Positions 1-64,000 of a stretch of 64,000 bases of DNA are shown here, piece after piece. Source of the DNA: Sulfitobacter indolifex. Lineage in GTDB: Bacteria > Pseudomonadota > Alphaproteobacteria > Rhodobacterales > Rhodobacteraceae. The notes under the pieces were generated by a model that searched no databases, was not told where the DNA came from, and was given only the letters and a program-made list of their open reading frames with translations. Within the stretch, counting starts at the first letter, position 1. Each line of letters opens with the position of its first letter. The position numbers and the translations under genes are program-made. The stretch is from positions 1,054,001-1,118,000 of the forward strand of contig NZ_CP084951.1 of NCBI RefSeq assembly GCF_022788655.1, given 5' to 3'.

Positions 1-555
1 GCCGGCGTCCAAGGCCGCCGCGTGAAACTGGCCCATATGTCCGGCGCACTACGCCCCGGCACCCTGCGCCGCCATCTGGATGCCGACCGGCAGCGACTGG
101 CAAACCTTTCGGCGCGGCTCGATCCAGCATGGCAGCGCAATCTGAAAGGGCGAAACGACTTTCTAAAAACCCGCCTTGATCGGTTCCACCCTGAAGTGCT
201 GCAGCGCCAAATCCTGCGCCGCCGAGAGCGGCTTGCTGATCGTACGCAGAATTTCCGACCAGAGGTGTTGTCGCGTGATCTTGCCCGGCAGGATCAGCGG
301 TTGACGGAAGTGTTGGCCCGGCTGGCGCGCGCGGGGCAGGCCGCGCAGGACCGCCGCCGACGGCAGATCGACGCGCTTGGCCGGACCTTGGGCACGCTAG
401 GCTACCGCGAAACCCTCGCGCGCGGCTTTGCTGTGGTACGCGGCGATGGCAATGTGGTGACCAGCGCCGAGGCCGCTAAATCCGCCACGCGTCTTGAGAT
501 CGAATTCGCGGATGATCGGCTAGAGGTTCTGCACAAAGAGGATGCCCCCAGCTAA
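1..555 (+). CDS. xseA: Exodeoxyribonuclease VII large subunit, C-terminal part
   Basis: The gene runs in from before the window, so only the last 184 codons are present. The visible part is an Arg/Gln/Leu-rich helical region with repeated RLxRxxP-like segments, as in the long coiled coil of XseA. It is followed by the C-terminal motif TLGYRETLARGFAVV, matching the family signature LxPLxxLxRGYAxV, and a short beta-rich tail. ExoVII is a cytoplasmic single-strand DNA exonuclease made of one XseA and several XseB subunits. The frame is open from base 1, so the true start lies upstream. XseB is not visible here. Confidence 0.85.
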   Translation, partial: AGVQGRRVKLAHMSGALRPGTLRRHLDADRQRLANLSARLDPAWQRNLKGRNDFLKTRLDRFHPEVLQRQILRRRERLADRTQNFRPEVLSRDLARQDQRLTEVLARLARAGQAAQDRRRRQIDALGRTLGTLGYRETLARGFAVVRGDGNVVTSAEAAKSATRLEIEFADDRLEVLHKEDAPS

Positions 556-561
556 GGCGCG

Positions 562-951
562 CTACACCCCCACTTCGGGCCCAAGGCAAAGCAATGGGTC
601 GTCCTGCTCTTCTGCCTCATAAAGCTCGGTCTGGGCGGGGTCGTTCTCGAACCGTGCCACCAATCCGCGCGGGCCTTTGCTAAAGCTCCAGCATTGGGGG
701 GTGAGGTCGTCTTCGTACACAAAACAGATCAGCCCATCTGCCTCATACCAGTGCCCGTCCTTGCAGCGCCCATCTAGAAACGACCACTGCACGCGCCGGT
801 TCTCGTGATAGATCTCGGCCCCGTAGGGCGCGCCGGATTTGCCGTAATAAAGTGTTTTACCCTTGGTATAGGTATTGAATTCTGTCGCCGACATCTCGGC
901 CAGAGCGGACAGGGGCAGAAGGGCGCAGATCAGGGCGAGGGCATGTTTCAT
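562..951 (-). CDS. Hypothetical secreted protein with signal peptide
   Basis: A 129-aa protein whose start at 951 gives a classical signal peptide (MKHALALICALLPLSALA, cleavage near residue 18). A longer frame to 1041 would add an Arg/Pro-rich stretch that looks non-coding. The mature part is about 110 aa with Tyr/Trp-rich segments and three or four cysteines, which fits a small periplasmic domain with disulfides. I do not recognise a named family with certainty; similar small roseobacter proteins are annotated only as hypothetical. It converges with xseA (6 bp apart) and is followed upstream by the AlkB-like gene on the same strand. Confidence 0.7.
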   Translation of the reverse strand: MKHALALICALLPLSALAEMSATEFNTYTKGKTLYYGKSGAPYGAEIYHENRRVQWSFLDGRCKDGHWYEADGLICFVYEDDLTPQCWSFSKGPRGLVARFENDPAQTELYEAEEQDDPLLCLGPEVGV

Positions 952-992
952 GATGCCAGCCTGCCAGAAGCCCGAGCGTCGCGCCAGTGAGA

Positions 993-1994
993 TCAGCGGT
1001 GGCGCCAACGGGCGACACGGGCGTCCATCACCCGCCGCCAAAGCGGTGGGACAAGGGCGATCACCGCCATGATGGGCAGGGAATAGGGCAGTTTGGGCAT
1101 CTCATGGGTCACTTCCAACGCGGGAAAGGCGCGGGCGGGGCGCATGTGGTGGTCCGAATGGCGCGGCGCGTTCAGCATCATCGCCGCAGAATACCATTTC
1201 GGCGCGTTCCAGCTGTGCTGCGGGCCAATCGGCTCAAACCGGCCATCGGCGCGCTGCTGTCGGCGCAGCCCGTAGTGCTGCACATAATCTGAAAGTATCA
1301 GCTGCATCTGTGCATAAGCGGCAAGGCCCAGATAGCTGAGCAGCCCGGGGACGCCGCCCAGAAGCAGCGCTGCGAGCAGAGCCAGCGCTGCACCGCCGAA
1401 GTAGACCACATAAGGATGCAGCCCGCGTGCCCCGACCTTGCGCGCTCGCTGCGCATTGTCGGCCCGCCACCCGGCGCGAAACTCGCCCCAGCTTGCGCTG
1501 AGTAGAAAGTGCCAAAACCCCATGCCCTTGGGGGCAGAATTTGGATCGGCGGGCGTAGCCGCCGCTGGGTGATGCACCCGTAGATGGGCCGAGACATGAT
1601 GCCCATGCAACAAAGAGATATAGATCGCCGTGCCAATCCGTCGGGGCAATCGGCGCGGAGCGTGGATCAGTTCATGTGCGTTGGAGTTGCTGATTTGACC
1701 CAGAAACAGGCCGAGGGCGGCAAAGATCAGCGCGCGGTCCCAGACGTCAAGATGCGCCGCACCCCCAATCGCCCAGACCCCAAGCGGCAAGAGCAGGAAA
1801 TGCGCGACAGCCAAAATCAGTGTCAGTGTCCGTCCAGAGCTATCGGACACGGCCAGCGCGCGGCCCAAACGGTCCATAAACGCGACATGCACCGTGATCG
1901 ACAAAAGCGCCAGCGCAGGCCAGACCCCGCCCCAAAGGGCGGCAGCGGCGATCAGCATCGCCGGTGTCAAACTCGCGATCACATACCAAAGCAT
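993..1994 (-). CDS. AlkB-type alkane 1-monooxygenase / membrane fatty acid hydroxylase
   Basis: A 333-aa integral membrane di-iron protein. The histidine clusters of the AlkB/desaturase superfamily are visible in order: NAHELIH, HGHHVSAHLRVHH, a single His in DYVQHYGLRR, and the C-terminal APRHSDHHMRP that corresponds to the AlkB signature LQRHSDHH. About five hydrophobic segments lie between them. The start at 1994 follows a good ribosome site (AAGGGA). Known AlkB enzymes hydroxylate terminal carbons of alkanes using rubredoxin; no rubredoxin gene lies next to it, and the protein is shorter than classical AlkB (about 400 aa). The substrate could therefore be another medium-chain aliphatic compound. 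Confidence 0.8.
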   Translation of the reverse strand: MLWYVIASLTPAMLIAAAALWGGVWPALALLSITVHVAFMDRLGRALAVSDSSGRTLTLILAVAHFLLLPLGVWAIGGAAHLDVWDRALIFAALGLFLGQISNSNAHELIHAPRRLPRRIGTAIYISLLHGHHVSAHLRVHHPAAATPADPNSAPKGMGFWHFLLSASWGEFRAGWRADNAQRARKVGARGLHPYVVYFGGAALALLAALLLGGVPGLLSYLGLAAYAQMQLILSDYVQHYGLRRQQRADGRFEPIGPQHSWNAPKWYSAAMMLNAPRHSDHHMRPARAFPALEVTHEMPKLPYSLPIMAVIALVPPLWRRVMDARVARWRHR

Positions 1995-2154
1995 GCGCGT
2001 TCCCTTAATCGTGGTGCGCCTTGCGGCGTATCCGCGCCATTCTGCCCGCCGCGCGGCCTGCGCACAACGCAAACGCCTGCGGGATTGTCGCTTTTTGATC
2101 GCCGGGCTGCCTATGGATTTGTTACCAAGGCGGAAAGCAAGGTGGGGGAGCGAC
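1995..2154. promoter_or_regulatory. Divergent intergenic region, alkB-like / formate dehydrogenase beta
   Basis: A 160-bp space between two divergent genes, which should hold both promoters. The AlkB-like gene has the ribosome site AAGGGA just upstream of 1994, and the rightward gene has GGTGGGGGAG before 2155. I see no strong -35/-10 pair or clear operator dyad. Confidence 0.4.
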
Positions 2155-3867
2155 ATGGCGCTGGATGATCACGACAAGGCTGCGGGGCAGGAACCGCAAA
2201 AAGGTGTCTGGAAATCCGGCAAGGGGAAGGGGCGGCATCACCCTAAGGGGCGGCAGTTGCAGGACGCGGCCTGGGAAGAGGTTCGCGCGCTTTTGGGCGA
2301 GCGCCCGCGGCGCCGTGATCTGCTGATCGAATATCTGCATCTCATTCAAGACCGCTTTGGCCATCTCTCAGCCGCGCATCTGCGCGCTTTGGCCGAAGAA
2401 ATGCGTCTGTCGATGGCCGAGGTCTATGAGGTTGCCAGCTTCTACGCCCATTTTGACGTCGTGAAAGAGGGAGAGACCCCGCCGCCCGCGCTGACCATCC
2501 GTGTCTGCGATTCATTGTCCTGTGAATTGGCCGGGGCGCAGGCGTTGAAATCGGCGCTGGAAGAGGGGTTGGATCCTACGCAGGTCCGCGTGCTGCGCGC
2601 GCCTTGTATGGGGCGCTGCGACACCGCGCCGGTTCTGGAACTGGGGCACAACCATATCGACCATGCGACGCCCGAAAAGGTTCAGGCGGCGATTGTGGCA
2701 CAAGACACGCATGCCCAACTGCCGGACTATGAGCCTTATCAAAGCTACATGAATACAGGTGGTTACGAGGCGCTGTTGAGCCTGCGCGCCGGCGGTGATT
2801 GGGGAGCTGTGCAAGAACAACTGCTCGAGGCCGGACTGCGCGGGTTTGGCGGGGCGGGTTTCCCTTCGGGCAAGAAATGGGGCTTCGTGCGGGCCAATCC
2901 GGGGCCACGATACCTCGCCGTGAATGGCGATGAGGGCGAGCCGGGCACCTTTAAAGACCGCTGGTATCTTGAGCGCACACCACATCTTTTCCTTGAAGGT
3001 ATGTTGATCGCCGCATGGGCCGTCGAAGCGGAAAAAGTCTTCCTCTACATGCGTGACGAATACCCGGCGGTGCTGGAAATTCTGCGGCGCGAGATTGCGG
3101 CGCTGGAGAATGCGGGCGTAATCGCCCCCGGTTATGTCGATCTACGTCGCGGCGCGGGCGCTTATATCTGCGGCGAAGAAAGCGCCATGATTGAGAGCAT
3201 CGAAGGCAAACGCGGCCTGCCACGTCACCGCCCGCCTTATGTGGCGCAGGTGGGGGTCTTTGGCCGTCCGACATTGGTGCACAACATAGAGACCCTGCAC
3301 TGGATCGCCCGCATCTGCCGCGAAGGGCCGCAGGTGTTGAACGCGACCGAAAAGAATGGCCGCAAGGGGCTGCGCAGCTACTCGGTCTCAGGCCGTGTGG
3401 CGGAGCCGGGGATGTATGTGCTGCCCGCAGGCTCCACCATCACCGATATCACCGCGGCGGCGGGGGGCATGGCCGAGGGGCATGTTTTCAAGGCGTACCA
3501 ACCGGGTGGGCCGTCCTCTGGCCTGCTGCCAGCGTCGATGAATGATCTGCCGCTTGATTTCGACACGCTGCAGCCGCATGGCTCGTTCATCGGCTCGGCG
3601 GCGGTGGTGGTGCTCTCGGAGCACGACAGCGCCCGTGCGGCCGCCCTCAACATGTTGCGGTTTTTCGAGGATGAAAGCTGTGGGCAATGCACGCCCTGCC
3701 GGGTGGGCTGCGAAAAGGCGGTCAAGCTGATGCAGGAAGATCGCTGGGACCAAGGGCTGCTGGAAGAGCTTTCGACCGCGATGGTTGATGCCTCGATCTG
3801 CGGGCTGGGGCAGGCGGCGCCGAACCCGATCCGGTTGGTGATGAAGCATTTCCCAGACGAAATCTGA
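2155..3867 (+). CDS. NuoE-NuoF fusion, formate dehydrogenase beta subunit (Fdh1B/FdsGB type)
   Basis: A 570-aa two-domain diaphorase. The N-terminal part carries a thioredoxin-like [2Fe-2S] domain (NuoE/FdsG type) with cysteines at about residues 117, 122, 151 and 155 (CDSLSC, CMGRC). The C-terminal part is NuoF/FdsB-like, with the FMN motif GGAGFPSG near 231, the NADH-binding motif NGDEGEPGTFKDR, and the [4Fe-4S] site CGQCTPCR near 509. The fused layout and length match the beta subunit of Methylobacterium-type NAD-dependent formate dehydrogenase 1. The role would be passing electrons to NAD+. The expected molybdenum/tungsten alpha subunit is not adjacent: ftsY follows. Start 2155 has a GGGGGAG ribosome site; about 55 basic, Gly-rich residues precede the domain. 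Confidence 0.8.
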   Translation: MALDDHDKAAGQEPQKGVWKSGKGKGRHHPKGRQLQDAAWEEVRALLGERPRRRDLLIEYLHLIQDRFGHLSAAHLRALAEEMRLSMAEVYEVASFYAHFDVVKEGETPPPALTIRVCDSLSCELAGAQALKSALEEGLDPTQVRVLRAPCMGRCDTAPVLELGHNHIDHATPEKVQAAIVAQDTHAQLPDYEPYQSYMNTGGYEALLSLRAGGDWGAVQEQLLEAGLRGFGGAGFPSGKKWGFVRANPGPRYLAVNGDEGEPGTFKDRWYLERTPHLFLEGMLIAAWAVEAEKVFLYMRDEYPAVLEILRREIAALENAGVIAPGYVDLRRGAGAYICGEESAMIESIEGKRGLPRHRPPYVAQVGVFGRPTLVHNIETLHWIARICREGPQVLNATEKNGRKGLRSYSVSGRVAEPGMYVLPAGSTITDITAAAGGMAEGHVFKAYQPGGPSSGLLPASMNDLPLDFDTLQPHGSFIGSAAVVVLSEHDSARAAALNMLRFFEDESCGQCTPCRVGCEKAVKLMQEDRWDQGLLEELSTAMVDASICGLGQAAPNPIRLVMKHFPDEI

Positions 3868-3963
3868 CCTCGACCCCTGCTGGCTGCAGTGATCTGACCC
3901 GGGCGCCCTTCCATCTGCGCGGGCAAGCCTATAGATCATGACAAAACTGCATGGGAGACGCCA

Positions 3964-5349
3964 ATGGCCTTCTTCACGAAGCTCAAGGACCGCTTGTTTA
4001 AATCCTCGTCCAAGATCGACGAGGGGCTGGAGGCGATTGTCAGCGATGGCGGCGACACGGAGGCCGAGGCGGCCCCCGTAGACGCGGTGATGGACCAGCC
4101 CGGCGCGGCGTCAGATGTGATGCCCGACGGGCAGGATGACAGCGGCCCGATGCTGGCCGCCGAGCGGGACGGCGCTGAAGAGCCTGAGCCCGCACCGGAG
4201 CCTGACCTAGTCCCCACGCCCGGGCCGACGCCGGACCCGGTGACCATCCCCGACCCCGAACCGCAGCCCGCGCCCCCCGTGGAACCTCAGCGGCAGCCCG
4301 TGTCGGACCCGGAGCCCACGCCCGAACCCGAGCAGGTGCCGCCCGCTGTCGACCCTGAGCCAACTCCGGCGCCAAGCGAAGTTCCCCCCATCGATCTGCG
4401 TCAAGCCATGACCCCGGTAGCGCCTGCGCTGGACGAAGCTCCTGCCGATGCGGCCCCCGCCAAGCCGGGCCTTCTGGGCCGCCTCATGGGCCGCAACGCC
4501 GCGCAGCCAGTGGTGCGCCGCACGCTGGACGATGACATGCTCGAGCAACTCGAAGAGTTGTTGATCAGCGCTGATATGGGCGTTGATACCGCGTTGCGCG
4601 TCACCGCGAACATGGCCGAGGGGCGCTTTGGCAAGAAACTGTCGGTGGGCGAGATTAAACAGCTGCTCGCCACAGAAGTCAGCCGCATCATGGAGCCTGT
4701 GGCGCGGCCTTTGCCGATCTATTCCAAGACCCCGCAGGTGGTGCTGGTGGTCGGTGTGAACGGCTCGGGCAAGACCACCACCATCGGCAAGCTGGCCTCG
4801 CAATTCCGCGCAGCGGGTAAGAAGGTCGTGATCGCCGCAGGGGACACATTCCGCGCCGCTGCTGTTGAGCAATTGCAGGTCTGGGGTGAACGGGCGGGCG
4901 TGCCGGTGCTGACCGCAGCACATGGCAGCGATCCGGCGAGCCTTGCGTTTGATGCGATGGGCCGTGCGCAGGAAGAAGGGGCCGACTTGCTGCTGATCGA
5001 CACCGCAGGCCGGTTGCAAAACCGGGGCGACCTGATGGAAGAGCTAGCCAAAATCGTCCGGGTGATCCGTAAGAAGGACGAGACCGCGCCGCACAACACG
5101 CTTTTGGTGCTGGACGCGACGACCGGGCAGAACGCGCTTAATCAGGTGAAGGTGTTCCAAGAGATTTCGGATGTCAGCGGTTTGGTTATGACCAAGCTGG
5201 ATGGGACTGCCAAGGGCGGCGTTTTGGTGGCGCTGGCTGACCGTTTTGGCTTGCCGATCCATGCGGTGGGCGTGGGAGAGCAGATCGACGACCTGTCGCC
5301 TTTCGACCCGGACGAATTTGCCGCTGCACTGGTCGGAATTGATGCCTGA
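3964..5349 (+). CDS. ftsY: Signal recognition particle receptor FtsY
   Basis: A 461-aa SRP GTPase. The first about 150 residues form an acidic Pro/Glu-rich A domain full of PEP/PTP repeats. The NG domain follows, with G1 GVNGSGKTTT near residue 266, DTFRAAA near 294, G3 DTAGR near 346 and G4 TKLDGTAKGG near 410. FtsY docks ribosome-SRP complexes at the inner membrane so that membrane proteins are inserted cotranslationally. The start ATG at 3964 opens with a basic amphipathic stretch (MAFFTKLKDRLFKSS) like the membrane-binding N terminus of other FtsY proteins. It converges with the MgtC-like gene. Confidence 0.95.
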   Translation: MAFFTKLKDRLFKSSSKIDEGLEAIVSDGGDTEAEAAPVDAVMDQPGAASDVMPDGQDDSGPMLAAERDGAEEPEPAPEPDLVPTPGPTPDPVTIPDPEPQPAPPVEPQRQPVSDPEPTPEPEQVPPAVDPEPTPAPSEVPPIDLRQAMTPVAPALDEAPADAAPAKPGLLGRLMGRNAAQPVVRRTLDDDMLEQLEELLISADMGVDTALRVTANMAEGRFGKKLSVGEIKQLLATEVSRIMEPVARPLPIYSKTPQVVLVVGVNGSGKTTTIGKLASQFRAAGKKVVIAAGDTFRAAAVEQLQVWGERAGVPVLTAAHGSDPASLAFDAMGRAQEEGADLLLIDTAGRLQNRGDLMEELAKIVRVIRKKDETAPHNTLLVLDATTGQNALNQVKVFQEISDVSGLVMTKLDGTAKGGVLVALADRFGLPIHAVGVGEQIDDLSPFDPDEFAAALVGIDA

Positions 5350-5382
5350 CAATACCTCGGCCGTCGTGCTGATTGGCCCTGC

Positions 5383-5868
5383 TTACTCGTGGGTGCCGAG
5401 CATTTTCTCGATCTGGCGCAGGACCACGAGCACGAGCACCACGATCCCCGCCGTGAGGCACGCGAGCAAAATCTGCCCCGCACCGCAGGCAAGACCAATG
5501 GCCCCGGCCAGCCACATGGACGCCCCGGTGGTGATGTTGCGCACTTCGCCGTTCGAGGTGAAGATGATCCCCGCCGCGAGGAAGGCCACGCCGGCCGTGA
5601 CCGCCTCGATCAAGCGCAGCGGGTCAAAGCGCATCTGGTCGCCTTTGCCGAATTCCAGACTGCCCAGTTCCTGCCCGATGATGATGAACAGACAGGCTGC
5701 GATGGCCACCAAGATATGGGTGCGCAGCCCCGCAGGCTTGTCGCGCCGCTCGCGCTCATACCCGACGACACCCGCCAAAAACGCCGCCATCAACAACCGC
5801 GCCGCAGCGACGGTGACGGGCACTTTGGAAAAGCTGTTGGTCAGGTCGGCGATCAGGCTTTCGAACAT
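5383..5868 (-). CDS. MgtC/SapB family membrane protein
   Basis: A 161-aa protein with about four membrane segments. MgtC features are visible: RLLMAAFLAGVVGYERE near the N terminus, the GLRTHILVAIAACLF segment, and GVAFLAAGIIF followed by GASMWLAGAIGLACG. The start at 5868 (MFESLIADL) is chosen because the frame extends far upstream without conserved content. MgtC proteins act in the inner membrane, in some pathogens by modulating ATP synthase or adapting cells to low magnesium; the role in a marine alphaproteobacterium is unknown. It lies divergent to the EamA transporter. Confidence 0.85.
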   Translation of the reverse strand: MFESLIADLTNSFSKVPVTVAAARLLMAAFLAGVVGYERERRDKPAGLRTHILVAIAACLFIIIGQELGSLEFGKGDQMRFDPLRLIEAVTAGVAFLAAGIIFTSNGEVRNITTGASMWLAGAIGLACGAGQILLACLTAGIVVLVLVVLRQIEKMLGTHE

Positions 5869-5931
5869 AGAATTTCCGATTGTTGAGAGGGCTTTCAAGG
5901 CTAAACTGCTCGCTGCGCCGGTGGTTCCGCA

Positions 5932-6834
5932 ATGACCGAATGGCTCTTGTCGATCGAAGGCACGCCCGCGGGCCATACTGCGGCGCTCTGGCTGGCGCTG
6001 TCGGCGGCCTTTCTCCATGCGGTCTTTGGCGCGCTGCAAAAGGGGCGGCATGATCCGTGGCTGACACGCGGGGCAATAGATGTGTCCTACTGCGTGATGG
6101 CCGCGCCCTTTGCGCTCTTCGTCGTGCCGTGGCCCGAGCCGCATATGTGGCTGATCTTTCTCGGCGCTTTTGTCATCCATATGATCTACAAGCTGTTGCA
6201 GGCTTGGGCCTATACCAAGGGCGCTTATACGGTGGTCTACCCTGTTGTACGCGGGACAGGGCCGCTGTTTGCCGTGGTGGGGGCCTATTTGATCTTTGAC
6301 GAGCGCTTCAACGCGGTGCAGTGGCTGGGCGTGGCTGTGCTGCTCAGCGGTATCTTCGGGCTGGCGGTTTATAATCTGCGCAATCTGGTTGCAGCGCGCG
6401 ATACGCTGCACGCGGCATTGGGGCTGGCGGTGCTCACGGGCTTGTTCGTGGCGCTTTACACCACATATGACGCATATGGCATTCGCGCCACGGCTGATCC
6501 GTTCACCTTTCTCGCGTGGTTTTTCATGATCGACGGGCTTGTGATGCCGGTGATCGCATGGCGACGCTGGCACAGAATGGAGAACCCACCCGAGGTTGCC
6601 CCGTTAATGTTGCGCGGCGTTTTTGGCGGGTTCATCGCATTTGCGAGCTTTGGGTCGGTCATGCTGGCCACGCGGCTCGATAAGGTGGGCGAAGCGGCGG
6701 TGCTGCGCGAGACATCGACCGTCTTTGCTGCGCTGATCGGGGTGCTGGTGCTGAAAGAAACCGTCGGCCCGCGCCGCATTGCGCTGATGGCGCTGATCGC
6801 GGCCGGGGCGGTGATTGTTGAAATGGGCGGCTAA
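5932..6834 (+). CDS. EamA/DMT-superfamily transporter
   Basis: A 300-aa inner membrane protein with about ten hydrophobic segments in two EamA-like halves. Visible landmarks include ALSAAFLHAVFGALQKGRHD at the N terminus, YPVVRGTGPLFAVVGAYLIF in the first half and LRETSTVFAALIGVLVLKE in the second, all typical of drug/metabolite exporters. The substrate cannot be read from sequence. The ATG at 5932 is the first good start; it lacks a strong ribosome site. It overlaps no gene and runs 10 bp ahead of the YciB-like gene, so they are probably co-transcribed. Confidence 0.85.
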   Translation: MTEWLLSIEGTPAGHTAALWLALSAAFLHAVFGALQKGRHDPWLTRGAIDVSYCVMAAPFALFVVPWPEPHMWLIFLGAFVIHMIYKLLQAWAYTKGAYTVVYPVVRGTGPLFAVVGAYLIFDERFNAVQWLGVAVLLSGIFGLAVYNLRNLVAARDTLHAALGLAVLTGLFVALYTTYDAYGIRATADPFTFLAWFFMIDGLVMPVIAWRRWHRMENPPEVAPLMLRGVFGGFIAFASFGSVMLATRLDKVGEAAVLRETSTVFAALIGVLVLKETVGPRRIALMALIAAGAVIVEMGG

Positions 6835-6844
6835 AGGAATAGGC

Positions 6845-7450
6845 ATGTCAGAACCAAAAGAGATCAACCCAATGCTGCGCGCGGCGCTGGAATACGGGCC
6901 TGTGTTGGCCTTCCTCGTCGCCTATCTGTGGCTGAAGGATAACACCTACACCTTTGGCGGAACCGAATACGACGGCTTCATCGTCGTTACGGCGATGTTC
7001 GTGCCGCTTTTGGTGCTGTCGACCGGGGCGCTTTGGGCGCTGACGGGAAAGCTTAGCCGAATGCAGGTCGCCACCGTGGTGCTGGTGGTGATCTTCGGCG
7101 GGCTGTCGGTCTGGCTGAATGACGACCGCTTCTTCAAGATGAAGCCGACGCTGATCTATGTGCTTTTCGGCGGTCTGCTGGCCATCGGCCTGCTGCGGGG
7201 GCAATCCTACCTGAAATACGTCATGGAAGAGATGATGCCGCTGCGCGATGAGGGCTGGATGCTGTTGACCAAACGGCTGATGTTTTTCTTCTTCGGGCTG
7301 GCGCTGGCGAATGAGCTGATCTGGCGGTTCTTCTCGACCGACACTTGGGTCTACTTCAAAACCTTCGGCTTAACGGCCGCGATTTTCGTTTTCTTCATGG
7401 CGCAGGGCAAGTTGTTCGAGGCCTATGGTGAGAAGAAAGACCATAGCTGA
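6845..7450 (+). CDS. Inner membrane-spanning protein YciB / septation protein A
   Basis: A 201-aa protein with about five to six membrane segments. It matches the IspZ/YciB family: LEYGPVLAFLVAYLW near the N terminus, VWLNDDRFFKMKPT in the middle, and FALANELIWR-like FGLALANELIWRFFSTDTW with YFKTFG towards the end. The family is linked to cell envelope maintenance and septation; the mechanism is not settled. The start at 6845 follows AAAGGAATAGGC, a good ribosome site. It trails the EamA gene by 10 bp. Confidence 0.88.
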   Translation: MSEPKEINPMLRAALEYGPVLAFLVAYLWLKDNTYTFGGTEYDGFIVVTAMFVPLLVLSTGALWALTGKLSRMQVATVVLVVIFGGLSVWLNDDRFFKMKPTLIYVLFGGLLAIGLLRGQSYLKYVMEEMMPLRDEGWMLLTKRLMFFFFGLALANELIWRFFSTDTWVYFKTFGLTAAIFVFFMAQGKLFEAYGEKKDHS

Positions 7451-7484
7451 GCGGCCAAATTCAACCCACCCCTTCGCGAAGTTA

Positions 7485-7513
7485 TTGACCTGTAGCGTCA
7501 CGCGGCGTACTTC
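7485..7513 (+). promoter_or_regulatory. Possible promoter for the riboswitch-metZ transcript
   Basis: TTGACC at 7485-7490 is a near-consensus -35 element. Seventeen bases later TACTTC at 7508-7513 is a weak -10. A start a few bases further on would put the 5' end of the RNA just before the SAM-II aptamer. This is the only plausible promoter seen in the gap, but the -10 is poor. Confidence 0.4.
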
Positions 7514-7516
7514 GAG

Positions 7517-7573
7517 CCGCGTGGCGATTTGTTACCGGATTGTGGGCCACGTTAAACATGCCGCTAAAAGGTC
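7517..7573 (+). promoter_or_regulatory. SAM-II riboswitch
   Basis: The core of the SAM-II class is visible. P1 is CGTGGC (7520-7525) pairing with GCCACG (7546-7551). The 5' strand runs straight into GATTTG, the conserved first-loop sequence. The 3' strand is followed by TTAAACATGCCGCTAAAAGG, matching the conserved tail GUUAAA-N-GCUAAAAGG. Bases TTACC in the loop can pair with AAGGT after the A-rich segment to make the class pseudoknot. SAM-II aptamers sit before methionine genes in alphaproteobacteria, and metZ follows here. An intrinsic terminator lies a few bases downstream. Confidence 0.88.
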
Positions 7574-7580
7574 AGGATGA

Positions 7581-7618
7581 AAGACCCCCTTTCGCTTGGC
7601 CGCGTCTGGGGTTTTTTT
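7581..7618 (+). terminator. Intrinsic terminator between SAM-II aptamer and metZ
   Basis: AGACCCC (about 7582-7588) can pair with GGGGTTT around 7608-7614, with the loop in between, and a seven-T run ends at 7618. It lies immediately after the SAM-II aptamer and 35 bp before the metZ start, so it could be the transcriptional expression platform. The pairing includes a G-U, and the loop is long. Confidence 0.6.
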
Positions 7619-7652
7619 ATGCCCGCAAGGTCGGGTCGGAAGGATGAGATAC

Positions 7653-8843
7653 ATGAGCAACGACCGTCACCCACGCACTCAAGCGATCCACGCAGGCACC
7701 CGCCGCAGCCAATACGGCGAGGTGAGCGAGGCGATCTACCTGACCCAAGGTTTCGTCTATGACAGCGCCGAACAGGCGGAGGCCCGGTTCGAAGAGATCG
7801 GCCCGGATGAGTTCATCTATGCCCGCTACGGCAACCCCACGGTCGCGATGTTCGAAGACCGCATCGCCACGTTGGAAGGGGCCGAAGACGCCTTTGCCAC
7901 GGCCAGCGGCATGGCGGCAGTGTCGGGCGCGCTGATCTCGATGCTGAAGGCGGGCGATCATGTGGTATCCGCGCGTGCGCTGTTTGGTTCCTGTATCTAT
8001 GTGCTCGAAGAAATCCTTGGCCGCTACGGGGTTGAGGTGACCTTTGTTGACGGCAGCGATCTGGACGCATGGGAGGCGGCGATCCGCGAGGACACCCGCG
8101 CCGTGTTCTTTGAATCCGTCGCCAACCCCACGCTTGAAGTGATCGACATCGAAGCTGTCGCCAAACTGGCTCATGCCAAAGGCGCGCTGGTGGTGGTCGA
8201 CAACGTCTTCGCCACGCCGGTCTTTTCGCGCGCGATCTCGCAGGGGGCGGATGTGGTGATCTATTCGGCCACCAAACATATCGACGGGCAGGGCCGCGCG
8301 CTTGGCGGTGTGGTGCTGGGCAGCCGCGATTTCATCCGTGGCACGCTTGAGCCCTACATGAAGCACACCGGCGGCTCGATGAGCCCCTTTACCGCGTGGA
8401 TCATGCTGAAGGGGCTTGAGACCATCGACCTGCGGGTGCGGGCGCAGGCGGCCAGCGCACAGGAGTTGGCCGAGGCGCTCGACGGGCATGCGGCGCTGGC
8501 ACGGGTGCTTTACCCAGGCCTTGCATCGCATCCGCAGAACGCGCTGGTGATGCGGCAGATGGGGGCAGGCGGCACTGTGCTGTCGATCGACCTAAAGGGC
8601 GGCAAGGCGGCTGCTTTCGCGTTCCTGAATGCGCTGCAGGTGGGGGTGATTTCCAACAACCTTGGCGATGCGAAGACAATCGTGACCCACCCGGCGACGA
8701 CGACGCACCAGCGCCTGCCGCAGGAAACCAAAGACCTTTTGGGCATTACGCCGGGCCTCGTTCGGGTCAGCGTGGGGCTGGAGTATACCGGCGATCTTAA
8801 GGCTGATCTGTTGCAAGCCTTGGATGCGGCGACGCAAGCCTAA
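7653..8843 (+). CDS. metZ: O-succinylhomoserine sulfhydrylase
   Basis: A 396-aa PLP enzyme of the Cys/Met metabolism family. It makes homocysteine directly from O-succinylhomoserine and sulfide. Visible motifs are RYGNPT (phosphate/substrate region), ATASGMAAVSGAL, VVDNVFATP, the PLP lysine in SATKHIDGQGR near residue 208, and the C-terminal RVSVGLEYTGDL. The RIDGQGR version of the motif after the lysine and its partner SAM-II riboswitch favour MetZ over MetB or MetY. The start at 7653 (MSNDRHPRT) has the ribosome site AAGGATGAG. No other methionine gene is adjacent. Confidence 0.9.
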   Translation: MSNDRHPRTQAIHAGTRRSQYGEVSEAIYLTQGFVYDSAEQAEARFEEIGPDEFIYARYGNPTVAMFEDRIATLEGAEDAFATASGMAAVSGALISMLKAGDHVVSARALFGSCIYVLEEILGRYGVEVTFVDGSDLDAWEAAIREDTRAVFFESVANPTLEVIDIEAVAKLAHAKGALVVVDNVFATPVFSRAISQGADVVIYSATKHIDGQGRALGGVVLGSRDFIRGTLEPYMKHTGGSMSPFTAWIMLKGLETIDLRVRAQAASAQELAEALDGHAALARVLYPGLASHPQNALVMRQMGAGGTVLSIDLKGGKAAAFAFLNALQVGVISNNLGDAKTIVTHPATTTHQRLPQETKDLLGITPGLVRVSVGLEYTGDLKADLLQALDAATQA

Positions 8844-8920
8844 CCTGATGTGTCGCAGGCGCGGTGGCATTTTTGCCCCGCGCACCATACATTAGGGACG
8901 AAAGACCGGAGGGCCGCGCA

Positions 8921-10012
8921 ATGAATATCGTGACTGAGATGTCCGAAACACCGGATCGGGATGCGGCAGAGGCCGCGCTCGCCACGTTGCGCGCTTGGGC
9001 CGATACGGCAACCCCTGCAGAGATTGCTGCGCTCGATCCAGCGATGTCGCAGATGTTGTCCTCTGCCGAGTATCCGGCGCTCAGCCGGGCCTACCCCGAA
9101 GATTTCACCGCCGGCGACAATTACCGCGCCAGCCTGCCTGATTTGCAAAACGGCCCATCAAGCCTGATCCGGGGCGCGCAGCAGTTGATCCAGCATGTTG
9201 GCATCTCGAACTTCCGCCTGCCGATCCGCTACCGCAGCCGTGAGGGCGGGGATTTGCGGCTTGAGACCTCGGTCACTGGATCAGTCTCGCTCGATGCCGA
9301 GAAGAAGGGCATTAACATGTCCCGCATCATGCGCAGCTTTTACCGCCATGCAGAGGCGACCTTTAGCTTTGAGGTGATCGAAGCGGCGCTGGACGACTAT
9401 AAGACCGATCTGGAAAGCCTTGATGCGCGGATCCAGATGCGGTTCTCCTTTCCGATGAAGATCGCCAGCCTCCGTTCCGGGCTGACGGGCTATCAGTATT
9501 ACGACATCGCGCTGGAGCTGGTCGAGCAGGACGGCGAACGTAAAAAGATCGTCCATCTCGATTACGTCTATTCCAGCACCTGCCCCTGTTCGCTGGAACT
9601 GAGCGAACATGCGCGCGAGACACGCGGTCAGCTGGCTACGCCGCATTCGCAACGTTCCGTCGCGCGCATCTCGGTTGAGACGCAGGACGAAGGCGATTGC
9701 CTGTGGTTCGAAGACCTCATCGAAATTTGCCGTCGCGCCGTGCCGACCGAGACACAGGTGATGGTCAAGCGCGAAGATGAACAGGCCTTCGCCGAACTTA
9801 ACGCTGCCAATCCGATCTTTGTCGAAGATGCCGCGCGGCTGTTTTGTGAACAGCTTTTGGCCGACGGGCGGGTGGGCGATTTTCGCATCGTCGCCAGCCA
9901 TCAAGAAAGCCTGCACAGCCATGATGCGATCAGTGTGCTGACCCAAGGCGGTACTTTTGCAGCGCAGAGCATTGATCCCAAGCTCTTTAATACGCTCTTC
10001 CACGTCGGTTGA
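8921..10012 (+). CDS. folE2: GTP cyclohydrolase FolE2
   Basis: A 363-aa protein of the type IB GTP cyclohydrolases, which convert GTP to dihydroneopterin triphosphate, the first step of folate synthesis. Landmarks are VGISNFRLPI, the GINMSRIMRSFY segment, the metal-site cysteine region SSTCPCS near residue 218, the following LSEHA, and PHSQRS. The start at 8921 follows CGGAGGG at good spacing. Some bacteria use FolE2 under zinc limitation with Zur control; I do not see a clear Zur box upstream. The folB-folP genes are about 12 kb away in the same window. Confidence 0.9.
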   Translation: MNIVTEMSETPDRDAAEAALATLRAWADTATPAEIAALDPAMSQMLSSAEYPALSRAYPEDFTAGDNYRASLPDLQNGPSSLIRGAQQLIQHVGISNFRLPIRYRSREGGDLRLETSVTGSVSLDAEKKGINMSRIMRSFYRHAEATFSFEVIEAALDDYKTDLESLDARIQMRFSFPMKIASLRSGLTGYQYYDIALELVEQDGERKKIVHLDYVYSSTCPCSLELSEHARETRGQLATPHSQRSVARISVETQDEGDCLWFEDLIEICRRAVPTETQVMVKREDEQAFAELNAANPIFVEDAARLFCEQLLADGRVGDFRIVASHQESLHSHDAISVLTQGGTFAAQSIDPKLFNTLFHVG

Positions 10013-10165
10013 AATTCGCCTTACGGTCCATTCACCTGCCGGCTGTTTGCACCCGCAGCAACATGCGTATCCGTTGTGAAATGCCCGCCGTAGTTTCTTT
10101 AATGTAAATTCCCCGTATTTTAGCCCTGCAAGCAACGCCCAGCCGCTATGCATAAACGTCGGTTC

Positions 10166-10180
10166 TGCTGCAACGCAGCA
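10166..10180 (+). promoter_or_regulatory. Dyad operator TGCTGC-N3-GCAGCA before the DUF1127 gene
   Basis: A perfect inverted repeat TGCTGC-AAC-GCAGCA followed by TTGC, 50 bp upstream of the DUF1127 start at 10230. The same dyad with a TAT/ATA centre occurs at 46212-46226 ahead of the small RNA array and, degenerate, at 45839-45853 ahead of the second DUF1127 gene. It fits the CTGC-N3-GCAG pattern that I recall for the polyhydroxybutyrate regulator PhaR; that identity is inference. Confidence 0.6.
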
Positions 10181-10229
10181 TTGCCTATCTAATGGTCATC
10201 GAAATATTGGAAATTGCAAAGGCAATCAG

Positions 10230-10478
10230 ATGACCTACCAGAGCACCGCTCATTCCGCCCACTCCGTCTCACCCCTCGAAGGGCTACGGCGCGCTGGCGC
10301 TGGTCTGCGCCGCTTTTTCGCTGGGATCGGCCATGGCATCATGATGGGCTCCACTGCCCACCGCCGGTTTGAACAGGTCCAATTCCTGCAAGCCAAAAGC
10401 GACGAAGACCTGGCCGCCCTCGGCATCAAGCGTGACGACATCGTTCACCACGTTTTCAAAGACCTTTACTACATCTAA
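10230..10478 (+). CDS. DUF1127 (YjiS-like) small protein
   Basis: An 82-aa protein. The C-terminal half has the roseobacter DUF1127 pattern: FEQVQFLQAKSDEDLAALGI followed by KRDDIVHHVFKDLYY. The N-terminal 35 residues are low complexity and Gly/Arg/Ala-rich. DUF1127 proteins are small and basic; the R. sphaeroides member CcaF1 binds RNA and acts in small RNA maturation. This one stands alone between folE2 and trkH, and its upstream region has the dyad at 10166-10180. A strong hairpin (10487-10516) follows the stop. Confidence 0.75.
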   Translation: MTYQSTAHSAHSVSPLEGLRRAGAGLRRFFAGIGHGIMMGSTAHRRFEQVQFLQAKSDEDLAALGIKRDDIVHHVFKDLYYI

Positions 10479-10486
10479 GACGACAC

Positions 10487-10516
10487 GGATCGGGGCCAAA
10501 TCGCGCCCCGGTCCCG
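10487..10516 (+). terminator. GC-rich hairpin after the DUF1127 gene
   Basis: GATCGGGGC pairs with GCCCCGGTC across a short loop, with further pairing of ACGG and CCGT outside it. There is no T run, so it may stabilise the 3' end of the DUF1127 mRNA or act as a weak terminator before trkH. Confidence 0.45.
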
Positions 10517-10559
10517 TCTCGGCTTGACAGCGACGAGCGGCCAAGCCAACGCTGCGCCC

Positions 10560-12008
10560 ATGTTGGATATACGACCTGTCGGATATGTCGTGGGCCTTTT
10601 GGTGGCCGTGCTTGGCCTTGCCATGATCATCCCGATCTTGGTCGATCTGGCCGAGGGCCGGGGCCAATGGTGGGTTTTCGTCGAAAGCGCACTGATCACG
10701 ACGTTGGGTGGCGGTATGATCGCCCTCGCCAGCGCCAATGGGGTCCGCGAAGGGCTCACCATCCAACAGACATTTATGCTCACCACCGGCGTTTGGCTGA
10801 TGCTGCCGCTGTTTGGCGCGTTGCCGTTCATTCTGGGCGCGACAGAGGCGAGCGTCACCGACGCCGTATTTGAAGCCATGTCGGGTCTGACCACCACCGG
10901 TTCCACCGTATTGTCTGGCCTTGAGGAACTGCCCAAGGGCTTGCTTATTTGGCGAGGGATCCTGCAGTGGTTGGGCGGCATCGGTATCATCGTTGTCGCA
11001 ATGGTGTTCCTGCCTGAATTGCGGGTTGGCGGGATGCAGATTTTCAAATCCGAATCCTTTGACACCTTCGGAAAGATCCTGCCGCGTGCGGGGCAGATCG
11101 CCACCCAGATTTCAGTGATCTACCTATGGCTAACGCTGGCCTGTATGCTGAGCTATCTTGCCCTTGGCATGACCACCTTTGACGCGACGGTTCATGCGCT
11201 GACCACCGTCTCAACAGGCGGCTTTTCGAACTACGATGCGTCGTTCAGCGCCTTCTCTGGCCCGGCCGAATATGTTGCCGTGGTTTTCATGATCCTCGCG
11301 GCGCTGCCGTTCGTGCGCTACGTGCAGTTGATCAACGGAAACCCGGTAGCGCTGCACCGTGATCCGCAGGTGCGGGGCTTTCTGTTGACCGTGGCGTTTC
11401 TGGTGGGGGTCGTCTTCCTCGTTCTGCGCAGCGGTTTTACCTATGAAAGCGAGCGGATGCTGCGCGAGGCACTGTTCAACATCACCTCAATCATTTCGGG
11501 CACCGGCTATGCTTCGGCGGACTACATGCAATGGGGTGCCTTCGCAGTGGCACTGTTTTTCTTCATCGGGCTGATCGGCGGCTGTGCGGGCTCGACCACC
11601 TGTTCGATCAAGATCTTCCGCTACCAATTGCTCTTTGCCTCCATCCGCGCACAGCTGCGGCGGATCCGGTCGCCGCATGGCATCTTTACCCCGCGCTATG
11701 ATGGCCGCCCGGTGGGGGGCGACGTGCTGAGCTCGGTGATGTCGTTCTTCATGTTCTTCGTGGTGTCACTGGGGCTGATCTCTGTCGCGCTTAGCCTCAC
11801 CGGGCTGGATTTCGTCACATCCATTTCGGGTGCTGCGGCGGCACTGGCCAATATCGGGCCGGGTTTGGGGCCGATCATCGGACCGGCGGGGAACTTTGGC
11901 AGCCTGAACGACACGGCGAAATGGATCCTGATCATCGCGATGTTAATCGGGCGGCTGGAACTGATGGCGGTCTATGTAATGTTTACCTCGAAATTCTGGC
12001 GCGCTTAA
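10560..12008 (+). CDS. TrkH-family potassium uptake protein
   Basis: A 482-aa membrane protein with about ten hydrophobic segments. The repeated pore loops of the Trk/Ktr/HKT family are visible: GLTTTGSTVLSGLE, TVSTGGFSNYD, ITSIISGTGYAS and NIGPGLGPIIGPAGNF. TrkH forms the ion-conducting subunit and needs the NAD-binding TrkA partner, which is not in the window. The ATG at 10560 (MLDIRPVGYV) is preferred to an in-frame TTG 36 bp upstream. It converges with the SPOR/protease-like gene, with a hairpin between them. Confidence 0.9.
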   Translation: MLDIRPVGYVVGLLVAVLGLAMIIPILVDLAEGRGQWWVFVESALITTLGGGMIALASANGVREGLTIQQTFMLTTGVWLMLPLFGALPFILGATEASVTDAVFEAMSGLTTTGSTVLSGLEELPKGLLIWRGILQWLGGIGIIVVAMVFLPELRVGGMQIFKSESFDTFGKILPRAGQIATQISVIYLWLTLACMLSYLALGMTTFDATVHALTTVSTGGFSNYDASFSAFSGPAEYVAVVFMILAALPFVRYVQLINGNPVALHRDPQVRGFLLTVAFLVGVVFLVLRSGFTYESERMLREALFNITSIISGTGYASADYMQWGAFAVALFFFIGLIGGCAGSTTCSIKIFRYQLLFASIRAQLRRIRSPHGIFTPRYDGRPVGGDVLSSVMSFFMFFVVSLGLISVALSLTGLDFVTSISGAAAALANIGPGLGPIIGPAGNFGSLNDTAKWILIIAMLIGRLELMAVYVMFTSKFWRA

Positions 12009-12011
12009 AAC

Positions 12012-12046
12012 GCGAAAGGGCGGCACCTTTGGCACCGCCCTTTGCG
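12012..12046. terminator. Bidirectional terminator between trkH and the SPOR-domain gene
   Basis: AAAGGGCGG at about 12016-12024 pairs with CCGCCCTTT at 12036-12044. Because the stem ends are A- and T-rich, it can work on both strands, as expected between two convergent genes. Confidence 0.8.
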
Positions 12047-12084
12047 TAATCGATCAAACGGGACAAAGACCGCCCCGCGCTTCG

Positions 12085-13974
12085 TTATTCCCAGCAGCTG
12101 ACCAATACAGTCATGCCCTGCGCCCGAAGCGTCAGGTCGCGGGGTGCGATGGGGCCGGTGGTGCCCTGAGCCATACTGCTGCCCAGCCCTGCCTCCTGCG
12201 CGGCCTTAAGGATGACACTTCCGTCGAGAGCAAAGCTCACGTCTTCGGGCAGTTTGCGGTCCCCTTCCGCGCGGGGCAGCAACATGCCAACGACATGGCC
12301 GTTCTCGTCAAAGACAGGCCCACCTGCATCGCCGGGCTGTGTTTTGACCGCCAGCCGCTTAAGGTTCTCATCACCGTTCAGCCCTTTCAGGTCTGAAAGG
12401 GCGCCGAAGGTCAGTGTCGCAGCACTCAGCACACCCTCATAGGAATACCCCGCGACCGAAACTTCTGATTGCAGGCGCGGCGCGCGGTTGCTGAACTCGG
12501 CCACGGCCAGTGGGGCCAGACGGCTTGCGGGTTTCAACAGGGCAAGACCGCGCGCGTCGTCCGTGGCAACGACCGTGGCATCGGTATCGGCGTCCAGCGT
12601 CACGCGAGAGCAGGAGGCCACCACTTCGCTCGTCGTCACGACCGACCCGTTGTCGTCGATGAAAAAGCCGCTGCGGGCGATTTTAGGCTGGCGGATTTGC
12701 AGCCCTGCAACCAGATCAATCGCCTGTGCGTCGTTGTTGCCTGCGGTGGCGTCGAGCACGCCGGGCAGGCGGGTCAAGCTTTTGGACATTTCAGCCAAAA
12801 CGCGGCGGCGGCGGTCTTCGTCCCCGGCGGGCCAAATCAGGGTGAAGCCTTTGATCTGACCGTCTTCCAGCGACACCTGCGTCTGGCTGATGATGCTGCC
12901 GTTCTCGCCGATCAACTCGAATGAGTCGCGCGCGCGCTCGCGGGGTCCCTCAAGCGGCACGATCTCAAGCGTTTGCATGATGTCGTAAAGACCATAGAGC
13001 GTATCCCGGTTTCCGGGTTGGCTGATTAACAGCACCCGCGCGCCAACATTGCCGCTGGCGTCATAATGTGCAAAAGGCGGCTCATAGCGGGCGAATTCGA
13101 CCTCGGCTGTGGGCATCATGATCTCGATCCCGGCTTTGTCGTCGCGCACCATTTGCAGGCCCAAACCGTCCAGTACGGCATTATACTGCGCGATCAGCGC
13201 TGCCCGCTGTCGGGTGGTCAGCACGCCGGTTTGGTCATAACCATTCGCGGCCTGCCACGCCCCCATAGACGCGCGGGTGCCCCGGCCAAAAGCACCATCA
13301 ATTGCCGCATCGTAAAAGCCAGCCCATTGCAGAGCGACCTGAAGGTCTTTGCGCTCTTCACTCGAGAGGGATTGCTCGGAGCGGCGCGCCTCTGCCGGGG
13401 TCTCATCCGGTTTTGGAGGTTCAGGAGCGGCGACGGTTTCGATCTCGGCCTCAGTCTCAGTTTCGGTCTCAGCGACAGGCGTTTCGCCTTCGGCCTGCGC
13501 GTCAGCTGGGGCAGTCGGATCAAGCGGGGTTGTCGTGACTTCAGGTGTGGTGGTCCCTGTGCTGGTTTCCGCTTCACCTTCGGGGGTCACGCCTGCAGGC
13601 GCGTCGGTCTGGCCAGTTTCGAGTACATTGGCACCAACCGGCCAGAACTGCTGGCGAAAGCGGCTTGATTGCTGAATGAAGCTATCACGTGGTACCAGAC
13701 CATCACGCACATAGCTGCGCAGCACCAGTTCGGCATCCGCGCGGCTATAGGGCCCCACGGCGATACCGTACCACCCGCCGCCCAAAGAAAAGCCGTTCAC
13801 ATCATCCAGAAGGGTTTCATAGGCGCGCGCGCGATCTGTGGCCTCTGCCAAAGACGGTTGCGCCTCGATCTGTACCCAAACGACATCCTCTGCCGATTGC
13901 GCCCGTGCAAGCCCGGCCCAAGACAGGCTCAGGGCCAAAAACATCGCCACGGGGGCAAAAAGAAATCGCTTCAT
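12085..13974 (-). CDS. Secreted SPOR / peptidoglycan-binding protein with trypsin-like domain lacking catalytic residues
   Basis: A 629-aa exported protein. A signal peptide (FLFAPVAMFLALSLSWAGLARA) precedes a SPOR-like domain (about 30-110, with GFSLGGGWYGIAVGPYSRADAE). A Thr/Glu/Pro-rich acidic linker (about 120-210) follows, then a PG_binding_1 domain (about 215-265, FYDAAIDGAFGRGTRASMGAWQ). The C-terminal third (about 430-600) has the S1 protease outline: DARGLALLKP and QPGDAGGPVFDENGHVVGML. The serine of GDSGGP is Ala (near 550), and the position normally holding the HVV histidine reads SEVV (near 445). It is therefore probably a non-enzymatic binding domain. Start at 13974 (MKRFLFAP); a GTG six bases upstream is less likely. 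Confidence 0.8.
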   Translation of the reverse strand: MKRFLFAPVAMFLALSLSWAGLARAQSAEDVVWVQIEAQPSLAEATDRARAYETLLDDVNGFSLGGGWYGIAVGPYSRADAELVLRSYVRDGLVPRDSFIQQSSRFRQQFWPVGANVLETGQTDAPAGVTPEGEAETSTGTTTPEVTTTPLDPTAPADAQAEGETPVAETETETEAEIETVAAPEPPKPDETPAEARRSEQSLSSEERKDLQVALQWAGFYDAAIDGAFGRGTRASMGAWQAANGYDQTGVLTTRQRAALIAQYNAVLDGLGLQMVRDDKAGIEIMMPTAEVEFARYEPPFAHYDASGNVGARVLLISQPGNRDTLYGLYDIMQTLEIVPLEGPRERARDSFELIGENGSIISQTQVSLEDGQIKGFTLIWPAGDEDRRRRVLAEMSKSLTRLPGVLDATAGNNDAQAIDLVAGLQIRQPKIARSGFFIDDNGSVVTTSEVVASCSRVTLDADTDATVVATDDARGLALLKPASRLAPLAVAEFSNRAPRLQSEVSVAGYSYEGVLSAATLTFGALSDLKGLNGDENLKRLAVKTQPGDAGGPVFDENGHVVGMLLPRAEGDRKLPEDVSFALDGSVILKAAQEAGLGSSMAQGTTGPIAPRDLTLRAQGMTVLVSCWE

Positions 13975-14129
13975 CGTCACTCAACTCTCGCAAAACCAAA
14001 TCCGAGCCAGATTACGCTGGAAAGCAGCTTAAATGCCATGGGAAAGGGGCTGAATTTCTCACAAAGCTGCGATTGACCCCCATGGATTGCAGACGTAGGA
14101 AAGGCGCGCATCATTAAGGGGCAATCACC

Positions 14130-15077
14130 ATGTCTGACGCGGCGCAGAAACCACGCTCTTTTCAAGAGATCATCCTTGCCTTGCAAAGCTACTGGGCGCG
14201 CCATGGCTGTGCGATCTTGCAGCCCTACGACATGGAAGTGGGCGCGGGCACCTTTCACCCGGCCACCACGCTGCGCAGCCTCGGCAGCCAACCTTGGGCC
14301 GCGGCCTATGTGCAGCCCTCGCGCCGCCCCACAGATGGGCGCTATGGTGAGAACCCCAACCGGCTGCAGCATTACTATCAGTTTCAAGTGCTGATCAAAC
14401 CGAGCCCGCCCAACCTGCAAGAGTTGTACCTTGGCTCGCTTGAGGCCATTGGCATAGACATGGCGCTGCATGACATCCGCTTTGTCGAAGATGACTGGGA
14501 AAGCCCAACGCTGGGCGCGTGGGGTCTGGGTTGGGAGGTCTGGTGCGACGGTATGGAAGTCAGCCAGTTTACCTATTTCCAACAGGTCGGCGGTCACGAC
14601 TGTCACCCTGTCTCGGGCGAGCTGACCTATGGGTTGGAGCGTTTGGCGATGTATGTGCTGGGCGTCGATCACGTGATGGACATGCCCTTCAACAGCCCTG
14701 ACGCGCCGATCCCGCTGACCTATGGCGATATCTTCAAACAGACCGAAGAAGAATTCGCGCGCTGGAACTTTGACACCGCCAATACCGAAGTGCTGCTGGA
14801 TCAGTTCAACGAGGCGGAGGCGCATTGCCAGTTCATTCTGGAGCAACCTGCCGAAGACCCCAAGACCGGCAAACGCATCGTCATGGCGCATCCGGCCTAT
14901 GACCAGTGCATCAAGGCCAGCCATATCTTCAACCTGCTCGACGCGCGCGGCGTGATCTCAGTCACCGAGCGGCAGGCTTACATCGGGCGCGTGCGGGCGC
15001 TGGCCAAACAATGCGCCGATGCCTTCGTGCAGACCCGCGCGGGCGGGTGGACGCCCGAGGCGGACAACGCGGCATGA
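14130..15077 (+). CDS. glyQ: Glycyl-tRNA synthetase alpha subunit
   Basis: A 315-aa class II synthetase subunit that holds the active site for glycine activation. Strong landmarks are [17 protein letters not shown], the [14 protein letters not shown] segment, [27 protein letters not shown], and [17 protein letters not shown]. The start at 14130 has AAGGGG upstream. Its stop overlaps the next start (ATGA), so a small DUF gene separates it from glyS in a common operon. Confidence 0.96.
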
Positions 15078-15589
15078 GCGGCAAGATTGTTGGTATTGTG
15101 ATCCTTGTATCTGCGCTGATCGCCGGCGCTGCCCTTTATTACCTGCAGATCTATGGCTTTTACGATGACGTGCCTGACGCGCAGGTCGAACTGGTTTCGC
15201 TTACCACCCAAGAACCGGAAGAGATCGCCGCAGACAATCTACAAGCCATTGACGCTGATAGCTCTCCCATCCGGTTTCGCGCCTGTTTTACGCATGACTT
15301 AAGCCTCGCCATGGCGACCGAGACCTATGAGATGACCGACCACACCGATCCGCGTAACGCGCCGGGCTGGTTCGATTGCTTTGATGCCGCAGCCATTGGG
15401 GCTGAGATTGAGGCAGGCACAGCGCTGACCTTCCTTGGGGCCAAGAACGTGCACTATGGGGTCGACCGGATCGTGGCGCTGACCGATGACGGGCGCGGCT
15501 ATATCTGGCACGAGCTTAACGACTGCGGTGAAAAGTCTTATGACGGCACCGTGATCGGCGAGACCTGCCCGGAGCGGCCTGAGAACTAA
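15074..15589 (+). CDS. DUF6446-like membrane-anchored protein
   Basis: A 171-aa protein with one N-terminal membrane segment ([21 protein letters not shown]) and a domain of about 145 aa outside the membrane that carries four cysteines (FRACF, WFDCFD, NDCGEKS, ETCPE). Its start overlaps the glyQ stop, so it is translated with glyQ. From memory, roseobacters keep such a gene between glyQ and glyS and label it DUF6446. The function is unknown. A terminator follows at 15597. Confidence 0.8.
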
Positions 15590-15596
15590 AATAGAT

Positions 15597-15631
15597 AAGG
15601 CACCGCGCTGAAAATAGCGCGGAACCTTTTC
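15597..15631 (+). terminator. Intrinsic terminator after glyQ operon part
   Basis: AAGG-CA-CCGCGCT pairs with AGCGCGG-AA-CCTT across a short A-rich loop and is followed by TT. The stem is long and GC-rich. Confidence 0.75.
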
Positions 15632-15660
15632 CCTGCGCCGAACGCTTGTCCTCCAATAGA

Positions 15661-16488
15661 ATGGGGGCGCACGTGTCAGACAAATCACATGAAGGACTAA
15701 AATGGGTTATGCGGGCGGGCTACGGCGCGCGGGGCGTAATCTATATGATCGTTGGCGGGCTGGCCTTGCTGGCAGCGTTCAAATCCACCCAAGCCTCGGG
15801 CACGAAAGATGCGTTGGCCGCACTTCGCGATGAACCCTACGGCGTGCCGGCGTTGTTTGCCATCGGCCTTGGCCTGTTGGCCTATTTGGTTTGGCGCGTG
15901 ACGGCTGGCGTGAAAGACGTAGAAGACCACGGCACCGATGCTGAGGGTCTGTTTGCACGACTGGGGCAAATCGTTACCGGGCTGATCCACGGCGGTATTG
16001 GTATCTCGGTTCTGGCCTTGGCCATGAGCGGCAAAAATTCCGGCGGCAGTTCGGCGCAGGACTGGACGCAAAAGCTTATGGCGATGCCTGGTGGGCGCTA
16101 TATCGTGGCCGCTGGCGCGCTGATCCTATTGGGCGCAGGGGTCTATTACGCCTACAAGGGGTGGAGCGGGAAATATAAGGGCCATCTGGCGCGCACGCAT
16201 TTCACCGAAAGCATCGACCCGGTCGTGAAAATCGGCCTTGTCATCTACGGCGCAATCTTGGGGCTGGTCGCCTTTTCGCTGGGCTATGCGGCGCTGACGG
16301 CCAATCCAGAACAGGCCGGTGGTCTGGGCGAAGCTTTGCAAAGTCTGCGCGGCATGGCCTTTGGGCAGTTCCTTTTGGGGGGCGCAGGTCTGGGGCTGAT
16401 TGGCTTTGCGATCTATAACTTCGTCGAAGCGGGCTATCGCGTGATCCCGAAATTCTCCGATCCCGATATCCGCACCTTGTTGGATTAA
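15661..16488 (+). CDS. DUF1206 family membrane protein
   Basis: A 275-aa protein with about six membrane segments arranged as three repeated pairs. Each pair begins with a similar motif: MRAGYGARGVIYMIVGGLALLAA, then LGQIVTGLIHGGIGISVLALA, then VKIGLVIYGAILGLVAFSL. This is the DUF1206 layout. Function unknown. ATG at 15661 is used; a GTG at 15673 (MSDKSHEGLK) with GGGG upstream is an equally likely true start. It lies between a terminator and glyS. Confidence 0.8.
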   Translation: MGAHVSDKSHEGLKWVMRAGYGARGVIYMIVGGLALLAAFKSTQASGTKDALAALRDEPYGVPALFAIGLGLLAYLVWRVTAGVKDVEDHGTDAEGLFARLGQIVTGLIHGGIGISVLALAMSGKNSGGSSAQDWTQKLMAMPGGRYIVAAGALILLGAGVYYAYKGWSGKYKGHLARTHFTESIDPVVKIGLVIYGAILGLVAFSLGYAALTANPEQAGGLGEALQSLRGMAFGQFLLGGAGLGLIGFAIYNFVEAGYRVIPKFSDPDIRTLLD

Positions 16489-16580
16489 ACGCAGGGCGGG
16501 GGGCTAGACCCTCCGCCTAGCACTCGTTATCCAAGCCCCCGATGAGACGCCGCCACCGCGGCAAGAATTGGGGGCCGCCC

Positions 16581-18848
16581 GTGCCAGATCTGCTGATTGA
16601 ACTTTTCTCCGAAGAAATCCCTGCGCGGATGCAGAAACGTGCGGGTGAAGACCTGCAAAAGCTGGTGACCAATGGCTTGGTCGAAGCTGGCCTGACCTAC
16701 GGCTCCGCTGCCGTCTTCACCACACCGCGCCGCCTGACGCTGGCGCTTGGCGACATGCTCGCCGCCAGCCCGCGACAGGTCGAGGAACGCAAAGGTCCCA
16801 AAGCTGACGCGCCGGAAAAGGCCATCGAAGGGTTCTTGCGCGGGGCAGGTCTCACCCGTGATCAGCTTGAGGAACGCGATACCCCCAAAGGCAAAGTCTT
16901 TTTCGCCAAGATCGAAAAGCCGGGCCGTCCGGCGGCCGAGATAGTGGCCGAGGTGCTGGAACAGACGATCCGCAATTTCCCATGGCCCAAGTCGATGCGG
17001 TGGGGCACCGGCAGCCTCAAATGGGTGCGTCCGCTGCATTCGATCCTTTGCATCATCAACGACGAGGCCGGCGCCGAAGTTGTGCCGCTGACGGTTGACG
17101 GCATCACCGCGGGCAACACCACGCGCGGCCACCGGTTCCTTGCGCCGGGTGAGATCGAGGTCGCAGGTTTCGAGGACTATCAAACCAAACTCGCACGCGC
17201 CTCCGTCGTACTCGACCCCGCCGCACGTGCCGATACGATCTGGAACGACGCGACCAATATGGCCTTTGCCGCCGGGCTAGAGGTTGTCGAAGACGCGGGC
17301 CTGTTGGCTGAAGTCGCAGGCCTTGTGGAATACCCGGTCGTGCTGATGGGCCGGATTGGCGAAGATTTCCTCGGCCTGCCGCCGGAGGTTTTGCAGACCT
17401 CGATGAAAGAACACCAAAAATTCTTCTCGGTCCGCAACCCGAAGTCGGGCCAGATCGAACGCTTTGTCACCGTCGCCAACCGCACCACCGCCGACGATGG
17501 CGCCACGATCCTTGCGGGCAATGAAAAGGTGCTCGGCGCGCGTCTGTCGGATGCGAAGTTCTTTTGGGACAACGACCTGCGCACCGTCACCGCCGAGGGC
17601 GGCATGGCGACTTGGGTCAAGGCGCTGGAAAACGTCACCTTCCACAACAAGCTGGGCACCCAAGCCGAGTTGATCGACCGTATGGCGACCTTGTCGCGTG
17701 AGCTTGCCCCGCTGGTCGGGGCTGATGCAGATGAGGCCGAACAGGCGGCGCGGGTGGCCAAGGCCGATCTCAGTTCCGAGATGGTCTATGAGTTCCCCGA
17801 ATTGCAGGGTTTGATGGGCAGCTACTATGCGCGCAAGGCCGGGCTGTCGGATGCTGTGGCAGACGCGGCAAAGGACCACTACGCGCCGCTCGGGCCGTCC
17901 GACGATGTGCCGACCGCGCCGGTGTCGATTGCTGTGGCTTTGGCCGAGAAGATCGACAAACTGACCGGGTTCTGGGCGATTGATGAGAAGCCGACCGGAA
18001 GCAAGGATCCCTTCGCGCTGCGGCGTGCGGCTTTGGGGGTCATTCGGATTTTGGTGGAGAATGATGTGAGCCTTGCGGTATTGGAAAGCGGTATTTGGCC
18101 TGCGATACAATCGCACCCGTTCCCTTTCGCTGATGTTCTGCGAAAGATTGAAGACCATGAAGGCTTGTTGGCAACTCTGCGTGGAGGCAAACTGCCTATC
18201 GGACCGATTGAAATGGATCGCGACGGAGAACTGGTTCAAAAAATCTCTGATCTAGCAATCGCTGAACAAGAGGCTACTCGTGCAAAGTTGTTCAGTATCC
18301 TAGGAAATCTTCATTTCAAGTCTAGTGACCTCCTCTCCTTCATCCACGACCGCCTGAAAGTCTACCTCCGCGATCAAGGCATCCGCCACGACATCATCGA
18401 TGCCTGCATCGCCATGGACGGCAGCGACGATCTGACCCTCTTGGTCAAACGCGCCCGCGCCCTTTCGGAAACGCTGAAAACCGACGACGGCGAGAACCTG
18501 ATCCAAGGCTTCAAACGCGCCAACAACATCCTCAGCCAAGCTGAAGAGGCCGATGGCGTGGAATACTCCTTCGGCGCTGATCCGAAGTTTGCCGAGACGG
18601 AGGCCGAGAAAGACCTCTTCGCGGCGCTGGATAAGGCCGAGGCCAAGATCACCCCGGCGATGGCAGCGCAGGATTTCTCGACAGCAATGGCGGCCATGGC
18701 CGAATTGCGCGGGCCGATTGATGCGTTTTTCGAGGCGGTGCAGGTCAATGCCAACAACCCGACCGTGCGACGCAATCGGCTTAATCTGCTAAGCCGCATT
18801 CGCACCATCTGTAGCGCCGTGGCCGATCTGACCAAGCTCGACGGGTAA
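16581..18848 (+). CDS. glyS: Glycyl-tRNA synthetase beta subunit
   Basis: A 755-aa protein starting at GTG 16581 with the hallmark N terminus (V)PDLLIELFSEEIPARMQ. Other family landmarks are TPRRLTL, WPKSMRWG, FRWVRP-like LKWVRPLHSIL, EYPVVLMG, MKEHQKFF and FHDRLKVYL-like IHDRLKVYLRDQGIRHDI. It makes the tRNA-binding part of the alpha2beta2 enzyme. Between about 18050 and 18330 the codons turn AT-richer, with CTA, AGT, TCT, GGA and ACT used freely, which contrasts with both flanks. A terminator follows the stop. Confidence 0.95.
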   Translation: MPDLLIELFSEEIPARMQKRAGEDLQKLVTNGLVEAGLTYGSAAVFTTPRRLTLALGDMLAASPRQVEERKGPKADAPEKAIEGFLRGAGLTRDQLEERDTPKGKVFFAKIEKPGRPAAEIVAEVLEQTIRNFPWPKSMRWGTGSLKWVRPLHSILCIINDEAGAEVVPLTVDGITAGNTTRGHRFLAPGEIEVAGFEDYQTKLARASVVLDPAARADTIWNDATNMAFAAGLEVVEDAGLLAEVAGLVEYPVVLMGRIGEDFLGLPPEVLQTSMKEHQKFFSVRNPKSGQIERFVTVANRTTADDGATILAGNEKVLGARLSDAKFFWDNDLRTVTAEGGMATWVKALENVTFHNKLGTQAELIDRMATLSRELAPLVGADADEAEQAARVAKADLSSEMVYEFPELQGLMGSYYARKAGLSDAVADAAKDHYAPLGPSDDVPTAPVSIAVALAEKIDKLTGFWAIDEKPTGSKDPFALRRAALGVIRILVENDVSLAVLESGIWPAIQSHPFPFADVLRKIEDHEGLLATLRGGKLPIGPIEMDRDGELVQKISDLAIAEQEATRAKLFSILGNLHFKSSDLLSFIHDRLKVYLRDQGIRHDIIDACIAMDGSDDLTLLVKRARALSETLKTDDGENLIQGFKRANNILSQAEEADGVEYSFGADPKFAETEAEKDLFAALDKAEAKITPAMAAQDFSTAMAAMAELRGPIDAFFEAVQVNANNPTVRRNRLNLLSRIRTICSAVADLTKLDG

Positions 18849-18856
18849 GCGGGGCA

Positions 18857-18880
18857 GGGGCAAGATCACTTGCCCCTTTT
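18857..18880 (+). terminator. Intrinsic terminator after glyS
   Basis: Perfect 8-bp stem GGGGCAAG / CTTGCCCC with an ATCA loop, then TTTT. Confidence 0.9.
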
Positions 18881-18922
18881 GCCTTAACCCCTATGCTGCA
18901 TCTGAATGTTGAAGGTGCCGCA

Positions 18923-21460
18923 GTGCAGAATGACCCGAATACCACGCTGGTGACCCCCACCGCGCCGATCGCAAATGACACCCACGGCGGGCGGGCGAAA
19001 TGCTTGCAGCGGTTGGTGCGGCTTGAATTGCCGGTGCCGTCCACCGTGGCGGTTTCCTTTAATGCGGTGCAACAAATTGCCCGCGGGCAGTTGCCCGATG
19101 TGCAGGCGGTGGTCGATCAATTCCCCAAGGGGGCGTTGCTTTGTGTGCGTCCCTCCAGCCAAGACCCCGATTGGGGCGGGCCGGGGGCGGTTCTGAACAT
19201 TGGCATCAATGACGCGCTGTTTGAAAATTACGCCAAGACCATTGGCGAAGGTCCGGCGGCGGCGCTTTATTCGCGCTTCGTGCAGTCCTATGCGGTCAAT
19301 GTTGCCCGCCTTGACCCCGATATGTTCGACGATGTGAACGGCGATGGCCGCGCGGCGCTGATGGAGTCGCTGCGCGCCTATGAGGCCGAAACAGAAGAGC
19401 GTTTCCCCCAAGACCCAGCGACGCAATTGGCCGCCGTGCTGCGCTCTATGGCGCGGGCGTGGAATGGCACTTCAGCGCGGCTGTTGCGACAGGCCAAAGG
19501 CGCGCCTGCGGATGCCGGGCTGGGGCTGATCGTGCAAGAGATGGCATTTGGTGTGGGGCAAGGGCAGTGCGGTTCGGGCGTATTGCAACTGGTCGACAGT
19601 GACACCGGCCTGCCGCAGATCACCGGGCGCTACCTCAGCCAAAGCCAAGGCCGCGATGCGCTCGAAGGCGATGCGGCGGCGATGTATCTTACCCGCGATC
19701 CGCGCGGACCGTCGCTGGAAGAACTGGTGCCCGAAGCTTTTGCCGAGTTGAAAGAACACGCGGCTCTGATGCGCAAACGCCTGCGCGCCGAGATGCAGGT
19801 CGAGTTTGTGATCGACCAAGGCAAGCTGCATATTCTGGATGGCGTAAAAGTGGCGCGGTCTTCCCGCGCGGCGGTGCGGATCGCGGTGGCGCTGGCGGAT
19901 GAGGGGATCATCAGCCGCGAAGAGGCGCTCATGCGGGTGCAGCCGCGCACGCTGTCAGAATTGCTCCACCGCCAAGTCGATCCAAGCGCCAAGCGCGATG
20001 TGATCGGGCGCGGCATCGCCGCAAGCCCCGGCGCCGCCACCGGGCGGATCGTCTTTTCCGCCAGTGACGCGCAGGCCAGCGCCGCGCGCGGCGAGCCTTG
20101 TATCCTTGTACGGCGCGAAACATCGCCCGAAGACATCCGCGGCATGCACGCGGCCCGCGCGGTGCTGACCGAGCGCGGTGGCATCACCAGCCATGCGGCG
20201 GTGATCGGGCGCGGCATGGGGCTGCCTTGTGTAGTGGGCGCGACGAACATGCGCTTTATCGTGACCCAACGGCAGATCATTGCCCCCGATGGGCGGGTCT
20301 TTGTTGAAGGCGACCAGATCACCGTGGACGGTTCTACCGGGCAGGTGCTAGCCGGGGCACCCCAGATGCAGGAGGCCGCACTTGATGATACCTTCACCCG
20401 GCTGATGGGCTGGGCCGAAGATGTGGCCGACATTGGCATTCGCGCCAATGCCGATACGCCTGCCGATGCGCAGACCGCGCGGAACTTCAACGCCCATGGC
20501 ATCGGGCTGTGTCGGACCGAGCATATGTTTTTCGAGCCCGGCCGCCTGACCGTGATGCGCGAGATGATCTTTGCCGAAAGCGGTGAGGATCGCCGCGCCG
20601 TGTTGGAACGCCTGTTGCCCATGCAGCGCGATGATTTCACTCAGCTATTCCGCATTATGCAGGGCCAGCCCGTCTGCATCCGCCTGTTCGATCCGCCCCT
20701 GCATGAATTCCTGCCATCGGACAAAGCCGGACAACGCGAACTCGCCGAGGCGCTTGGGCTGCAGATGTCTGACGTGACGCGGCGCGTGGCTGCGATGACG
20801 GAATATAACCCGATGCTGGGCCTACGGGGCGTGCGTCTGGGGGTCACGGTGCCTGAGATCTATGAGATGCAGGCACGCGCGATCTTTGAAGCGACCATTG
20901 AGGCCAGCCGGGATGGCGAGCCGGTGGTGCCCGAGATCATGATCCCACTGGTCAGCGCCCGGCGCGAGGTGGAACTGGTCAAGGCGTCGGTCGATGCCGT
21001 GGCCGCCGCCGTGCGCAGCGAGCGTGATGCGAGCTTTACCTATCGCCTTGGTGTCATGGTCGAGACCCCGCGCGCCTGTTTGCGTGCCGAAGAGATCGCG
21101 CCGCATTGTGCTTTTCTCAGCTTTGGCACCAATGACCTGACGCAGATGACCTATGGATTGTCGCGCGATGATGCAGGGCGGTTCATGTCGAATTACGTCC
21201 AACAGGGGGTCTATCCCGAAGATCCGTTTCACGTGCTCGACACCGATGGGGTGGGCGAATTGCTGCAATTGGGTGCCGAACGGGGCCGAAAAGCGCAACC
21301 TGGGATCACGCTTTCGATCTGTGGAGAGCATGGCGGGAACCCAGAATCGATCGCATTTTGCCGCGAATCGGGCTTCGATTACGTTTCTTGCTCGCCATTT
21401 CGCGTTCCGGTTGCACGTTTGGCCGCGGCCCAACTCGCAATCGCCCACAAGATCGGGTAG
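18923..21460 (+). CDS. Divergent pyruvate phosphate dikinase-like protein
   Basis: An 845-aa protein of the PEP-utilising enzyme family. The phosphohistidine domain is intact (GGITSHAAVIGRGMGLPCV, His near 423). The C-terminal TIM barrel has GLCRTEHMFF, NPMLGLRGVRLG, SFGTNDLTQMTYG and the catalytic-cysteine motif SICGEHGG near 799. The N-terminal ATP-grasp part is diverged: the usual MLQTRNGKRT is ILDGVKVARSS. GTG 18923 is chosen because GAAGG lies 7 bp upstream; an ATG at 18893 has no ribosome site. True PPDK interconverts pyruvate and PEP, but this may be a paralogue with altered activity. It follows glyS. Confidence 0.75.
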   Translation: MQNDPNTTLVTPTAPIANDTHGGRAKCLQRLVRLELPVPSTVAVSFNAVQQIARGQLPDVQAVVDQFPKGALLCVRPSSQDPDWGGPGAVLNIGINDALFENYAKTIGEGPAAALYSRFVQSYAVNVARLDPDMFDDVNGDGRAALMESLRAYEAETEERFPQDPATQLAAVLRSMARAWNGTSARLLRQAKGAPADAGLGLIVQEMAFGVGQGQCGSGVLQLVDSDTGLPQITGRYLSQSQGRDALEGDAAAMYLTRDPRGPSLEELVPEAFAELKEHAALMRKRLRAEMQVEFVIDQGKLHILDGVKVARSSRAAVRIAVALADEGIISREEALMRVQPRTLSELLHRQVDPSAKRDVIGRGIAASPGAATGRIVFSASDAQASAARGEPCILVRRETSPEDIRGMHAARAVLTERGGITSHAAVIGRGMGLPCVVGATNMRFIVTQRQIIAPDGRVFVEGDQITVDGSTGQVLAGAPQMQEAALDDTFTRLMGWAEDVADIGIRANADTPADAQTARNFNAHGIGLCRTEHMFFEPGRLTVMREMIFAESGEDRRAVLERLLPMQRDDFTQLFRIMQGQPVCIRLFDPPLHEFLPSDKAGQRELAEALGLQMSDVTRRVAAMTEYNPMLGLRGVRLGVTVPEIYEMQARAIFEATIEASRDGEPVVPEIMIPLVSARREVELVKASVDAVAAAVRSERDASFTYRLGVMVETPRACLRAEEIAPHCAFLSFGTNDLTQMTYGLSRDDAGRFMSNYVQQGVYPEDPFHVLDTDGVGELLQLGAERGRKAQPGITLSICGEHGGNPESIAFCRESGFDYVSCSPFRVPVARLAAAQLAIAHKIG

Positions 21461-21586
21461 GGGCGGCGGGCAACGGCCCAACTTATACCATAATTCGGCG
21501 GGTTTCTGCACATAATGCCCGGTTGGGTTTACCGCGAGGAACCTTTTGGCTATCCGCCCCGCAGCCCTAACAATGATGCGAGGCGC

Positions 21587-22231
21587 ATGATGCGTTTTAT
21601 CCGGTCGATCTCTTTTGCACTTTCCGTCGCTCTTTGCAGCGCTCCATTGGCCGCTGCGGCCAGTTCCGAGAGCGCCAGCGATCTGGCGCAGATCGAACTT
21701 CAAGGTCTGAAATCCGCGGGCGCTGCCCGACTTCGGGAAATGGTCGCGCAACCAGCTTCGGCCAGCGAGACCGATGTGAAATTCTCTAAGGCATGGGTTG
21801 ATAGCCAGCCCAAGGCCGAAGGCAGCGCCGAGTTGCAGTGCCTTGCCGAAGCGCTCTACTTTGAGGCCCGTGGTGAGACCGTCAAAGGTCAGTTCGCCGT
21901 TGCCGAAGTGATCATGAACCGCGTGAAATCGGCCCGCTTCCCCGGCACGCTTTGCGGCGTGATCAATCAAGGGACTGGCCGCAAGTACCAGTGCCAATTC
22001 ACCTACACCTGCGATGGCAACAAAGAAGTCATCAACGAGCCGCGCGCCTTTGCCCGTGTCTCGAAAGTGGCCCGCGCGATCATCGACGGCACTGCGCCGA
22101 AGCTGACCAACGGTGCAACCCACTACCACACGACCGCCGTGAACCCCAACTGGGCGCGGGTCTATACCAAGACAGCACGGATCGGGCAGCATCTCTTCTA
22201 CCGCCACACGTGGAAAACTGCGTCGAACTAA
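21587..22231 (+). CDS. SleB-type cell wall hydrolase
   Basis: A 214-aa exported protein. A signal peptide (MMRFIRSISFALSVALCSAPLAAA) leads to an Ala/Glu-rich spacer and a Hydrolase_2 domain from about residue 83. The latter has CLAEALYFEARGE (the conserved Glu of SleB/CwlJ lytic enzymes), AVAEVIMNRV, the CGVINQG and CQFTYTCDG segments, and GATHYHT. It probably cleaves peptidoglycan glycan strands in the periplasm. The start at 21587 is chosen because the longer frame to 21515 adds a non-signal stretch before the hydrophobic core; GAGG lies just upstream. Confidence 0.85.
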   Translation: MMRFIRSISFALSVALCSAPLAAAASSESASDLAQIELQGLKSAGAARLREMVAQPASASETDVKFSKAWVDSQPKAEGSAELQCLAEALYFEARGETVKGQFAVAEVIMNRVKSARFPGTLCGVINQGTGRKYQCQFTYTCDGNKEVINEPRAFARVSKVARAIIDGTAPKLTNGATHYHTTAVNPNWARVYTKTARIGQHLFYRHTWKTASN

Positions 22232-22345
22232 AGGGTAGGACGCAGATTTGTTTTCGGGTGCTGGCCTGCCGACGGTGGGCCTGCTAGAGGTGCCCTGAGG
22301 CGCCCCCCAAAGGGGCATGTTACCCTGATCCGATAGGCGCTGCCG

Positions 22346-23272
22346 ATGTCCGACGAAATTCGACTTGCTTTTGCCCACCCGTCAGAGCGGGCCGCGGCGA
22401 TGGCCGGTCCTGAGCCACGCGACCGCATTTCCCTGCGCGATCATATCGTTGAGGTTGAAATCGGCGCGTTTCAGGCCGAGCGGGATGTGACGCAGCGGGT
22501 CTGCTTTAATGTTGTCGTCGAGGTTGCTCCGCTTACAGGCGACGTCGAGGATGATGTAGATCGCATCCTTTCTTATGATCGCGTGACCGAGGCAATTGCC
22601 GCCGAGCTTGCTGCCGAACGGCTTAATCTGCTGGAAACACTGGCCGAACGGGTGGCGGATCGGATCTTGGTTGAGCCGCAAGCGATGCGGGTTTTTGTCC
22701 GTATTGAGAAGCTGGACCGCGGCCCCGGTGCCCTTGGGGTTGAGATCGTGCGGGCCCGCGGAAGTGGTGCTGTAACGCAGGACCCCGCGATTGAGACGCC
22801 GCAGCCCCGTGTGGTTTATCTTTCGAACGCGGCGATAGCATCTGCTCATCTGACCGGTTGGTTAGACCAGTTGGAAGCCGATTCCCAGCCCGTGATCCTT
22901 TGCGTCGGTCCGGCGGACACTGCCGCACCGCAGGCCGGGCAAGCAAGGGCGCAGCGCCATATTGATCTCTTGGCGATTGAGCAGAACGCGTGGAAACTTG
23001 CCGCCTGCGATCCACGCGGCGTCGTTGTCGGCAGCCGAACAGAGTTAGACTGGGCCATGAAAAATGGTCAGTTGAACATTTGGGCCCCGTCGCGCATCGT
23101 GCTCGACGCGGTCGATGGCCCCACCGCCGCCCCAAACGCGGCATCTGCTTTGGCGGCATGGTTCGCGGAAAGCTGTGCTGCGACCGAGCTTTTGGTGATT
23201 GGTGCCGAGCTGCCTGAGAGTGCGGGACTGCCGATGCGAGCGCTGTCGACTGAAATGGCAAATATCGTCTGA
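22346..23272 (+). CDS. folB: Dihydroneopterin aldolase with C-terminal extension
   Basis: A 308-aa protein. Residues about 25-140 are FolB: DRISLRDHIVEVEIGAFQAERDVTQ, SYDRVTEAIAAEL and RLNLLETLAERVADRIL, with FVRIEKLD. FolB turns dihydroneopterin into hydroxymethyl-dihydropterin. A normal FolB has only about 120 residues; here a C-terminal domain of about 165 residues follows, which I cannot assign. Its stop overlaps the folP start (TGATG), and folP overlaps glmM, so this is a tight three-gene operon. Confidence 0.88.
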   Translation: MSDEIRLAFAHPSERAAAMAGPEPRDRISLRDHIVEVEIGAFQAERDVTQRVCFNVVVEVAPLTGDVEDDVDRILSYDRVTEAIAAELAAERLNLLETLAERVADRILVEPQAMRVFVRIEKLDRGPGALGVEIVRARGSGAVTQDPAIETPQPRVVYLSNAAIASAHLTGWLDQLEADSQPVILCVGPADTAAPQAGQARAQRHIDLLAIEQNAWKLAACDPRGVVVGSRTELDWAMKNGQLNIWAPSRIVLDAVDGPTAAPNAASALAAWFAESCAATELLVIGAELPESAGLPMRALSTEMANIV

Positions 23273-24285
23273 TGTCTGATTATCATCGCCCGCTAGTTCA
23301 AATTGGTCCCGCGCGGCCTGAGGGCGCCGTAACCCTTGCGGGGGGGTGGGGTTGGTTCACTCATGTTGAGGTGCTGAACCGCGCAAGTGCGCCGCGTGTG
23401 ATCCCAGCGGCTGAGTTGCCCCAAGTGGCGTTGGAGACGCTGACCGCACCGCGCGCGCCGGTTGCCGGACTGTCTTTCGACCGCCCCCGTGTCATGGGCA
23501 TCCTTAACGCCACGCCAGACAGTTTCTCAGATGGGGGGCGTCACGCTGATCCGCAGGTGGCGGTAGCGGCAGGCGTGGCGATGCGATCTGTCGGGGTCGA
23601 CATGCTTGATGTGGGCGGCGAATCGACCCGTCCGGGGGCTGAGACGGTGCCCGCGGCTGTAGAGATCGCCCGCGTCGTGCCGGTGATCGAAGGGCTGCGT
23701 GCCTCAGGCCCAGGGGCGATCAGCATTGACACGCGCAAGGCTGCCGTGGCCGAGGCAGCCGTGGCGGCAGGGGCGGGTCTGGTCAATGACGTGGCTGCGC
23801 TGACCTTCGATCCTGCCCTTGCGCCCTTTTGCGCGGCCCGTGGCCTACCTATCTGCGTGATGCATGCCAAAGGCGACCCTGCCACGATGCAGCGCGATCC
23901 GCGCTATGATGACGTGCTGCTGGACGTCTATGACTATCTGGCCGAGCGTATTGCCGCGCTAGAGGCAGTTGGGATTGAACGCCGCAACATCATCGCTGAT
24001 CCCGGTATAGGATTTGGCAAAACGTTAGAGCACAATCTCGCGCTACTTGCCCGTTTGAGCCTGTTTCACAGCCTTGGCGTGCCGGTCTTGCTGGGTGCTT
24101 CGCGAAAGCGCTTTATTGGCACGATCGGTGGCGGCGAGGCGGGGGAAGACCGCGCGCCGGGGTCCATCGCGGTGGCGCTGGCGGCGTTGAACCACGGCAT
24201 TCAATTCTTACGCGTTCATGATGTGGCGCAAACCATTCAAGCGATTGCACTTTACCGTGCAGCCATGACAGGAAAACAGATATGA
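23272..24285 (+). CDS. folP: Dihydropteroate synthase
   Basis: A 337-aa TIM-barrel enzyme joining p-aminobenzoate to the pterin diphosphate. All signature motifs are present: [59 protein letters not shown] and [11 protein letters not shown]. The first about 70 residues are an extra N-terminal segment common in alphaproteobacteria. Its start overlaps folB and its stop overlaps glmM by four bases. Confidence 0.95.
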
Positions 24286-25628
24286 CAAAGCTTTTTGGTA
24301 CAGATGGCGTGCGCGGCACGGCCAATTTTCACCCCATGACCGCCGAAATGGCGCTGCGTATCGGCGCGGCTGTTGGGCGCTATTTCCGGCGCGAGAAAGA
24401 CAGTGTGCACCGTGTGGTGATCGGCAAGGACACCCGCCTGTCGGGCTATATGTTTGAGAACGCATTGACGGCGGGGCTGACCAGCACGGGGATGAATGTA
24501 CTGCTGCTTGGCCCGGTGCCGACCCCGGCGGTCGGGCTTCTGACACGCTCAATGCGGGCCGATTTGGGGGTGATGATTTCCGCCAGCCACAACCCGGCCA
24601 GCGACAATGGCATCAAGTTTTTCGGGCCTGACGGGTTCAAATTGTCTGATCAGGTCGAACACGAGATCGAGACCTTGGTCGCCGAAGGGGTGGAGCCTAC
24701 GGCCCCCGACCAGATTGGTCGCGCAAAGCGGATCGACGACAGTCGCTTTCGCTATATCGAGCGGGTTAAATCCTCTTTCCCGCGTCAGATGCGTCTGGAT
24801 GGGCTGAAGGTGGTGATCGACTGCGCGCATGGCGCGGCCTATCACGTTGCCCCGATGGCCCTGTGGGAATTGGGCGCGACGGTGATCCCCGTAGGTGTGG
24901 CCCCCAATGGACTTAATATCAACGATGGGTGTGGGTCTACCGAGCCACAATCGGCAGCCGAGGCCGTGGTCGCGAATGGCGCAGACGTTGGCATTTGCCT
25001 TGATGGTGATGCGGATCGGGTAATCTTGATCGACCAGAATGGCCGTATCGGCGACGGGGATCAATTCATGGCGCTGATGGCGGCGCGTTGGGCTGCGGAT
25101 GACCGGCTCGCGAACAAGGCGCTGGTTGCCACGGTGATGAGCAATCTGGGGCTAGAGCGTTTCCTCAACGATCGCGGGGTTCAGCTGGAGCGGACCGCCG
25201 TGGGGGACCGTTATGTGGTGGAGCGGATGCGCGCGGGGGGCTTCAACCTCGGCGGGGAGCAGTCGGGCCATATCGTCATGACCGATCACGCCACCACGGG
25301 CGATGGCCTCATGGCCGGGATGCAGTTTCTGGCCGAGATGGTGCGTTCGGGCAAGCCTGCTTCGGAACTGCTGTATCAATTCGATCCGGTGCCGCAACTG
25401 CTGAAAAACGTGCGCTTTTCCAGCGGTCAGACCCCGCTGGAAGACGCGCAGGTGCAGGCCGCCATCGCGCAGGCCGAAGCCGATCTCGCTAAAGGTGGGC
25501 GGCTGTTGATCCGCAAGTCCGGCACCGAGCCACTGGTGCGGGTGATGGCAGAGCATGAAGATGCGGCGCTGATGGAGGGTGCGGTGGACAGTGTGGTTGA
25601 CGCGGTGAACGCGGCAGTGGGCAGCTAG
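24282..25628 (+). CDS. glmM: Phosphoglucosamine mutase
   Basis: A 448-aa alpha-D-phosphohexomutase. Motifs are [11 protein letters not shown] at the N terminus, the active serine in [13 protein letters not shown] near residue 101, the metal loop CLDGDADRV near 243, GGEQSGHIV, and the phosphate-binding [12 protein letters not shown]. It interconverts glucosamine-6-P and glucosamine-1-P for peptidoglycan and LPS precursors. The ATGA overlap with folP indicates translational coupling. It converges with the EamA gene with a 4-bp overlap of stop codons. Confidence 0.96.
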
Positions 25629-26551
25629 GCCCGTCCGCGCTGGAACAACCGTTTCAGCGCGCCATATTGGCTAAGGCCCACCCCGGCAAGGATCAGCGCC
25701 ATCGCATAAAGCAGCGACATCGGCAGCGGCTCTGACAGGATCAGCGCGCCGAGCAGAACAGACCAAACTGGCACTTGGTAATTCACCAAGGACATGAAGA
25801 CCGGCCCGGCAGTGCGCACCACGTAGACCCGCAGAAAAGCGGCACCTGCGGTGGGGATAAGGCCAAGAAAGGCCAATACGCCCAATATCTTAGGGCTGGG
25901 CAAAGGGGGCGGCCCTTCGCTGAGGAAAGCGGCCGGCAGCATGACGCTTGCACCGATCAGCATGAGGATTGTCCCCAGCCCAATAGGATCCACCGAAGGC
26001 AGGCGGCGCATTAGGATAGAGCTGAACGCATAACAAGACGCCGCGCCGACGCAGGCCATGCGTCCGGCTGTCTCCATCGCGGCGCCCGTGCTTTCAAACG
26101 CCTGTCCACCAATCAGCACCACCACGCCGACAAAACCAATCAAAAAGCCGCCGATTTTGCGCGGGGTCATGTTTTCGCCCGGCAGCAAAAAATGCGCCAA
26201 CGGCAAGACGATCAGCGCGACAGAGGCCATGGTCACCCCGGCGAAGCCGGAGGTCACATATTGCTGCCCCCAAGCCAGCAGCGAAAAGGGCAGGGCCGAG
26301 CTGATAATGCCAATAGTAATCAGGGTGGTGATATCGCCGGCTGTTGGCCGCGCGGTGAAAAGCGCAAAGCCACGCGTGGCCCAAAGCGCCAGCATCACGA
26401 CAGACGCAAGGCCGATACGCGAGGCGGCAAGCCAAAAGGGTGTGATGCCAGTAAGGGCAACTTCGGTGACCAGAAAGGTGCCGCCCCAGACAAAACCCAG
26501 AAGGACCACCAGCAGCCAGCTGGTCAGGGTAATTTGCGGTGTGGTGTTCAT
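25625..26551 (-). CDS. EamA/DMT-superfamily transporter
   Basis: A 308-aa protein with about ten membrane segments and a double EamA layout ([17 protein letters not shown] near the N terminus, [23 protein letters not shown] near the C terminus). Probably an amino acid or metabolite exporter; the substrate is unknown. It runs downstream of ilvC on the same strand but is separated by a terminator hairpin. Confidence 0.88.
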
Positions 26552-26574
26552 TCAGGCTCCGGGGCAAAGGCAAA

Positions 26575-26596
26575 GACCCCGGCGCGAGGCCGGGGT
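26575..26596 (-). terminator. Intrinsic terminator after ilvC
   Basis: GACCCCGGC pairs perfectly with GCCGGGGTC (9 bp, 4-base loop). On the minus strand, in the ilvC direction, it is followed by TTTGCCTTTG. Confidence 0.85.
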
Positions 26597-26627
26597 CGAT
26601 GTCGTCTCATCTTTAATTGAAACTGGC

Positions 26628-27784
<1,157 letters not shown>

Positions 27785-28240
27785 ATGCTTGATGATCTGG
27801 ATCGCCGTATTCTGCGCTACTGGCAGGCAGAGCCGAGCCTAAGCCCCGGTGAGTTGGCGGAGCGCTGTAACATCACGGCTGGCAAGGCGGCGCGGCGGAT
27901 TGCGCGGTTGCAGGATCAAGGGATCGTTCAGGGCAGTGGTGTGGTGATTGATTGGGCGGCGCTTGGTTATGCGCTTGAGGTGTCCTTGCGGGTGACACTG
28001 GACAAGACGCAGGCCAATGCGTTTGACATCTTTATGGCAGAGGCACGGCAGGTGCCCGAGGTGATCGAGCTTCAGACGTTTCTGGGCCGGGTCGATCTGC
28101 GGCTGTCGATCATTGCGCGGGACATGGCGCATTATCAGCAAATCTACCGCAGCCGTATCCTGACCCTGCCGCATATCGCCGAGATTGAGGCGCTGATGCA
28201 TGTGGCGCGGATCAAGACGCAAGAGGGGCTGCCGCTGTGA
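27785..28240 (+). CDS. Lrp/AsnC-family regulator, first of a pair
   Basis: A 151-aa protein with an N-terminal winged helix-turn-helix (LDRRILRYWQAEPSLSPGELAERCNITAGKAARRIARLQDQG region) and a C-terminal RAM/AsnC ligand domain (QVPEVIELQTFLGRVDLRL). Its stop overlaps the GTG start of the second regulator, so both are made together and could form mixed oligomers. Divergence from ilvC suggests a role in branched-chain amino acid control; this is inference from position. Confidence 0.85.
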   Translation: MLDDLDRRILRYWQAEPSLSPGELAERCNITAGKAARRIARLQDQGIVQGSGVVIDWAALGYALEVSLRVTLDKTQANAFDIFMAEARQVPEVIELQTFLGRVDLRLSIIARDMAHYQQIYRSRILTLPHIAEIEALMHVARIKTQEGLPL

Positions 28241-28692
28241 TCGAGTTGGACGAGATCGACCGCGCCTTGCTGCGCGCATTGGCACGGGATGCGACGCAAA
28301 GTACGAGCGCCTTGGGCCGGCGGCTTGGTCTGTCGCAGCCTGCGACATGGCGGCGCATCAGGCGATTGGAAGAAGGCGGCGCGATTTCGGGTCGGCGGTT
28401 GCGGTTGAATGCCGAGGCTTTGGGTTTTGGCGTGACCGTTTTTCTGGGCATTAAACTGGCCACGCGGGGGCGGGTAAGTTTAGATGATTTTGAGCGGGCG
28501 GTGAGTGCTATTCCCGAGGTGCAGACTGTTGAGCACGTCTTGGGGCTTTTCGACTACCGGCTGCGGGTCGTGGCGCGGGATTTGCCTGATTTCGAACGCG
28601 TGCTGAGGCGGCGGATCATGACCCTGCCCGGCGCGGGAGAGGTGGAGGCCAATGTGCTTTTGAGCGAGGAGCGGTTGCCGGGGCCGCTTTAG
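28237..28692 (+). CDS. Lrp/AsnC-family regulator, second of a pair
   Basis: A 151-aa protein starting at GTG 28237, overlapping the previous stop. The winged helix region (LDEIDRALLRALARDATQSTSALGRRLGLSQPATWRRI) and AsnC domain (VQTVEHVLGLFDYRLRVVA) are clear. The two proteins of the pair have the same length but low identity. A class V aminotransferase gene follows 62 bp later on the same strand and may be a target. Confidence 0.85.
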   Translation: MIELDEIDRALLRALARDATQSTSALGRRLGLSQPATWRRIRRLEEGGAISGRRLRLNAEALGFGVTVFLGIKLATRGRVSLDDFERAVSAIPEVQTVEHVLGLFDYRLRVVARDLPDFERVLRRRIMTLPGAGEVEANVLLSEERLPGPL

Positions 28693-28754
28693 CCGCGAAT
28701 TGCCTTTTGCGGCGGCGGGCCATATGCCTTTGATCGAAAGATGGAGGAAGAACG

Positions 28755-29879
28755 ATGGCATTGCTCGACACGGTAGACCCAGCAGGGCTCGATGAATTCA
28801 GCGTGGTCTTTACCGACCGTTCGCTCAACCACATGTCAGCAGAGTTTCAGCAGGTCATGCGCGACCTCTCGGACTGGTTGGGTGAAGTGTACAACGCCGA
28901 TGCTGTGGCGCTGGTGCCCGGCGGCGGCACCTATGCGATGGAGGCCGTGGCGCGGCAGTTTGCGCGGGGCCAAGACGTGTTGGTGGTGCGCAACGGGTGG
29001 TTTTCCTATCGCTGGAGCCAGATTATTGAGAGCGCCGATTTGACCAACAGCGCCGAGGTGATGAAGGCGCGGATGCAAGGCAACGCCAGCCCCGCGCCCT
29101 TTGCGCCCGCACCAATCAACGAGGTCACCGCCGCGATCCGCGAAAGCAAGCCGCAGGTGGTGTTCGCACCGCATGTGGAAACGAGCTCAGGCATGATCTT
29201 GCCCGATGACTACATCAAAGAAATGGCCGCAGCGGCGCATGAGGTGGGCGCGTTGATGGTGCTGGATTGCATCGCGTCGGGCTGTGTCTGGGTTGATATG
29301 GAGGCGCTTGGCGTCGATGTGCTGATCTCGGCACCGCAAAAGGGGTGGAGCGCCTCGCCCTCGGCCGGGTTGGTGATGATGTCCGCACGGGCCGAGACGC
29401 GGCTTAATGAGACCACATCGGATAGTTTCGCCATCGACCTGCGCAAGTGGCGCGACATGATGAAAGCCTATGAAGCGGGCGGCCATGCCTATCACGCGAC
29501 CATGCCGACGGATGCGCTGCGTGTTTTCCGGGATACGGTGCGTGAGACCCGCGATTATGGGTTTGACCGGTTGAAAGAAGCGCAGTGGCGTTTGGGCGAA
29601 GCGGTGCGGGAGGCGTTGTCCGAAAGGGGCGTGACCTCGGTCGCTGCTGAGGGGTATGCAGCGCCGGGTGTGGTGGTCGGCTATACTACGGATCCCGATG
29701 TCCAAAACGGCAAGGCTTTTGCCGCCAAGGGCATGCAGATTGCTGCCGGGGTGCCCTTGCAGGTTGGCGAGCCGGATGATTTCCGCACCTTCCGTCTGGG
29801 GCTGTTCGGTCTGGATAAGCTCTATGATGTGGACGCGACCGTGGCGCGGCTGACGGCTGTGCTCGACGAGGTTTTGTAA
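28755..29879 (+). CDS. Class V aminotransferase family PLP enzyme
   Basis: A 374-aa fold-type I PLP enzyme. Visible are VPGGGTYAMEAVARQ (cofactor phosphate region), FAPHVETSSGMILPDDYI, the aspartate loop LMVLDCIASGCVWVDME, and the likely Schiff-base lysine in SAPQKGWSASPSAGLVMMS near residue 195. Relatives include serine-glyoxylate and alanine-glyoxylate aminotransferases and 2-aminoethylphosphonate transaminase; the substrate cannot be decided here. The start at 28755 follows GGAGGAAG. It is preceded by the Lrp pair and converges with the UbiH-like gene. Confidence 0.82.
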   Translation: MALLDTVDPAGLDEFSVVFTDRSLNHMSAEFQQVMRDLSDWLGEVYNADAVALVPGGGTYAMEAVARQFARGQDVLVVRNGWFSYRWSQIIESADLTNSAEVMKARMQGNASPAPFAPAPINEVTAAIRESKPQVVFAPHVETSSGMILPDDYIKEMAAAAHEVGALMVLDCIASGCVWVDMEALGVDVLISAPQKGWSASPSAGLVMMSARAETRLNETTSDSFAIDLRKWRDMMKAYEAGGHAYHATMPTDALRVFRDTVRETRDYGFDRLKEAQWRLGEAVREALSERGVTSVAAEGYAAPGVVVGYTTDPDVQNGKAFAAKGMQIAAGVPLQVGEPDDFRTFRLGLFGLDKLYDVDATVARLTAVLDEVL

Positions 29880-29885
29880 GATCAA

Positions 29886-29909
29886 CTGCGCCGCAGATCA
29901 GCGGCGCAG
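29886..29909. terminator. Hairpin between convergent aminotransferase and UbiH-like genes
   Basis: Perfect 9-bp stem CTGCGCCGC / GCGGCGCAG around a 6-base loop that contains the UbiH-like stop codon. It probably serves as a shared 3' structure; there is no T run. Confidence 0.55.
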
Positions 29910-31097
29910 GCCCAACCCCATTTGCATCAACATCTTGCGTACTTGGGGCAGGGCGTAAAGCGCATTGAGCCCCGCCGCACGCGCGTCGCGGGCCAGTGGG
30001 CTGCTGGCTTGGCTTGCCCGGTTCAGCAAATCTATCCCCCGCACTCTGAGCGCGATGTCAGCGTGGCGGGCCTTGTGGTAGGCCTCTAGCATGTCGGCAT
30101 CCCCCAGCGTTTCCGGCGTGGCGTGGGCTAGGTCCAGCAGGGTCGCCAGATCAGTGAGAGACATGTTTAGCCCCTGCGCGCCAATGGGAGGCAGCACATG
30201 CGCCGCCTCAGCCACCAGCGCCAACCGCTCACCAGAGAGGCGCTTGGCCTCTTGGCTGATGATCGGCCAAAGCGCGCGGGGGCTGGCGAGGGTGAGCGGC
30301 CCGAAGAGGTTGGCCGAGCGTGCCGTCGCTTCGGCCTCAAAAACGGCTGGGTCAAGCGTTGCACGGGCTTGGGTCGCGGGGCCGCTGTCCATCCAGACCA
30401 CGGCGGAACAAGGCATGCCGTCGCGGTCGGGCAGGGGGACGAGTGTGAAGGGGCCGCCGGAGCGGTGCACTTCGGTCGAGACATTCTCATGCGGGATCGG
30501 GTGGGTGACGCAAAAGGCCAGCGCCTTTTGCCCGTAGCGGCGGGTGGTGACCTCGATCCCAGCGGCTTCGCGCATCGGACTGTTGCGCCCATCGGCGGCG
30601 ATCACCAGCCGTGTTCTGATCCGGCTGCCGTCGCTCAGGCCCACGCGGGCCTCGCTTTGCCGGGTGAAGAGCGTCGTGGTGCCGGTGCCGGGGCGAAAAT
30701 TGACGTTGGGCAATTCGTTAAGGCGGGCGAGGATCTCGCGCCGCAGCAGCCAGTTGGGGAAATTCCAGCCGAAGGGGGCATCGGAGATATCGGCGGCATC
30801 GAACTCGCGGGTGACGCGGGGGCTCGGGTCTTCGCCGCCCGCATCGACGATCCGCATGATCTGCAAAGGGGCGGCATGCGGGGCGAGGCGGTCCCACAGG
30901 CCGGCGTCTTCCAGCAGCAGGCGGGCCGGTTGCAGCAGGGCGGTGGAGCGCATGTCGGCCCCTTTGGCGGCGGCATCCGTGACGGGCGGTGTAGGATCGA
31001 CGCAGATCACATCAAAGCCTGCCGCGCCGAAGGAGGCGGCTGCGGTCAGCCCGGCGATGCCGCCGCCGGAAATCAGAATATCGCAATCGAAAGTCAT
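29898..31097 (-). CDS. UbiH/UbiF/VisC-family FAD-dependent monooxygenase
   Basis: A 399-aa flavoprotein. The FAD-binding dinucleotide fold is at the N terminus (ILISGGGIAGLTAAASFGAAG), with the DG-type motif RLVIAADGRNSPMR in the middle. The second FAD motif reads LALVAEAAHVLPPIGAQGLNM, where the usual GDAAH is AEAAH. The family hydroxylates the ubiquinone ring or related aromatics; roseobacters have several copies and the exact position is not readable. Its start overlaps the HAD phosphatase stop by one base (TGATG), so they form an operon. Confidence 0.82.
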   Translation of the reverse strand: MTFDCDILISGGGIAGLTAAASFGAAGFDVICVDPTPPVTDAAAKGADMRSTALLQPARLLLEDAGLWDRLAPHAAPLQIMRIVDAGGEDPSPRVTREFDAADISDAPFGWNFPNWLLRREILARLNELPNVNFRPGTGTTTLFTRQSEARVGLSDGSRIRTRLVIAADGRNSPMREAAGIEVTTRRYGQKALAFCVTHPIPHENVSTEVHRSGGPFTLVPLPDRDGMPCSAVVWMDSGPATQARATLDPAVFEAEATARSANLFGPLTLASPRALWPIISQEAKRLSGERLALVAEAAHVLPPIGAQGLNMSLTDLATLLDLAHATPETLGDADMLEAYHKARHADIALRVRGIDLLNRASQASSPLARDARAAGLNALYALPQVRKMLMQMGLGLRR

Positions 31098-31744
31098 CAG
31101 CCCGCCACCCGTGTCAGGAAATCGCAGAGGTCTTGCGTATGGTAGTGGATGTGATCGCCTTCGCCACGTTCGGGGGCCACGTGCACTGTGCGCATCCCCA
31201 ACGCGTGGGGGGCGGCAAGGTTGCGCGGATCATCCTCGAACATGGCAGCGGCATTGGTCTGGAACCCGTCGATGCCAAAGACTTTGTCATAGGCCGCTGC
31301 TTCGGGTTTGGGCAGGAAATCGGCGTGTTCGACGCCGTAGACTGCGTCGAAAAGCCCGGTAAGCCCGCGCGCCTCCAGCACCCGCTCGGCGTAAGGAGCG
31401 CAGCCGTTGGTGTAGACGATGCGCCGCCCCGGTAAGACGCGGATTGCTTGGGCAAGCAGCGGATCAGGGGTCAGCCGATCCATCGGGATGTCATGTACAT
31501 CGGTAAGATAGGGGCCGGGATCGACGCCATGTTCGCGCATCAGGCCCGCGAGCGTGGTGCCATAGGTCTGCCAATAGTGCTGGCGCAGGTGGTTGGCCTC
31601 GGCCCTATCCACCTTGATGGCATTCATCACCCAATCGACCATGCGAGCTTCGATCAGATCGAAAAGCCGCGCCTCGGGCGGGTAGAGCGTCTGATCCAGG
31701 TCGAAAACCCAGGTAGTGACATGAGAGAAAGCATCGCGCGGCAT
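31097..31744 (-). CDS. HAD-family phosphatase, pyrimidine 5'-nucleotidase type
   Basis: A 215-aa haloacid dehalogenase-like hydrolase. Motif I WVFDLDQTLYP is near residue 15, motif II is IVYTNG, and motifs III/IV are the lysine in DFLPKPEAAAY and FEDDPRNL. The DLDQTLYP form is typical of the SDT1/YjjG-like pyrimidine 5'-nucleotidase group. The start at 31744 (MPRDAFSHV) is chosen because upstream residues are not conserved in type. It is divergent from the GntR gene and translationally coupled to the UbiH-like gene. Confidence 0.82.
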   Translation of the reverse strand: MPRDAFSHVTTWVFDLDQTLYPPEARLFDLIEARMVDWVMNAIKVDRAEANHLRQHYWQTYGTTLAGLMREHGVDPGPYLTDVHDIPMDRLTPDPLLAQAIRVLPGRRIVYTNGCAPYAERVLEARGLTGLFDAVYGVEHADFLPKPEAAAYDKVFGIDGFQTNAAAMFEDDPRNLAAPHALGMRTVHVAPERGEGDHIHYHTQDLCDFLTRVAG

Positions 31745-31844
31745 GGCGCAGAGGTAGGCCGAGACGGGCAGCCGTGCAAGCCCTCCCGGGTTGCGCATAT
31801 GGTCGCGGTGGGTAAGGTGGCGCAACTTTCAAGGACTGAGACGT

Positions 31845-32498
31845 ATGCCCGACGCCAAAACCGGCCCGACCGACGCCTATTCGATGATACTCGAGGCCAT
31901 CGACATCGGCACCTATCGCCCCGGTGATCGATTGGTGGAGAGCGAGCTGGCCGAGCGTTTCGGCGTCTCACGCACGCCGATTCGCGAGGCATTACAACGG
32001 CTTGAGACGCAATCTTTGTTGGTGCGCGATGGGCGCAGCCTGATCGTTGCCTCGCTGGATCACAACCAGATGGCCGAGCTTTATGTGGTCCGCGGCGAGT
32101 TGGAAGGGTTGGCCGCGCGGCTTGCGGCCCGCCATGCCACTGCGGAAGAGGTGCGCGTATTGCGTGAAATGGTGGATGCCGACAATGCGTTGGCGGGCAA
32201 TCCGAATGCGCTGGCACGGGCGAATAAGCGGTTTCATAAGCAGATCCATCTGGCCTCACACAATCGCTATTTAGTTCAGCAGCTTGACCTTGTGCATCGC
32301 TCGATGGCGCTGATGGCGACATCTTCGCTGGCGGTGGAGGGGCGCGGCGAGATTGCTCAGGCGGAACATGACCGGATCGTGCAAATGATCGAAGCCCGTG
32401 ACGAGGACGGTGCCGACGAGGCGCTGCGCACCCATATCTCTGTCGCGTTTATGACCCGGCTGAAGCAGGAAGCGGCCCGGCGCGAGGAAGAGTTTTAG
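31845..32498 (+). CDS. GntR-family regulator (FCD domain)
   Basis: A 217-aa regulator. The winged helix is at residues 10-75 (YRPGDRLVESELAERFGVSRTPIREALQRLE), followed by an all-helical FCD ligand domain with the metal/ligand histidines in RFHKQIHLASHN and the aspartate/His region near AEHDRIV. FadR-type members usually respond to carboxylic acids. Ligand and targets are unknown; it is divergent from the HAD/UbiH-like operon. Its 3' end overlaps the convergent glycosyltransferase gene by 50 bp. Confidence 0.88.
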   Translation: MPDAKTGPTDAYSMILEAIDIGTYRPGDRLVESELAERFGVSRTPIREALQRLETQSLLVRDGRSLIVASLDHNQMAELYVVRGELEGLAARLAARHATAEEVRVLREMVDADNALAGNPNALARANKRFHKQIHLASHNRYLVQQLDLVHRSMALMATSSLAVEGRGEIAQAEHDRIVQMIEARDEDGADEALRTHISVAFMTRLKQEAARREEEF

Positions 32499-34395
32499 GC
32501 GGCGTTTTCGCGCGCGCATCAGTGTGGGGCAGGGTTTGTCCATGGGCGGTTTTGTCCCAAAAATGTGGCCTGCGGTGGAGCTCATAGAGCGCTTTCGCGG
32601 CGGCGACGGCCCCCAACGCAAAATAAAGCGGCAGTGTGATGACCCATGGCAGCAGGTGCCGATGCCCGCGTTTTGACACGGCAAGACAAGAAACACCGAG
32701 GTTCAGCAGTTCCGACAGAATGAAGAGCGTAAAAATCGCTGTCATCATCGGCGGTCCCAGCCAATCTGTGACGGGGTGATACAGCCCAAAGAAACTAAGC
32801 CAGAGCGACCAGAGCAGCGGGGCGAGAGCGAATTGCGAAAATGTGGCAAGGAATATTGCCTGAACGCCTAAAAAACGCAGCAATCCTAAATCTTTTAGCA
32901 GCGCCCGCGGTCTGCGCATGTGGACAGACCATGTGACGAGATATCCCTTAAGCCAACGTGACCGTTGTCGCACCCATAGCCACGGACGGCAGTTGGCTTC
33001 CTCGTAGGTGGTGGTGGGTAAAAGTTCCGTCACATAGCCATGGCGCGCCAGCCGTAGGCCCAGATCGGCATCTTCGGTCACATTATGCGCATCCCACGCG
33101 CCGAGGTTTTGGAGAATATCGCGGCGAAAGAACAGGGTTGTTCCGCCCAGTGGCACGACCAGCCCCAGCCGAGCGATACCGGGAAGGATCACCCGCCACC
33201 ACGTGGCATATTCGATGGCAAAGCAGCGGGCCATCCAATTGCTGCGGCTGTTATAGAAGTCCAGAACTCCCTGTAAACATGCGACGTTTTCAGGTGCATT
33301 CTGAAAGCGGGTGACAACTTGTTCGATCTGGTCCGGCTCGGGCGCGTCCTCAGCATCCCACACGCCGATGATGTTGCCCCGGCAAAAGTCCAACGCGTAA
33401 TTCAAGGCGCGGGGCTTGGTTTTCAACGCGCCTGCGTTGGGCACTTCGATCACGTTGATCCAACCGGGCAGCTGGGTGCGTGCGATCGTACGGCGTGTAA
33501 TATGATCGCTTTCTTCAAGCACCAGAACCACCTCTAAAAGCGATTTTGGATAGGTCAGGCGGGAAAGCCTTGCGATCAACTCCTGCGCGATCTCTTTTTC
33601 GTGCAGCAAGGGCACAAGTATAGAGACGCGGGGCAGGCGAAATCCAGCTAGGTCTTCGGGCTTTGAAGGGATTGGCGACGAGCGCGCAAATGCCAGAGAT
33701 GCCCAAAGCGCCGCCCCCTTTAGGCCGCTGGTCATCAACAGTGTAAGGGTCGCCCAAATCAACATTAAGGACAACACTGCTGAAGGGAAAAGAACCAGCA
33801 GAGCAACAATGGTCCCCAATAGACCAATCGTTGAATACCGTCGTTTTCCCTGCTGCGCACCCCAGTTCCGGCAGCTTTCGGCCGCGGGCACGCGGGTCGC
33901 GGCCTGATGCGCAAGCTCTGTGACGTAGAGACGGCCAATCTGGGTTAACACTTGTTGCGGGTCGGCAATGACCAGTATCAAGGCTTCTCCTCTTTCACCC
34001 AGGGCCGTGCAAAACTGCGCGAAATCGCCGGGTCGTCCGGTGGCCACCAACAGTCGGTCGCCCAGTTCCAGCCAAGGAACCGCGCCGAATTGTAAGCAAA
34101 GGGCGACGGGGATTTGCCGAGACAGACGCGGGTCGGACGGGCTGCGGGTTAGATCGACAGGCTGTACACCATATTGCCGGGCCAGAGCTTTTACGACGTC
34201 ATCGGGCGACACCAGCCCTTCGGCTGCAAGGATCTCACCCAAAGGGGCGTCAATGCGGCGTTGCAGGGCCAGACCATGGAGCAGATCATCTGGTCCAATG
34301 ATCCCTGCGGCAACCAAATGCTGGCCCAACCGCATCCGGTGGGCGGGGGCGGCGGCAATGCGTGGTGCCGAAAGTTTCAGGCGAAGGTTGCTCAT
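32449..34395 (-). CDS. MshEN-domain family 2 glycosyltransferase
   Basis: A 648-aa fusion. Residues about 20-80 form an MshEN (GspE N-terminal) domain with its two tandem half-motifs, RLGQHLVAAGIIGPDDLL and LGEILAAEGLVSPDDVVKAL. This is the domain known to bind c-di-GMP. Two membrane helices follow (about 185-235), then a processive GT2 domain with VSILVPLLHEKE, DAEDAPEP, TEDADLGLRL and the QxxRW motif as QRSRWLKGYL. Three to four more membrane helices end the protein. It probably polymerises and exports an exopolysaccharide under c-di-GMP control. No other polysaccharide genes are adjacent. The 3' end overlaps the GntR gene. Confidence 0.82.
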   Translation of the reverse strand: MSNLRLKLSAPRIAAAPAHRMRLGQHLVAAGIIGPDDLLHGLALQRRIDAPLGEILAAEGLVSPDDVVKALARQYGVQPVDLTRSPSDPRLSRQIPVALCLQFGAVPWLELGDRLLVATGRPGDFAQFCTALGERGEALILVIADPQQVLTQIGRLYVTELAHQAATRVPAAESCRNWGAQQGKRRYSTIGLLGTIVALLVLFPSAVLSLMLIWATLTLLMTSGLKGAALWASLAFARSSPIPSKPEDLAGFRLPRVSILVPLLHEKEIAQELIARLSRLTYPKSLLEVVLVLEESDHITRRTIARTQLPGWINVIEVPNAGALKTKPRALNYALDFCRGNIIGVWDAEDAPEPDQIEQVVTRFQNAPENVACLQGVLDFYNSRSNWMARCFAIEYATWWRVILPGIARLGLVVPLGGTTLFFRRDILQNLGAWDAHNVTEDADLGLRLARHGYVTELLPTTTYEEANCRPWLWVRQRSRWLKGYLVTWSVHMRRPRALLKDLGLLRFLGVQAIFLATFSQFALAPLLWSLWLSFFGLYHPVTDWLGPPMMTAIFTLFILSELLNLGVSCLAVSKRGHRHLLPWVITLPLYFALGAVAAAKALYELHRRPHFWDKTAHGQTLPHTDARAKTPPKTLPRAGPLPASAGS

Positions 34396-34488
34396 CCCGG
34401 GCCTCGCTAAGGTTCCGGGGTGAGACTGGCAGGCGACCGTTAATCGAGAGTTAACAGTCGCCTATGCAATCAATACATGTAGTGAATT

Positions 34489-35649
34489 TTAAGCACTTCG
34501 CGCGGCCATAGCTTCGCTGAAACGCTCAAACAGGTAGTAGCTGTCCTGCGGGCCGGGGCTGGCTTCGGGGTGGTGCTGCACCGACCAAACCGGGCGGCCA
34601 TCGACGCGGATACCGCAGTTCGACCCGTCAAACAGCGACACATGCGTCTCGCGCACGCCTTCGGGCAGGGACTGGCCGTCGACCGCGAAGCCGTGGTTCA
34701 TTGAGGTGATCTCAACCTTGCCGGTGTCGTTGTCCTTTACGGGGTGGTTCGCGCCATGGTGCCCGTGGCTCATCTTGACGGTGGTGGCGCCAAGGGCCAG
34801 CGCCAGCATCTGGTGGCCAAGACAAATGCCAAAGACCGGCAGATCGGTTTTGTCGAGCACGTCGCGGATCATCGGCACAGCATAGACGCCGGTCGCCGCC
34901 GGATCGCCCGGACCGTTGGAGAGGAAAACACCGTCGGGCTCGTGGGCCATGATATCGTCGTAGGTGGCAGTCGCGGGCAGCACGGTCACGTCGCAGCCAG
35001 CAGAGGCAAGGCAGCGCAGGATATTGCGCTTGGCGCCATAGTCTACGGCGACCACCTTGTGCTTGGCTTCGGTCTGCGGCGCGTAGCCATCGGGCCATGC
35101 CCACCGCATCTCGTTCCAGCGGTAGGTCTGAGCACAGGTAACATCTTTGGCCAAGTCCATGCCTTCCAGACCTGCGAATTCGCGGGCCGAGGCGACCAGC
35201 GCTTCGATGTCGAAGTTGCCGTCGGGGTCATGCGCAAGGGCGGCGTGCGGCGCGCCTTGCTGGCGGATCGCGCGAGTCAGGCGACGGGTGTCGATGCCGC
35301 CGATGGCGATGCGGCCGCGTGCGGCCAGCCAATCCGACAGCGGCTGCACATTGCGCCAGCTGCTGGGCGTGGTTGGCATCCATTTGACGACCATACCTGC
35401 AGCGACCGGATCGCCGGTCTCGTCATCTTCGGGGTTGGTGCCAACATTGCCGATATGCGGGAAGGTAAAGGTCACGATCTGGCCCGCATAGGAGGGGTCG
35501 GTCATGATTTCTTGGTAACCGGTCATCGCGGTGTTGAAGCACAACTCCGCCACGGTTTGGCCAGTAGCGCCAAACCCCATACCGTAGAAAATCGATCCAT
35601 CCGCGAGGGCAAGGCAGGCGGTTGGGCGGGGGCGAGCAGGCGCGGACAT
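34489..35649 (-). CDS. carA: Carbamoyl-phosphate synthase small subunit
   Basis: A 386-aa glutamine amidotransferase subunit that feeds ammonia to CarB for arginine and pyrimidine synthesis. The N-terminal domain has GYQEIMTDPSYAGQIV and HIGNVGTNPEDDE. The class I GATase domain has the nucleophile in FGICLGHQMLALALG and the His-Glu pair in SVQHHPEASPGP. carB is not in the window. It is divergent from yqeY. Confidence 0.95.
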   Translation of the reverse strand: MSAPARPRPTACLALADGSIFYGMGFGATGQTVAELCFNTAMTGYQEIMTDPSYAGQIVTFTFPHIGNVGTNPEDDETGDPVAAGMVVKWMPTTPSSWRNVQPLSDWLAARGRIAIGGIDTRRLTRAIRQQGAPHAALAHDPDGNFDIEALVASAREFAGLEGMDLAKDVTCAQTYRWNEMRWAWPDGYAPQTEAKHKVVAVDYGAKRNILRCLASAGCDVTVLPATATYDDIMAHEPDGVFLSNGPGDPAATGVYAVPMIRDVLDKTDLPVFGICLGHQMLALALGATTVKMSHGHHGANHPVKDNDTGKVEITSMNHGFAVDGQSLPEGVRETHVSLFDGSNCGIRVDGRPVWSVQHHPEASPGPQDSYYLFERFSEAMAARSA

Positions 35650-35844
35650 GGGGCAGTCTCCGGGCAGAAGGGGGGCGGGTAAACGGGTGGCAACCTAATC
35701 CCGCGCGTACGCGGGGTCAATAGGCAGAGGGAAATGAGATATCCTTTTACATCAGCGACTTACCCATCGTCGCCCCCCATTGCTCCGCGCGAAGAGAGCA
35801 GGTAAGCTGCGCCCCTTGGATTAAGCGAAACACAGGAAACCACC

Positions 35845-36303
35845 ATGTCATTGCGGATGCGCATCTCAGATGCTTTGAAACAGGCTATGAAAGACAAGGC
35901 GGCGGACCGGCTTTCGACGCTGCGGCTGATCAATGCGGCGATCAAGGATAAGGACATTGCCGCCCGGGCAACCGGCAAGGACGACGGCGTGTCCGATGCC
36001 GAAGTGCTGAGCATCTTAAGCAAGATGGCCAAGCAACGCCAAGAATCGGCGCGCGCCTATGAAGAGGGTGGGCGGCTCGACCTTGCTGAGCGTGAGCGCG
36101 AAGAAGTCGAGGTGATCGAAGAATTTCTGCCACGGCAACTGACTGTGCCAGAGACCGCCGCTGCAGTGGATGACGCCATCAAAGAGATTGGCGCAACCTC
36201 GATCCGCGATATGGGCAAGGTCATGGGGCTGCTGAAAGAACGCTACACCGGTCAAATGGATTTTGGCGCTGTTGGGCCCGTCATTAAAGATCGCCTGAGC
36301 TAA
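35845..36303 (+). CDS. GatB/YqeY domain protein
   Basis: A 152-aa protein covering the whole YqeY family (RISDALKQAMKDKAADRLSTLRLINAAIKDK, then EFLPRQLT and the C-terminal DMGKVMGLLKERYTGQMDF). The domain resembles the tRNA-binding tail of GatB; its cellular role is uncertain. The start at 35845 follows CAGGAAA. A strong terminator follows the stop. Confidence 0.9.
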   Translation: MSLRMRISDALKQAMKDKAADRLSTLRLINAAIKDKDIAARATGKDDGVSDAEVLSILSKMAKQRQESARAYEEGGRLDLAEREREEVEVIEEFLPRQLTVPETAAAVDDAIKEIGATSIRDMGKVMGLLKERYTGQMDFGAVGPVIKDRLS

Positions 36304-36328
36304 ACTATTCAATACGCGGCCAGATTGA

Positions 36329-36359
36329 GGGGTTGGGCCAGTGGGCCCGGCCCCTTTTT
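36329..36359 (+). terminator. Intrinsic terminator after yqeY
   Basis: GGGG-TT-GGGCC pairs with GGCCC-GG-CCCC across a 3-4 base loop and is followed by TTTTT. It also lies just before the convergent DUF2244 stop. Confidence 0.85.
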
Positions 36360-36858
36360 AGGTTTGCAGGTGGCGCGATAGGTCTTCAAAAAGGGCGATA
36401 CGCTCTTCCTCGCTTAGGAATGCGCCGATCTCCACCTCGCGGCCCCCTCCGCGTAGGGTGACGTAGTGCGGCACCGGGCCGTCGCTGTCGTATTTCTTCA
36501 CGCGGGTCCAATATCGGTTGCAGGTCCAGTCCTTCACCGCGCCTTCGGCAGTGGTATGGACCAACCGTACCGTCGAGGCGTCGAGGGTTAACGTCTCTTC
36601 GATCTGGCGGGCACGGTGATTGTGCCGCAAGGCCCAATAGACCGCCCCCAAAGCCAGCACTACAAATGGCAGCAACCCCCAAAGCAATGCGGTGCCGAGC
36701 ATCGCAATCAGCGGAATCATCGCGAGTGTAAAGGTCGCCAACATAAAGGCAGCAAAGCCGCGCGCGGGCAGAGATTGATGCGGCCAAAGGCGCATCTTTT
36801 GCGGATCAGCGCGGGGTGGGGTTGTCCATTCGTAGGGCATGACGTCGCTCAGGCTCAC
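36358..36858 (-). CDS. DUF2244 membrane protein
   Basis: A 166-aa protein. It has two close membrane helices (about 38-80, FAAFMLATFTLAMIPLIAML and LLPFVVLALGAVYWAL) and a C-terminal beta-rich domain with RHNHRARQIEETL and TRVKKYDSDGPVPHYVTL, ending in the DLSRHL helix, as in DUF2244. Function unknown. An ATG 18 bp downstream (MPYEWTT) could be the real start. Confidence 0.8.
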   Translation of the reverse strand: MSLSDVMPYEWTTPPRADPQKMRLWPHQSLPARGFAAFMLATFTLAMIPLIAMLGTALLWGLLPFVVLALGAVYWALRHNHRARQIEETLTLDASTVRLVHTTAEGAVKDWTCNRYWTRVKKYDSDGPVPHYVTLRGGGREVEIGAFLSEEERIALFEDLSRHLQT

Positions 36859-37009
36859 TCAGCTGTCACGATAGCCAAGACGGAAGCAATGGCAATGCGG
36901 CGCGGCGACGCGGACGGTTTGGCTCATCAGAGCTCGCAGTTGCCATTGGGGCGGGTTTGCCGGTCGACAGGGCGGTCGCCGGGCGCGTCTAAACGAACCC
37001 GGCGCGAAA

Positions 37010-40000
37010 TTATTCCAGTTCGACAAGCAGGTCTTTGGCGTCGATCTGACCGCCTGCTTGCACATGCACGGCCTTTACCGTGGCATCCCGTTCCGCATGT
37101 AGGCCGGTTTCCATTTTCATCGCCTCAATGGTCAAGAGCAAGTCGCCCGCTTTGATTTTCTGCCCTTCTTTGACCCCTACAGAGGCCACAACCCCCGGCA
37201 TCGGTGCACCGATGTGATTGGCGTTTCCGGCCTCAGCTTTGGGGCGCTGCACGGTGGCATCTTTCACCAGTCGGTTCGCCATGCGGATCACCCGCGGCTG
37301 GCCGTTCAGCTCAAAAAACACCTTCACTTCGCCGTCTTCACCGGCCTCGGATTCGGCCTGAAGACGGATCTCCAAGGTCTTGCCGGGGTCAATCTCGGCC
37401 GAGATCTCGGCGCCCGGCTCCATCCCGTAAAAGAAGGTATGCGTGGGCAGGGTGCGGACCGGGCCATAGATGCGATGGCGGCCCATGTAGTCGAGGAAAA
37501 CCTTGGGATACATGAGGTAGCCGCACAGGTCTTCGTCGTCGATCTGCATCCCGTCGAGCTGCTCGGACAGGTCTTTGCGTACAGCTTCAAAATCGACCGG
37601 ATCCAAGTGTTTGCCGGGGCGCTCGGTATTAGGTGCTTCGCCCTTAAGAACCTTTTTAACGATCCCTGCCGGAAACCCGTTTGGCGGCTGGCCGAGATTG
37701 CCGCGCATCATGTCAATCACACTGTCAGGGAAGGACACATCGACGTTCGGATCTTCGACCTGCGCGCGTGTTAGCCCTTGGGATACCATCATCAAAGCCA
37801 TATCTCCGACGACCTTTGATGAAGGCGTCACTTTGACGATATCGCCGAACATCTGGTTCACATCCGCATAGGTGCGCGCCACCTCGGGCCAGCGGTCCTC
37901 CAGCCCCATGGAGGCTGCCTGCGCTTTGAGATTGGTGAACTGACCGCCGGGCATTTCGTGCAGATAGACTTCGGACGAAGGGGCCTGCATCCCGGTTTCG
38001 AAGGCGGCGTAGTGGCCACGCACTTCTTCCCAGTAATCAGAGATTTCGCGCACGGCCTTGATGTCAATTCCGGTTTCCCGGTCGGTGTGTTGCAAGGCTG
38101 AGATCACGGTGCCGAGCGTCGCTTGAGAGGTGTTGCCCGAGAGCGCGTCCATCGCGCAATCAACAGCGTCGACCCCTGCCTCGGATGCCGCAAGGATCGT
38201 GGCCGTGGCACTGCCGGCGGTGTCATGGGTGTGGAAATGGATCGGTAGGCCGACCTCAGATTTCAGCGCCTTGATCAAAACCCGGGCTTGGGCAGGTTTC
38301 AGCAGGCCGGCCATGTCCTTTAGCCCAAGCACATGCGCGCCAGCGGCTTTCAGGTCTTTGCCCATATTCACGTAATACTGAAGGTCGTATTTCGCACGAT
38401 CAGGGTCAAAAATGTCACCGGTGTAGCAGATCGTACCTTCGCAAACCTTGCCCGCTTCGACCACCGCATCCATCGCCACGCGCATGTTTTCAACCCAGTT
38501 GAGACTGTCGAAAACGCGGAACACGTCGACACCGGTATTGGCGGCTGTCGCCACGAACTTTTGCACCACATTGTCAGGGTAGTTCGTATAGCCCACCCCG
38601 TTGGAGGCGCGCAGCAGCATTTGCGTCATCACGTTGGGCAAGGCCGCGCGCAGATCGCGCAGACGCTGCCAAGGGCATTCCTGCAAGAAACGGTAGGCCA
38701 CATCGAAAGTCGCCCCGCCCCAGCATTCGACCGAGAAAAGTTGCGGCAGATTGGCGGCATAAGCCGGGGCCACCTTGATCATATCAATGCTACGCATGCG
38801 CGTGGCCAGCAGTGACTGATGTGCATCACGCATGGTGGTGTCGGTGATAAGAAGCTGACGTTGCTGGCCCATCCAATCGGCCACGGCCTGAGGGCCCTTT
38901 TGTTCCAATAGGTTACGCGTGCCCATCTGCGGCTCGCCGCGCAGTGCAGGCGGCTTGGGATCGCGGACATGGGCGGCTGGCAGGGCGTGGCCCTTGGTCT
39001 CAGGATGGCCGTTGACGGTGATATCGGCGATATAGGTCAGCACCTTGGTGGCACGGTCGCGACGCTGCTTGAAGTTGAAAAGCTCGGGCGTCTCGTCGAT
39101 GAATTTGGTGGTGTATTCGTTGTTGAGAAACGTCGGGTGTTTCAGCAGATTTTCCACAAAGGCGATGTTGGTCGACACCCCGCGCACGCGGAACTCGCGT
39201 AAGGCTCTATCCATCCGGGCGATCGCCATTTCGGGCGTTGGGGCTTTGGCCGTGACCTTGGTCAGCAGGCTGTCGTAGTAGCGCGTGATGACGCCGCCCG
39301 CGTATGCCGTGCCACCATCAAGACGGATTCCCATGCCGGTGGCCGAACGGTAGGCGGTGATGCGGCCATAGTCGGGGATGAAATTGTTCTGCGGGTCTTC
39401 GGTGGTCACGCGGGTTTGCAGCGCGTGCCCGGTGAGGGTGATGTCCTCCTGCCGCGTCTTGCCCGTGGCCTCGGCGAGCGATTTGCCCTCGGCGATAAGG
39501 ATCTGCGCGCGCACGATGTCGATGCCGGTGACCTCTTCGGTGACGGTATGTTCGACCTGCACGCGGGGGTTCACTTCGATAAAGTAGAATTGGCCGTCGT
39601 CCATATCCATCAGGAATTCGACGGTGCCCGCGCATTCATAGTTCACATGGGCGCAAATTTTGCGGCCCAACTCGCAGATTTCGGCACGTTGTTCTTCGGT
39701 GAGGTAGGGGGCCGGGGCACGTTCAACTACTTTTTGGTTGCGGCGCTGGACAGAGCAGTCGCGCTCATAGAGGTGGTAGATGTCGCCCTGTTTGTCGCCC
39801 AAGATTTGCACTTCGACGTGGCGGGCGCGGAGGATCATTTTCTCCAGATATCCCTCGCCATTGCCGAAAGCAGCTTCAGCTTCGCGGCGGCCCTCGCGGA
39901 CTTTTTCGGCCAGTTCCTTTTCGGACATAATCGGACGCATGCCACGGCCGCCACCGCCCCATGACGCTTTGAGCATCAGGGGGTAACCAACCTCAGCCGC

Positions 40001-40450
40001 CTCCGCGCGGATCGCATCCATGTCGTCGCCCAGCACTTCGGTGGCGGGAATGACCGGCACGCCCGCGTCCATCGCCACGCGACGGGCCGAGGCTTTGTCC
40101 CCCAGAGCGCGCATCGTTTCAGCGCGGGGACCGATAAAAGTGATGCCATTGTTCACGCAAGCGTCGACAAATTCAGGGTTTTCCGACAGCAGGCCATAGC
40201 CGGGATGGATCGCATCAGCGCCCGCAGCCTTGGCGACCCGGATCATCTCGTCGATGCTGAGGTAGGCCGCGACGGGGCCCAGTCCTTCGCCAATGCGGTA
40301 GGCTTCGTCGGCTTTAAACCGGTGCAGGCCAAGCTTGTCTTCCTCAGCGTAAACCGCGACCGTTTTCTTGCCCATCTCATTGGCGGCGCGCATGATGCGG
40401 ATCGCAATCTCTCCGCGGTTGGCGATCAGGATCTTTTTGAAATCGGTCAC
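37010..40450 (-). CDS. pyc: Pyruvate carboxylase
   Basis: A 1146-aa multidomain anaplerotic enzyme. The biotin carboxylase part is N-terminal (KILIANRGEIAIRIMRAA, SWGGGGRGMRPI, FIEVNPRVQVEHTVTEEVTGID). The carboxyltransferase barrel lies in the middle (TTMRDAHQSLLATRMRS, HFHTHDTAGSATATIL). The biotinyl domain ends the protein with the biotin lysine in EAMKMETG near 1110. It converts pyruvate to oxaloacetate with ATP and bicarbonate. It stands alone; a gap of about 100 bp separates it from the upstream lldD-type gene. Confidence 0.97.
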   Translation of the reverse strand: MTDFKKILIANRGEIAIRIMRAANEMGKKTVAVYAEEDKLGLHRFKADEAYRIGEGLGPVAAYLSIDEMIRVAKAAGADAIHPGYGLLSENPEFVDACVNNGITFIGPRAETMRALGDKASARRVAMDAGVPVIPATEVLGDDMDAIRAEAAEVGYPLMLKASWGGGGRGMRPIMSEKELAEKVREGRREAEAAFGNGEGYLEKMILRARHVEVQILGDKQGDIYHLYERDCSVQRRNQKVVERAPAPYLTEEQRAEICELGRKICAHVNYECAGTVEFLMDMDDGQFYFIEVNPRVQVEHTVTEEVTGIDIVRAQILIAEGKSLAEATGKTRQEDITLTGHALQTRVTTEDPQNNFIPDYGRITAYRSATGMGIRLDGGTAYAGGVITRYYDSLLTKVTAKAPTPEMAIARMDRALREFRVRGVSTNIAFVENLLKHPTFLNNEYTTKFIDETPELFNFKQRRDRATKVLTYIADITVNGHPETKGHALPAAHVRDPKPPALRGEPQMGTRNLLEQKGPQAVADWMGQQRQLLITDTTMRDAHQSLLATRMRSIDMIKVAPAYAANLPQLFSVECWGGATFDVAYRFLQECPWQRLRDLRAALPNVMTQMLLRASNGVGYTNYPDNVVQKFVATAANTGVDVFRVFDSLNWVENMRVAMDAVVEAGKVCEGTICYTGDIFDPDRAKYDLQYYVNMGKDLKAAGAHVLGLKDMAGLLKPAQARVLIKALKSEVGLPIHFHTHDTAGSATATILAASEAGVDAVDCAMDALSGNTSQATLGTVISALQHTDRETGIDIKAVREISDYWEEVRGHYAAFETGMQAPSSEVYLHEMPGGQFTNLKAQAASMGLEDRWPEVARTYADVNQMFGDIVKVTPSSKVVGDMALMMVSQGLTRAQVEDPNVDVSFPDSVIDMMRGNLGQPPNGFPAGIVKKVLKGEAPNTERPGKHLDPVDFEAVRKDLSEQLDGMQIDDEDLCGYLMYPKVFLDYMGRHRIYGPVRTLPTHTFFYGMEPGAEISAEIDPGKTLEIRLQAESEAGEDGEVKVFFELNGQPRVIRMANRLVKDATVQRPKAEAGNANHIGAPMPGVVASVGVKEGQKIKAGDLLLTIEAMKMETGLHAERDATVKAVHVQAGGQIDAKDLLVELE

Positions 40451-40551
40451 TCGTTGGTCTCCCCTGCTGGATTTAAAGGCAGCTTAGGGATGCTGCGGTG
40501 CAGCGCAAGAGGGCTGTGGCAGTCTTTGTCACATTTCTGCAAGGATTGCCG

Positions 40552-41700
40552 TTAAAGCGGCGAGAGATCAAAGGGGGTCGGCAACTCGCGTAAGTTGTGT
40601 GCGCCCAACTGGCCCATATTCGCGGTGAGGTCGCGGGCGAGCAGATCAATAAGGTGATCCACTCCACGCGGCCCAAGTGCTGCGAGCGCGATATGAAAGG
40701 CCCGGCCCAACATGACAAAATCCGCGCCAAGTGCAAAGGCACGTAGAATATCAAGGCCCGTTTCTACGCCGCTGTCGAAAATCACGGGCAGTTTAGTGGC
40801 GGCGCGGATCGCGGGCAGAGCTTCGGCACTGGCAGGCGCGGCGTCGAACTGTCGGCCCGCATGATTAGAAACCCAGATTGCATCTGCTCCGGCTTGTTCT
40901 AATGCAGTCGCATCTTCGGGGCGCAGAACGCCTTTGATCACCAGTGGCCCATCCCAATGGTCTCGCAGCCAATGTAGATAATCCCAATCCGGCGCGGTGC
41001 GCAGCAGATAGCCTACATGGGCCGTCGGCGGTAAGTTCGCGGTGGCCGTGCCTTCGGTATATTTATCGAGCATTTTCATATGCGGCAGGCCACGGCGTGC
41101 CATGCCCATCGCCCATGCGGGCCGCATCGCAACCTGTGCCATCAAGCGTGGTGTAAGTTTGGGTGGGCTGGTCAAGCCGGAGCGAGTTTGCCGCTCGCGG
41201 CGCGACGCGACCGGAACATCGACTGTAAGAACAAGCGTGGTGAAACCCGCAGCCTTGGCACGGGCCAGCATGTCTGTGCGGATCTCAGGGTCGCGCGGAG
41301 GGTAAAGTTGGAACCAGCCGTGTTTGCCTAAATGTGGTGCTACGTCTTCGGGGCTGGCGGCAGCGACAGTTGAAAGACCAAAGGGAATGCCAGCGCGATC
41401 CGCGGCGCGGGCAAGGTGGGCTTCGGCATCCGGCCATATCAGACCGGACATACCCAAGGGCGACATGCCGAAGGGCAGGGGCAATTTTTGCCCCATAAGC
41501 TCAACGCCGAGATCGGGGCTGAATTCACCATGCAATACCGACGGCATAAGGCCAACACGATCCAAAGCCGCACGGTTGCGGTGTTTGGTCGCCTCGGTCC
41601 CTGTCGCGGAATCGAGGTATTCCCACACAAACTTAGGTAGGCGCGACTGCGCGCGGCTGCGGAGGTCTGAGAGGGCGGGATAGGTTGCATGTAAGTCCAT
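40552..41700 (-). CDS. FMN-dependent alpha-hydroxy acid dehydrogenase (LldD type)
   Basis: A 382-aa protein of the lactate/glycolate/mandelate oxidising family. Motifs are FVWEYLDSATGTEA, FGMSPLGMSGL, LTVDVPVASRRERQ, VIKGVLRPEDA, the catalytic histidine region SNHAGRQFD near residue 278, and DSGVETGLDILRAFALGADFVMLGR. The usual SNHGGRQLD has Ala in place of the second Gly. The start at 41700 (MDLHATYPAL) is used; upstream codons look non-coding. It most likely oxidises L-lactate into the respiratory chain, next to pyc, which would use the pyruvate. Confidence 0.88.
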   Translation of the reverse strand: MDLHATYPALSDLRSRAQSRLPKFVWEYLDSATGTEATKHRNRAALDRVGLMPSVLHGEFSPDLGVELMGQKLPLPFGMSPLGMSGLIWPDAEAHLARAADRAGIPFGLSTVAAASPEDVAPHLGKHGWFQLYPPRDPEIRTDMLARAKAAGFTTLVLTVDVPVASRRERQTRSGLTSPPKLTPRLMAQVAMRPAWAMGMARRGLPHMKMLDKYTEGTATANLPPTAHVGYLLRTAPDWDYLHWLRDHWDGPLVIKGVLRPEDATALEQAGADAIWVSNHAGRQFDAAPASAEALPAIRAATKLPVIFDSGVETGLDILRAFALGADFVMLGRAFHIALAALGPRGVDHLIDLLARDLTANMGQLGAHNLRELPTPFDLSPL

Positions 41701-41851
41701 GGCCGCATTTGCGCCAAAGGACTGCAGATTGTCCAGATAGTGAAAACGCAATCAGATTTGCAGTGTTTTTGTTTGCGCAGCGGGCCGCCTGCGGAGCCGA
41801 TCCTGGACTGATAACCTCAGGCCTATATTGCACAATTCATCTACGCCAAGG

Positions 41852-42625
41852 TCACTGGCGCAAAGCCGACCGAGCGGGCGGAGGGGTGTCACTTTGTTTG
41901 TCGCCCGGCGCAGTCGGCAGGTTGTCCGCCATGTCCACCAACGCTGCGATAGCAGCTTCGATTTCATCTCCCTCATGCGCATCTGCACTGTCTAAGTCGA
42001 TCAAATGCACTGTCGGACTTGCCTCTGCCTCCAATCGCTCCTGCGCGATCGAGCGTAGCTCTTGCATGGTGCTGTCGATGGCGCGGCAAAGACCTGCAAG
42101 CATCCCAGCAGAACCTGTGAGTTTTGAAGGATCAATCAGCCCTTTTTCCGCGGCGTCCAGCACAGTCGAAATCTGTTCAAGCTTGAACGACGAAGTCGCC
42201 GCAAAATAGCGAACATCTTCGAATGCTAGGGTGTCGCGGTTATCGCGTTGCACCCGTTCAACGACAATTGCGCTGCCCACCACCCGATCAAGGCCACGAT
42301 GCGACTGCACATGATGCAGCGTGGTGTCCCAGATAAGCGGACCGCGCGGCATATGCAGCATTTCGCGGAACCGGATTTGGCCTGCGTTTGAGACACAGCG
42401 CGCATAGCGTTCATTGACGGCTTCGGCCTCATCTTCGTTCATGAAGGTATGAAGGGGGCGGTTTATCACCTCCTCCATTACCATGCCACTGTGGGCCTCA
42501 TGGGCGGTATTAAGCGCGAGAAGTTCGAAATGCCCACTGTCGTTGTTCAATTCCGCAATGAACATTGGCAATTTGAACCGGTCAATCTCTCGGCGTAGTA
42601 CCGAAGTATCATCATTCCTGAACAT
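41852..42625 (-). CDS. PAS-like domain protein
   Basis: A 257-aa soluble protein. The N-terminal about 120 residues look like a PAS fold (PMFIAELNNDSGHFELLALN, HEAHSGM, RPLHTFMNEDEAEAVNERY and RGPLIWDTTLHHV), followed by a helical segment with FKLEQISTVLDAAEKGLID and an acidic C terminus. I see no kinase, GGDEF or HTH output domain. It may be an adaptor or a sensor of the light or redox state. The start at 42625 (MFRNDDTSV) follows GAGGAGCC. It is divergent from uvrD. Confidence 0.7.
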   Translation of the reverse strand: MFRNDDTSVLRREIDRFKLPMFIAELNNDSGHFELLALNTAHEAHSGMVMEEVINRPLHTFMNEDEAEAVNERYARCVSNAGQIRFREMLHMPRGPLIWDTTLHHVQSHRGLDRVVGSAIVVERVQRDNRDTLAFEDVRYFAATSSFKLEQISTVLDAAEKGLIDPSKLTGSAGMLAGLCRAIDSTMQELRSIAQERLEAEASPTVHLIDLDSADAHEGDEIEAAIAALVDMADNLPTAPGDKQSDTPPPARSALRQ

Positions 42626-42777
42626 GAGCGGCTCCTCTTGTTTGTCGTTGTTCTGCCACATTGGGGCCAAAGCATTAGCAACGGGTAAAGATTTGCAGCA
42701 CTCTTCAAATTCGCCAGTCTTTACGCGCTACAGCGATATTTCACGGCGGAAATTAACCGGTCGTAAATCCTTTGTGA

Positions 42778-42792
42778 GAACATTTGCGGAAC
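42778..42792 (+). promoter_or_regulatory. LexA (SOS) box upstream of uvrD
   Basis: GAAC-ATTTGCG-GAAC exactly fits the alphaproteobacterial LexA operator GAAC-N7-GAAC (a direct repeat). It lies 40 bp before the uvrD start and probably overlaps its promoter. A single site is seen in the intergenic region. Confidence 0.8.
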
Positions 42793-42832
42793 GTCTCTTT
42801 ATCTCGTATCGCGGACGCGCTAGATTACGGTC

Positions 42833-45250
42833 ATGAGTGATTTTGACGAAATGGATGCCTTTGAAGGCGCATCATTGTCCGCCCGCGCCATGGCCGCGCG
42901 CCCGCAGCCTTATCTGGAGGGGTTGAACCCCGCCCAGCGTGCCGCGGTTGAGACGATGGACGGACCGGTGCTGATGCTTGCAGGGGCAGGCACCGGCAAG
43001 ACGCGGGCACTTACGGCGCGAATCGTGCATCTGCTCAACACCGGGCGGGCGCGGCCGAATGAGGTTTTGGCGGTCACTTTCACCAACAAAGCCGCGCGGG
43101 AGATGAAAAACCGTGTGGGTCAGATGCTGGGCCAGCAGGTGGAGGGGATGCCATGGCTTGGCACTTTCCATGCGATCTGCGTCAAACTGCTCCGGCGCCA
43201 TGCGGAATTGGTGGGGCTTAAGAGTAATTTTACCATTCTAGACACAGATGATCAGTTGCGACTGCTGAAACAATTGGTGGCGGCTGAGGGGATAGATGAC
43301 AAACGCTGGCCGGCGCGGATGTTGGCAGGGCTTATTGATGGCTGGAAGAATAGGGCGCTGACGCCCGACAAGGTGCCAACGGCGGATGCTGGGGCTTATA
43401 ACCACCGTGGACCCGAGATTTACGCGCAATATCAACGCCGTTTGATTGAGTTGAACGCGACCGACTTTGGCGATCTGCTGCTGCATATGGTAACGATTTT
43501 TCAGGCGCATCCGGATGTTCTGGCGCAGTATCAGCGCTGGTTTAAGTACATTCTGGTGGACGAATATCAAGATACCAACGTCGCCCAATACCTGTGGTTG
43601 CGGCTTTTGGCGCAGGGGCATAAGAACATTTGCTGCGTCGGCGATGACGACCAGTCGATTTACGGTTGGCGCGGGGCCGAAGTGGGCAATATCCTCCGGT
43701 TCGAAACGGATTTCCCCGGTGCACATGTGGTCAAGTTGGAGCAGAATTACCGCTCGACCCCGCATATTTTGGCGGCTGCCTCGGGCGTGATCGCCGGAAA
43801 TGAAGGGCGCTTGGGTAAGACGCTATGGACCGAAGAGACTGAGGGCGAAAAGGTCCGCCTTATCGGCCATTGGGATGGCGAGGAAGAGGCGCGCTGGATC
43901 GGGGATGAGATCGAATCTGCACAGCGCGGCACGCGGGGGCTCGATCCATTCTCACTCGACGATATGGCGATACTGGTCCGGGCGAGCCATCAGATGCGGG
44001 CGTTTGAAGATCGTTTTTTAACCATTGGGCTGCCTTATAAGGTGATCGGCGGCCCGCGATTCTATGAGCGGTTGGAAATTCGCGATGCCATGGCCTATTT
44101 CCGCGTCGTCACCAGCCCTGACGATGATTTGGCGTTTGAGCGCATCGTAAACACACCGAAGCGTGGTCTTGGCGACAAGGCCCAGCAAAAAATCCAGCGC
44201 ACCGCGCGCGATCATGGGGTGAACCTTGTCGAAGGGGCGCGAATCCTTTTGGCGCATGACGGGATCGGTGGCAAAGGAGGGGCCCAGTTGCGGCTGCTGG
44301 TCGAAGGAATTGACCGCTGGTCATCGATGTTGCATGGCCCTCGGATCGAGATCAGCGAAGATGACAGCGTGCTTGATGATGGCGCGGTGCCGCTGCGGGT
44401 CGATTACGGGCCACCCGAAGTTTCTCATGTCGAACTGGCCGAAATGATTCTCGACGAAAGCGGCTATACTGGCATGTGGCAAAACGACAAAACGCCCGAA
44501 GCGCCGGGACGGTTGGAGAATCTCAAGGAACTGGTGAAGGCATTAGAGGGGTTCGAGAATTTGCAGGGTTTCCTCGAACACGTCAGCTTGATCATGGACA
44601 ACGAGCAGGAAGGCGACGGCGAGAAGGTGTCGATCATGACCCTTCACGCGGCCAAAGGGCTTGAATTTCCAATGGTGTTTTTGCCAGGCTGGGAAGATGG
44701 GCTTTTCCCCTCGCAGCGGTCGATGGACGAAAGTGGGATCAAGGGGCTCGAGGAGGAACGGCGGCTTGCTTATGTGGGAATTACCCGGGCCGAGCAAATC
44801 TGCACGATCTCTTTTGCCGCGAACCGCCGCGTCTTTGGACAGTGGCAGAATGCGATGCCATCGCGGTTTATCGATGAGCTGCCCGAGGAGCATGTTGAGG
44901 TGTTAACCCCCCCAGGACTTTACGGTGGGGGCTTTGGCGCGGCGATGCCGCAGTCTGAGCTGCATGACCGCGCGGCCAATGCGAATGTCTATAACTCGCC
45001 GGGGTGGAAACGATTGCAATCGCGCAGTGGGGCGCGGGGCACCAGTCAGCCCCGAGAAAGCCGCAATGTCACGATCGACATGCAGGCGGTCGCCGCTTTT
45101 GAGATGGGTGAACGCGTTTTTCACGATAAATTCGGCTACGGCGAAGTGATCGGCATCGAAGGCGATAAAATGGAAGTCGCTTTTGAGAAGGCCGGGACCA
45201 AGAAGGTCGTCTCGCGGTTTTTGACCGGTGGGCAAGACGTGCCATTCTAA
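42833..45250 (+). CDS. uvrD: ATP-dependent DNA helicase UvrD/PcrA
   Basis: An 805-aa superfamily 1A helicase. Motifs in order: LNPAQRAAVE (Q motif), Walker A AGAGTGKTRAL near residue 51, TFTNKAAREM, Walker B DEYQDTN near 242, GDDDQSIYGWRGA, LEQNYRS, VSIMTLHAAKGLEF near 600, and AYVGITRAE. A C-terminal Tudor-like tail is present (VFHDKFGYGEVIGIEGDKMEV). It unwinds DNA in repair and clears RecA filaments. SOS control is predicted from the box at 42778-42792. Confidence 0.95.
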   Translation: MSDFDEMDAFEGASLSARAMAARPQPYLEGLNPAQRAAVETMDGPVLMLAGAGTGKTRALTARIVHLLNTGRARPNEVLAVTFTNKAAREMKNRVGQMLGQQVEGMPWLGTFHAICVKLLRRHAELVGLKSNFTILDTDDQLRLLKQLVAAEGIDDKRWPARMLAGLIDGWKNRALTPDKVPTADAGAYNHRGPEIYAQYQRRLIELNATDFGDLLLHMVTIFQAHPDVLAQYQRWFKYILVDEYQDTNVAQYLWLRLLAQGHKNICCVGDDDQSIYGWRGAEVGNILRFETDFPGAHVVKLEQNYRSTPHILAAASGVIAGNEGRLGKTLWTEETEGEKVRLIGHWDGEEEARWIGDEIESAQRGTRGLDPFSLDDMAILVRASHQMRAFEDRFLTIGLPYKVIGGPRFYERLEIRDAMAYFRVVTSPDDDLAFERIVNTPKRGLGDKAQQKIQRTARDHGVNLVEGARILLAHDGIGGKGGAQLRLLVEGIDRWSSMLHGPRIEISEDDSVLDDGAVPLRVDYGPPEVSHVELAEMILDESGYTGMWQNDKTPEAPGRLENLKELVKALEGFENLQGFLEHVSLIMDNEQEGDGEKVSIMTLHAAKGLEFPMVFLPGWEDGLFPSQRSMDESGIKGLEEERRLAYVGITRAEQICTISFAANRRVFGQWQNAMPSRFIDELPEEHVEVLTPPGLYGGGFGAAMPQSELHDRAANANVYNSPGWKRLQSRSGARGTSQPRESRNVTIDMQAVAAFEMGERVFHDKFGYGEVIGIEGDKMEVAFEKAGTKKVVSRFLTGGQDVPF

Positions 45251-45351
45251 AGCCTGATGCGTTCCGCATTTGTGCGGAGCGCGCTTTGCATCAATCTGAA
45301 TATAGATAGCAGACGCTTACACACATTTATCTGCTTAAACGCGGACCCAGA

Positions 45352-45392
45352 CAAACAAAAACGACGGCACCTTGGGAGGAAGGTGCCGCCGT
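45352..45392 (-). terminator. Intrinsic terminator of the DUF1127-sRNA transcript (fourth hairpin)
   Basis: Perfect 9-bp stem CGGCACCTT / AAGGTGCCG (45365-45373 with 45380-45388). In the minus direction the loop reads CCTCCC and the stem is followed by a T-rich run (TCGTTTTTGTTTG). It closes the downstream array. Confidence 0.9.
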
Positions 45393-45403
45393 TTCTATGT
45401 CGG

Positions 45404-45518
45404 CCCGAAGCGTCGAGGGAGGGTCGGCTTCGGGTCTCCTTGCGGGGTCCGCCTCATCAGGGAGGAGGAAAGTGACGCGCACCCCGGCTTTCAGACGGCA
45501 GAACAGGGAGGGGTTCTG
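45404..45518 (-). ncRNA. CcsR/cuckoo-like small RNA array, downstream of DUF1127
   Basis: Three stem-loops read on the minus strand after the DUF1127 stop, before the terminator hairpin. The first (45499-45518) has stem CAGAAC/GTTCTG and loop CCCTCCCT. The second (45443-45486) has outer stem CGGGGT/ACCCCG and loop containing CCTCCTCCC. The third (45404-45434) has an 8-bp stem CCCGAAGC/GCTTCGGG and loop with CCCTCCC. With the terminator loop (CCTCCC) all four loops show C-rich sequences complementary to ribosome-binding sites. The position after a DUF1127 gene matches CcsR1-4 of R. sphaeroides, where a DUF1127 protein (CcaF1) and the RNAs are co-transcribed and processed. Confidence 0.75.
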
Positions 45519-45539
45519 ACGTCCGATCTCAATATCGGC

Positions 45540-45752
45540 TTAGCCGCGGGAGGATTCCCATGCGACGCGGCGCAGTTCGGAACGGCTCAGACCAAGGTCA
45601 GCCAGTTCGCGGTTGCTCAACGCGCTCAGACCGTCAAAAGTTTCACGGTACAGACGGTGCTGTTTGTAGCGGGTGGCAAGTGCTTCGAGTGTTCCGCCAA
45701 CGCGGGCGAAGACGGAAGTTGTGTTTGCGGTGGTTGTGTTCATGTAAGCCAT
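45540..45752 (-). CDS. DUF1127 protein, CcaF1-like
   Basis: A 70-aa basic protein ending in the typical DUF1127 helix pair (YRETFDGLSALSNRELADLGLSRSELRRVAWE). The size equals that of R. sphaeroides CcaF1 (about 71 aa), reported to bind RNA and affect small RNA maturation. The start at 45752 follows AGAGGCG. Small RNA arrays lie on both sides, and its upstream control block resembles the one before the other array. A role in processing those RNAs is inferred from this arrangement. Confidence 0.85.
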   Translation of the reverse strand: MAYMNTTTANTTSVFARVGGTLEALATRYKQHRLYRETFDGLSALSNRELADLGLSRSELRRVAWESSRG

Positions 45753-45809
45753 TTCGGCGCCTCTTTTTTCATCTGTGGATTATCTCGTTGCCTGCTATTT
45801 ACGCTCTTT

Positions 45810-45853
45810 CTGCATTTGCACAACGGGCATAAAGGCAATGCCGCTATGCAGAA
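45810..45853 (-). promoter_or_regulatory. Control block of the DUF1127 gene
   Basis: On the minus strand the block reads TTCTGC-ATA-GCGGCA-TTGC (dyad 45853-45839, imperfect) then, after 16 bp, TTGTGCA-AA-TGCAG (45823-45810) and AGCGTAAATAG. The same elements with the same spacing occur at 46226-46183 before the upstream array. A promoter with TTGTGC as -35 and TAAATA as -10 is possible. Confidence 0.6.
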
Positions 45854-45962
45854 ATCGCATAGGTGAAGAAAGCTGTAAGTGATTGATGAGCAAGGGATTT
45901 AGTCGCGCTACGAAGTGACGCACCGTCATAAAACTGTCATTTTGGGGTGGGGAGGGAAAGGA

Positions 45963-46127
45963 GCGGCGACATCTGGGAGGAGGTAGATGTCGCCGCCAAT
46001 TGCAGACACATCCGGGAGGAGGATGGATACGTCTGGTCTTTCCGAACTCAGATACATCCGGGAGGAGGATGGATGCTCTGGGTCTTGTCAAAATCAGACA
46101 CATTCGGGAGGAGGATGAATGTGTCTG
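45963..46127 (-). ncRNA. CcsR/cuckoo-like small RNA array, upstream of DUF1127
   Basis: Four stem-loops on the minus strand: 46095-46127 (11-bp stem, perfect), 46049-46080 (imperfect), 46003-46035 (nearly perfect) and 45963-45996 (12-bp perfect stem). The first three start every 46 nt, and the last is 40 nt further on. Each loop reads CCTCCTCCC in the minus direction. The spacers share GGAAAGACC before the stems. This looks like tandem duplication of one unit. The last hairpin is GC-rich and followed by TCCTTTCC, so it may end the transcript. The orientation is chosen from the loops, the promoter block and the neighbouring DUF1127 gene. Confidence 0.75.
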
Positions 46128-46182
46128 GTCTTTCCGAAGGCTGGGCATTGCCCTGCCTATGAACTCAAGTTAGCGCTAATTG

Positions 46183-46226
46183 CTGCAAGTGCACAATATT
46201 TGTTTTTGCAATGCTGCTATGCAGCA
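46183..46226 (-). promoter_or_regulatory. Control block of the upstream small RNA array
   Basis: Perfect dyad TGCTGC-N3-GCAGCA (46212-46226) followed on the minus strand by TTGC. After the same 16-bp gap as in the DUF1127 block come TTGTGCA-CT-TGCAG (46196-46183) and AGCGCTAAC. This copy sits about 60 bp before the first hairpin. It suggests that the array has its own promoter, and that it and the DUF1127 gene respond to one regulator. Confidence 0.65.
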
Positions 46227-46349
46227 AAAACATGGGATCCTTGCGCAATCCTTAGGCGTTGCGCCTGATCCTTGTGCGAAACGGGCCGTCCCCTTGCGCT
46301 TGGCGCAGAACCTGCCATTTCAGGAGGCCTAATAGAGGAGAATTTGCGC

Positions 46350-47414
46350 ATGTCTGTGACCAAAGCAGAAGTCGAAGCGGCGCTGGAGCGGGTGCAGCTG
46401 CCCGACGGAAAAAGCCTGTTGTCCCATGATCTGGTTCGCGCATTGGTGATTGACGGCGAAAAGGTGCGATTCGTGATTGAGGCACCCAACGCTGATGTGG
46501 CCCGCCAGATGGCACCGCTGCGAGACGCAGCTGAGCAGGTGGTCCGCGATCTACCGGGGGTTGGCGATGTTTCCGTGGCCCTTACCGCCCATGGCCCTGC
46601 GCCCAAGGCGCCCAGTCTTAAAGTCGGCGGCCACCCAAAGCCGCAAGAGGGGCCGATGAAGCCCAGTGGTGTAAAGCGCATCCTGGCAATTGGCTCAGGC
46701 AAGGGTGGGGTGGGTAAATCCACGGTCAGCTCTAACCTCGCCGTGGCGCTGGCGCGCGCAGGTCGCAAGGTCGGGCTGTTGGACGCTGATATCTATGGTC
46801 CCAGCCAGCCGCGCATGATGGGGATCAACAAACGCCCCGCCAGCCCGGACGGCAAGACGATCATCCCCCTTCAAGCGCATGGCGTCACGATGATGTCGAT
46901 TGGCTTTATGTTAGAAGAGGGCAAGGCCGTGGTCTGGCGTGGCCCAATGCTGATGGGCGCGTTGCAGCAGATGCTGGGGCAGGTAGAGTGGGGCGAGCTT
47001 GATGTGCTGCTCGTTGATCTGCCGCCGGGCACGGGGGATGTGCAGTTGACGCTTTGCACCAAATCCGAATTGTCCGGCGCTATTGTCGTCAGCACACCGC
47101 AAGATGTGGCGCTGATCGATGCACGCAAGGCGCTGGATATGTTCGCCACCTTAAAAACCCCCGTGCTGGGTCTGATCGAGAATATGTCGATGTTCGTCTG
47201 CCCTGATTGCGGATCGCAGCATGAGATATTCGGCCATGGGGGCGTGGCGGCAGAGGCCGATAAGATGGGTGTGCCGCTGCTGGGCAGCCTGCCGATTGAT
47301 CTGGAGACCCGTCTTGCGGGCGACAATGGCACACCGATTGCCGCAGGCGACGGCGCCATGGCCGACGCCTATGCCCGCATCGCACGCGGGTTGATCGACG
47401 GCGGCATGGCCTGA
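46350..47414 (+). CDS. Mrp/ApbC-family iron-sulfur carrier ATPase
   Basis: A 354-aa protein. The N-terminal about 80 residues form a MIP18/DUF59-like domain (VEAALERVQLPDGKSLLS). A ParA-like P-loop follows (GSGKGGVGKSTVSSNLAVALA, residues about 116-136), with LLDADIYGPSQPRMMG, DLPPGTGDVQLTL and the two Fe-S cysteines CPDC near 284. It carries and delivers [4Fe-4S] clusters in the cytoplasm. The start at 46350 follows AGAGGAG; the frame extends further upstream without conserved sequence. Confidence 0.9.
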   Translation: MSVTKAEVEAALERVQLPDGKSLLSHDLVRALVIDGEKVRFVIEAPNADVARQMAPLRDAAEQVVRDLPGVGDVSVALTAHGPAPKAPSLKVGGHPKPQEGPMKPSGVKRILAIGSGKGGVGKSTVSSNLAVALARAGRKVGLLDADIYGPSQPRMMGINKRPASPDGKTIIPLQAHGVTMMSIGFMLEEGKAVVWRGPMLMGALQQMLGQVEWGELDVLLVDLPPGTGDVQLTLCTKSELSGAIVVSTPQDVALIDARKALDMFATLKTPVLGLIENMSMFVCPDCGSQHEIFGHGGVAAEADKMGVPLLGSLPIDLETRLAGDNGTPIAAGDGAMADAYARIARGLIDGGMA

Positions 47415-47433
47415 GTAGAGGGGCGCGGGCGGC

Positions 47434-48207
47434 TTAGCCCAGCTCGCGCCCTTCGATCAGATGACCATAGAGCGTCGTTAGCATCGAGACGAAGACAAGC
47501 CCCTCTATAAGATAGAGTGCTGAATCGAGCATCAGGCGCAGGCCGGGGTCGACAGGCGGCAATATGCCCGAGATGACGCCCAATAGCGTATTCACCACAG
47601 CCAGCAACACCGCCAGCGCCCATAGCGTACCGGCGAGCGGTTCCGTCGCGCGCCAGCTGTCGCGGACGGCCATGACATGACCCATGGCCGCTGCGGGCAG
47701 CACAAGGCTAAGCCGCAGCGCCACCCATAAGAATGCCACCCCCGCGGCCAACCCGATCAGCAGCAATGCTGCAGGGCTCGATCCGGTAAGCCCGCTCAGC
47801 AGCAGCATCGCCAGACCAACCGGGGCTGCGGCAAGCAGCTGTGCAAATCCCAATACGAGAGCGCGCCAGACATAGGCCCAGAACAGCCGCGCACCCGGGC
47901 GCACCTCGGCCCCGGTGCCATCACGGTCAAGCAGCACGTGGCGGTGCCAGAGCACGGCCATCAGCGCGTAGCCAAGGATGCCAGCAAGACCGCAGGCGAT
48001 CAGGATTAGCAATTGATCTGTGGGCGGCGGGGCAGCGTTCTGTAGCCTTTGGTTCATCGCGCCAAGCGCATCTTTGGCCAGCACGCCTGCCACGGCCGCT
48101 GCACCCATCACCCAAAGCAGCGCTGGCAGGATCACACGCAGAGTCATCGCGGGCGCGTGGAAAAGCATGTTCAGCGCGTGGGTAAATAGAGCTGTGGCTT
48201 GGATCAT
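47434..48207 (-). CDS. Hypothetical multi-pass membrane protein
   Basis: A 257-aa hydrophobic protein with about six membrane segments (for example LRVILPALLWVMGAAAVAGVL, LLILIACGLAGILGYALMAVL and LWALAVLLAVVNTLLGVISG). I do not recognise a named family; it resembles the loose group of roseobacter glycerophosphoryl-diester or YIP1-like membrane proteins. It converges with Mrp. The region upstream (48208-48480) carries many TGGGAA-like repeats. Confidence 0.75.
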   Translation of the reverse strand: MIQATALFTHALNMLFHAPAMTLRVILPALLWVMGAAAVAGVLAKDALGAMNQRLQNAAPPPTDQLLILIACGLAGILGYALMAVLWHRHVLLDRDGTGAEVRPGARLFWAYVWRALVLGFAQLLAAAPVGLAMLLLSGLTGSSPAALLLIGLAAGVAFLWVALRLSLVLPAAAMGHVMAVRDSWRATEPLAGTLWALAVLLAVVNTLLGVISGILPPVDPGLRLMLDSALYLIEGLVFVSMLTTLYGHLIEGRELG

Positions 48208-48291
48208 GATGCACTCCCTCGTTTCGGGGCACTACATGGCGTGGGTGCGGTGAAAGGACAAGATGCGGCTGGGCTGTCCGGGGCGATTGGC

Positions 48292-48366
48292 TGGGAAAGC
48301 ATGGGCAGACGGGAGGGCGTGGGAAAAGTCGCGGGAAACCATGGGAAGTTTGGGAAATGATGGGTC
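48292..48366. repeat. Array of TGGGAA-like boxes (possible distal MraZ sites)
   Basis: Eight TGGGAA-like hexamers, all on the plus strand, start at 48292, 48302, 48310, 48320, 48332, 48342, 48351 and 48361, so about one DNA turn (8-12 bp) apart. MraZ binds repeated GTGGGA-type boxes about 10 bp apart. This array lies about 150 bp upstream of the canonical pair, and 85 bp before the start of the opposite membrane protein gene. Confidence 0.55.
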
Positions 48367-48490
48367 TGTCATGGCCCGCTGGGTGCGTCCGCCGATTCGG
48401 AGTCACGGGAATGGCGCGTATTTCGGCGTCTTGCGTTGCAATAGTTCGGCCGTCATGCGCTAATTTGCAGAACAGGCAACGAACACGCCC

Positions 48491-48499
48491 TGTGGATAA
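48491..48499 (-). promoter_or_regulatory. Consensus DnaA box
   Basis: TGTGGATAA is the exact complement of the consensus DnaA nonamer TTATCCACA. It is single; nothing else suggests a replication origin. Confidence 0.5.
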
Positions 48500-48517
48500 C
48501 TATGTGTGCAAATTTTA

Positions 48518-48534
48518 GTGGGAATACGTGGGAC
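48518..48534 (+). promoter_or_regulatory. MraZ box pair
   Basis: GTGGGAATAC followed by GTGGGAC: two GTGGGA boxes exactly 10 bp apart, the arrangement known for MraZ autoregulation of the dcw operon. It is 475 bp before the mraZ start, so the promoter of the cluster is probably near here and the leader is long. Confidence 0.75.
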
Positions 48535-48890
48535 AATATGCAGGTTCCTTGATCGAAACAATATATTGTGTTTTATCGTTGAAGTGTCCCTAATTGAGCT
48601 AATTTCCGCTCAAGAAGTTATACCAGATGTTGTTCCCACAGCCTGTGCAAAACAAAATATTGCGCTGAGATTCAAAAAAAATGTAGACGCCCATCAATTC
48701 CCATGGCATCCCTAGTTCATCGGATGAGAACGGGACACGGGGCAGCAAACGACCCCAAAATAAAACAAAACCTAGCAGGTTTCATACAGGCACCTCGCTT
48801 TCATCAGACCAAAGAGATCCGGCGCGTGAGCGAGCAGACATCCCCCCAGGTGGCGCGCGCAGTCGGACTTCCCCGCCAAGCTGCGGGACG
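48535..48890. other. Non-coding leader region between MraZ boxes and mraZ
   Basis: About 350 bp with no gene I can support. The first half (to about 48690) is AT-rich, with ATATATTGTG and poly-A stretches unlike the surroundings. Short open frames here show no conserved-looking product, no ribosome site and unusual codon use. I also found no tRNA, RNase P RNA or tmRNA pattern. Confidence 0.5.
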
Positions 48891-48894
48891 TGGG

Positions 48895-48936
48895 CGGCGG
48901 GTTGATCAGTGGCAGCAGATCAACCCGCCGTTTCCA
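48895..48936 (+). terminator. 13-bp perfect hairpin in the mraZ leader
   Basis: CGGCGGGTTGATC (48895-48907) pairs perfectly with GATCAACCCGCCG (48918-48930) around a 10-base loop and is followed by TTTCCATTTCC. It has the form of an intrinsic terminator but lies 80 bp before mraZ, downstream of the predicted dcw promoter. It could be an attenuator or the end of an unannotated leader RNA. Confidence 0.65.
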
Positions 48937-49009
48937 TTTCCAGGCAGCGATTTTCGGATCAGGGCGGACAACGAATTAAGCGCAAACGCGCAAGAGGCAG
49001 GGACAACAC

Positions 49010-49501
49010 GTGAGCCGCAGGTTCAGAGGCGAGAGCCAACACAAGGTCGATACGAAGGGGCGGGTGTCTATCCCAGCCTCTTTTCGGCGTGTGTTGGAAG
49101 CTGGCGATCCGAACTGGAAAAGCGGCGACAACCCTGAGCTGGTCATCGTCTATGGCGACCAGCGCCGCGACTACCTTGAATGCTATACAATGGAAGCCAT
49201 TGAAGAGGTCGACGCCAAGATCGACCGCATGCCGCGTGGTTCCATGCAGCGTAAGGCGCTTCAGCGTCTGTTCCACGGCCAGTCTTTCCCGACCACGGTA
49301 GATGAGACAGGCCGCCTGGTGCTGCCCGCCAAGCTTCGTAACAAGATTGATCTCAACGGCGAGGCGTTCTTCATCGCCGCCGGTGACACCTTCCAAATCT
49401 GGAAGCCCGAAACCTACGAGACCGAGGAAGAATCCTGGCAGCAAGAACTGCCGGATGATGTTGATCCGCTCTCGTTCCTGGATGGCGATATGGAGGTCTG
49501 A
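49010..49501 (+). CDS. mraZ: Transcriptional regulator MraZ
   Basis: A 163-aa protein with two AbrB/SpoVT-like halves. Each has its signature: [13 protein letters not shown] near residue 14 and [13 protein letters not shown] near 98. It opens the division and cell wall cluster and represses it by binding GTGGGA boxes; such boxes occur far upstream at 48518. GTG 49010 is the start, with AGAGGCAGG upstream. It runs 4 bp ahead of rsmH. Confidence 0.95.
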
Positions 49502-49505
49502 CGGA

Positions 49506-50489
49506 ATGGCTGCTGCTTCTGCCCCTTCCGCCCCCCACACCCCTGTTCTGCTGCGCCCCATTCTGACTGCTGTGGCGCCTGTCGAAGGTGTTTGGCTTGA
49601 TGGTACCTTTGGTGCTGGCGGTTATACCCGCGGATTTCTGGAGGCCGGGGCCGCGCGTGTGATCGCGGTGGATCGTGACCCGCTGGCGTTTGAGATGGCG
49701 GCGGAATGGGCAGGCGACTTCGGCGACCGCATCACCATGCAGCAGGGCGTCTTCTCGCGCATGGATGAATACGCCCAAGACCTTGATGGCGTTGTGCTCG
49801 ATCTCGGCGTTTCATCGATGCAGCTTGATCAGGCCGAGCGCGGGTTTTCCTTTATGAAGGACGGCCCGCTCGACATGCGGATGAGCCAAGACGGCCCCTC
49901 GGCGGCAGACCTAGTGAATGAAGCCGAAGAAGAGATCATCGCCAACATTCTCTTTCAATATGGTGAAGAGCGCGCCTCCCGCCGGATCGCCAAATCGATA
50001 GTCCGCGCACGAGAAGTCGCGCCGATTACCACCACATTAGAATTGGCCAAGCTGGTCGAAGGCTGTCTGCCGCGCTCGAAACCCGGCCAAAGCCACCCGG
50101 CCACGCGCAGCTTTCAAGCGCTGCGCATCGCGGTGAACAATGAATACGGCGAGTTGTTTCAGGGGCTTATGGCCGCTGAGCGCGCGCTGAAGCCGGGCGG
50201 AAAACTCGCGGTTGTGACATTCCACTCGGTCGAGGACCGCATGGTCAAACGCTTCCTCACCGCGCGGGCCGGGGCTGGGGGCAACGCCAACCGTTTCGCC
50301 CCTGCGCTGGAGCAAGAAGCGCCGCAGTTTACACTGAAATCGCGCAAGGCTATCGGGCCTGACGCGCAGGAACTGGATGAAAACCCGCGCAGCCGTTCGG
50401 CCAAACTGCGGGTCGCCACGCGCACCGATGCGCCCAGTGGTGAGATTGATGCGAAATCCATCGGCATGCCGATGGTCAGGGGGATCTGA
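49506..50489 (+). CDS. rsmH: 16S rRNA (cytosine-1402-N4) methyltransferase
   Basis: A 327-aa SAM-dependent methyltransferase. Motifs: [24 protein letters not shown] (SAM binding), [30 protein letters not shown] and the late [16 protein letters not shown]. It methylates C1402 of 16S rRNA. The start at 49506 ([10 protein letters not shown]) follows GGAGGTC. The ftsL gene starts 3 bp after its stop. Confidence 0.95.
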
Positions 50490-50492
50490 GAG

Positions 50493-50873
50493 ATGCGCAC
50501 GGTGATGTATATCCTCACCACCATTGCCGTGGTCGGGCTGGCCTTCTGGGCGTACCGCGAGAATTACGCGACCCAACAGGCACTGAGTGACGCCGACCGC
50601 TTGCACGCCAATATCCGCGCCGCCCATGCCCGGCTTGCCGTGTTGCGCGCCGAATGGGCATTTCAGAACCGCCCCGACCGGCTGCGCGATCTGGCCGATC
50701 TGAACTTTGACCGTCTTGGCCTTTTGCCACTGCACCCCGGCCAATTCGGTCAGGTCGATCAAGTGACCTACCCACCCGCGCCGATGCTGCCGATCACCGA
50801 TCCCGTAGATGTCTCGACCATGAATTACGACGCGCTCACCGGCGCGGATGAGTCCGAGGAGGACTTTGAATGA
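50493..50873 (+). CDS. ftsL: Cell division protein FtsL
   Basis: A 126-aa bitopic protein: a short N terminus, one membrane helix (VMYILTTIAVVGLAFWAYRE), a coiled-coil segment (SDADRLHANIRAAHARLAVLRAEW) and the conserved end of the domain NRPDRLRDLADLNFDRLGL. It recruits FtsW/FtsI to the divisome with FtsB and FtsQ. It overlaps ftsI by four bases (ATGA). Confidence 0.88.
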   Translation: MRTVMYILTTIAVVGLAFWAYRENYATQQALSDADRLHANIRAAHARLAVLRAEWAFQNRPDRLRDLADLNFDRLGLLPLHPGQFGQVDQVTYPPAPMLPITDPVDVSTMNYDALTGADESEEDFE

Positions 50874-52657
50874 TCCGCACCCCGCTGCGCCCTCTGGCCC
50901 GTATCCTCGACGCCCGCGAAAAGGGTGAAAACCCCGATGCGATTGAGCGCGAGAACAAGCGCATCCGCCATGAGCAGATGCGCGACAAGGCCCGGATGCG
51001 TGCCGAGGGGCGGCTTTTGGTGCTGGGCGTCTGTTTCCTTTGTGCTTTCACCGTCATTGGCGGCCGCATGGGGCTTTTGGCGATGTCTGAGCCTTCCGAG
51101 CCTCGCGGCCATGCGCCCGGCGCGGTGATCTCGGCCTCGCGCGCCGACATCACAGATCGCAACGGCAACCTGCTGGCGACGAATTTTGAGACCCACGCGC
51201 TTTACGCGCAGCCGCGCCATATGATCGACCCCGAAGCGGCGGCGAAAAAGCTGGTCAAAATCTTTCCCGACCTTAAAGAAGAGCGTCTGATCAAGGACTT
51301 CACTGGAAAGCGTAAGTTCCTGTGGATTAAAAAGAAAATCAGCCCTGAGCAGATGCAGGCTGTGCATGACATCGGCGATCCGGGCCTGCTTTTTGCGCCG
51401 CGCGATATGCGCCTTTATCCCAACGGTTCGCTTGCGGCGCATGTGCTTGGCGGGGCGAGTTACGGCAAGGAAGGCGTCCACGCCGCCGAGGTAATCGGCG
51501 TCGCGGGGGCCGAGAAGTATTTCGATGACTATCTGCGCGATCCGGCCAATGGCGCGAAACCGCTGGAGCTGTCGCTTGACCTGACCGTGCAGGCAGCATC
51601 GGAGCGGGTGCTCTACGGCGGCATGAAGCTGATGAACGCCAAGGGCGCCACCAGCATTCTGATGGATGTGCATACCGGCGAAGTGATCTCGGTCGCCTCG
51701 CTGCCCGACTTTGACCCCAACAACCGCCCCCGTCCGCTGACCCAAGGGGATGCGTCTGACAGCCCGCTGTTCAACCGCTCGGTGCAGGGGGTCTATGAGC
51801 TGGGCTCAACCTTCAAGATTTTTGCAGCCGCGCAGGCGATTGAGTTGGGGCTGTTTAACGCAGACACGATCATCGACACCTCCGGCCCGATGAAAGTCGG
51901 CGGGTTCCGCATCGGTGAATTCCGCAACAAGAACTACGGCAAGCTGAGCGTCGCTGATATTATCGTACACTCCTCCAACCGGGGCACAGGCCGGATGGCG
52001 CTCGAGATCGGCATTGAGCGGCAGCAGGAGTTCCTAAAAAGCCTTGGTTTCTTTGAGCCGACCCCCTTTGAGATCGTCGAAGCCTCGGGCGGGAAGCCAC
52101 TGCTCCCAAGCCGATGGACCGAATTGTCGAGCGTGACGATCTCCTATGGTCACGGGTTGTCGAGCACGCCGATGCACCTTGCCGCAGGCTATGCGGCCAT
52201 CGCCAATGGCGGGCGCGTTGTGAAGCCGACGTTGCTAAAACAGACCGCCCCCCAACTCGGCCCCCGCGTCATGTCAGAAGAGACCGCTGCACAGGCGCGC
52301 AATATGCTGCGCAAGGTGGTGACCGACGGCACGGCAAGCTTTGCCGAGGTGCCGGGCTATCAGATCGCGGGCAAGACCGGCACGGCGGACAAACCCAAGC
52401 CGACCGGGGGCTATTACGAGGACAAGGTGATCAACACATTCGCCAGCATCTTCCCGATCGATAGTCCCAAATATGTGCTGATCGTCACGCTGGACGAACC
52501 GGTCGAAACCTCTGGCCCGAAACCACGCCGCACGGCGGGCTGGACAGCCGTGCCCGTCGCCGCCGAGATGGTCCGCCGCATCGCACCTCTGCTGGGCCTG
52601 CGCCCGGCTGTTGAACCGATGAACGACGCTGTGCTAACGCTGACCAGCAGCAACTGA
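50870..52657 (+). CDS. ftsI: Peptidoglycan D,D-transpeptidase FtsI (PBP3)
   Basis: A 595-aa class B penicillin-binding protein. One membrane helix (about 45-65), a pedestal domain with SASRADITDRNGNLLATN, then the transpeptidase with active serine in GSTFK near 312, SSN near 367 and KTG in AGKTGTADKP near 501. It crosslinks septal peptidoglycan. The start overlaps ftsL. murE begins 12 bp after the stop. Confidence 0.95.
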   Translation: MIRTPLRPLARILDAREKGENPDAIERENKRIRHEQMRDKARMRAEGRLLVLGVCFLCAFTVIGGRMGLLAMSEPSEPRGHAPGAVISASRADITDRNGNLLATNFETHALYAQPRHMIDPEAAAKKLVKIFPDLKEERLIKDFTGKRKFLWIKKKISPEQMQAVHDIGDPGLLFAPRDMRLYPNGSLAAHVLGGASYGKEGVHAAEVIGVAGAEKYFDDYLRDPANGAKPLELSLDLTVQAASERVLYGGMKLMNAKGATSILMDVHTGEVISVASLPDFDPNNRPRPLTQGDASDSPLFNRSVQGVYELGSTFKIFAAAQAIELGLFNADTIIDTSGPMKVGGFRIGEFRNKNYGKLSVADIIVHSSNRGTGRMALEIGIERQQEFLKSLGFFEPTPFEIVEASGGKPLLPSRWTELSSVTISYGHGLSSTPMHLAAGYAAIANGGRVVKPTLLKQTAPQLGPRVMSEETAAQARNMLRKVVTDGTASFAEVPGYQIAGKTGTADKPKPTGGYYEDKVINTFASIFPIDSPKYVLIVTLDEPVETSGPKPRRTAGWTAVPVAAEMVRRIAPLLGLRPAVEPMNDAVLTLTSSN

Positions 52658-52669
52658 AAAGACATCGCT

Positions 52670-54151
52670 ATGACCGATCGGGCCGTATCCCTTTCCTCTC
52701 TCGGGCTGACCGCGCGGGCGGGGGCCAATCCTATGATCACCGGGATCGCCGTGGACAGCCGCGAGGTGCGTGAAGGCACGTTGTTCGCGGCCATGCCCGG
52801 CAGCCGTGTGCATGGGGCGGAATTCATTCAATATGCTCTGCGGATGGGCGCAGCAGCGGTGCTGACCGATGCCGAAGGTGCCAAGATCGCCGCCGAGGCG
52901 TTGGCAGGCTCCAACGCCGCGCTGGTGGTCTCCGACTCCCCGCGCGAAGCACTGGCACGCACGGCGGCGCTGTGGTTCGGCGGCCAGCCCGCGACGATGA
53001 TCGCGGTCACGGGCACCAACGGCAAAACCTCGGTCTCGACCTTCGTGCGCCAGATTTGGGTAGAGATGGGATTGCCTGCCGTGAACCTTGGCACCACCGG
53101 GGTTGAAGGCGCTTGGGCCGCCCCCTTGGCGCATACCACGCCCGAGCCGATCACCCTCCACCGCACTTTGGCTGAGGCTGCCCGAAATGGCATTACCCAT
53201 GCGGCGATGGAGGCGTCGAGCCACGGCCTCGACCAGCGGCGGCTGGACGGGGTAACGCTCAAGGCGGCAGGGTTCACCAACTTCACCCAAGACCATCTGG
53301 ACTATCACGAGACATTCGAAGCCTATTTTGCCGCCAAGGCCGCGCTTTTTGCCCGCGTCCTGCCCGAGGACGGAACGGCGGTGGTCAATATTGACGACGA
53401 AAAGGGTATCGACATCGCCGCCATCGCCCGGGCGCGCGGCTGTGAGGTGATTACCGTGGGCCGCGACGGGGGCGACCTGCATCTGCAAGGCCAGCGTTTT
53501 GACGCGACGGGGCAAGACCTGCGCTTCACTTGGCGCGGCAAGACCTATCAGAAACGGCTCAACCTAATTGGCGGCTTTCAAGGCGATAACGTGCTGCTGG
53601 CGGCGGGGCTGGTCATCGCCTGTGGTGCCGATGCGCAAGAGGTTTTCGACACGCTGCCGCATCTCACCACCGTTCGGGGCCGAATGCAGCTTGCCGCCAC
53701 CCGCGACAACGGCGCGGCGGTTTTTGTCGATTACGCCCATACGCCCGATGCCGTCGCCACGGCACTTTCCGCGATGCGCCCGCATGTGATGGGACGGCTC
53801 GTGGCGATTGTCGGTGCGGGCGGGGACCGTGACCGCGTTAAGCGCCCCCTGATGGGGCAGGCCGCGGCGGAGAATGCGGATATGGTGATCGTCACCGACG
53901 ACAACCCGCGCAGCGAAGACCCGGCCAGCATCCGTGCTGCCGTGCTGAGCGGCGCACCCGACGCTTGGGAGGTCGGTGACCGTGCCGAAGCGATCCTGCG
54001 CGGCGTTGACGCGCTGGAGCCGGGCGACGCGCTGCTGATTGCGGGCAAGGGTCATGAAACCGGGCAGACTGTGGGTGATGACGTGCTGCCCTTTGATGAT
54101 GTGGAACAGGCCAGCGTGGCCGTGGCGGCACTGGACGGGAGATTGGCATGA
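52670..54151 (+). CDS. murE: UDP-MurNAc-tripeptide synthetase MurE
   Basis: A 493-aa Mur ligase. The ATP motif TGTNGKTSVSTF is near residue 115, with the SSHGLDQRR and NFTQDHLDYH segments. The DNPR motif near 411 (TDDNPRSEDP) marks meso-diaminopimelate specificity. It adds the third residue of the stem peptide. Its stop overlaps murF (ATGA). Confidence 0.95.
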   Translation: MTDRAVSLSSLGLTARAGANPMITGIAVDSREVREGTLFAAMPGSRVHGAEFIQYALRMGAAAVLTDAEGAKIAAEALAGSNAALVVSDSPREALARTAALWFGGQPATMIAVTGTNGKTSVSTFVRQIWVEMGLPAVNLGTTGVEGAWAAPLAHTTPEPITLHRTLAEAARNGITHAAMEASSHGLDQRRLDGVTLKAAGFTNFTQDHLDYHETFEAYFAAKAALFARVLPEDGTAVVNIDDEKGIDIAAIARARGCEVITVGRDGGDLHLQGQRFDATGQDLRFTWRGKTYQKRLNLIGGFQGDNVLLAAGLVIACGADAQEVFDTLPHLTTVRGRMQLAATRDNGAAVFVDYAHTPDAVATALSAMRPHVMGRLVAIVGAGGDRDRVKRPLMGQAAAENADMVIVTDDNPRSEDPASIRAAVLSGAPDAWEVGDRAEAILRGVDALEPGDALLIAGKGHETGQTVGDDVLPFDDVEQASVAVAALDGRLA

Positions 54152-55581
54152 GCCTTTGGACAGCGACAGAAGCGGCAGAGGCCACGGGTGGCCGTGTGCA
54201 GGGCGATTGGGCCTGCAACGGCGTCTCTATCGACACGCGAACGTTGCAGCCGGGCGATCTGTTTGTTGCGCTGAAAGCGGCGCGGGACGGGCATGAGTTC
54301 GTGGCGCAAGCGCTTGATAGCGGCGCCGGCGCGGCGCTGGTGACCCATGTCCCAGAGGGTGTGGGCGAAGATGCGCCGCTCTTGATCGTAGAGGATGTGC
54401 AGACCGCACTCGAAGCGCTTGGCCGGGCAGGGCGTGCGCGTCTTGGGCCGCAGGCCAAGGTCGCGGCGGTGACGGGCAGCGTCGGCAAGACCTCGACGAA
54501 AGAAATGCTGCTGGCGATCTTTGGCGATCAGGGCAAAGCCCATGCCAGCGTCGACAGCTACAACAACCATTGGGGCGTGCCGCTGACGCTGGCGCGGATG
54601 CCGCGTGACACGGATTATGCGGTGATCGAGATCGGCATGAACCACCCCGGAGAGATTGCGCCCCTTGCCAAACAGGCGCAGCCCCATGCGGCGATGGTCA
54701 CCAATGTCGCCGCCGTCCACCTTGAAGCCTTCAAGGATGTCGCCGCCATCGCGGTGGAAAAGGCCAGCATCTTTGACGGCATGGAGCCGGGCGGTGTGGC
54801 GGTGATCAATGCCGACCACGATCACAGCGATATCGTGCTCGACAAAGCGCTGGAACGCGGGCTGCGCGAGACGACATTCGGGCGCAAGGGCCACCACTAT
54901 ACGCTGACCGACGTGAAGGTGCAGGGCGAGGCGACCGTGGCCCAAGCTGAGGTTTCAGGCGCACCGTTGCTTTACAAAATCGCCACGCCGGGGCGGCATT
55001 TTGCCATGAACGCACTTGGCGCGCTGGCGGTGGCCGAGGCGCTTGGCGCAGACCGGGCGCTGGCGGTGCAATCGCTGGGCCGCTGGTCGCCCTATGTAGG
55101 GCGCGGCGTGCGTGAGCAAATCCTGCTCGACCCGGTAGACAACCATCTGACGCTTGAACTGATCGACGATAGCTACAACGCCAACCCGACCTCCATGGCC
55201 GCAGCCCTTGAAGTGCTGGCGGCCTCGGAAGTGACCCATGATATCGGTCGTGTCAGCAAGGGGCGGCGGATCGCCTTTGTCGGTGATATGAAAGAACTCG
55301 GCCCCGAGGCGTTGGCCCTGCATGCAGGGCTGGCCGATCTGGAGGCCACCCGCGCGCTGGACGTGGTGCATTGCGTCGGCCCGCTGATGAAGGCCTTTTA
55401 CGACAATCTGCCCGAACACCAGCGCGGCGACTGGACCGAGACCGCCGAAGAGATGTTGCAAGGACTCCGCGCACGTCTCGATTCCGGCGATGTCGTGCTG
55501 ATCAAAGGGTCGCTTTCGATGAAGCTGGGCAGTATTGTTGACGCCATCCGCAAAATGGGTCATCCGGTCCCGACCGCCTGA
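54148..55581 (+). CDS. murF: UDP-MurNAc-tripeptide D-alanyl-D-alanine ligase MurF
   Basis: A 477-aa Mur ligase. Motifs are SIDTRTLQPGDLFVALK at the N terminus, the ATP loop TGSVGKTSTKEML near 109, EIGMNHPGEI and the DDSYNANPTSM loop. It attaches D-Ala-D-Ala. It is coupled to murE, with mraY 40 bp downstream. Confidence 0.95.
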   Translation: MSLWTATEAAEATGGRVQGDWACNGVSIDTRTLQPGDLFVALKAARDGHEFVAQALDSGAGAALVTHVPEGVGEDAPLLIVEDVQTALEALGRAGRARLGPQAKVAAVTGSVGKTSTKEMLLAIFGDQGKAHASVDSYNNHWGVPLTLARMPRDTDYAVIEIGMNHPGEIAPLAKQAQPHAAMVTNVAAVHLEAFKDVAAIAVEKASIFDGMEPGGVAVINADHDHSDIVLDKALERGLRETTFGRKGHHYTLTDVKVQGEATVAQAEVSGAPLLYKIATPGRHFAMNALGALAVAEALGADRALAVQSLGRWSPYVGRGVREQILLDPVDNHLTLELIDDSYNANPTSMAAALEVLAASEVTHDIGRVSKGRRIAFVGDMKELGPEALALHAGLADLEATRALDVVHCVGPLMKAFYDNLPEHQRGDWTETAEEMLQGLRARLDSGDVVLIKGSLSMKLGSIVDAIRKMGHPVPTA

Positions 55582-55621
55582 TTGGCGATTAACCCCAACA
55601 TGATGAGTTAGGACGCGATAT

Positions 55622-56704
55622 ATGCTCTATTGGTTGACGCTGCTGTCTGATGGCGGCGATTTCTTTAACCTGTTTCGCTATATCACCTTCCGCGCGGGCG
55701 GGGCGTTTTTCACGGCGCTTGTTTTCGGGTTCCTGTTCGGCAAGCCGCTGATCGAGGTGCTGCGCAAACGGCAGGGCAAAGGTCAGCCCATTCGCGACGA
55801 TGGCCCCGAAGGGCATTTCGCCAAGGCCGGCACGCCAACGATGGGCGGGCTGTTGATCGTTGGCGCGTTGCTGACATCGACCTTGCTTTGGGCGCGGCTG
55901 GACAATCCTTTTATCTGGTTGGTGCTGTTCGTAACCATGAGTTTCGCGGCCATCGGCTATGCGGACGATCATGCCAAAGTGAGCAAGCAAAATTCTGACG
56001 GGGTGCCGGGCAAAGTGCGGCTTTTGTTGGGTTTTCTGATCGCAGGCATCGCGGGCTACTGGGCCGCGCAATATCACCCTGCCGAGCTGCAGTACCAACT
56101 GGCGTTGCCGGTGTTCAAAGATACGCTGGTGAACCTTGGTATTCTGTTCGTGCCTTTCGCGATTATCGTGATTGTCGGATCGGCTAATGCGGTGAACCTT
56201 ACCGACGGGCTGGATGGTCTGGCGATTATGCCAGTGATGATCGCGGCCGGGGCGCTTGGCGTTATCGCTTATGCCGTGGGACGTGTCGATTTCACCGACT
56301 ACCTTGATGTGCACTATGTGCCGGGCACGGGCGAAATCCTGATCTTTACCGCTGGGATTTTCGGCGGTGGCTTGGGCTTTCTGTGGTACAACGCGCCTCC
56401 CGCTGCCGTCTTCATGGGCGACACAGGTTCGCTGGCGCTTGGCGGCGCTTTGGGTGCCATTGCTGTGGCGACGAAACACGAGCTGGTGTTGGCGATTGTC
56501 GGCGGGCTCTTTGTGGTCGAGGCGCTTTCGGTCATCATTCAGGTGCTCTATTTCAAGCGCACCGGCAAGCGCGTCTTCCTGATGGCGCCGATCCACCACC
56601 ACTATGAGAAAAAGGGCTGGGCAGAGCCGCAGATCGTGATCCGATTCTGGATCATCTCGCTGATCCTCGCCCTGCTGGGGCTGGCCACGCTCAAGGTGCG
56701 TTAA
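55622..56704 (+). CDS. mraY: Phospho-MurNAc-pentapeptide transferase MraY
   Basis: A 360-aa integral membrane enzyme with about ten helices. It has the acidic motif YADDHAKV near 113-120, [13 protein letters not shown] near 190 and the HHHYEKKGW motif near 325. It makes lipid I at the inner membrane. The stop is one base before the TTG of the next small ORF, and AAGGTG at the mraY end can serve as that ORF's ribosome site. Confidence 0.96.
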
Positions 56705-56705
56705 A

Positions 56706-57071
56706 TTGGAAGTTCCTGACAAAACTAGTCTGACTGAAGTTATCGATTTTTTTGCTGGTTCCATTCTGAAGTCGAACGCGCTCGCTGCAACTACAGGTTT
56801 GGCCGCACACGCACACACAACAACGAATGGTTGGGAGATTGACCCAACCTCCTATGCATTGGGCTGGTGCGGTATCAGCGCACTTGGTTTTTTTAGTATC
56901 TGGCATTTTTTGGGAACGGTTTCTTCAACACTTAATCACATTCATCGGATCGCAAAAGATACCCAGAGAAACGCGATAGTTACATATGCCATGGAGGGCG
57001 CAGTTATTGTCGCATCTCTTGCAAGTACTTTTACTGTAATTAACGTGCTGAACGGTTTGGTCGCAAAGTAA
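56706..57071 (+). CDS. AT-rich hypothetical small membrane protein
   Basis: A 121-aa ORF starting at TTG 56706, 8 bp after AAGGTG inside the end of mraY. It is visibly AT-richer than both neighbours and uses codons such as ACT, AGT, TTT and GTT freely. Two membrane helices are predicted (about 48-70, LGWCGISALGFFSIWHFLGTV, and about 92-116, AMEGAVIVASLASTFTVINVL). No family is recognised. It is wedged between mraY and the reversed glsA, one base from the glsA stop. It may be a recently acquired gene or a remnant. Confidence 0.55.
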   Translation: MEVPDKTSLTEVIDFFAGSILKSNALAATTGLAAHAHTTTNGWEIDPTSYALGWCGISALGFFSIWHFLGTVSSTLNHIHRIAKDTQRNAIVTYAMEGAVIVASLASTFTVINVLNGLVAK

Positions 57072-57072
57072 T

Positions 57073-57999
57073 TCAGAAGATCGACCAATCCATGTGACGC
57101 GCCAAAAGGGCCAATGCTTCGGTGCCCTTTTGGCTGTTGCCATAGCGGTTCAACCCCGGCGACCAGACCGCGATGCTGGCGCGGCCCGGGACGATCGCCA
57201 GAATGCCGCCCCCTACGCCAGATTTTCCCGGCAGGCCGACCCGGTAGGCGAAATCCCCCGACCCATCGTAATGCCCGCAGGTCAGCATCAGCGCGTTCAA
57301 ACGCCGGATGCGACTGGGCGCGACCAAGCGCGGCACCTCGGGCGCTTCGATGAGGAAACGGCCCGCCATAGCAAGCTGCTCTACCGTCATCTCCATCGCG
57401 CAATGGTGGAAATAGGTGCCAAGCGTTCGCTCAGGCGCGTTGATGAGGTTGCCATAGGATTTTAGGAAATGGGCCAAAGCAAAGTTGCGGTGGCCGAAAT
57501 CGGTCTCTGACGCGGCGACTGTGTCGTTGATATGGATGTCGTCGGTCCCCGCGGCCTCGCGCACGAAGCGCATGATCTCGGCCAGTGCCTCGCGCGGCTC
57601 ACGGTTGCCCAGAACCTCGTCGGTGGTAACAATCGCGCCTGCATTGATGAACGGATTGCGCGGGCGGCCCTGTTCCTGCTCCAACTGCACGATGGAGTTG
57701 AACGCCCGCCCGGAAGGTTCGCGCCCCACGCGGTGCCATAGTTGATCGCCTGAGCGGCCCAAGGCGATGGCCAGCGTAAAGACCTTGGTGATCGACTGCA
57801 CTGAAAACGGCACCTGTGTGTCGCCCGCCACATGGCATTGGCCGTCTGCCGTCACCACCGCGATGCCGAACTGCGCCGGATCAACCGTGGCCAATTGCGG
57901 AATATAGGCCGCCACATCGCCCCAATGGTCATCTTCGCGCATCATGTCATTGAGGCGCGGCAACACATCGTTAAGGTCAGGTTTGGCGGGGCTGGACAT
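57073..57999 (-). CDS. glsA: Glutaminase A
   Basis: A 308-aa serine-dependent glutaminase that makes glutamate and ammonia. It has ATVDPAQFGIAVVTADG, the nucleophile in PFSVQSITKVFTLA near residue 67, GREPSGRAFNSIVQLE, NPFINAGAI, and CGHYDGSGDFAYRVGLPGKSGVGGGI. The start at 57999 (MSSPAKPDLN) is used. It is reversed inside the dcw cluster, between mraY and murD, so it is not part of that transcript. Confidence 0.93.
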   Translation of the reverse strand: MSSPAKPDLNDVLPRLNDMMREDDHWGDVAAYIPQLATVDPAQFGIAVVTADGQCHVAGDTQVPFSVQSITKVFTLAIALGRSGDQLWHRVGREPSGRAFNSIVQLEQEQGRPRNPFINAGAIVTTDEVLGNREPREALAEIMRFVREAAGTDDIHINDTVAASETDFGHRNFALAHFLKSYGNLINAPERTLGTYFHHCAMEMTVEQLAMAGRFLIEAPEVPRLVAPSRIRRLNALMLTCGHYDGSGDFAYRVGLPGKSGVGGGILAIVPGRASIAVWSPGLNRYGNSQKGTEALALLARHMDWSIF

Positions 58000-58073
58000 C
58001 TTGGACGGCCTCTGGCTTGTGATGAGCGCATCATGCCCCCATTCTGGGGCCAACGGGTAGCAGGGGATTACAG

Positions 58074-59474
58074 ATGATTCCAGTACAGGGCTTGGAAGGC
58101 GCACGCGTGGCGGTGCTGGGGTTGGGCCGCTCTGGCCTGAGCGCGGCACGCGCGTTGCAGGCGGGCGGGGCTAAGGTAAGCTGTTGGGACGATGACCCAG
58201 CCGCACGGGCGCGGGCCGAGGGGGAGGGGTTTGCCTGTGTTGATCTCAACAGCCCCGGCGCGCTCGACAAAATCACCCGGCTGATCGTCAGCCCCGGCAT
58301 TCCACACCTCTATCCTGCGCCGAACCCTGTGGTTGCGGCGGCCCTCGTCGCGGGGGTGCCGGTTGATAATGACATTGGCCTCTTTTTTCAAAGTTTTGCG
58401 ACACTGGCGTGGGATCACTACGACGTGGCACCGCGCGTCGTGGCCGTGACCGGCTCGAACGGCAAATCCACCACATCGGCGCTGATCCATCACATTCTGG
58501 AACATGTCGGGCGGCCCTGCCAATTGGCGGGCAACATCGGGCGCGGCGTGCTGGACCTTGATCCGGCCGTGGATGGCGAAGTCGTTGTGCTGGAACTCAG
58601 CAGCTATCAGACCGAACTTGCCCGCGCGCTAACGCCCGATGTGGCAGTGTTCACCAATCTCAGCCCCGACCATCTGGACCGTCACGCAGGCATGGGCGGC
58701 TACTATGCCGCGAAGCGCCGGCTGTTTGCCGAAGGCGGGCCAGACCGCGCCGTCATCGGTGTGGATGAGGCCGAGGGCCGCTTTCTGGCGGGCCAGTTGA
58801 GCGAGGGGCCAAGCGATGACCGGGTGATCCGCATCAGTGCGGAGACCAAACTCTCCGGCCCCGGCTGGCAGGTCTTTGCCCGCAAAGGGTTTTTGAGCGA
58901 ATACCGCCGTGGCAAGCAGGTCGGCTCGATCGATCTGCGCAGCATTCAAGGGCTGCCGGGTGCACATAACCACCAGAACGCCTGCGCGGCCTATGCCGCC
59001 TGCCGTGCCCTTGGCCTTGCCCCGCGCGTGATCGAGGCGGCGTTTCACAGTTTCGGCGGCTTGCCCCACCGCAGCCAGACCGTGGCCGAGGCAAATGGCG
59101 TGCGCTATGTCAACGACAGCAAGGCCACCAATGTCGACAGCGCGGCCAAGGCGCTGGCGGCCTTCCGCAATATCCGCTGGATCTGCGGTGGGTTGGAGAA
59201 GGAAGGCGGGCTGAAAGGTCTGGCGGAGGCCCAAGGGTCAGTACGCAAGGCCTATGTCATTGGCCGCGAGGCCGCGCATTTTGCCATGCAGTTGACGACC
59301 GAAGCCGAAGTCTGCGGCACGATGGAAAAAGCCGTGGCGCGCGCGGCGGCAGAGGCGGAAGAGGGCGATGTTGTCCTGCTTGCCCCGGCAGCGGCGAGTT
59401 TCGATCAATATGATAATTTCGAACGGCGCGGTGAGGATTTCGTTGCGCAGGTGCAAAAGGCGCTGGCGGAGTAG
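58074..59474 (+). CDS. murD: UDP-MurNAc-L-alanine D-glutamate ligase MurD
   Basis: A 466-aa Mur ligase. N-terminal Rossmann fold ([17 protein letters not shown]), ATP loop [13 protein letters not shown] near 127, [13 protein letters not shown] and [15 protein letters not shown]. It adds D-glutamate to UDP-MurNAc-L-Ala. It follows the reversed glsA by about 75 bp, so it must have its own promoter. The ribosome site is AGGGG. Confidence 0.95.
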
Positions 59475-59483
59475 GGCGCGCCC

Positions 59484-60659
59484 TTATCCGCCAATCGCCC
59501 GCGCTGCAGCCATGCCCGAGGACCAGGCCCACTGGAAGTTATACCCGCCCAGCCAGCCGGTCACGTCCACGGCTTCGCCGATGAAATAGAGGCCGGGCAC
59601 GTCTTTAGCTGCCATGGTTTTCGATGAAAGCTCATCGGTATCCACGCCGCCAAGGGTCACCTCCGCCGTGCGGTAGCCTTCGGTTCCGCCGGGGTGCAAT
59701 TGCCAATTCTGTAGCGCGTCGACGAAGTTGGTCAGCCGTGCGTCCGACCAATCAGCGAGGTTGCCCGATAGATCGAACTCTTGCCCCAAATACTCAACCA
59801 ACCGCGACGGCAAGTGCTGCGCGAGGATGGTGGTAAAGTTGCGCCGGCCGGACTGCTGCCGCTGGTCGCGCAATGCGCCCAGAAGGGTGCCCTCAGGGGC
59901 GAGGTTCACCGTGATCGCCTCGCCCTCGTGCCAGTAAGATGATGCCTGCAAAACCGCAGGGCCAGAGAGACCCCGGTGGGTGAACAACAGCGCCTCGTCA
60001 AATCCCGTGGTCCCGGCTGTGATACGGGCAGGGGTGGCCACCCCGGCCAGCGGCGCAAAGCGGCCTTCGGCAAAGGTGAAGGGCACCAGCCCCGCGCGCG
60101 TGTCCGTTACTTTCAGGCCGAACTGGCGCGCGATGTCATAGGCGACCCCGGTCGCGCCCATCTTGGGGATCGATTTGCCGCCCGTGGCAATCACGAGGTT
60201 GCGCGCGGTGACTTCCACTTTCTTATCAGGCATTTGCAGGTCGAAGGTGAAGTGCCCGTCGACACCGGCAAAATTGCTGGCGCTGCTTTGCAACTGCAGA
60301 TCAACCCCGGCCTGCTGCATCAGCCCGCGCAGCATGGCGATGATCTCCTTCGCGCTGGTATCGCAGAAAAGCTGACCCAAGGTTTTTTCATGCCACGCGA
60401 TGCCGTGGCGATCGACAAGCTCGATAAAATCCCACTGGGTATAGCGCGCCAGCGCAGATTTGGCGAAATGCGGGTTCTGGCTCAGGAATGCCTGCGGCTC
60501 GCAATACATATTGGTGAAGTTGCAGCGCCCGCCGCCCGAGATGCGGATCTTTTCGCCCGGCGCTTTCGCATGGTCGATGATCAACACACGCCCGCCCGCG
60601 TGGGCGGCGCACATCATGCCGGCGGCACCGGCTCCGATAATGGCTGTATCGACTTGCAT
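59484..60659 (-). CDS. HI0933-family FAD-dependent oxidoreductase
   Basis: A 391-aa flavoprotein. FAD motif IIGAGAAGMMCAAHAGG at the N terminus, then the family hallmark KIRISGGGRCNFTN, VIATGGKSIPKMGATG in the middle and a C-terminal FIGEAVDVTGWLGGYNFQWAWSSG. Function unsettled in the family. The start at 60659 (MQVDTAIIG) is supported by the immediate FAD motif. It is reversed between murD and ftsW, divergent from the peroxiredoxin-like gene. Confidence 0.88.
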   Translation of the reverse strand: MQVDTAIIGAGAAGMMCAAHAGGRVLIIDHAKAPGEKIRISGGGRCNFTNMYCEPQAFLSQNPHFAKSALARYTQWDFIELVDRHGIAWHEKTLGQLFCDTSAKEIIAMLRGLMQQAGVDLQLQSSASNFAGVDGHFTFDLQMPDKKVEVTARNLVIATGGKSIPKMGATGVAYDIARQFGLKVTDTRAGLVPFTFAEGRFAPLAGVATPARITAGTTGFDEALLFTHRGLSGPAVLQASSYWHEGEAITVNLAPEGTLLGALRDQRQQSGRRNFTTILAQHLPSRLVEYLGQEFDLSGNLADWSDARLTNFVDALQNWQLHPGGTEGYRTAEVTLGGVDTDELSSKTMAAKDVPGLYFIGEAVDVTGWLGGYNFQWAWSSGMAAARAIGG

Positions 60660-60770
60660 GGGCGCGCTCTGCCCGAATGCGCAGGCCCGGTCAAGAAGAC
60701 GTGACAGCGGTTGTCGGATCACTAATGCGTCATAGCTGGGAAACAGACGCAATTCAGACAGGAGCAGAGA

Positions 60771-61298
60771 ATGACCAAATTGACCGCAGAACAAGATTTC
60801 CCGAAGATGGACGTGGCCAAACTTGGCGGCGGCACGCTGACCTTGGGCCAACCGCAAGAGGGGCGCGACTGGCAGCTGGTGGTGGTCTACCGTGGCCTAC
60901 ACTGCCCGATCTGCAAAAAATACCTTGCGCAGCTTGAGAAACTGCAAAGCCAGTTTCACGAGATCGGCGTTGATGTGATCGCGGTCTCGGGCGATCCAGA
61001 TGAAAAGGCCAAATCCATGGCCGAGGAAGACAATCTGACACTGCCCATCGGCTATGATCTGAGCCTCGCGCAGATGGCAGACCTGGGCCTTTATATCTCT
61101 GACCCGCGTAGCCCGCAGGAAACCGACCGGCCCTTCGCCGAGCCTGCGACCTTTGTAATTAACGAGGAAGGCAAGCTGCAGATCATCGACATCTCCAACG
61201 CGCCCTTTGCGCGCCCCGACTTGGAAGGTCTGCTGAACGGCCTCAAGTTCATCCGCGACAAAGGCTACCCAGTGCGCGGTACCCACAAGGCGGCTTGA
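60771..61298 (+). CDS. Peroxiredoxin-like (AhpC/TSA) protein
   Basis: A 175-aa thioredoxin-fold protein with the active-site region YRGLHCPICKKYL (Cys near 45 and 48) and EPATFVINEEGKLQII. The CxxC form resembles redoxin/peroxiredoxin-like members that may reduce hydroperoxides or act as a thiol reductant. The start at 60771 follows AGGAGC. A GC-rich hairpin follows at 61308-61331. Confidence 0.85.
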   Translation: MTKLTAEQDFPKMDVAKLGGGTLTLGQPQEGRDWQLVVVYRGLHCPICKKYLAQLEKLQSQFHEIGVDVIAVSGDPDEKAKSMAEEDNLTLPIGYDLSLAQMADLGLYISDPRSPQETDRPFAEPATFVINEEGKLQIIDISNAPFARPDLEGLLNGLKFIRDKGYPVRGTHKAA

Positions 61299-61307
61299 TC
61301 GCCCAAT

Positions 61308-61331
61308 GGCGGGGCCTTGCATGGCCCCGCC
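61308..61331 (+). terminator. GC-rich hairpin after the peroxiredoxin-like gene
   Basis: Perfect 9-bp stem GGCGGGGCC / GGCCCCGCC with a 6-base loop; no T run. Probably ends the transcript before ftsW. Confidence 0.55.
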
Positions 61332-61444
61332 GACTCTACGCGCCGCCTACGGGTGAAATGCACTAGCTTCATATAACAATTCGGGCTACTCTGCCCGGAT
61401 GAGACCCCGCAAAGGGGCCGTTGAGGCAGCTAAGGCAGATACCC

Positions 61445-62611
61445 ATGACAGAGATGGTCTATGGCGCGGTCCCGGTACGGGATGGTGAACCGATTCTTCC
61501 AAAATGGTGGCGTACAGTCGACCGTTGGGCGTTGTCCGGCGTGTTGATTTTGTTTGCCGTTGGCATCTTGCTGGGGCTGGCTGCGTCGCCGCCTTTGGCG
61601 TCGAAAAACGGCTTTGATCCCTTCCACTATGTGCAACGGCAAGCGTTCTTCGGCGGATTGGCGTTGATTGCGATGCTATTGACCTCGATGATGTCGCCGA
61701 CACTGGTCCGGCGTCTAGCAGTGCTGGGGTTTGTCCTTTCCTTCGTGGCGCTGGCCCTGCTGCCCTTCTTTGGCACCGACTTTGGCAAAGGCGCGACGCG
61801 CTGGTACTCGCTGGGCTTTGCCTCGCTTCAGCCGTCCGAGTTTCTCAAGCCCGGTTTTATGGTCGCCGCCGCATGGATGATGGCCGCCGCGACCGAGATA
61901 AACGGCCCTCCGGGCAAAACTTGGTCCTTTGCGCTGTGTATCTCCATCGTGCTGATGCTGGCGATGCAGCCTGACTTTGGCCAAGCTTGCCTTGTGCTCT
62001 TTGGCTGGGGCGTGATGTATTTCGTTGCTGGCGCGCCGATGGTGCTGCTGGTCGGCATGGCAGGGCTGGTGGTTCTGGCAGGCACATTCGCCTACTCCAA
62101 CTCCGAACACTTCGCGCGGCGTATTGACGGCTTTCTCAGCGTCGATGTCGACCCGACCACCCAGCTTGGCTATGCCACCAATGCCATCCGCGAGGGTGGG
62201 CTGTTTGGCGTCGGCGTCGGCGAAGGCGAAGTGAAATGGTCGCTGCCCGACGCGCATACCGATTTTATCATTGCTGTCGCCGCCGAGGAATATGGCCTTA
62301 TTCTGGTCGTCTGTATCATTGCTCTATATACTGTTGTGGTTGTCCGTTCGCTGCTGCGGTTGGTGCGCGAGCGTGACCCTTTCATCCGGCTGGCCGGAAC
62401 CGGGCTGGCCTGCACATTCGGAGTACAGGCGATGATTAACATGGGTGTGGCAGTGCGGCTTTTGCCGGCAAAAGGCATGACCTTGCCCTTCGTCAGCTAC
62501 GGCGGCTCTTCAGTGATTGCCAGCGGCATCGCCGTGGGCATGCTCTTGGCCTTTACCCGCTCACGCCCTCAGGGTGAGATCAGCGACATTCTAGGCCGGG
62601 GCCGCCGCTGA
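61445..62611 (+). CDS. ftsW: Peptidoglycan glycosyltransferase FtsW
   Basis: A 388-aa SEDS protein with about ten helices. Family motifs: [59 protein letters not shown] and [10 protein letters not shown]. It polymerises septal glycan strands together with FtsI. The start at 61445 ([10 protein letters not shown]) is preferred to an upstream TTG. Its stop overlaps murG (TGATG). Confidence 0.93.
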
Positions 62612-63735
62612 TGGCCGCGCCACTGCTGATCATCGCCGCCGGGGGGACCGGTGGGCATATGTTTCCGGCACAGGCGCTGGCTGAGGTGATGTTGCAGCGT
62701 GGTTGGCGGGTGAAACTCAGCACCGACGCGCGTGGGGCGCGCTATACGGGGGGCTTTCCAGAAGCGGTCGAAATTACCCAGATCAGCAGCGCCACCTTTG
62801 CCCGTGGCGGGGTCGCTGCCAAGGCGCTGGTGCCCTTTCGTATCGCCTCTGGCGTGGTGCGCGCAGGGCTGAACATGCTGCGCGACCGGCCTTCAGTCGT
62901 TGTGGGCTTTGGTGGCTATCCGTCGATCCCGGCCCTTGGCGCCGCTTGGGCGCTGCGGATGCCGCGGATGATTCATGAACAGAACGGTGTTCTGGGCCGC
63001 GTGAACGAGATTTTTGCCAAACGTGTGCATGCGGTGGCCTGCGGCATCTGGCCCACCAAGCTGCCCGAGGGCGTGCAGGGCTGGCATGTTGGCAACCCAG
63101 TGCGCGCGAGTGTCTTGGACCGTGCAGGGGCCGCCTATATCCCGCCCGGTGACTATCCAATGGAGGTGCTGGTGATGGGCGGCAGCCAAGGCGCGCGCAT
63201 CCTCAGTGACGTGGTGCCCCCGGCACTGGCCGCTTTGCCGATGAACATGATCCGCAACATCCGCGTCAGCCATCAGGCCCGCGACGAAGACGGTCAGCGG
63301 GTGGCAGATTACTATGCCGACTCTGGCATCAGCGCCGATGTGCGCCCCTTCTTTGACGACGTGCCGCGCCGCATGTCCGAAGCGCAGCTGGTGATCAGCC
63401 GCTCGGGCGCGTCGAGTGTGGCAGACCTGTCAATCATTGGACGGCCTTCGATCTTGATCCCCTTTGCCGCCGCAGCAGGGGACCATCAAACCGCCAATGC
63501 CCGTGGCTTGGTCGAGGCCGGAGCCGCGATCATGGTGCCTGAGCGTAAGGCGAACCCCGAAATCATGACCGAGCAAATCCTCGCGGTGTTGGAGATGCCC
63601 CAAGGGGCGTTGCAGATGTCGCGGGCCGCGCTTTCGGTCGGCAAACCGGATGCGGCTGAGACACTGGCTGATATGGTTGAACAGCTTGCATCCCACGGCA
63701 CGCTGACCCCCGCAGAAGAGGAATACCCCCAATGA
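62611..63735 (+). CDS. murG: UDP-GlcNAc lipid I GlcNAc transferase MurG
   Basis: A 374-aa GT28 enzyme. N-terminal [42 protein letters not shown], and in the C-terminal half [21 protein letters not shown] and [16 protein letters not shown]. It makes lipid II on the inner face of the membrane. It overlaps ftsW and murC, so these three are translationally coupled. Confidence 0.95.
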
Positions 63736-64000
63736 ACGCCGCCGCCACCAAGCTGCCGACCGATGTCGGCCCGATCCACTTCGTCGGTATCGGCGGCATC
63801 GGCATGTCCGGCATCGCCGAGGTGTTGTTGAACCACGGCTACAATGTGCAGGGGTCAGACCTGAAAACCACCAAAATCACCGTGCGGCTGGCTGAGTTGG
63901 GCGGGCGCATCTTTGAAGGCCAAGCGGCTGAGAACATCGAAGGGGCGGCGGTGATCGTGATCTCTTCGGCGATCAAGCCGGGCAATGCTGAGTTGGACGA
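63732..64000 (+). CDS. murC: UDP-MurNAc L-alanine ligase MurC, N-terminal part
   Basis: Only the first about 89 codons are in the window. They show the family start: [32 protein letters not shown] and [15 protein letters not shown]. It adds L-alanine to UDP-MurNAc. The ATGA overlap with murG confirms the coupling. The gene continues beyond base 64000. Confidence 0.95.

Follow-up and report, generated by a model that had tools for sequence, protein, structure and literature searches.

In Rhodobacter sphaeroides, four CcsR RNAs are encoded downstream of ccaF1 and share one RpoHI/RpoHII promoter with it (PMC10253847). CcsR1 to CcsR4 are cut from the ccaF1 3′ untranslated region (UTR) (PMC8625941), and the CcaF1 protein binds or processes them (PMC10253847, PMC8307010, PMC8625941). 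RNAs of the cuckoo family have been described as 2 to 4 adjacent hairpins with variable stems and a conserved loop motif (PMC4504443, PMC3927594). In Sinorhizobium meliloti, the small RNA (sRNA) NfeR1 (ar14) is free-standing, 123 nt long, and made up of three hairpins that each carry CCUCCUCCC; it has a sigma70 core promoter, upstream of which LsrB activates it from a TGCA-N6-GCAT box (PMC10746234). LsrB is the rhizobial counterpart of VtlR, and NfeR1 silences ntrBC (PMC10746234). Direct activation targets of VtlR in Agrobacterium tumefaciens include abcR1 and a small-protein gene (PMC7486931), and one LysR protein has been reported to act over sRNAs and over DUF1127 or small-protein genes in Brucella and Agrobacterium (PMC12595884, PMC7486931).

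We analyzed a locus of Sulfitobacter indolifex that combines features of these systems. It lies in a stretch of 64,000 nt from contig NZ_CP084951.1, referred to here as the window. From 45355 to 46225, the order along the minus strand is operator 1, four CCUCCUCCC hairpins, operator 2, a DUF1127 gene, and four more hairpins. All eight stem-loops recorded in a first-pass annotation, four on either side of a 70-aa DUF1127 gene, were recovered, and comparison with relatives upheld its reading of the locus as CcsR/CcaF1 type (cuckoo, CIN1) with an extra array and a control block of its own before the gene. The features are as follows.

46344-47414, plus strand: mrp/apbC (NUBPL-type P-loop NTPase), divergent from the array (ORF and domain match)
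46209-46224 and 46181-46196, minus strand: operator 1 of the upstream unit, CTGCATAGCAGCATTG and TTGTGCACTTGCAGCA separated by 12 nt (exact family-element match)
46003-46138, minus strand: region of upstream hairpins 1 to 3, 46-nt repeats (fold and repeat comparison)
46095-46127, minus strand: upstream hairpin 1, CCUCCUCCC loop (fold)
46047-46082, minus strand: upstream hairpin 2, CCUCCUCCC loop (fold)
46003-46035, minus strand: upstream hairpin 3, CCUCCUCCC loop (fold)
45962-45997, minus strand: upstream hairpin 4, CCUCCUCCC loop, last of the unit (fold)
45955-46039, minus strand: CcsR-type two-hairpin unit (hairpins 3 and 4), common to 19 clade sequences (Rfam CcsR1, covariation)
45808-45851, minus strand: operator 2, before ccaF1, CTGCATAGCGGCATTG (45836-45851) and TTGTGCAAATGCAGAA (45808-45823; one mismatch) (family-element match)
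45540-45752, minus strand: ccaF1-type DUF1127 gene, 70 aa (ORF; PF06568, E 2e-11)
45359-45526, minus strand: downstream array, hairpins 5 to 8 (fold, covariation)
45491-45526, minus strand: downstream hairpin 5 (fold)
45442-45488, minus strand: downstream hairpin 6, loose stem, the only downstream loop with full CCUCCUCCC (fold)
45404-45434, minus strand: downstream hairpin 7 (fold)
45359-45394, minus strand: downstream hairpin 8, with T-run, likely operon terminator (fold)
42833-45250, plus strand: uvrD-type helicase, convergent with the locus (ORF and domain match)

Since flanking mrp and uvrD genes are common to many relatives, the ccaF1 locus represents one orthologous place. Elsewhere in the window, a SAM_alpha riboswitch (RF00521, 59 bits) was located at 7511-7587 on the plus strand.

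As in CIN1 of R. sphaeroides, a DUF1127 gene of ∼70 aa is followed by CcsR-type multihairpin RNAs and a terminal hairpin; unlike CIN1, the locus has a further unit upstream that lacks an ORF and bears an operator of its own, and most of its downstream loops are shortened. Like NfeR1, the upstream unit carries several CCUCCUCCC hairpins with a box upstream, and the ar14 model matches it below the gathering score. In contrast to NfeR1, it comprises 2 to 4 hairpins beside ccaF1, its box is spaced TGCA-N5-GCAT, and it has no clear core promoter. An ORF-less, operator-bearing copy before its own DUF1127 gene also sets the locus apart from the cuckoo family, as far as that family can be judged from citing descriptions. 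The likeness to the VtlR/LsrB regulon, with its AbcR sRNAs and small DUF1127 genes, lies in the box before both sRNA and DUF1127 gene, which here is predicted from sequence. By analogy, the upstream unit would work most like NfeR1, and it sits most like CcsR. Among the matches listed in a literature search, none described an upstream unit without an ORF, CcsR in Sulfitobacter, or an effect of LsrB on CcsR, and no text in the literature searched contained both LsrB and CcsR as whole words; an earlier description is possible.

The motif CCTCCTCCC occurred five times in the window, each time at this locus and on the minus strand (0.5 expected; none of 100 shuffles reached 5). Genome-wide, the bare loop motif was not enriched (18 matches versus 24 for the reversed pattern), and the signal is the clustering of the motif in hairpins rather than its bare count. 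The annotation had described all eight loops as C-rich and anti-Shine-Dalgarno: five carry the full CCTCCTCCC, but three downstream loops are shorter and read CCCTCCC or CCTCCC.

All four upstream loops in the window are full CCUCCUCCC. Hairpins 1 to 3 form a 46-nt repeat, in which two copies share 80% and 91% identity with the reference copy. With a folding energy of −72.6 kcal/mol, the upstream 196 nt are more stable than any of 200 shuffles (z −8.9). In the pair formed by hairpins 3 and 4, which is shared by 19 clade sequences (17 distinct), 96.1% of cells were paired and 14 of 23 pairs had changed on both sides. None of 500 shuffles scored as high, and slid versions were 30 to 52% paired. 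While the stems vary, CCTCCTCCC is kept in the first hairpin of all 19 sequences and in the second of 18. The upstream array thereby has the 2 to 4 adjacent hairpins, CCUCCUCCC loops, and variable stems of a cuckoo RNA. Four full upstream motifs were present in the window, S. dubius, S. delicatus, and S. maritimus, and two in the other 15 clade sequences, except for one sequence (L057) with a single motif.

In the search with the CcsR covariance model that the first-pass annotation had proposed, Rfam CcsR1 (RF02791) matched hairpins 3 and 4 with 45.5 bits (45958-46040; E 1e-9 in a 1.2-kb search), but this is below its gathering score of 65.3. Likewise, ar14 (RF02344) reached 40.4, 34.5, and 33.1 bits in the window against a gathering score of 58.8, the first and last of these matches lying on the upstream array. 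At gathering scores, Rfam found neither array in the window and no CcsR1 or ar14 match in 20 related loci.

Hairpin 4 is followed by 5 to 8 T in 13 of the 19 clade sequences and by 3 T in the window; a run of at least five is absent from the window and from 5 of its 18 relatives. Judged by hairpin and T-run, the upstream unit looks terminated in most of the clade. A terminator-like hairpin before ccaF1 might also act in cis, in that the main role of the hairpins would be to tune read-through toward ccaF1, for instance in response to ribosome availability, and not to act in trans; leader attenuation controls a DUF1127 gene of Sinorhizobium meliloti (PMC12218461). We consider such an attenuator very improbable, because all 19 first hairpins and 18 of the 19 second ones retain CCUCCUCCC despite variable stems, because the homologous CcsR units downstream are in no position to attenuate ccaF1, and because the distance from array to gene varies across the clade alignment.

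The downstream 191 nt fold at −86.6 kcal/mol (z −6.2; 0 of 200 shuffles as low). Covariation was counted in the two helices (19 pairs) that align well, excluding the interior of hairpin 5 as well as hairpins 6 and 7, where the alignment slips; 96.3% of cells were paired, and 12 pairs had changed on both sides. The first-pass annotation had named a lack of compensatory changes in relatives as the outcome that would overturn its reading; instead, both arrays covary in the helices counted, at 14 of 23 pairs upstream and 12 of 19 downstream. Measured against cuckoo RNAs, the downstream array has four hairpins, covariation in the two counted helices, and one full loop of four. Hairpin 8 with its T-run is likely the operon terminator; a terminator scan gave only a plus-strand match and missed this minus-strand hairpin, and the call rests on the folds. 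The CcsR-like hairpins of the downstream array directly follow a short DUF1127 gene, the usual layout of a CIN1 (ccaF1-CcsR) locus.

The annotation's description of this half as the canonical module was correct with respect to the CcsR-like hairpins behind ccaF1 but not to their loops, few of which are full anti-Shine-Dalgarno sequences in the Sulfitobacter clade. Within 700 bp downstream, full CCTCCTCCC motifs averaged 1.0 (range 0 to 2) in 17 named carriers of an upstream array, compared with 5.1 (median 5) in 63 other named loci; the rank test of these counts (p 2e-6) is not an independent one, because the clade represents one origin, and some contigs are short. Long downstream arrays were observed behind ccaF1 in three Mameliella loci (L099, L104, and L115) and in Pseudoponticoccus (L092), with 12 or 13 hairpins bearing the full or partial motif. 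Four CcsR RNAs, as in R. sphaeroides, would need fewer hairpins, and copy number varies widely across genera.

The family element underlying both operators, CTGCATNGCNGCATTG and TTGTGCANNNGCAGCA separated by N8-13, gave 68 matches in 66 of 150 family genomes, and the reversed pattern gave none in the genomes listed. Forty copies fell in genomes with a listed DUF1127 match, of which 39 were located directly ahead of such a gene and 37 at a distance of 53 to 157 bp; the other 28 were in genomes with no DUF1127 row among the matches listed and were left out of this placement count. The copies of this genome and its sister species lie 429 and 351 bp from DUF1127 because the array lies between. A fourth exact half-site in the genome (C1:687981) was put down to chance, as it lies between other genes and lacks a second half-site. 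A second CcsR-like locus was noticed at C1:886242-886810, where a DUF1127 gene is accompanied by another small ORF and, by eye, three C-rich hairpins, two of which carry CCTCCTCCC; a VtlR-like first half-site lies ahead of it.

In the window, the array operator has no mismatch and the ccaF1 operator has one. Of the 19 clade sequences, 16 have a mismatch-free array copy and 7 a mismatch-free ccaF1 copy; the latter carries one or two mismatches in 4 sequences (including the window) and at least five in 8. Even where this operator has decayed, a TTG...TA core is kept before ccaF1 (clade alignment, by eye). The TTG and TA positions were compared by eye with the description of RpoHI/RpoHII promoters (PMC3441632). 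The core promoter sequences of the two control blocks differ (by eye); a sigma70 promoter scan returned no match, and the array promoter has no clear −10 element.

These observations bear on two further readings. With 3 T after hairpin 4, the eroded T-run of the window subclade makes read-through into ccaF1 a real possibility, and the upstream hairpins might then be the 5′ leader of one long transcript that runs from the upstream operator through ccaF1 and the downstream array, and RNase E/CcaF1 processing would release them from it; ccaF1 would in that case have UTR-derived sRNAs on both sides, with no separate gene ahead of it. Such a leader would be consistent with the release of CcsR1 to CcsR4 from the ccaF1 3′ UTR in R. 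sphaeroides (PMC8625941), with the lack of at least five T in the window and 5 of 18 relatives, and with the 8 of 19 sequences in which ccaF1, its proximal operator having at least five mismatches, could depend on the upstream promoter. We nevertheless regard it as unlikely in view of the strong hairpin with 5 to 8 T in 13 of 19 sequences and of the TTG...TA core kept before ccaF1 despite operator decay (by eye). The other reading is that of the annotation, which had suggested two independently timed pulses of silencing RNA. Two operator-promoter blocks do exist, their core promoters differ by eye, and the ccaF1 operator has decayed in 8 of 19 sequences, so that separate control and differently timed output are conceivable. 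However, the two blocks of the window share one operator sequence (0 and 1 mismatches), which favors joint control: as copies of one operator, they make shared control by one LysR-type regulator likelier than independent timing. The proposal of separate pulses thus found no support, and we judge it improbable.

Our first guess for the regulator was PhaR, whose site we take to be CTGC-N3-GCAG, and this guess was dropped once the VtlR box had been seen. The first half-site matches the reverse complement of the VtlR box (PMC12595884) at 13 of 15 positions, the box of the VtlR/LsrB literature reading TGCATGGCTGCATTG and that at the locus TGCATAGCAGCATTG. A VtlR/LsrB box of this quality lies ahead of the putative array promoter, in an operator that is perfect in 16 of 19 sequences. 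The looser box GCAT-N3-TG-N3-T (PMC7486931) was unmatched at the locus, where TG reads AG or GG. If the −35 element is assigned to the TTG of the second half-site, the box would lie near −64 to −49; the LsrB box of Sinorhizobium meliloti abcR1 is located at −61 to −49 (PMC8844928).

An LsrB-type LysR protein is encoded in the genome at C1:1774527-1775384. It is 49% identical to a trxB-adjacent LsrB-type homologue (E 4e-89), the next-ranked LysR protein being 32% identical (E 4e-38), and 52 of its first 65 residues, a segment that holds the DNA-binding helices, are the same as in the homologue. By this ranking of the genome's LysR proteins, it is the LsrB/VtlR orthologue. A location beside trxB, as in Rhizobiales, did not apply: trxB here has an Lrp-like neighbor (by eye), and the 6 kb inspected there contain no LysR gene. 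The protein has one cysteine, at position 190. Since it lacks the C144-C273 redox pair of A. tumefaciens LsrB (PMC11975290), a redox switch of the A. tumefaciens type may be absent.

Outside the family, the exact box was found in 4 of the 14 genomes examined among 18 that bear an LsrB-type protein, never beside a listed DUF1127 gene. We further inspected the 38 regions preceding DUF1127 genes in other-family genomes (from 43 matches, tandem matches sharing a region). The box occurred within two mismatches in 8 and two control patterns in 0; GCAT-N3-TG-N3-T occurred in 6, compared with 1 for its reverse, and the full Brucella 15-mer within two mismatches in none of the 38. We predict control of both the upstream unit and ccaF1 by an LsrB/VtlR-type LysR protein, whose binding we infer from the box.

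To survey relatives, we took 80 named loci, the best 80 of at least 531 relatives. The closest was Sulfitobacter dubius, with a DUF1127 protein 94% identical. Upstream full-motif arrays were found in 17 of the 80, all labeled Sulfitobacter or Roseobacter; three of the other 63 offer less than 1.5 kb upstream. A family draw covered 110 loci (30 plus 80 fetched) from the top of a similarity ranking of 295 genomes, one genome too near a contig end (G263) and second matches per genome having been left out before the 80 were fetched. A full-motif hairpin was present within 700 bp downstream in 101 of these loci and upstream in five, two of which were this genome and its sister species (G053). Both count among the nine loci without a downstream full-motif hairpin because hairpin 6 is below the stem threshold. 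Three candidates for further upstream arrays (L175, L182, and L225) were rejected as tandem modules, since another small ORF, DUF1127-like by eye, precedes each array. One of them, L225 (genome G007, contig C6), has three such ORFs in tandem (by eye), with CCTCCTCCC hairpins behind at least two. Nor were two nonclade loci (L076 and L098) counted, each having only one upstream hairpin with a partial motif.

In an mrp tree of 64 fragments, the 19 carriers and the noncarrier S. sabulilitoris formed one branch (support 100/99). Within the sample, the ORF-less upstream unit is confined to this strongly supported Sulfitobacter branch, in which 19 of 20 rows carry it; two changes, such as a gain and a loss, would explain the pattern. 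A cobalamin riboswitch (L056:3909-4124) was observed behind ccaF1 in S. sabulilitoris, the only clade member without the unit.

The origin of the unit was addressed with a covariance model, R1, built from the upstream pair and run over the window and the 63 named nonclade loci. The 19 best-scoring of these 63 match R1 at the first unit behind ccaF1, 14 to 39 nt past the gene match; below them, some match best at later units (e.g., L081 and L097). The first downstream unit of S. sabulilitoris scored 75.9 bits. Within the clade, the first downstream unit gave an R1 match in 13 of 19 sequences, at 19 to 42 bits, and none in the window; upstream scores of 68 to 105 bits are circular, as the model was built from those sequences. 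A weak R1 match was also seen on another contig of the genome (C3:7003-7086; 25.6 bits, E 0.016). By sequence, the upstream array is a CcsR-unit homologue nearest to first downstream units. Three other genera carry tandem complete modules (L175, L182, and L225), which are a plausible intermediate for duplication. Together, the R1 matches at first units and the tandem modules suggest duplication of operator, ccaF1, and first unit, followed by loss of the copied ORF, of which no remnant was seen. The order of these events is a reconstruction.

We therefore favor, with reasonable though not high confidence, the view that the upstream array is an autonomous gene for a trans-acting sRNA of the CcsR1/NfeR1 kind, which arose by module duplication with loss of the ORF and answers to the LysR protein that also controls ccaF1. 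Its structure and covariation, the identity and conservation of its operator, its restriction to one clade within the sample, and its homology to first downstream units are seen in the sequence; its transcription, LsrB binding, origin by ORF loss, and anti-Shine-Dalgarno action are deduced from these features. A tandem duplication of operator, ccaF1, and first CcsR unit probably occurred at the base of the Sulfitobacter clade, and the duplicated ORF would then have been lost, leaving operator and hairpin unit. The LsrB-type protein would activate the upstream unit; ccaF1 and the downstream array would be activated as well in sequences with an intact operator 2. Transcripts would end at hairpin 4, which resembles an intrinsic terminator with T-run in most clade sequences. 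The CCUCCUCCC loops exposed by the released RNAs would pair with the Shine-Dalgarno regions of target mRNAs and block their translation, as reported for NfeR1; as in R. sphaeroides, CcaF1 may take part by binding or processing the RNAs.

For the cell, this would mean that the upstream sRNA can probably be made without the DUF1127 protein, from a control site of its own, and that the hairpin RNAs are probably able to block ribosome-binding sites. Since full anti-Shine-Dalgarno loops are now found mainly upstream in this clade, sRNA output would be partly uncoupled from the CcaF1 message. On a wider scale, it is possible, at somewhat under even chances in our estimation, that an sRNA released in other genera from the ccaF1 3′ UTR has become an independent gene in Sulfitobacter through module duplication and ORF loss, that an LsrB/VtlR-type regulator runs ccaF1-CcsR family-wide, and that the rhizobial LsrB-NfeR1/AbcR circuit and the rhodobacterial CcsR/CcaF1 stress system are one ancestral circuit, whose sRNA was at some point coupled to its RNA-binding protein and later uncoupled from it. 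The locus offers a natural case of a UTR-derived sRNA apparently separated from its RNA-binding protein partner, and this separation lets the need of CcsR RNAs for CcaF1 in maturation and action be tested. An LsrB/VtlR-type regulator, as proposed here for the ccaF1-CcsR loci of many Rhodobacterales, would join two lines of research.
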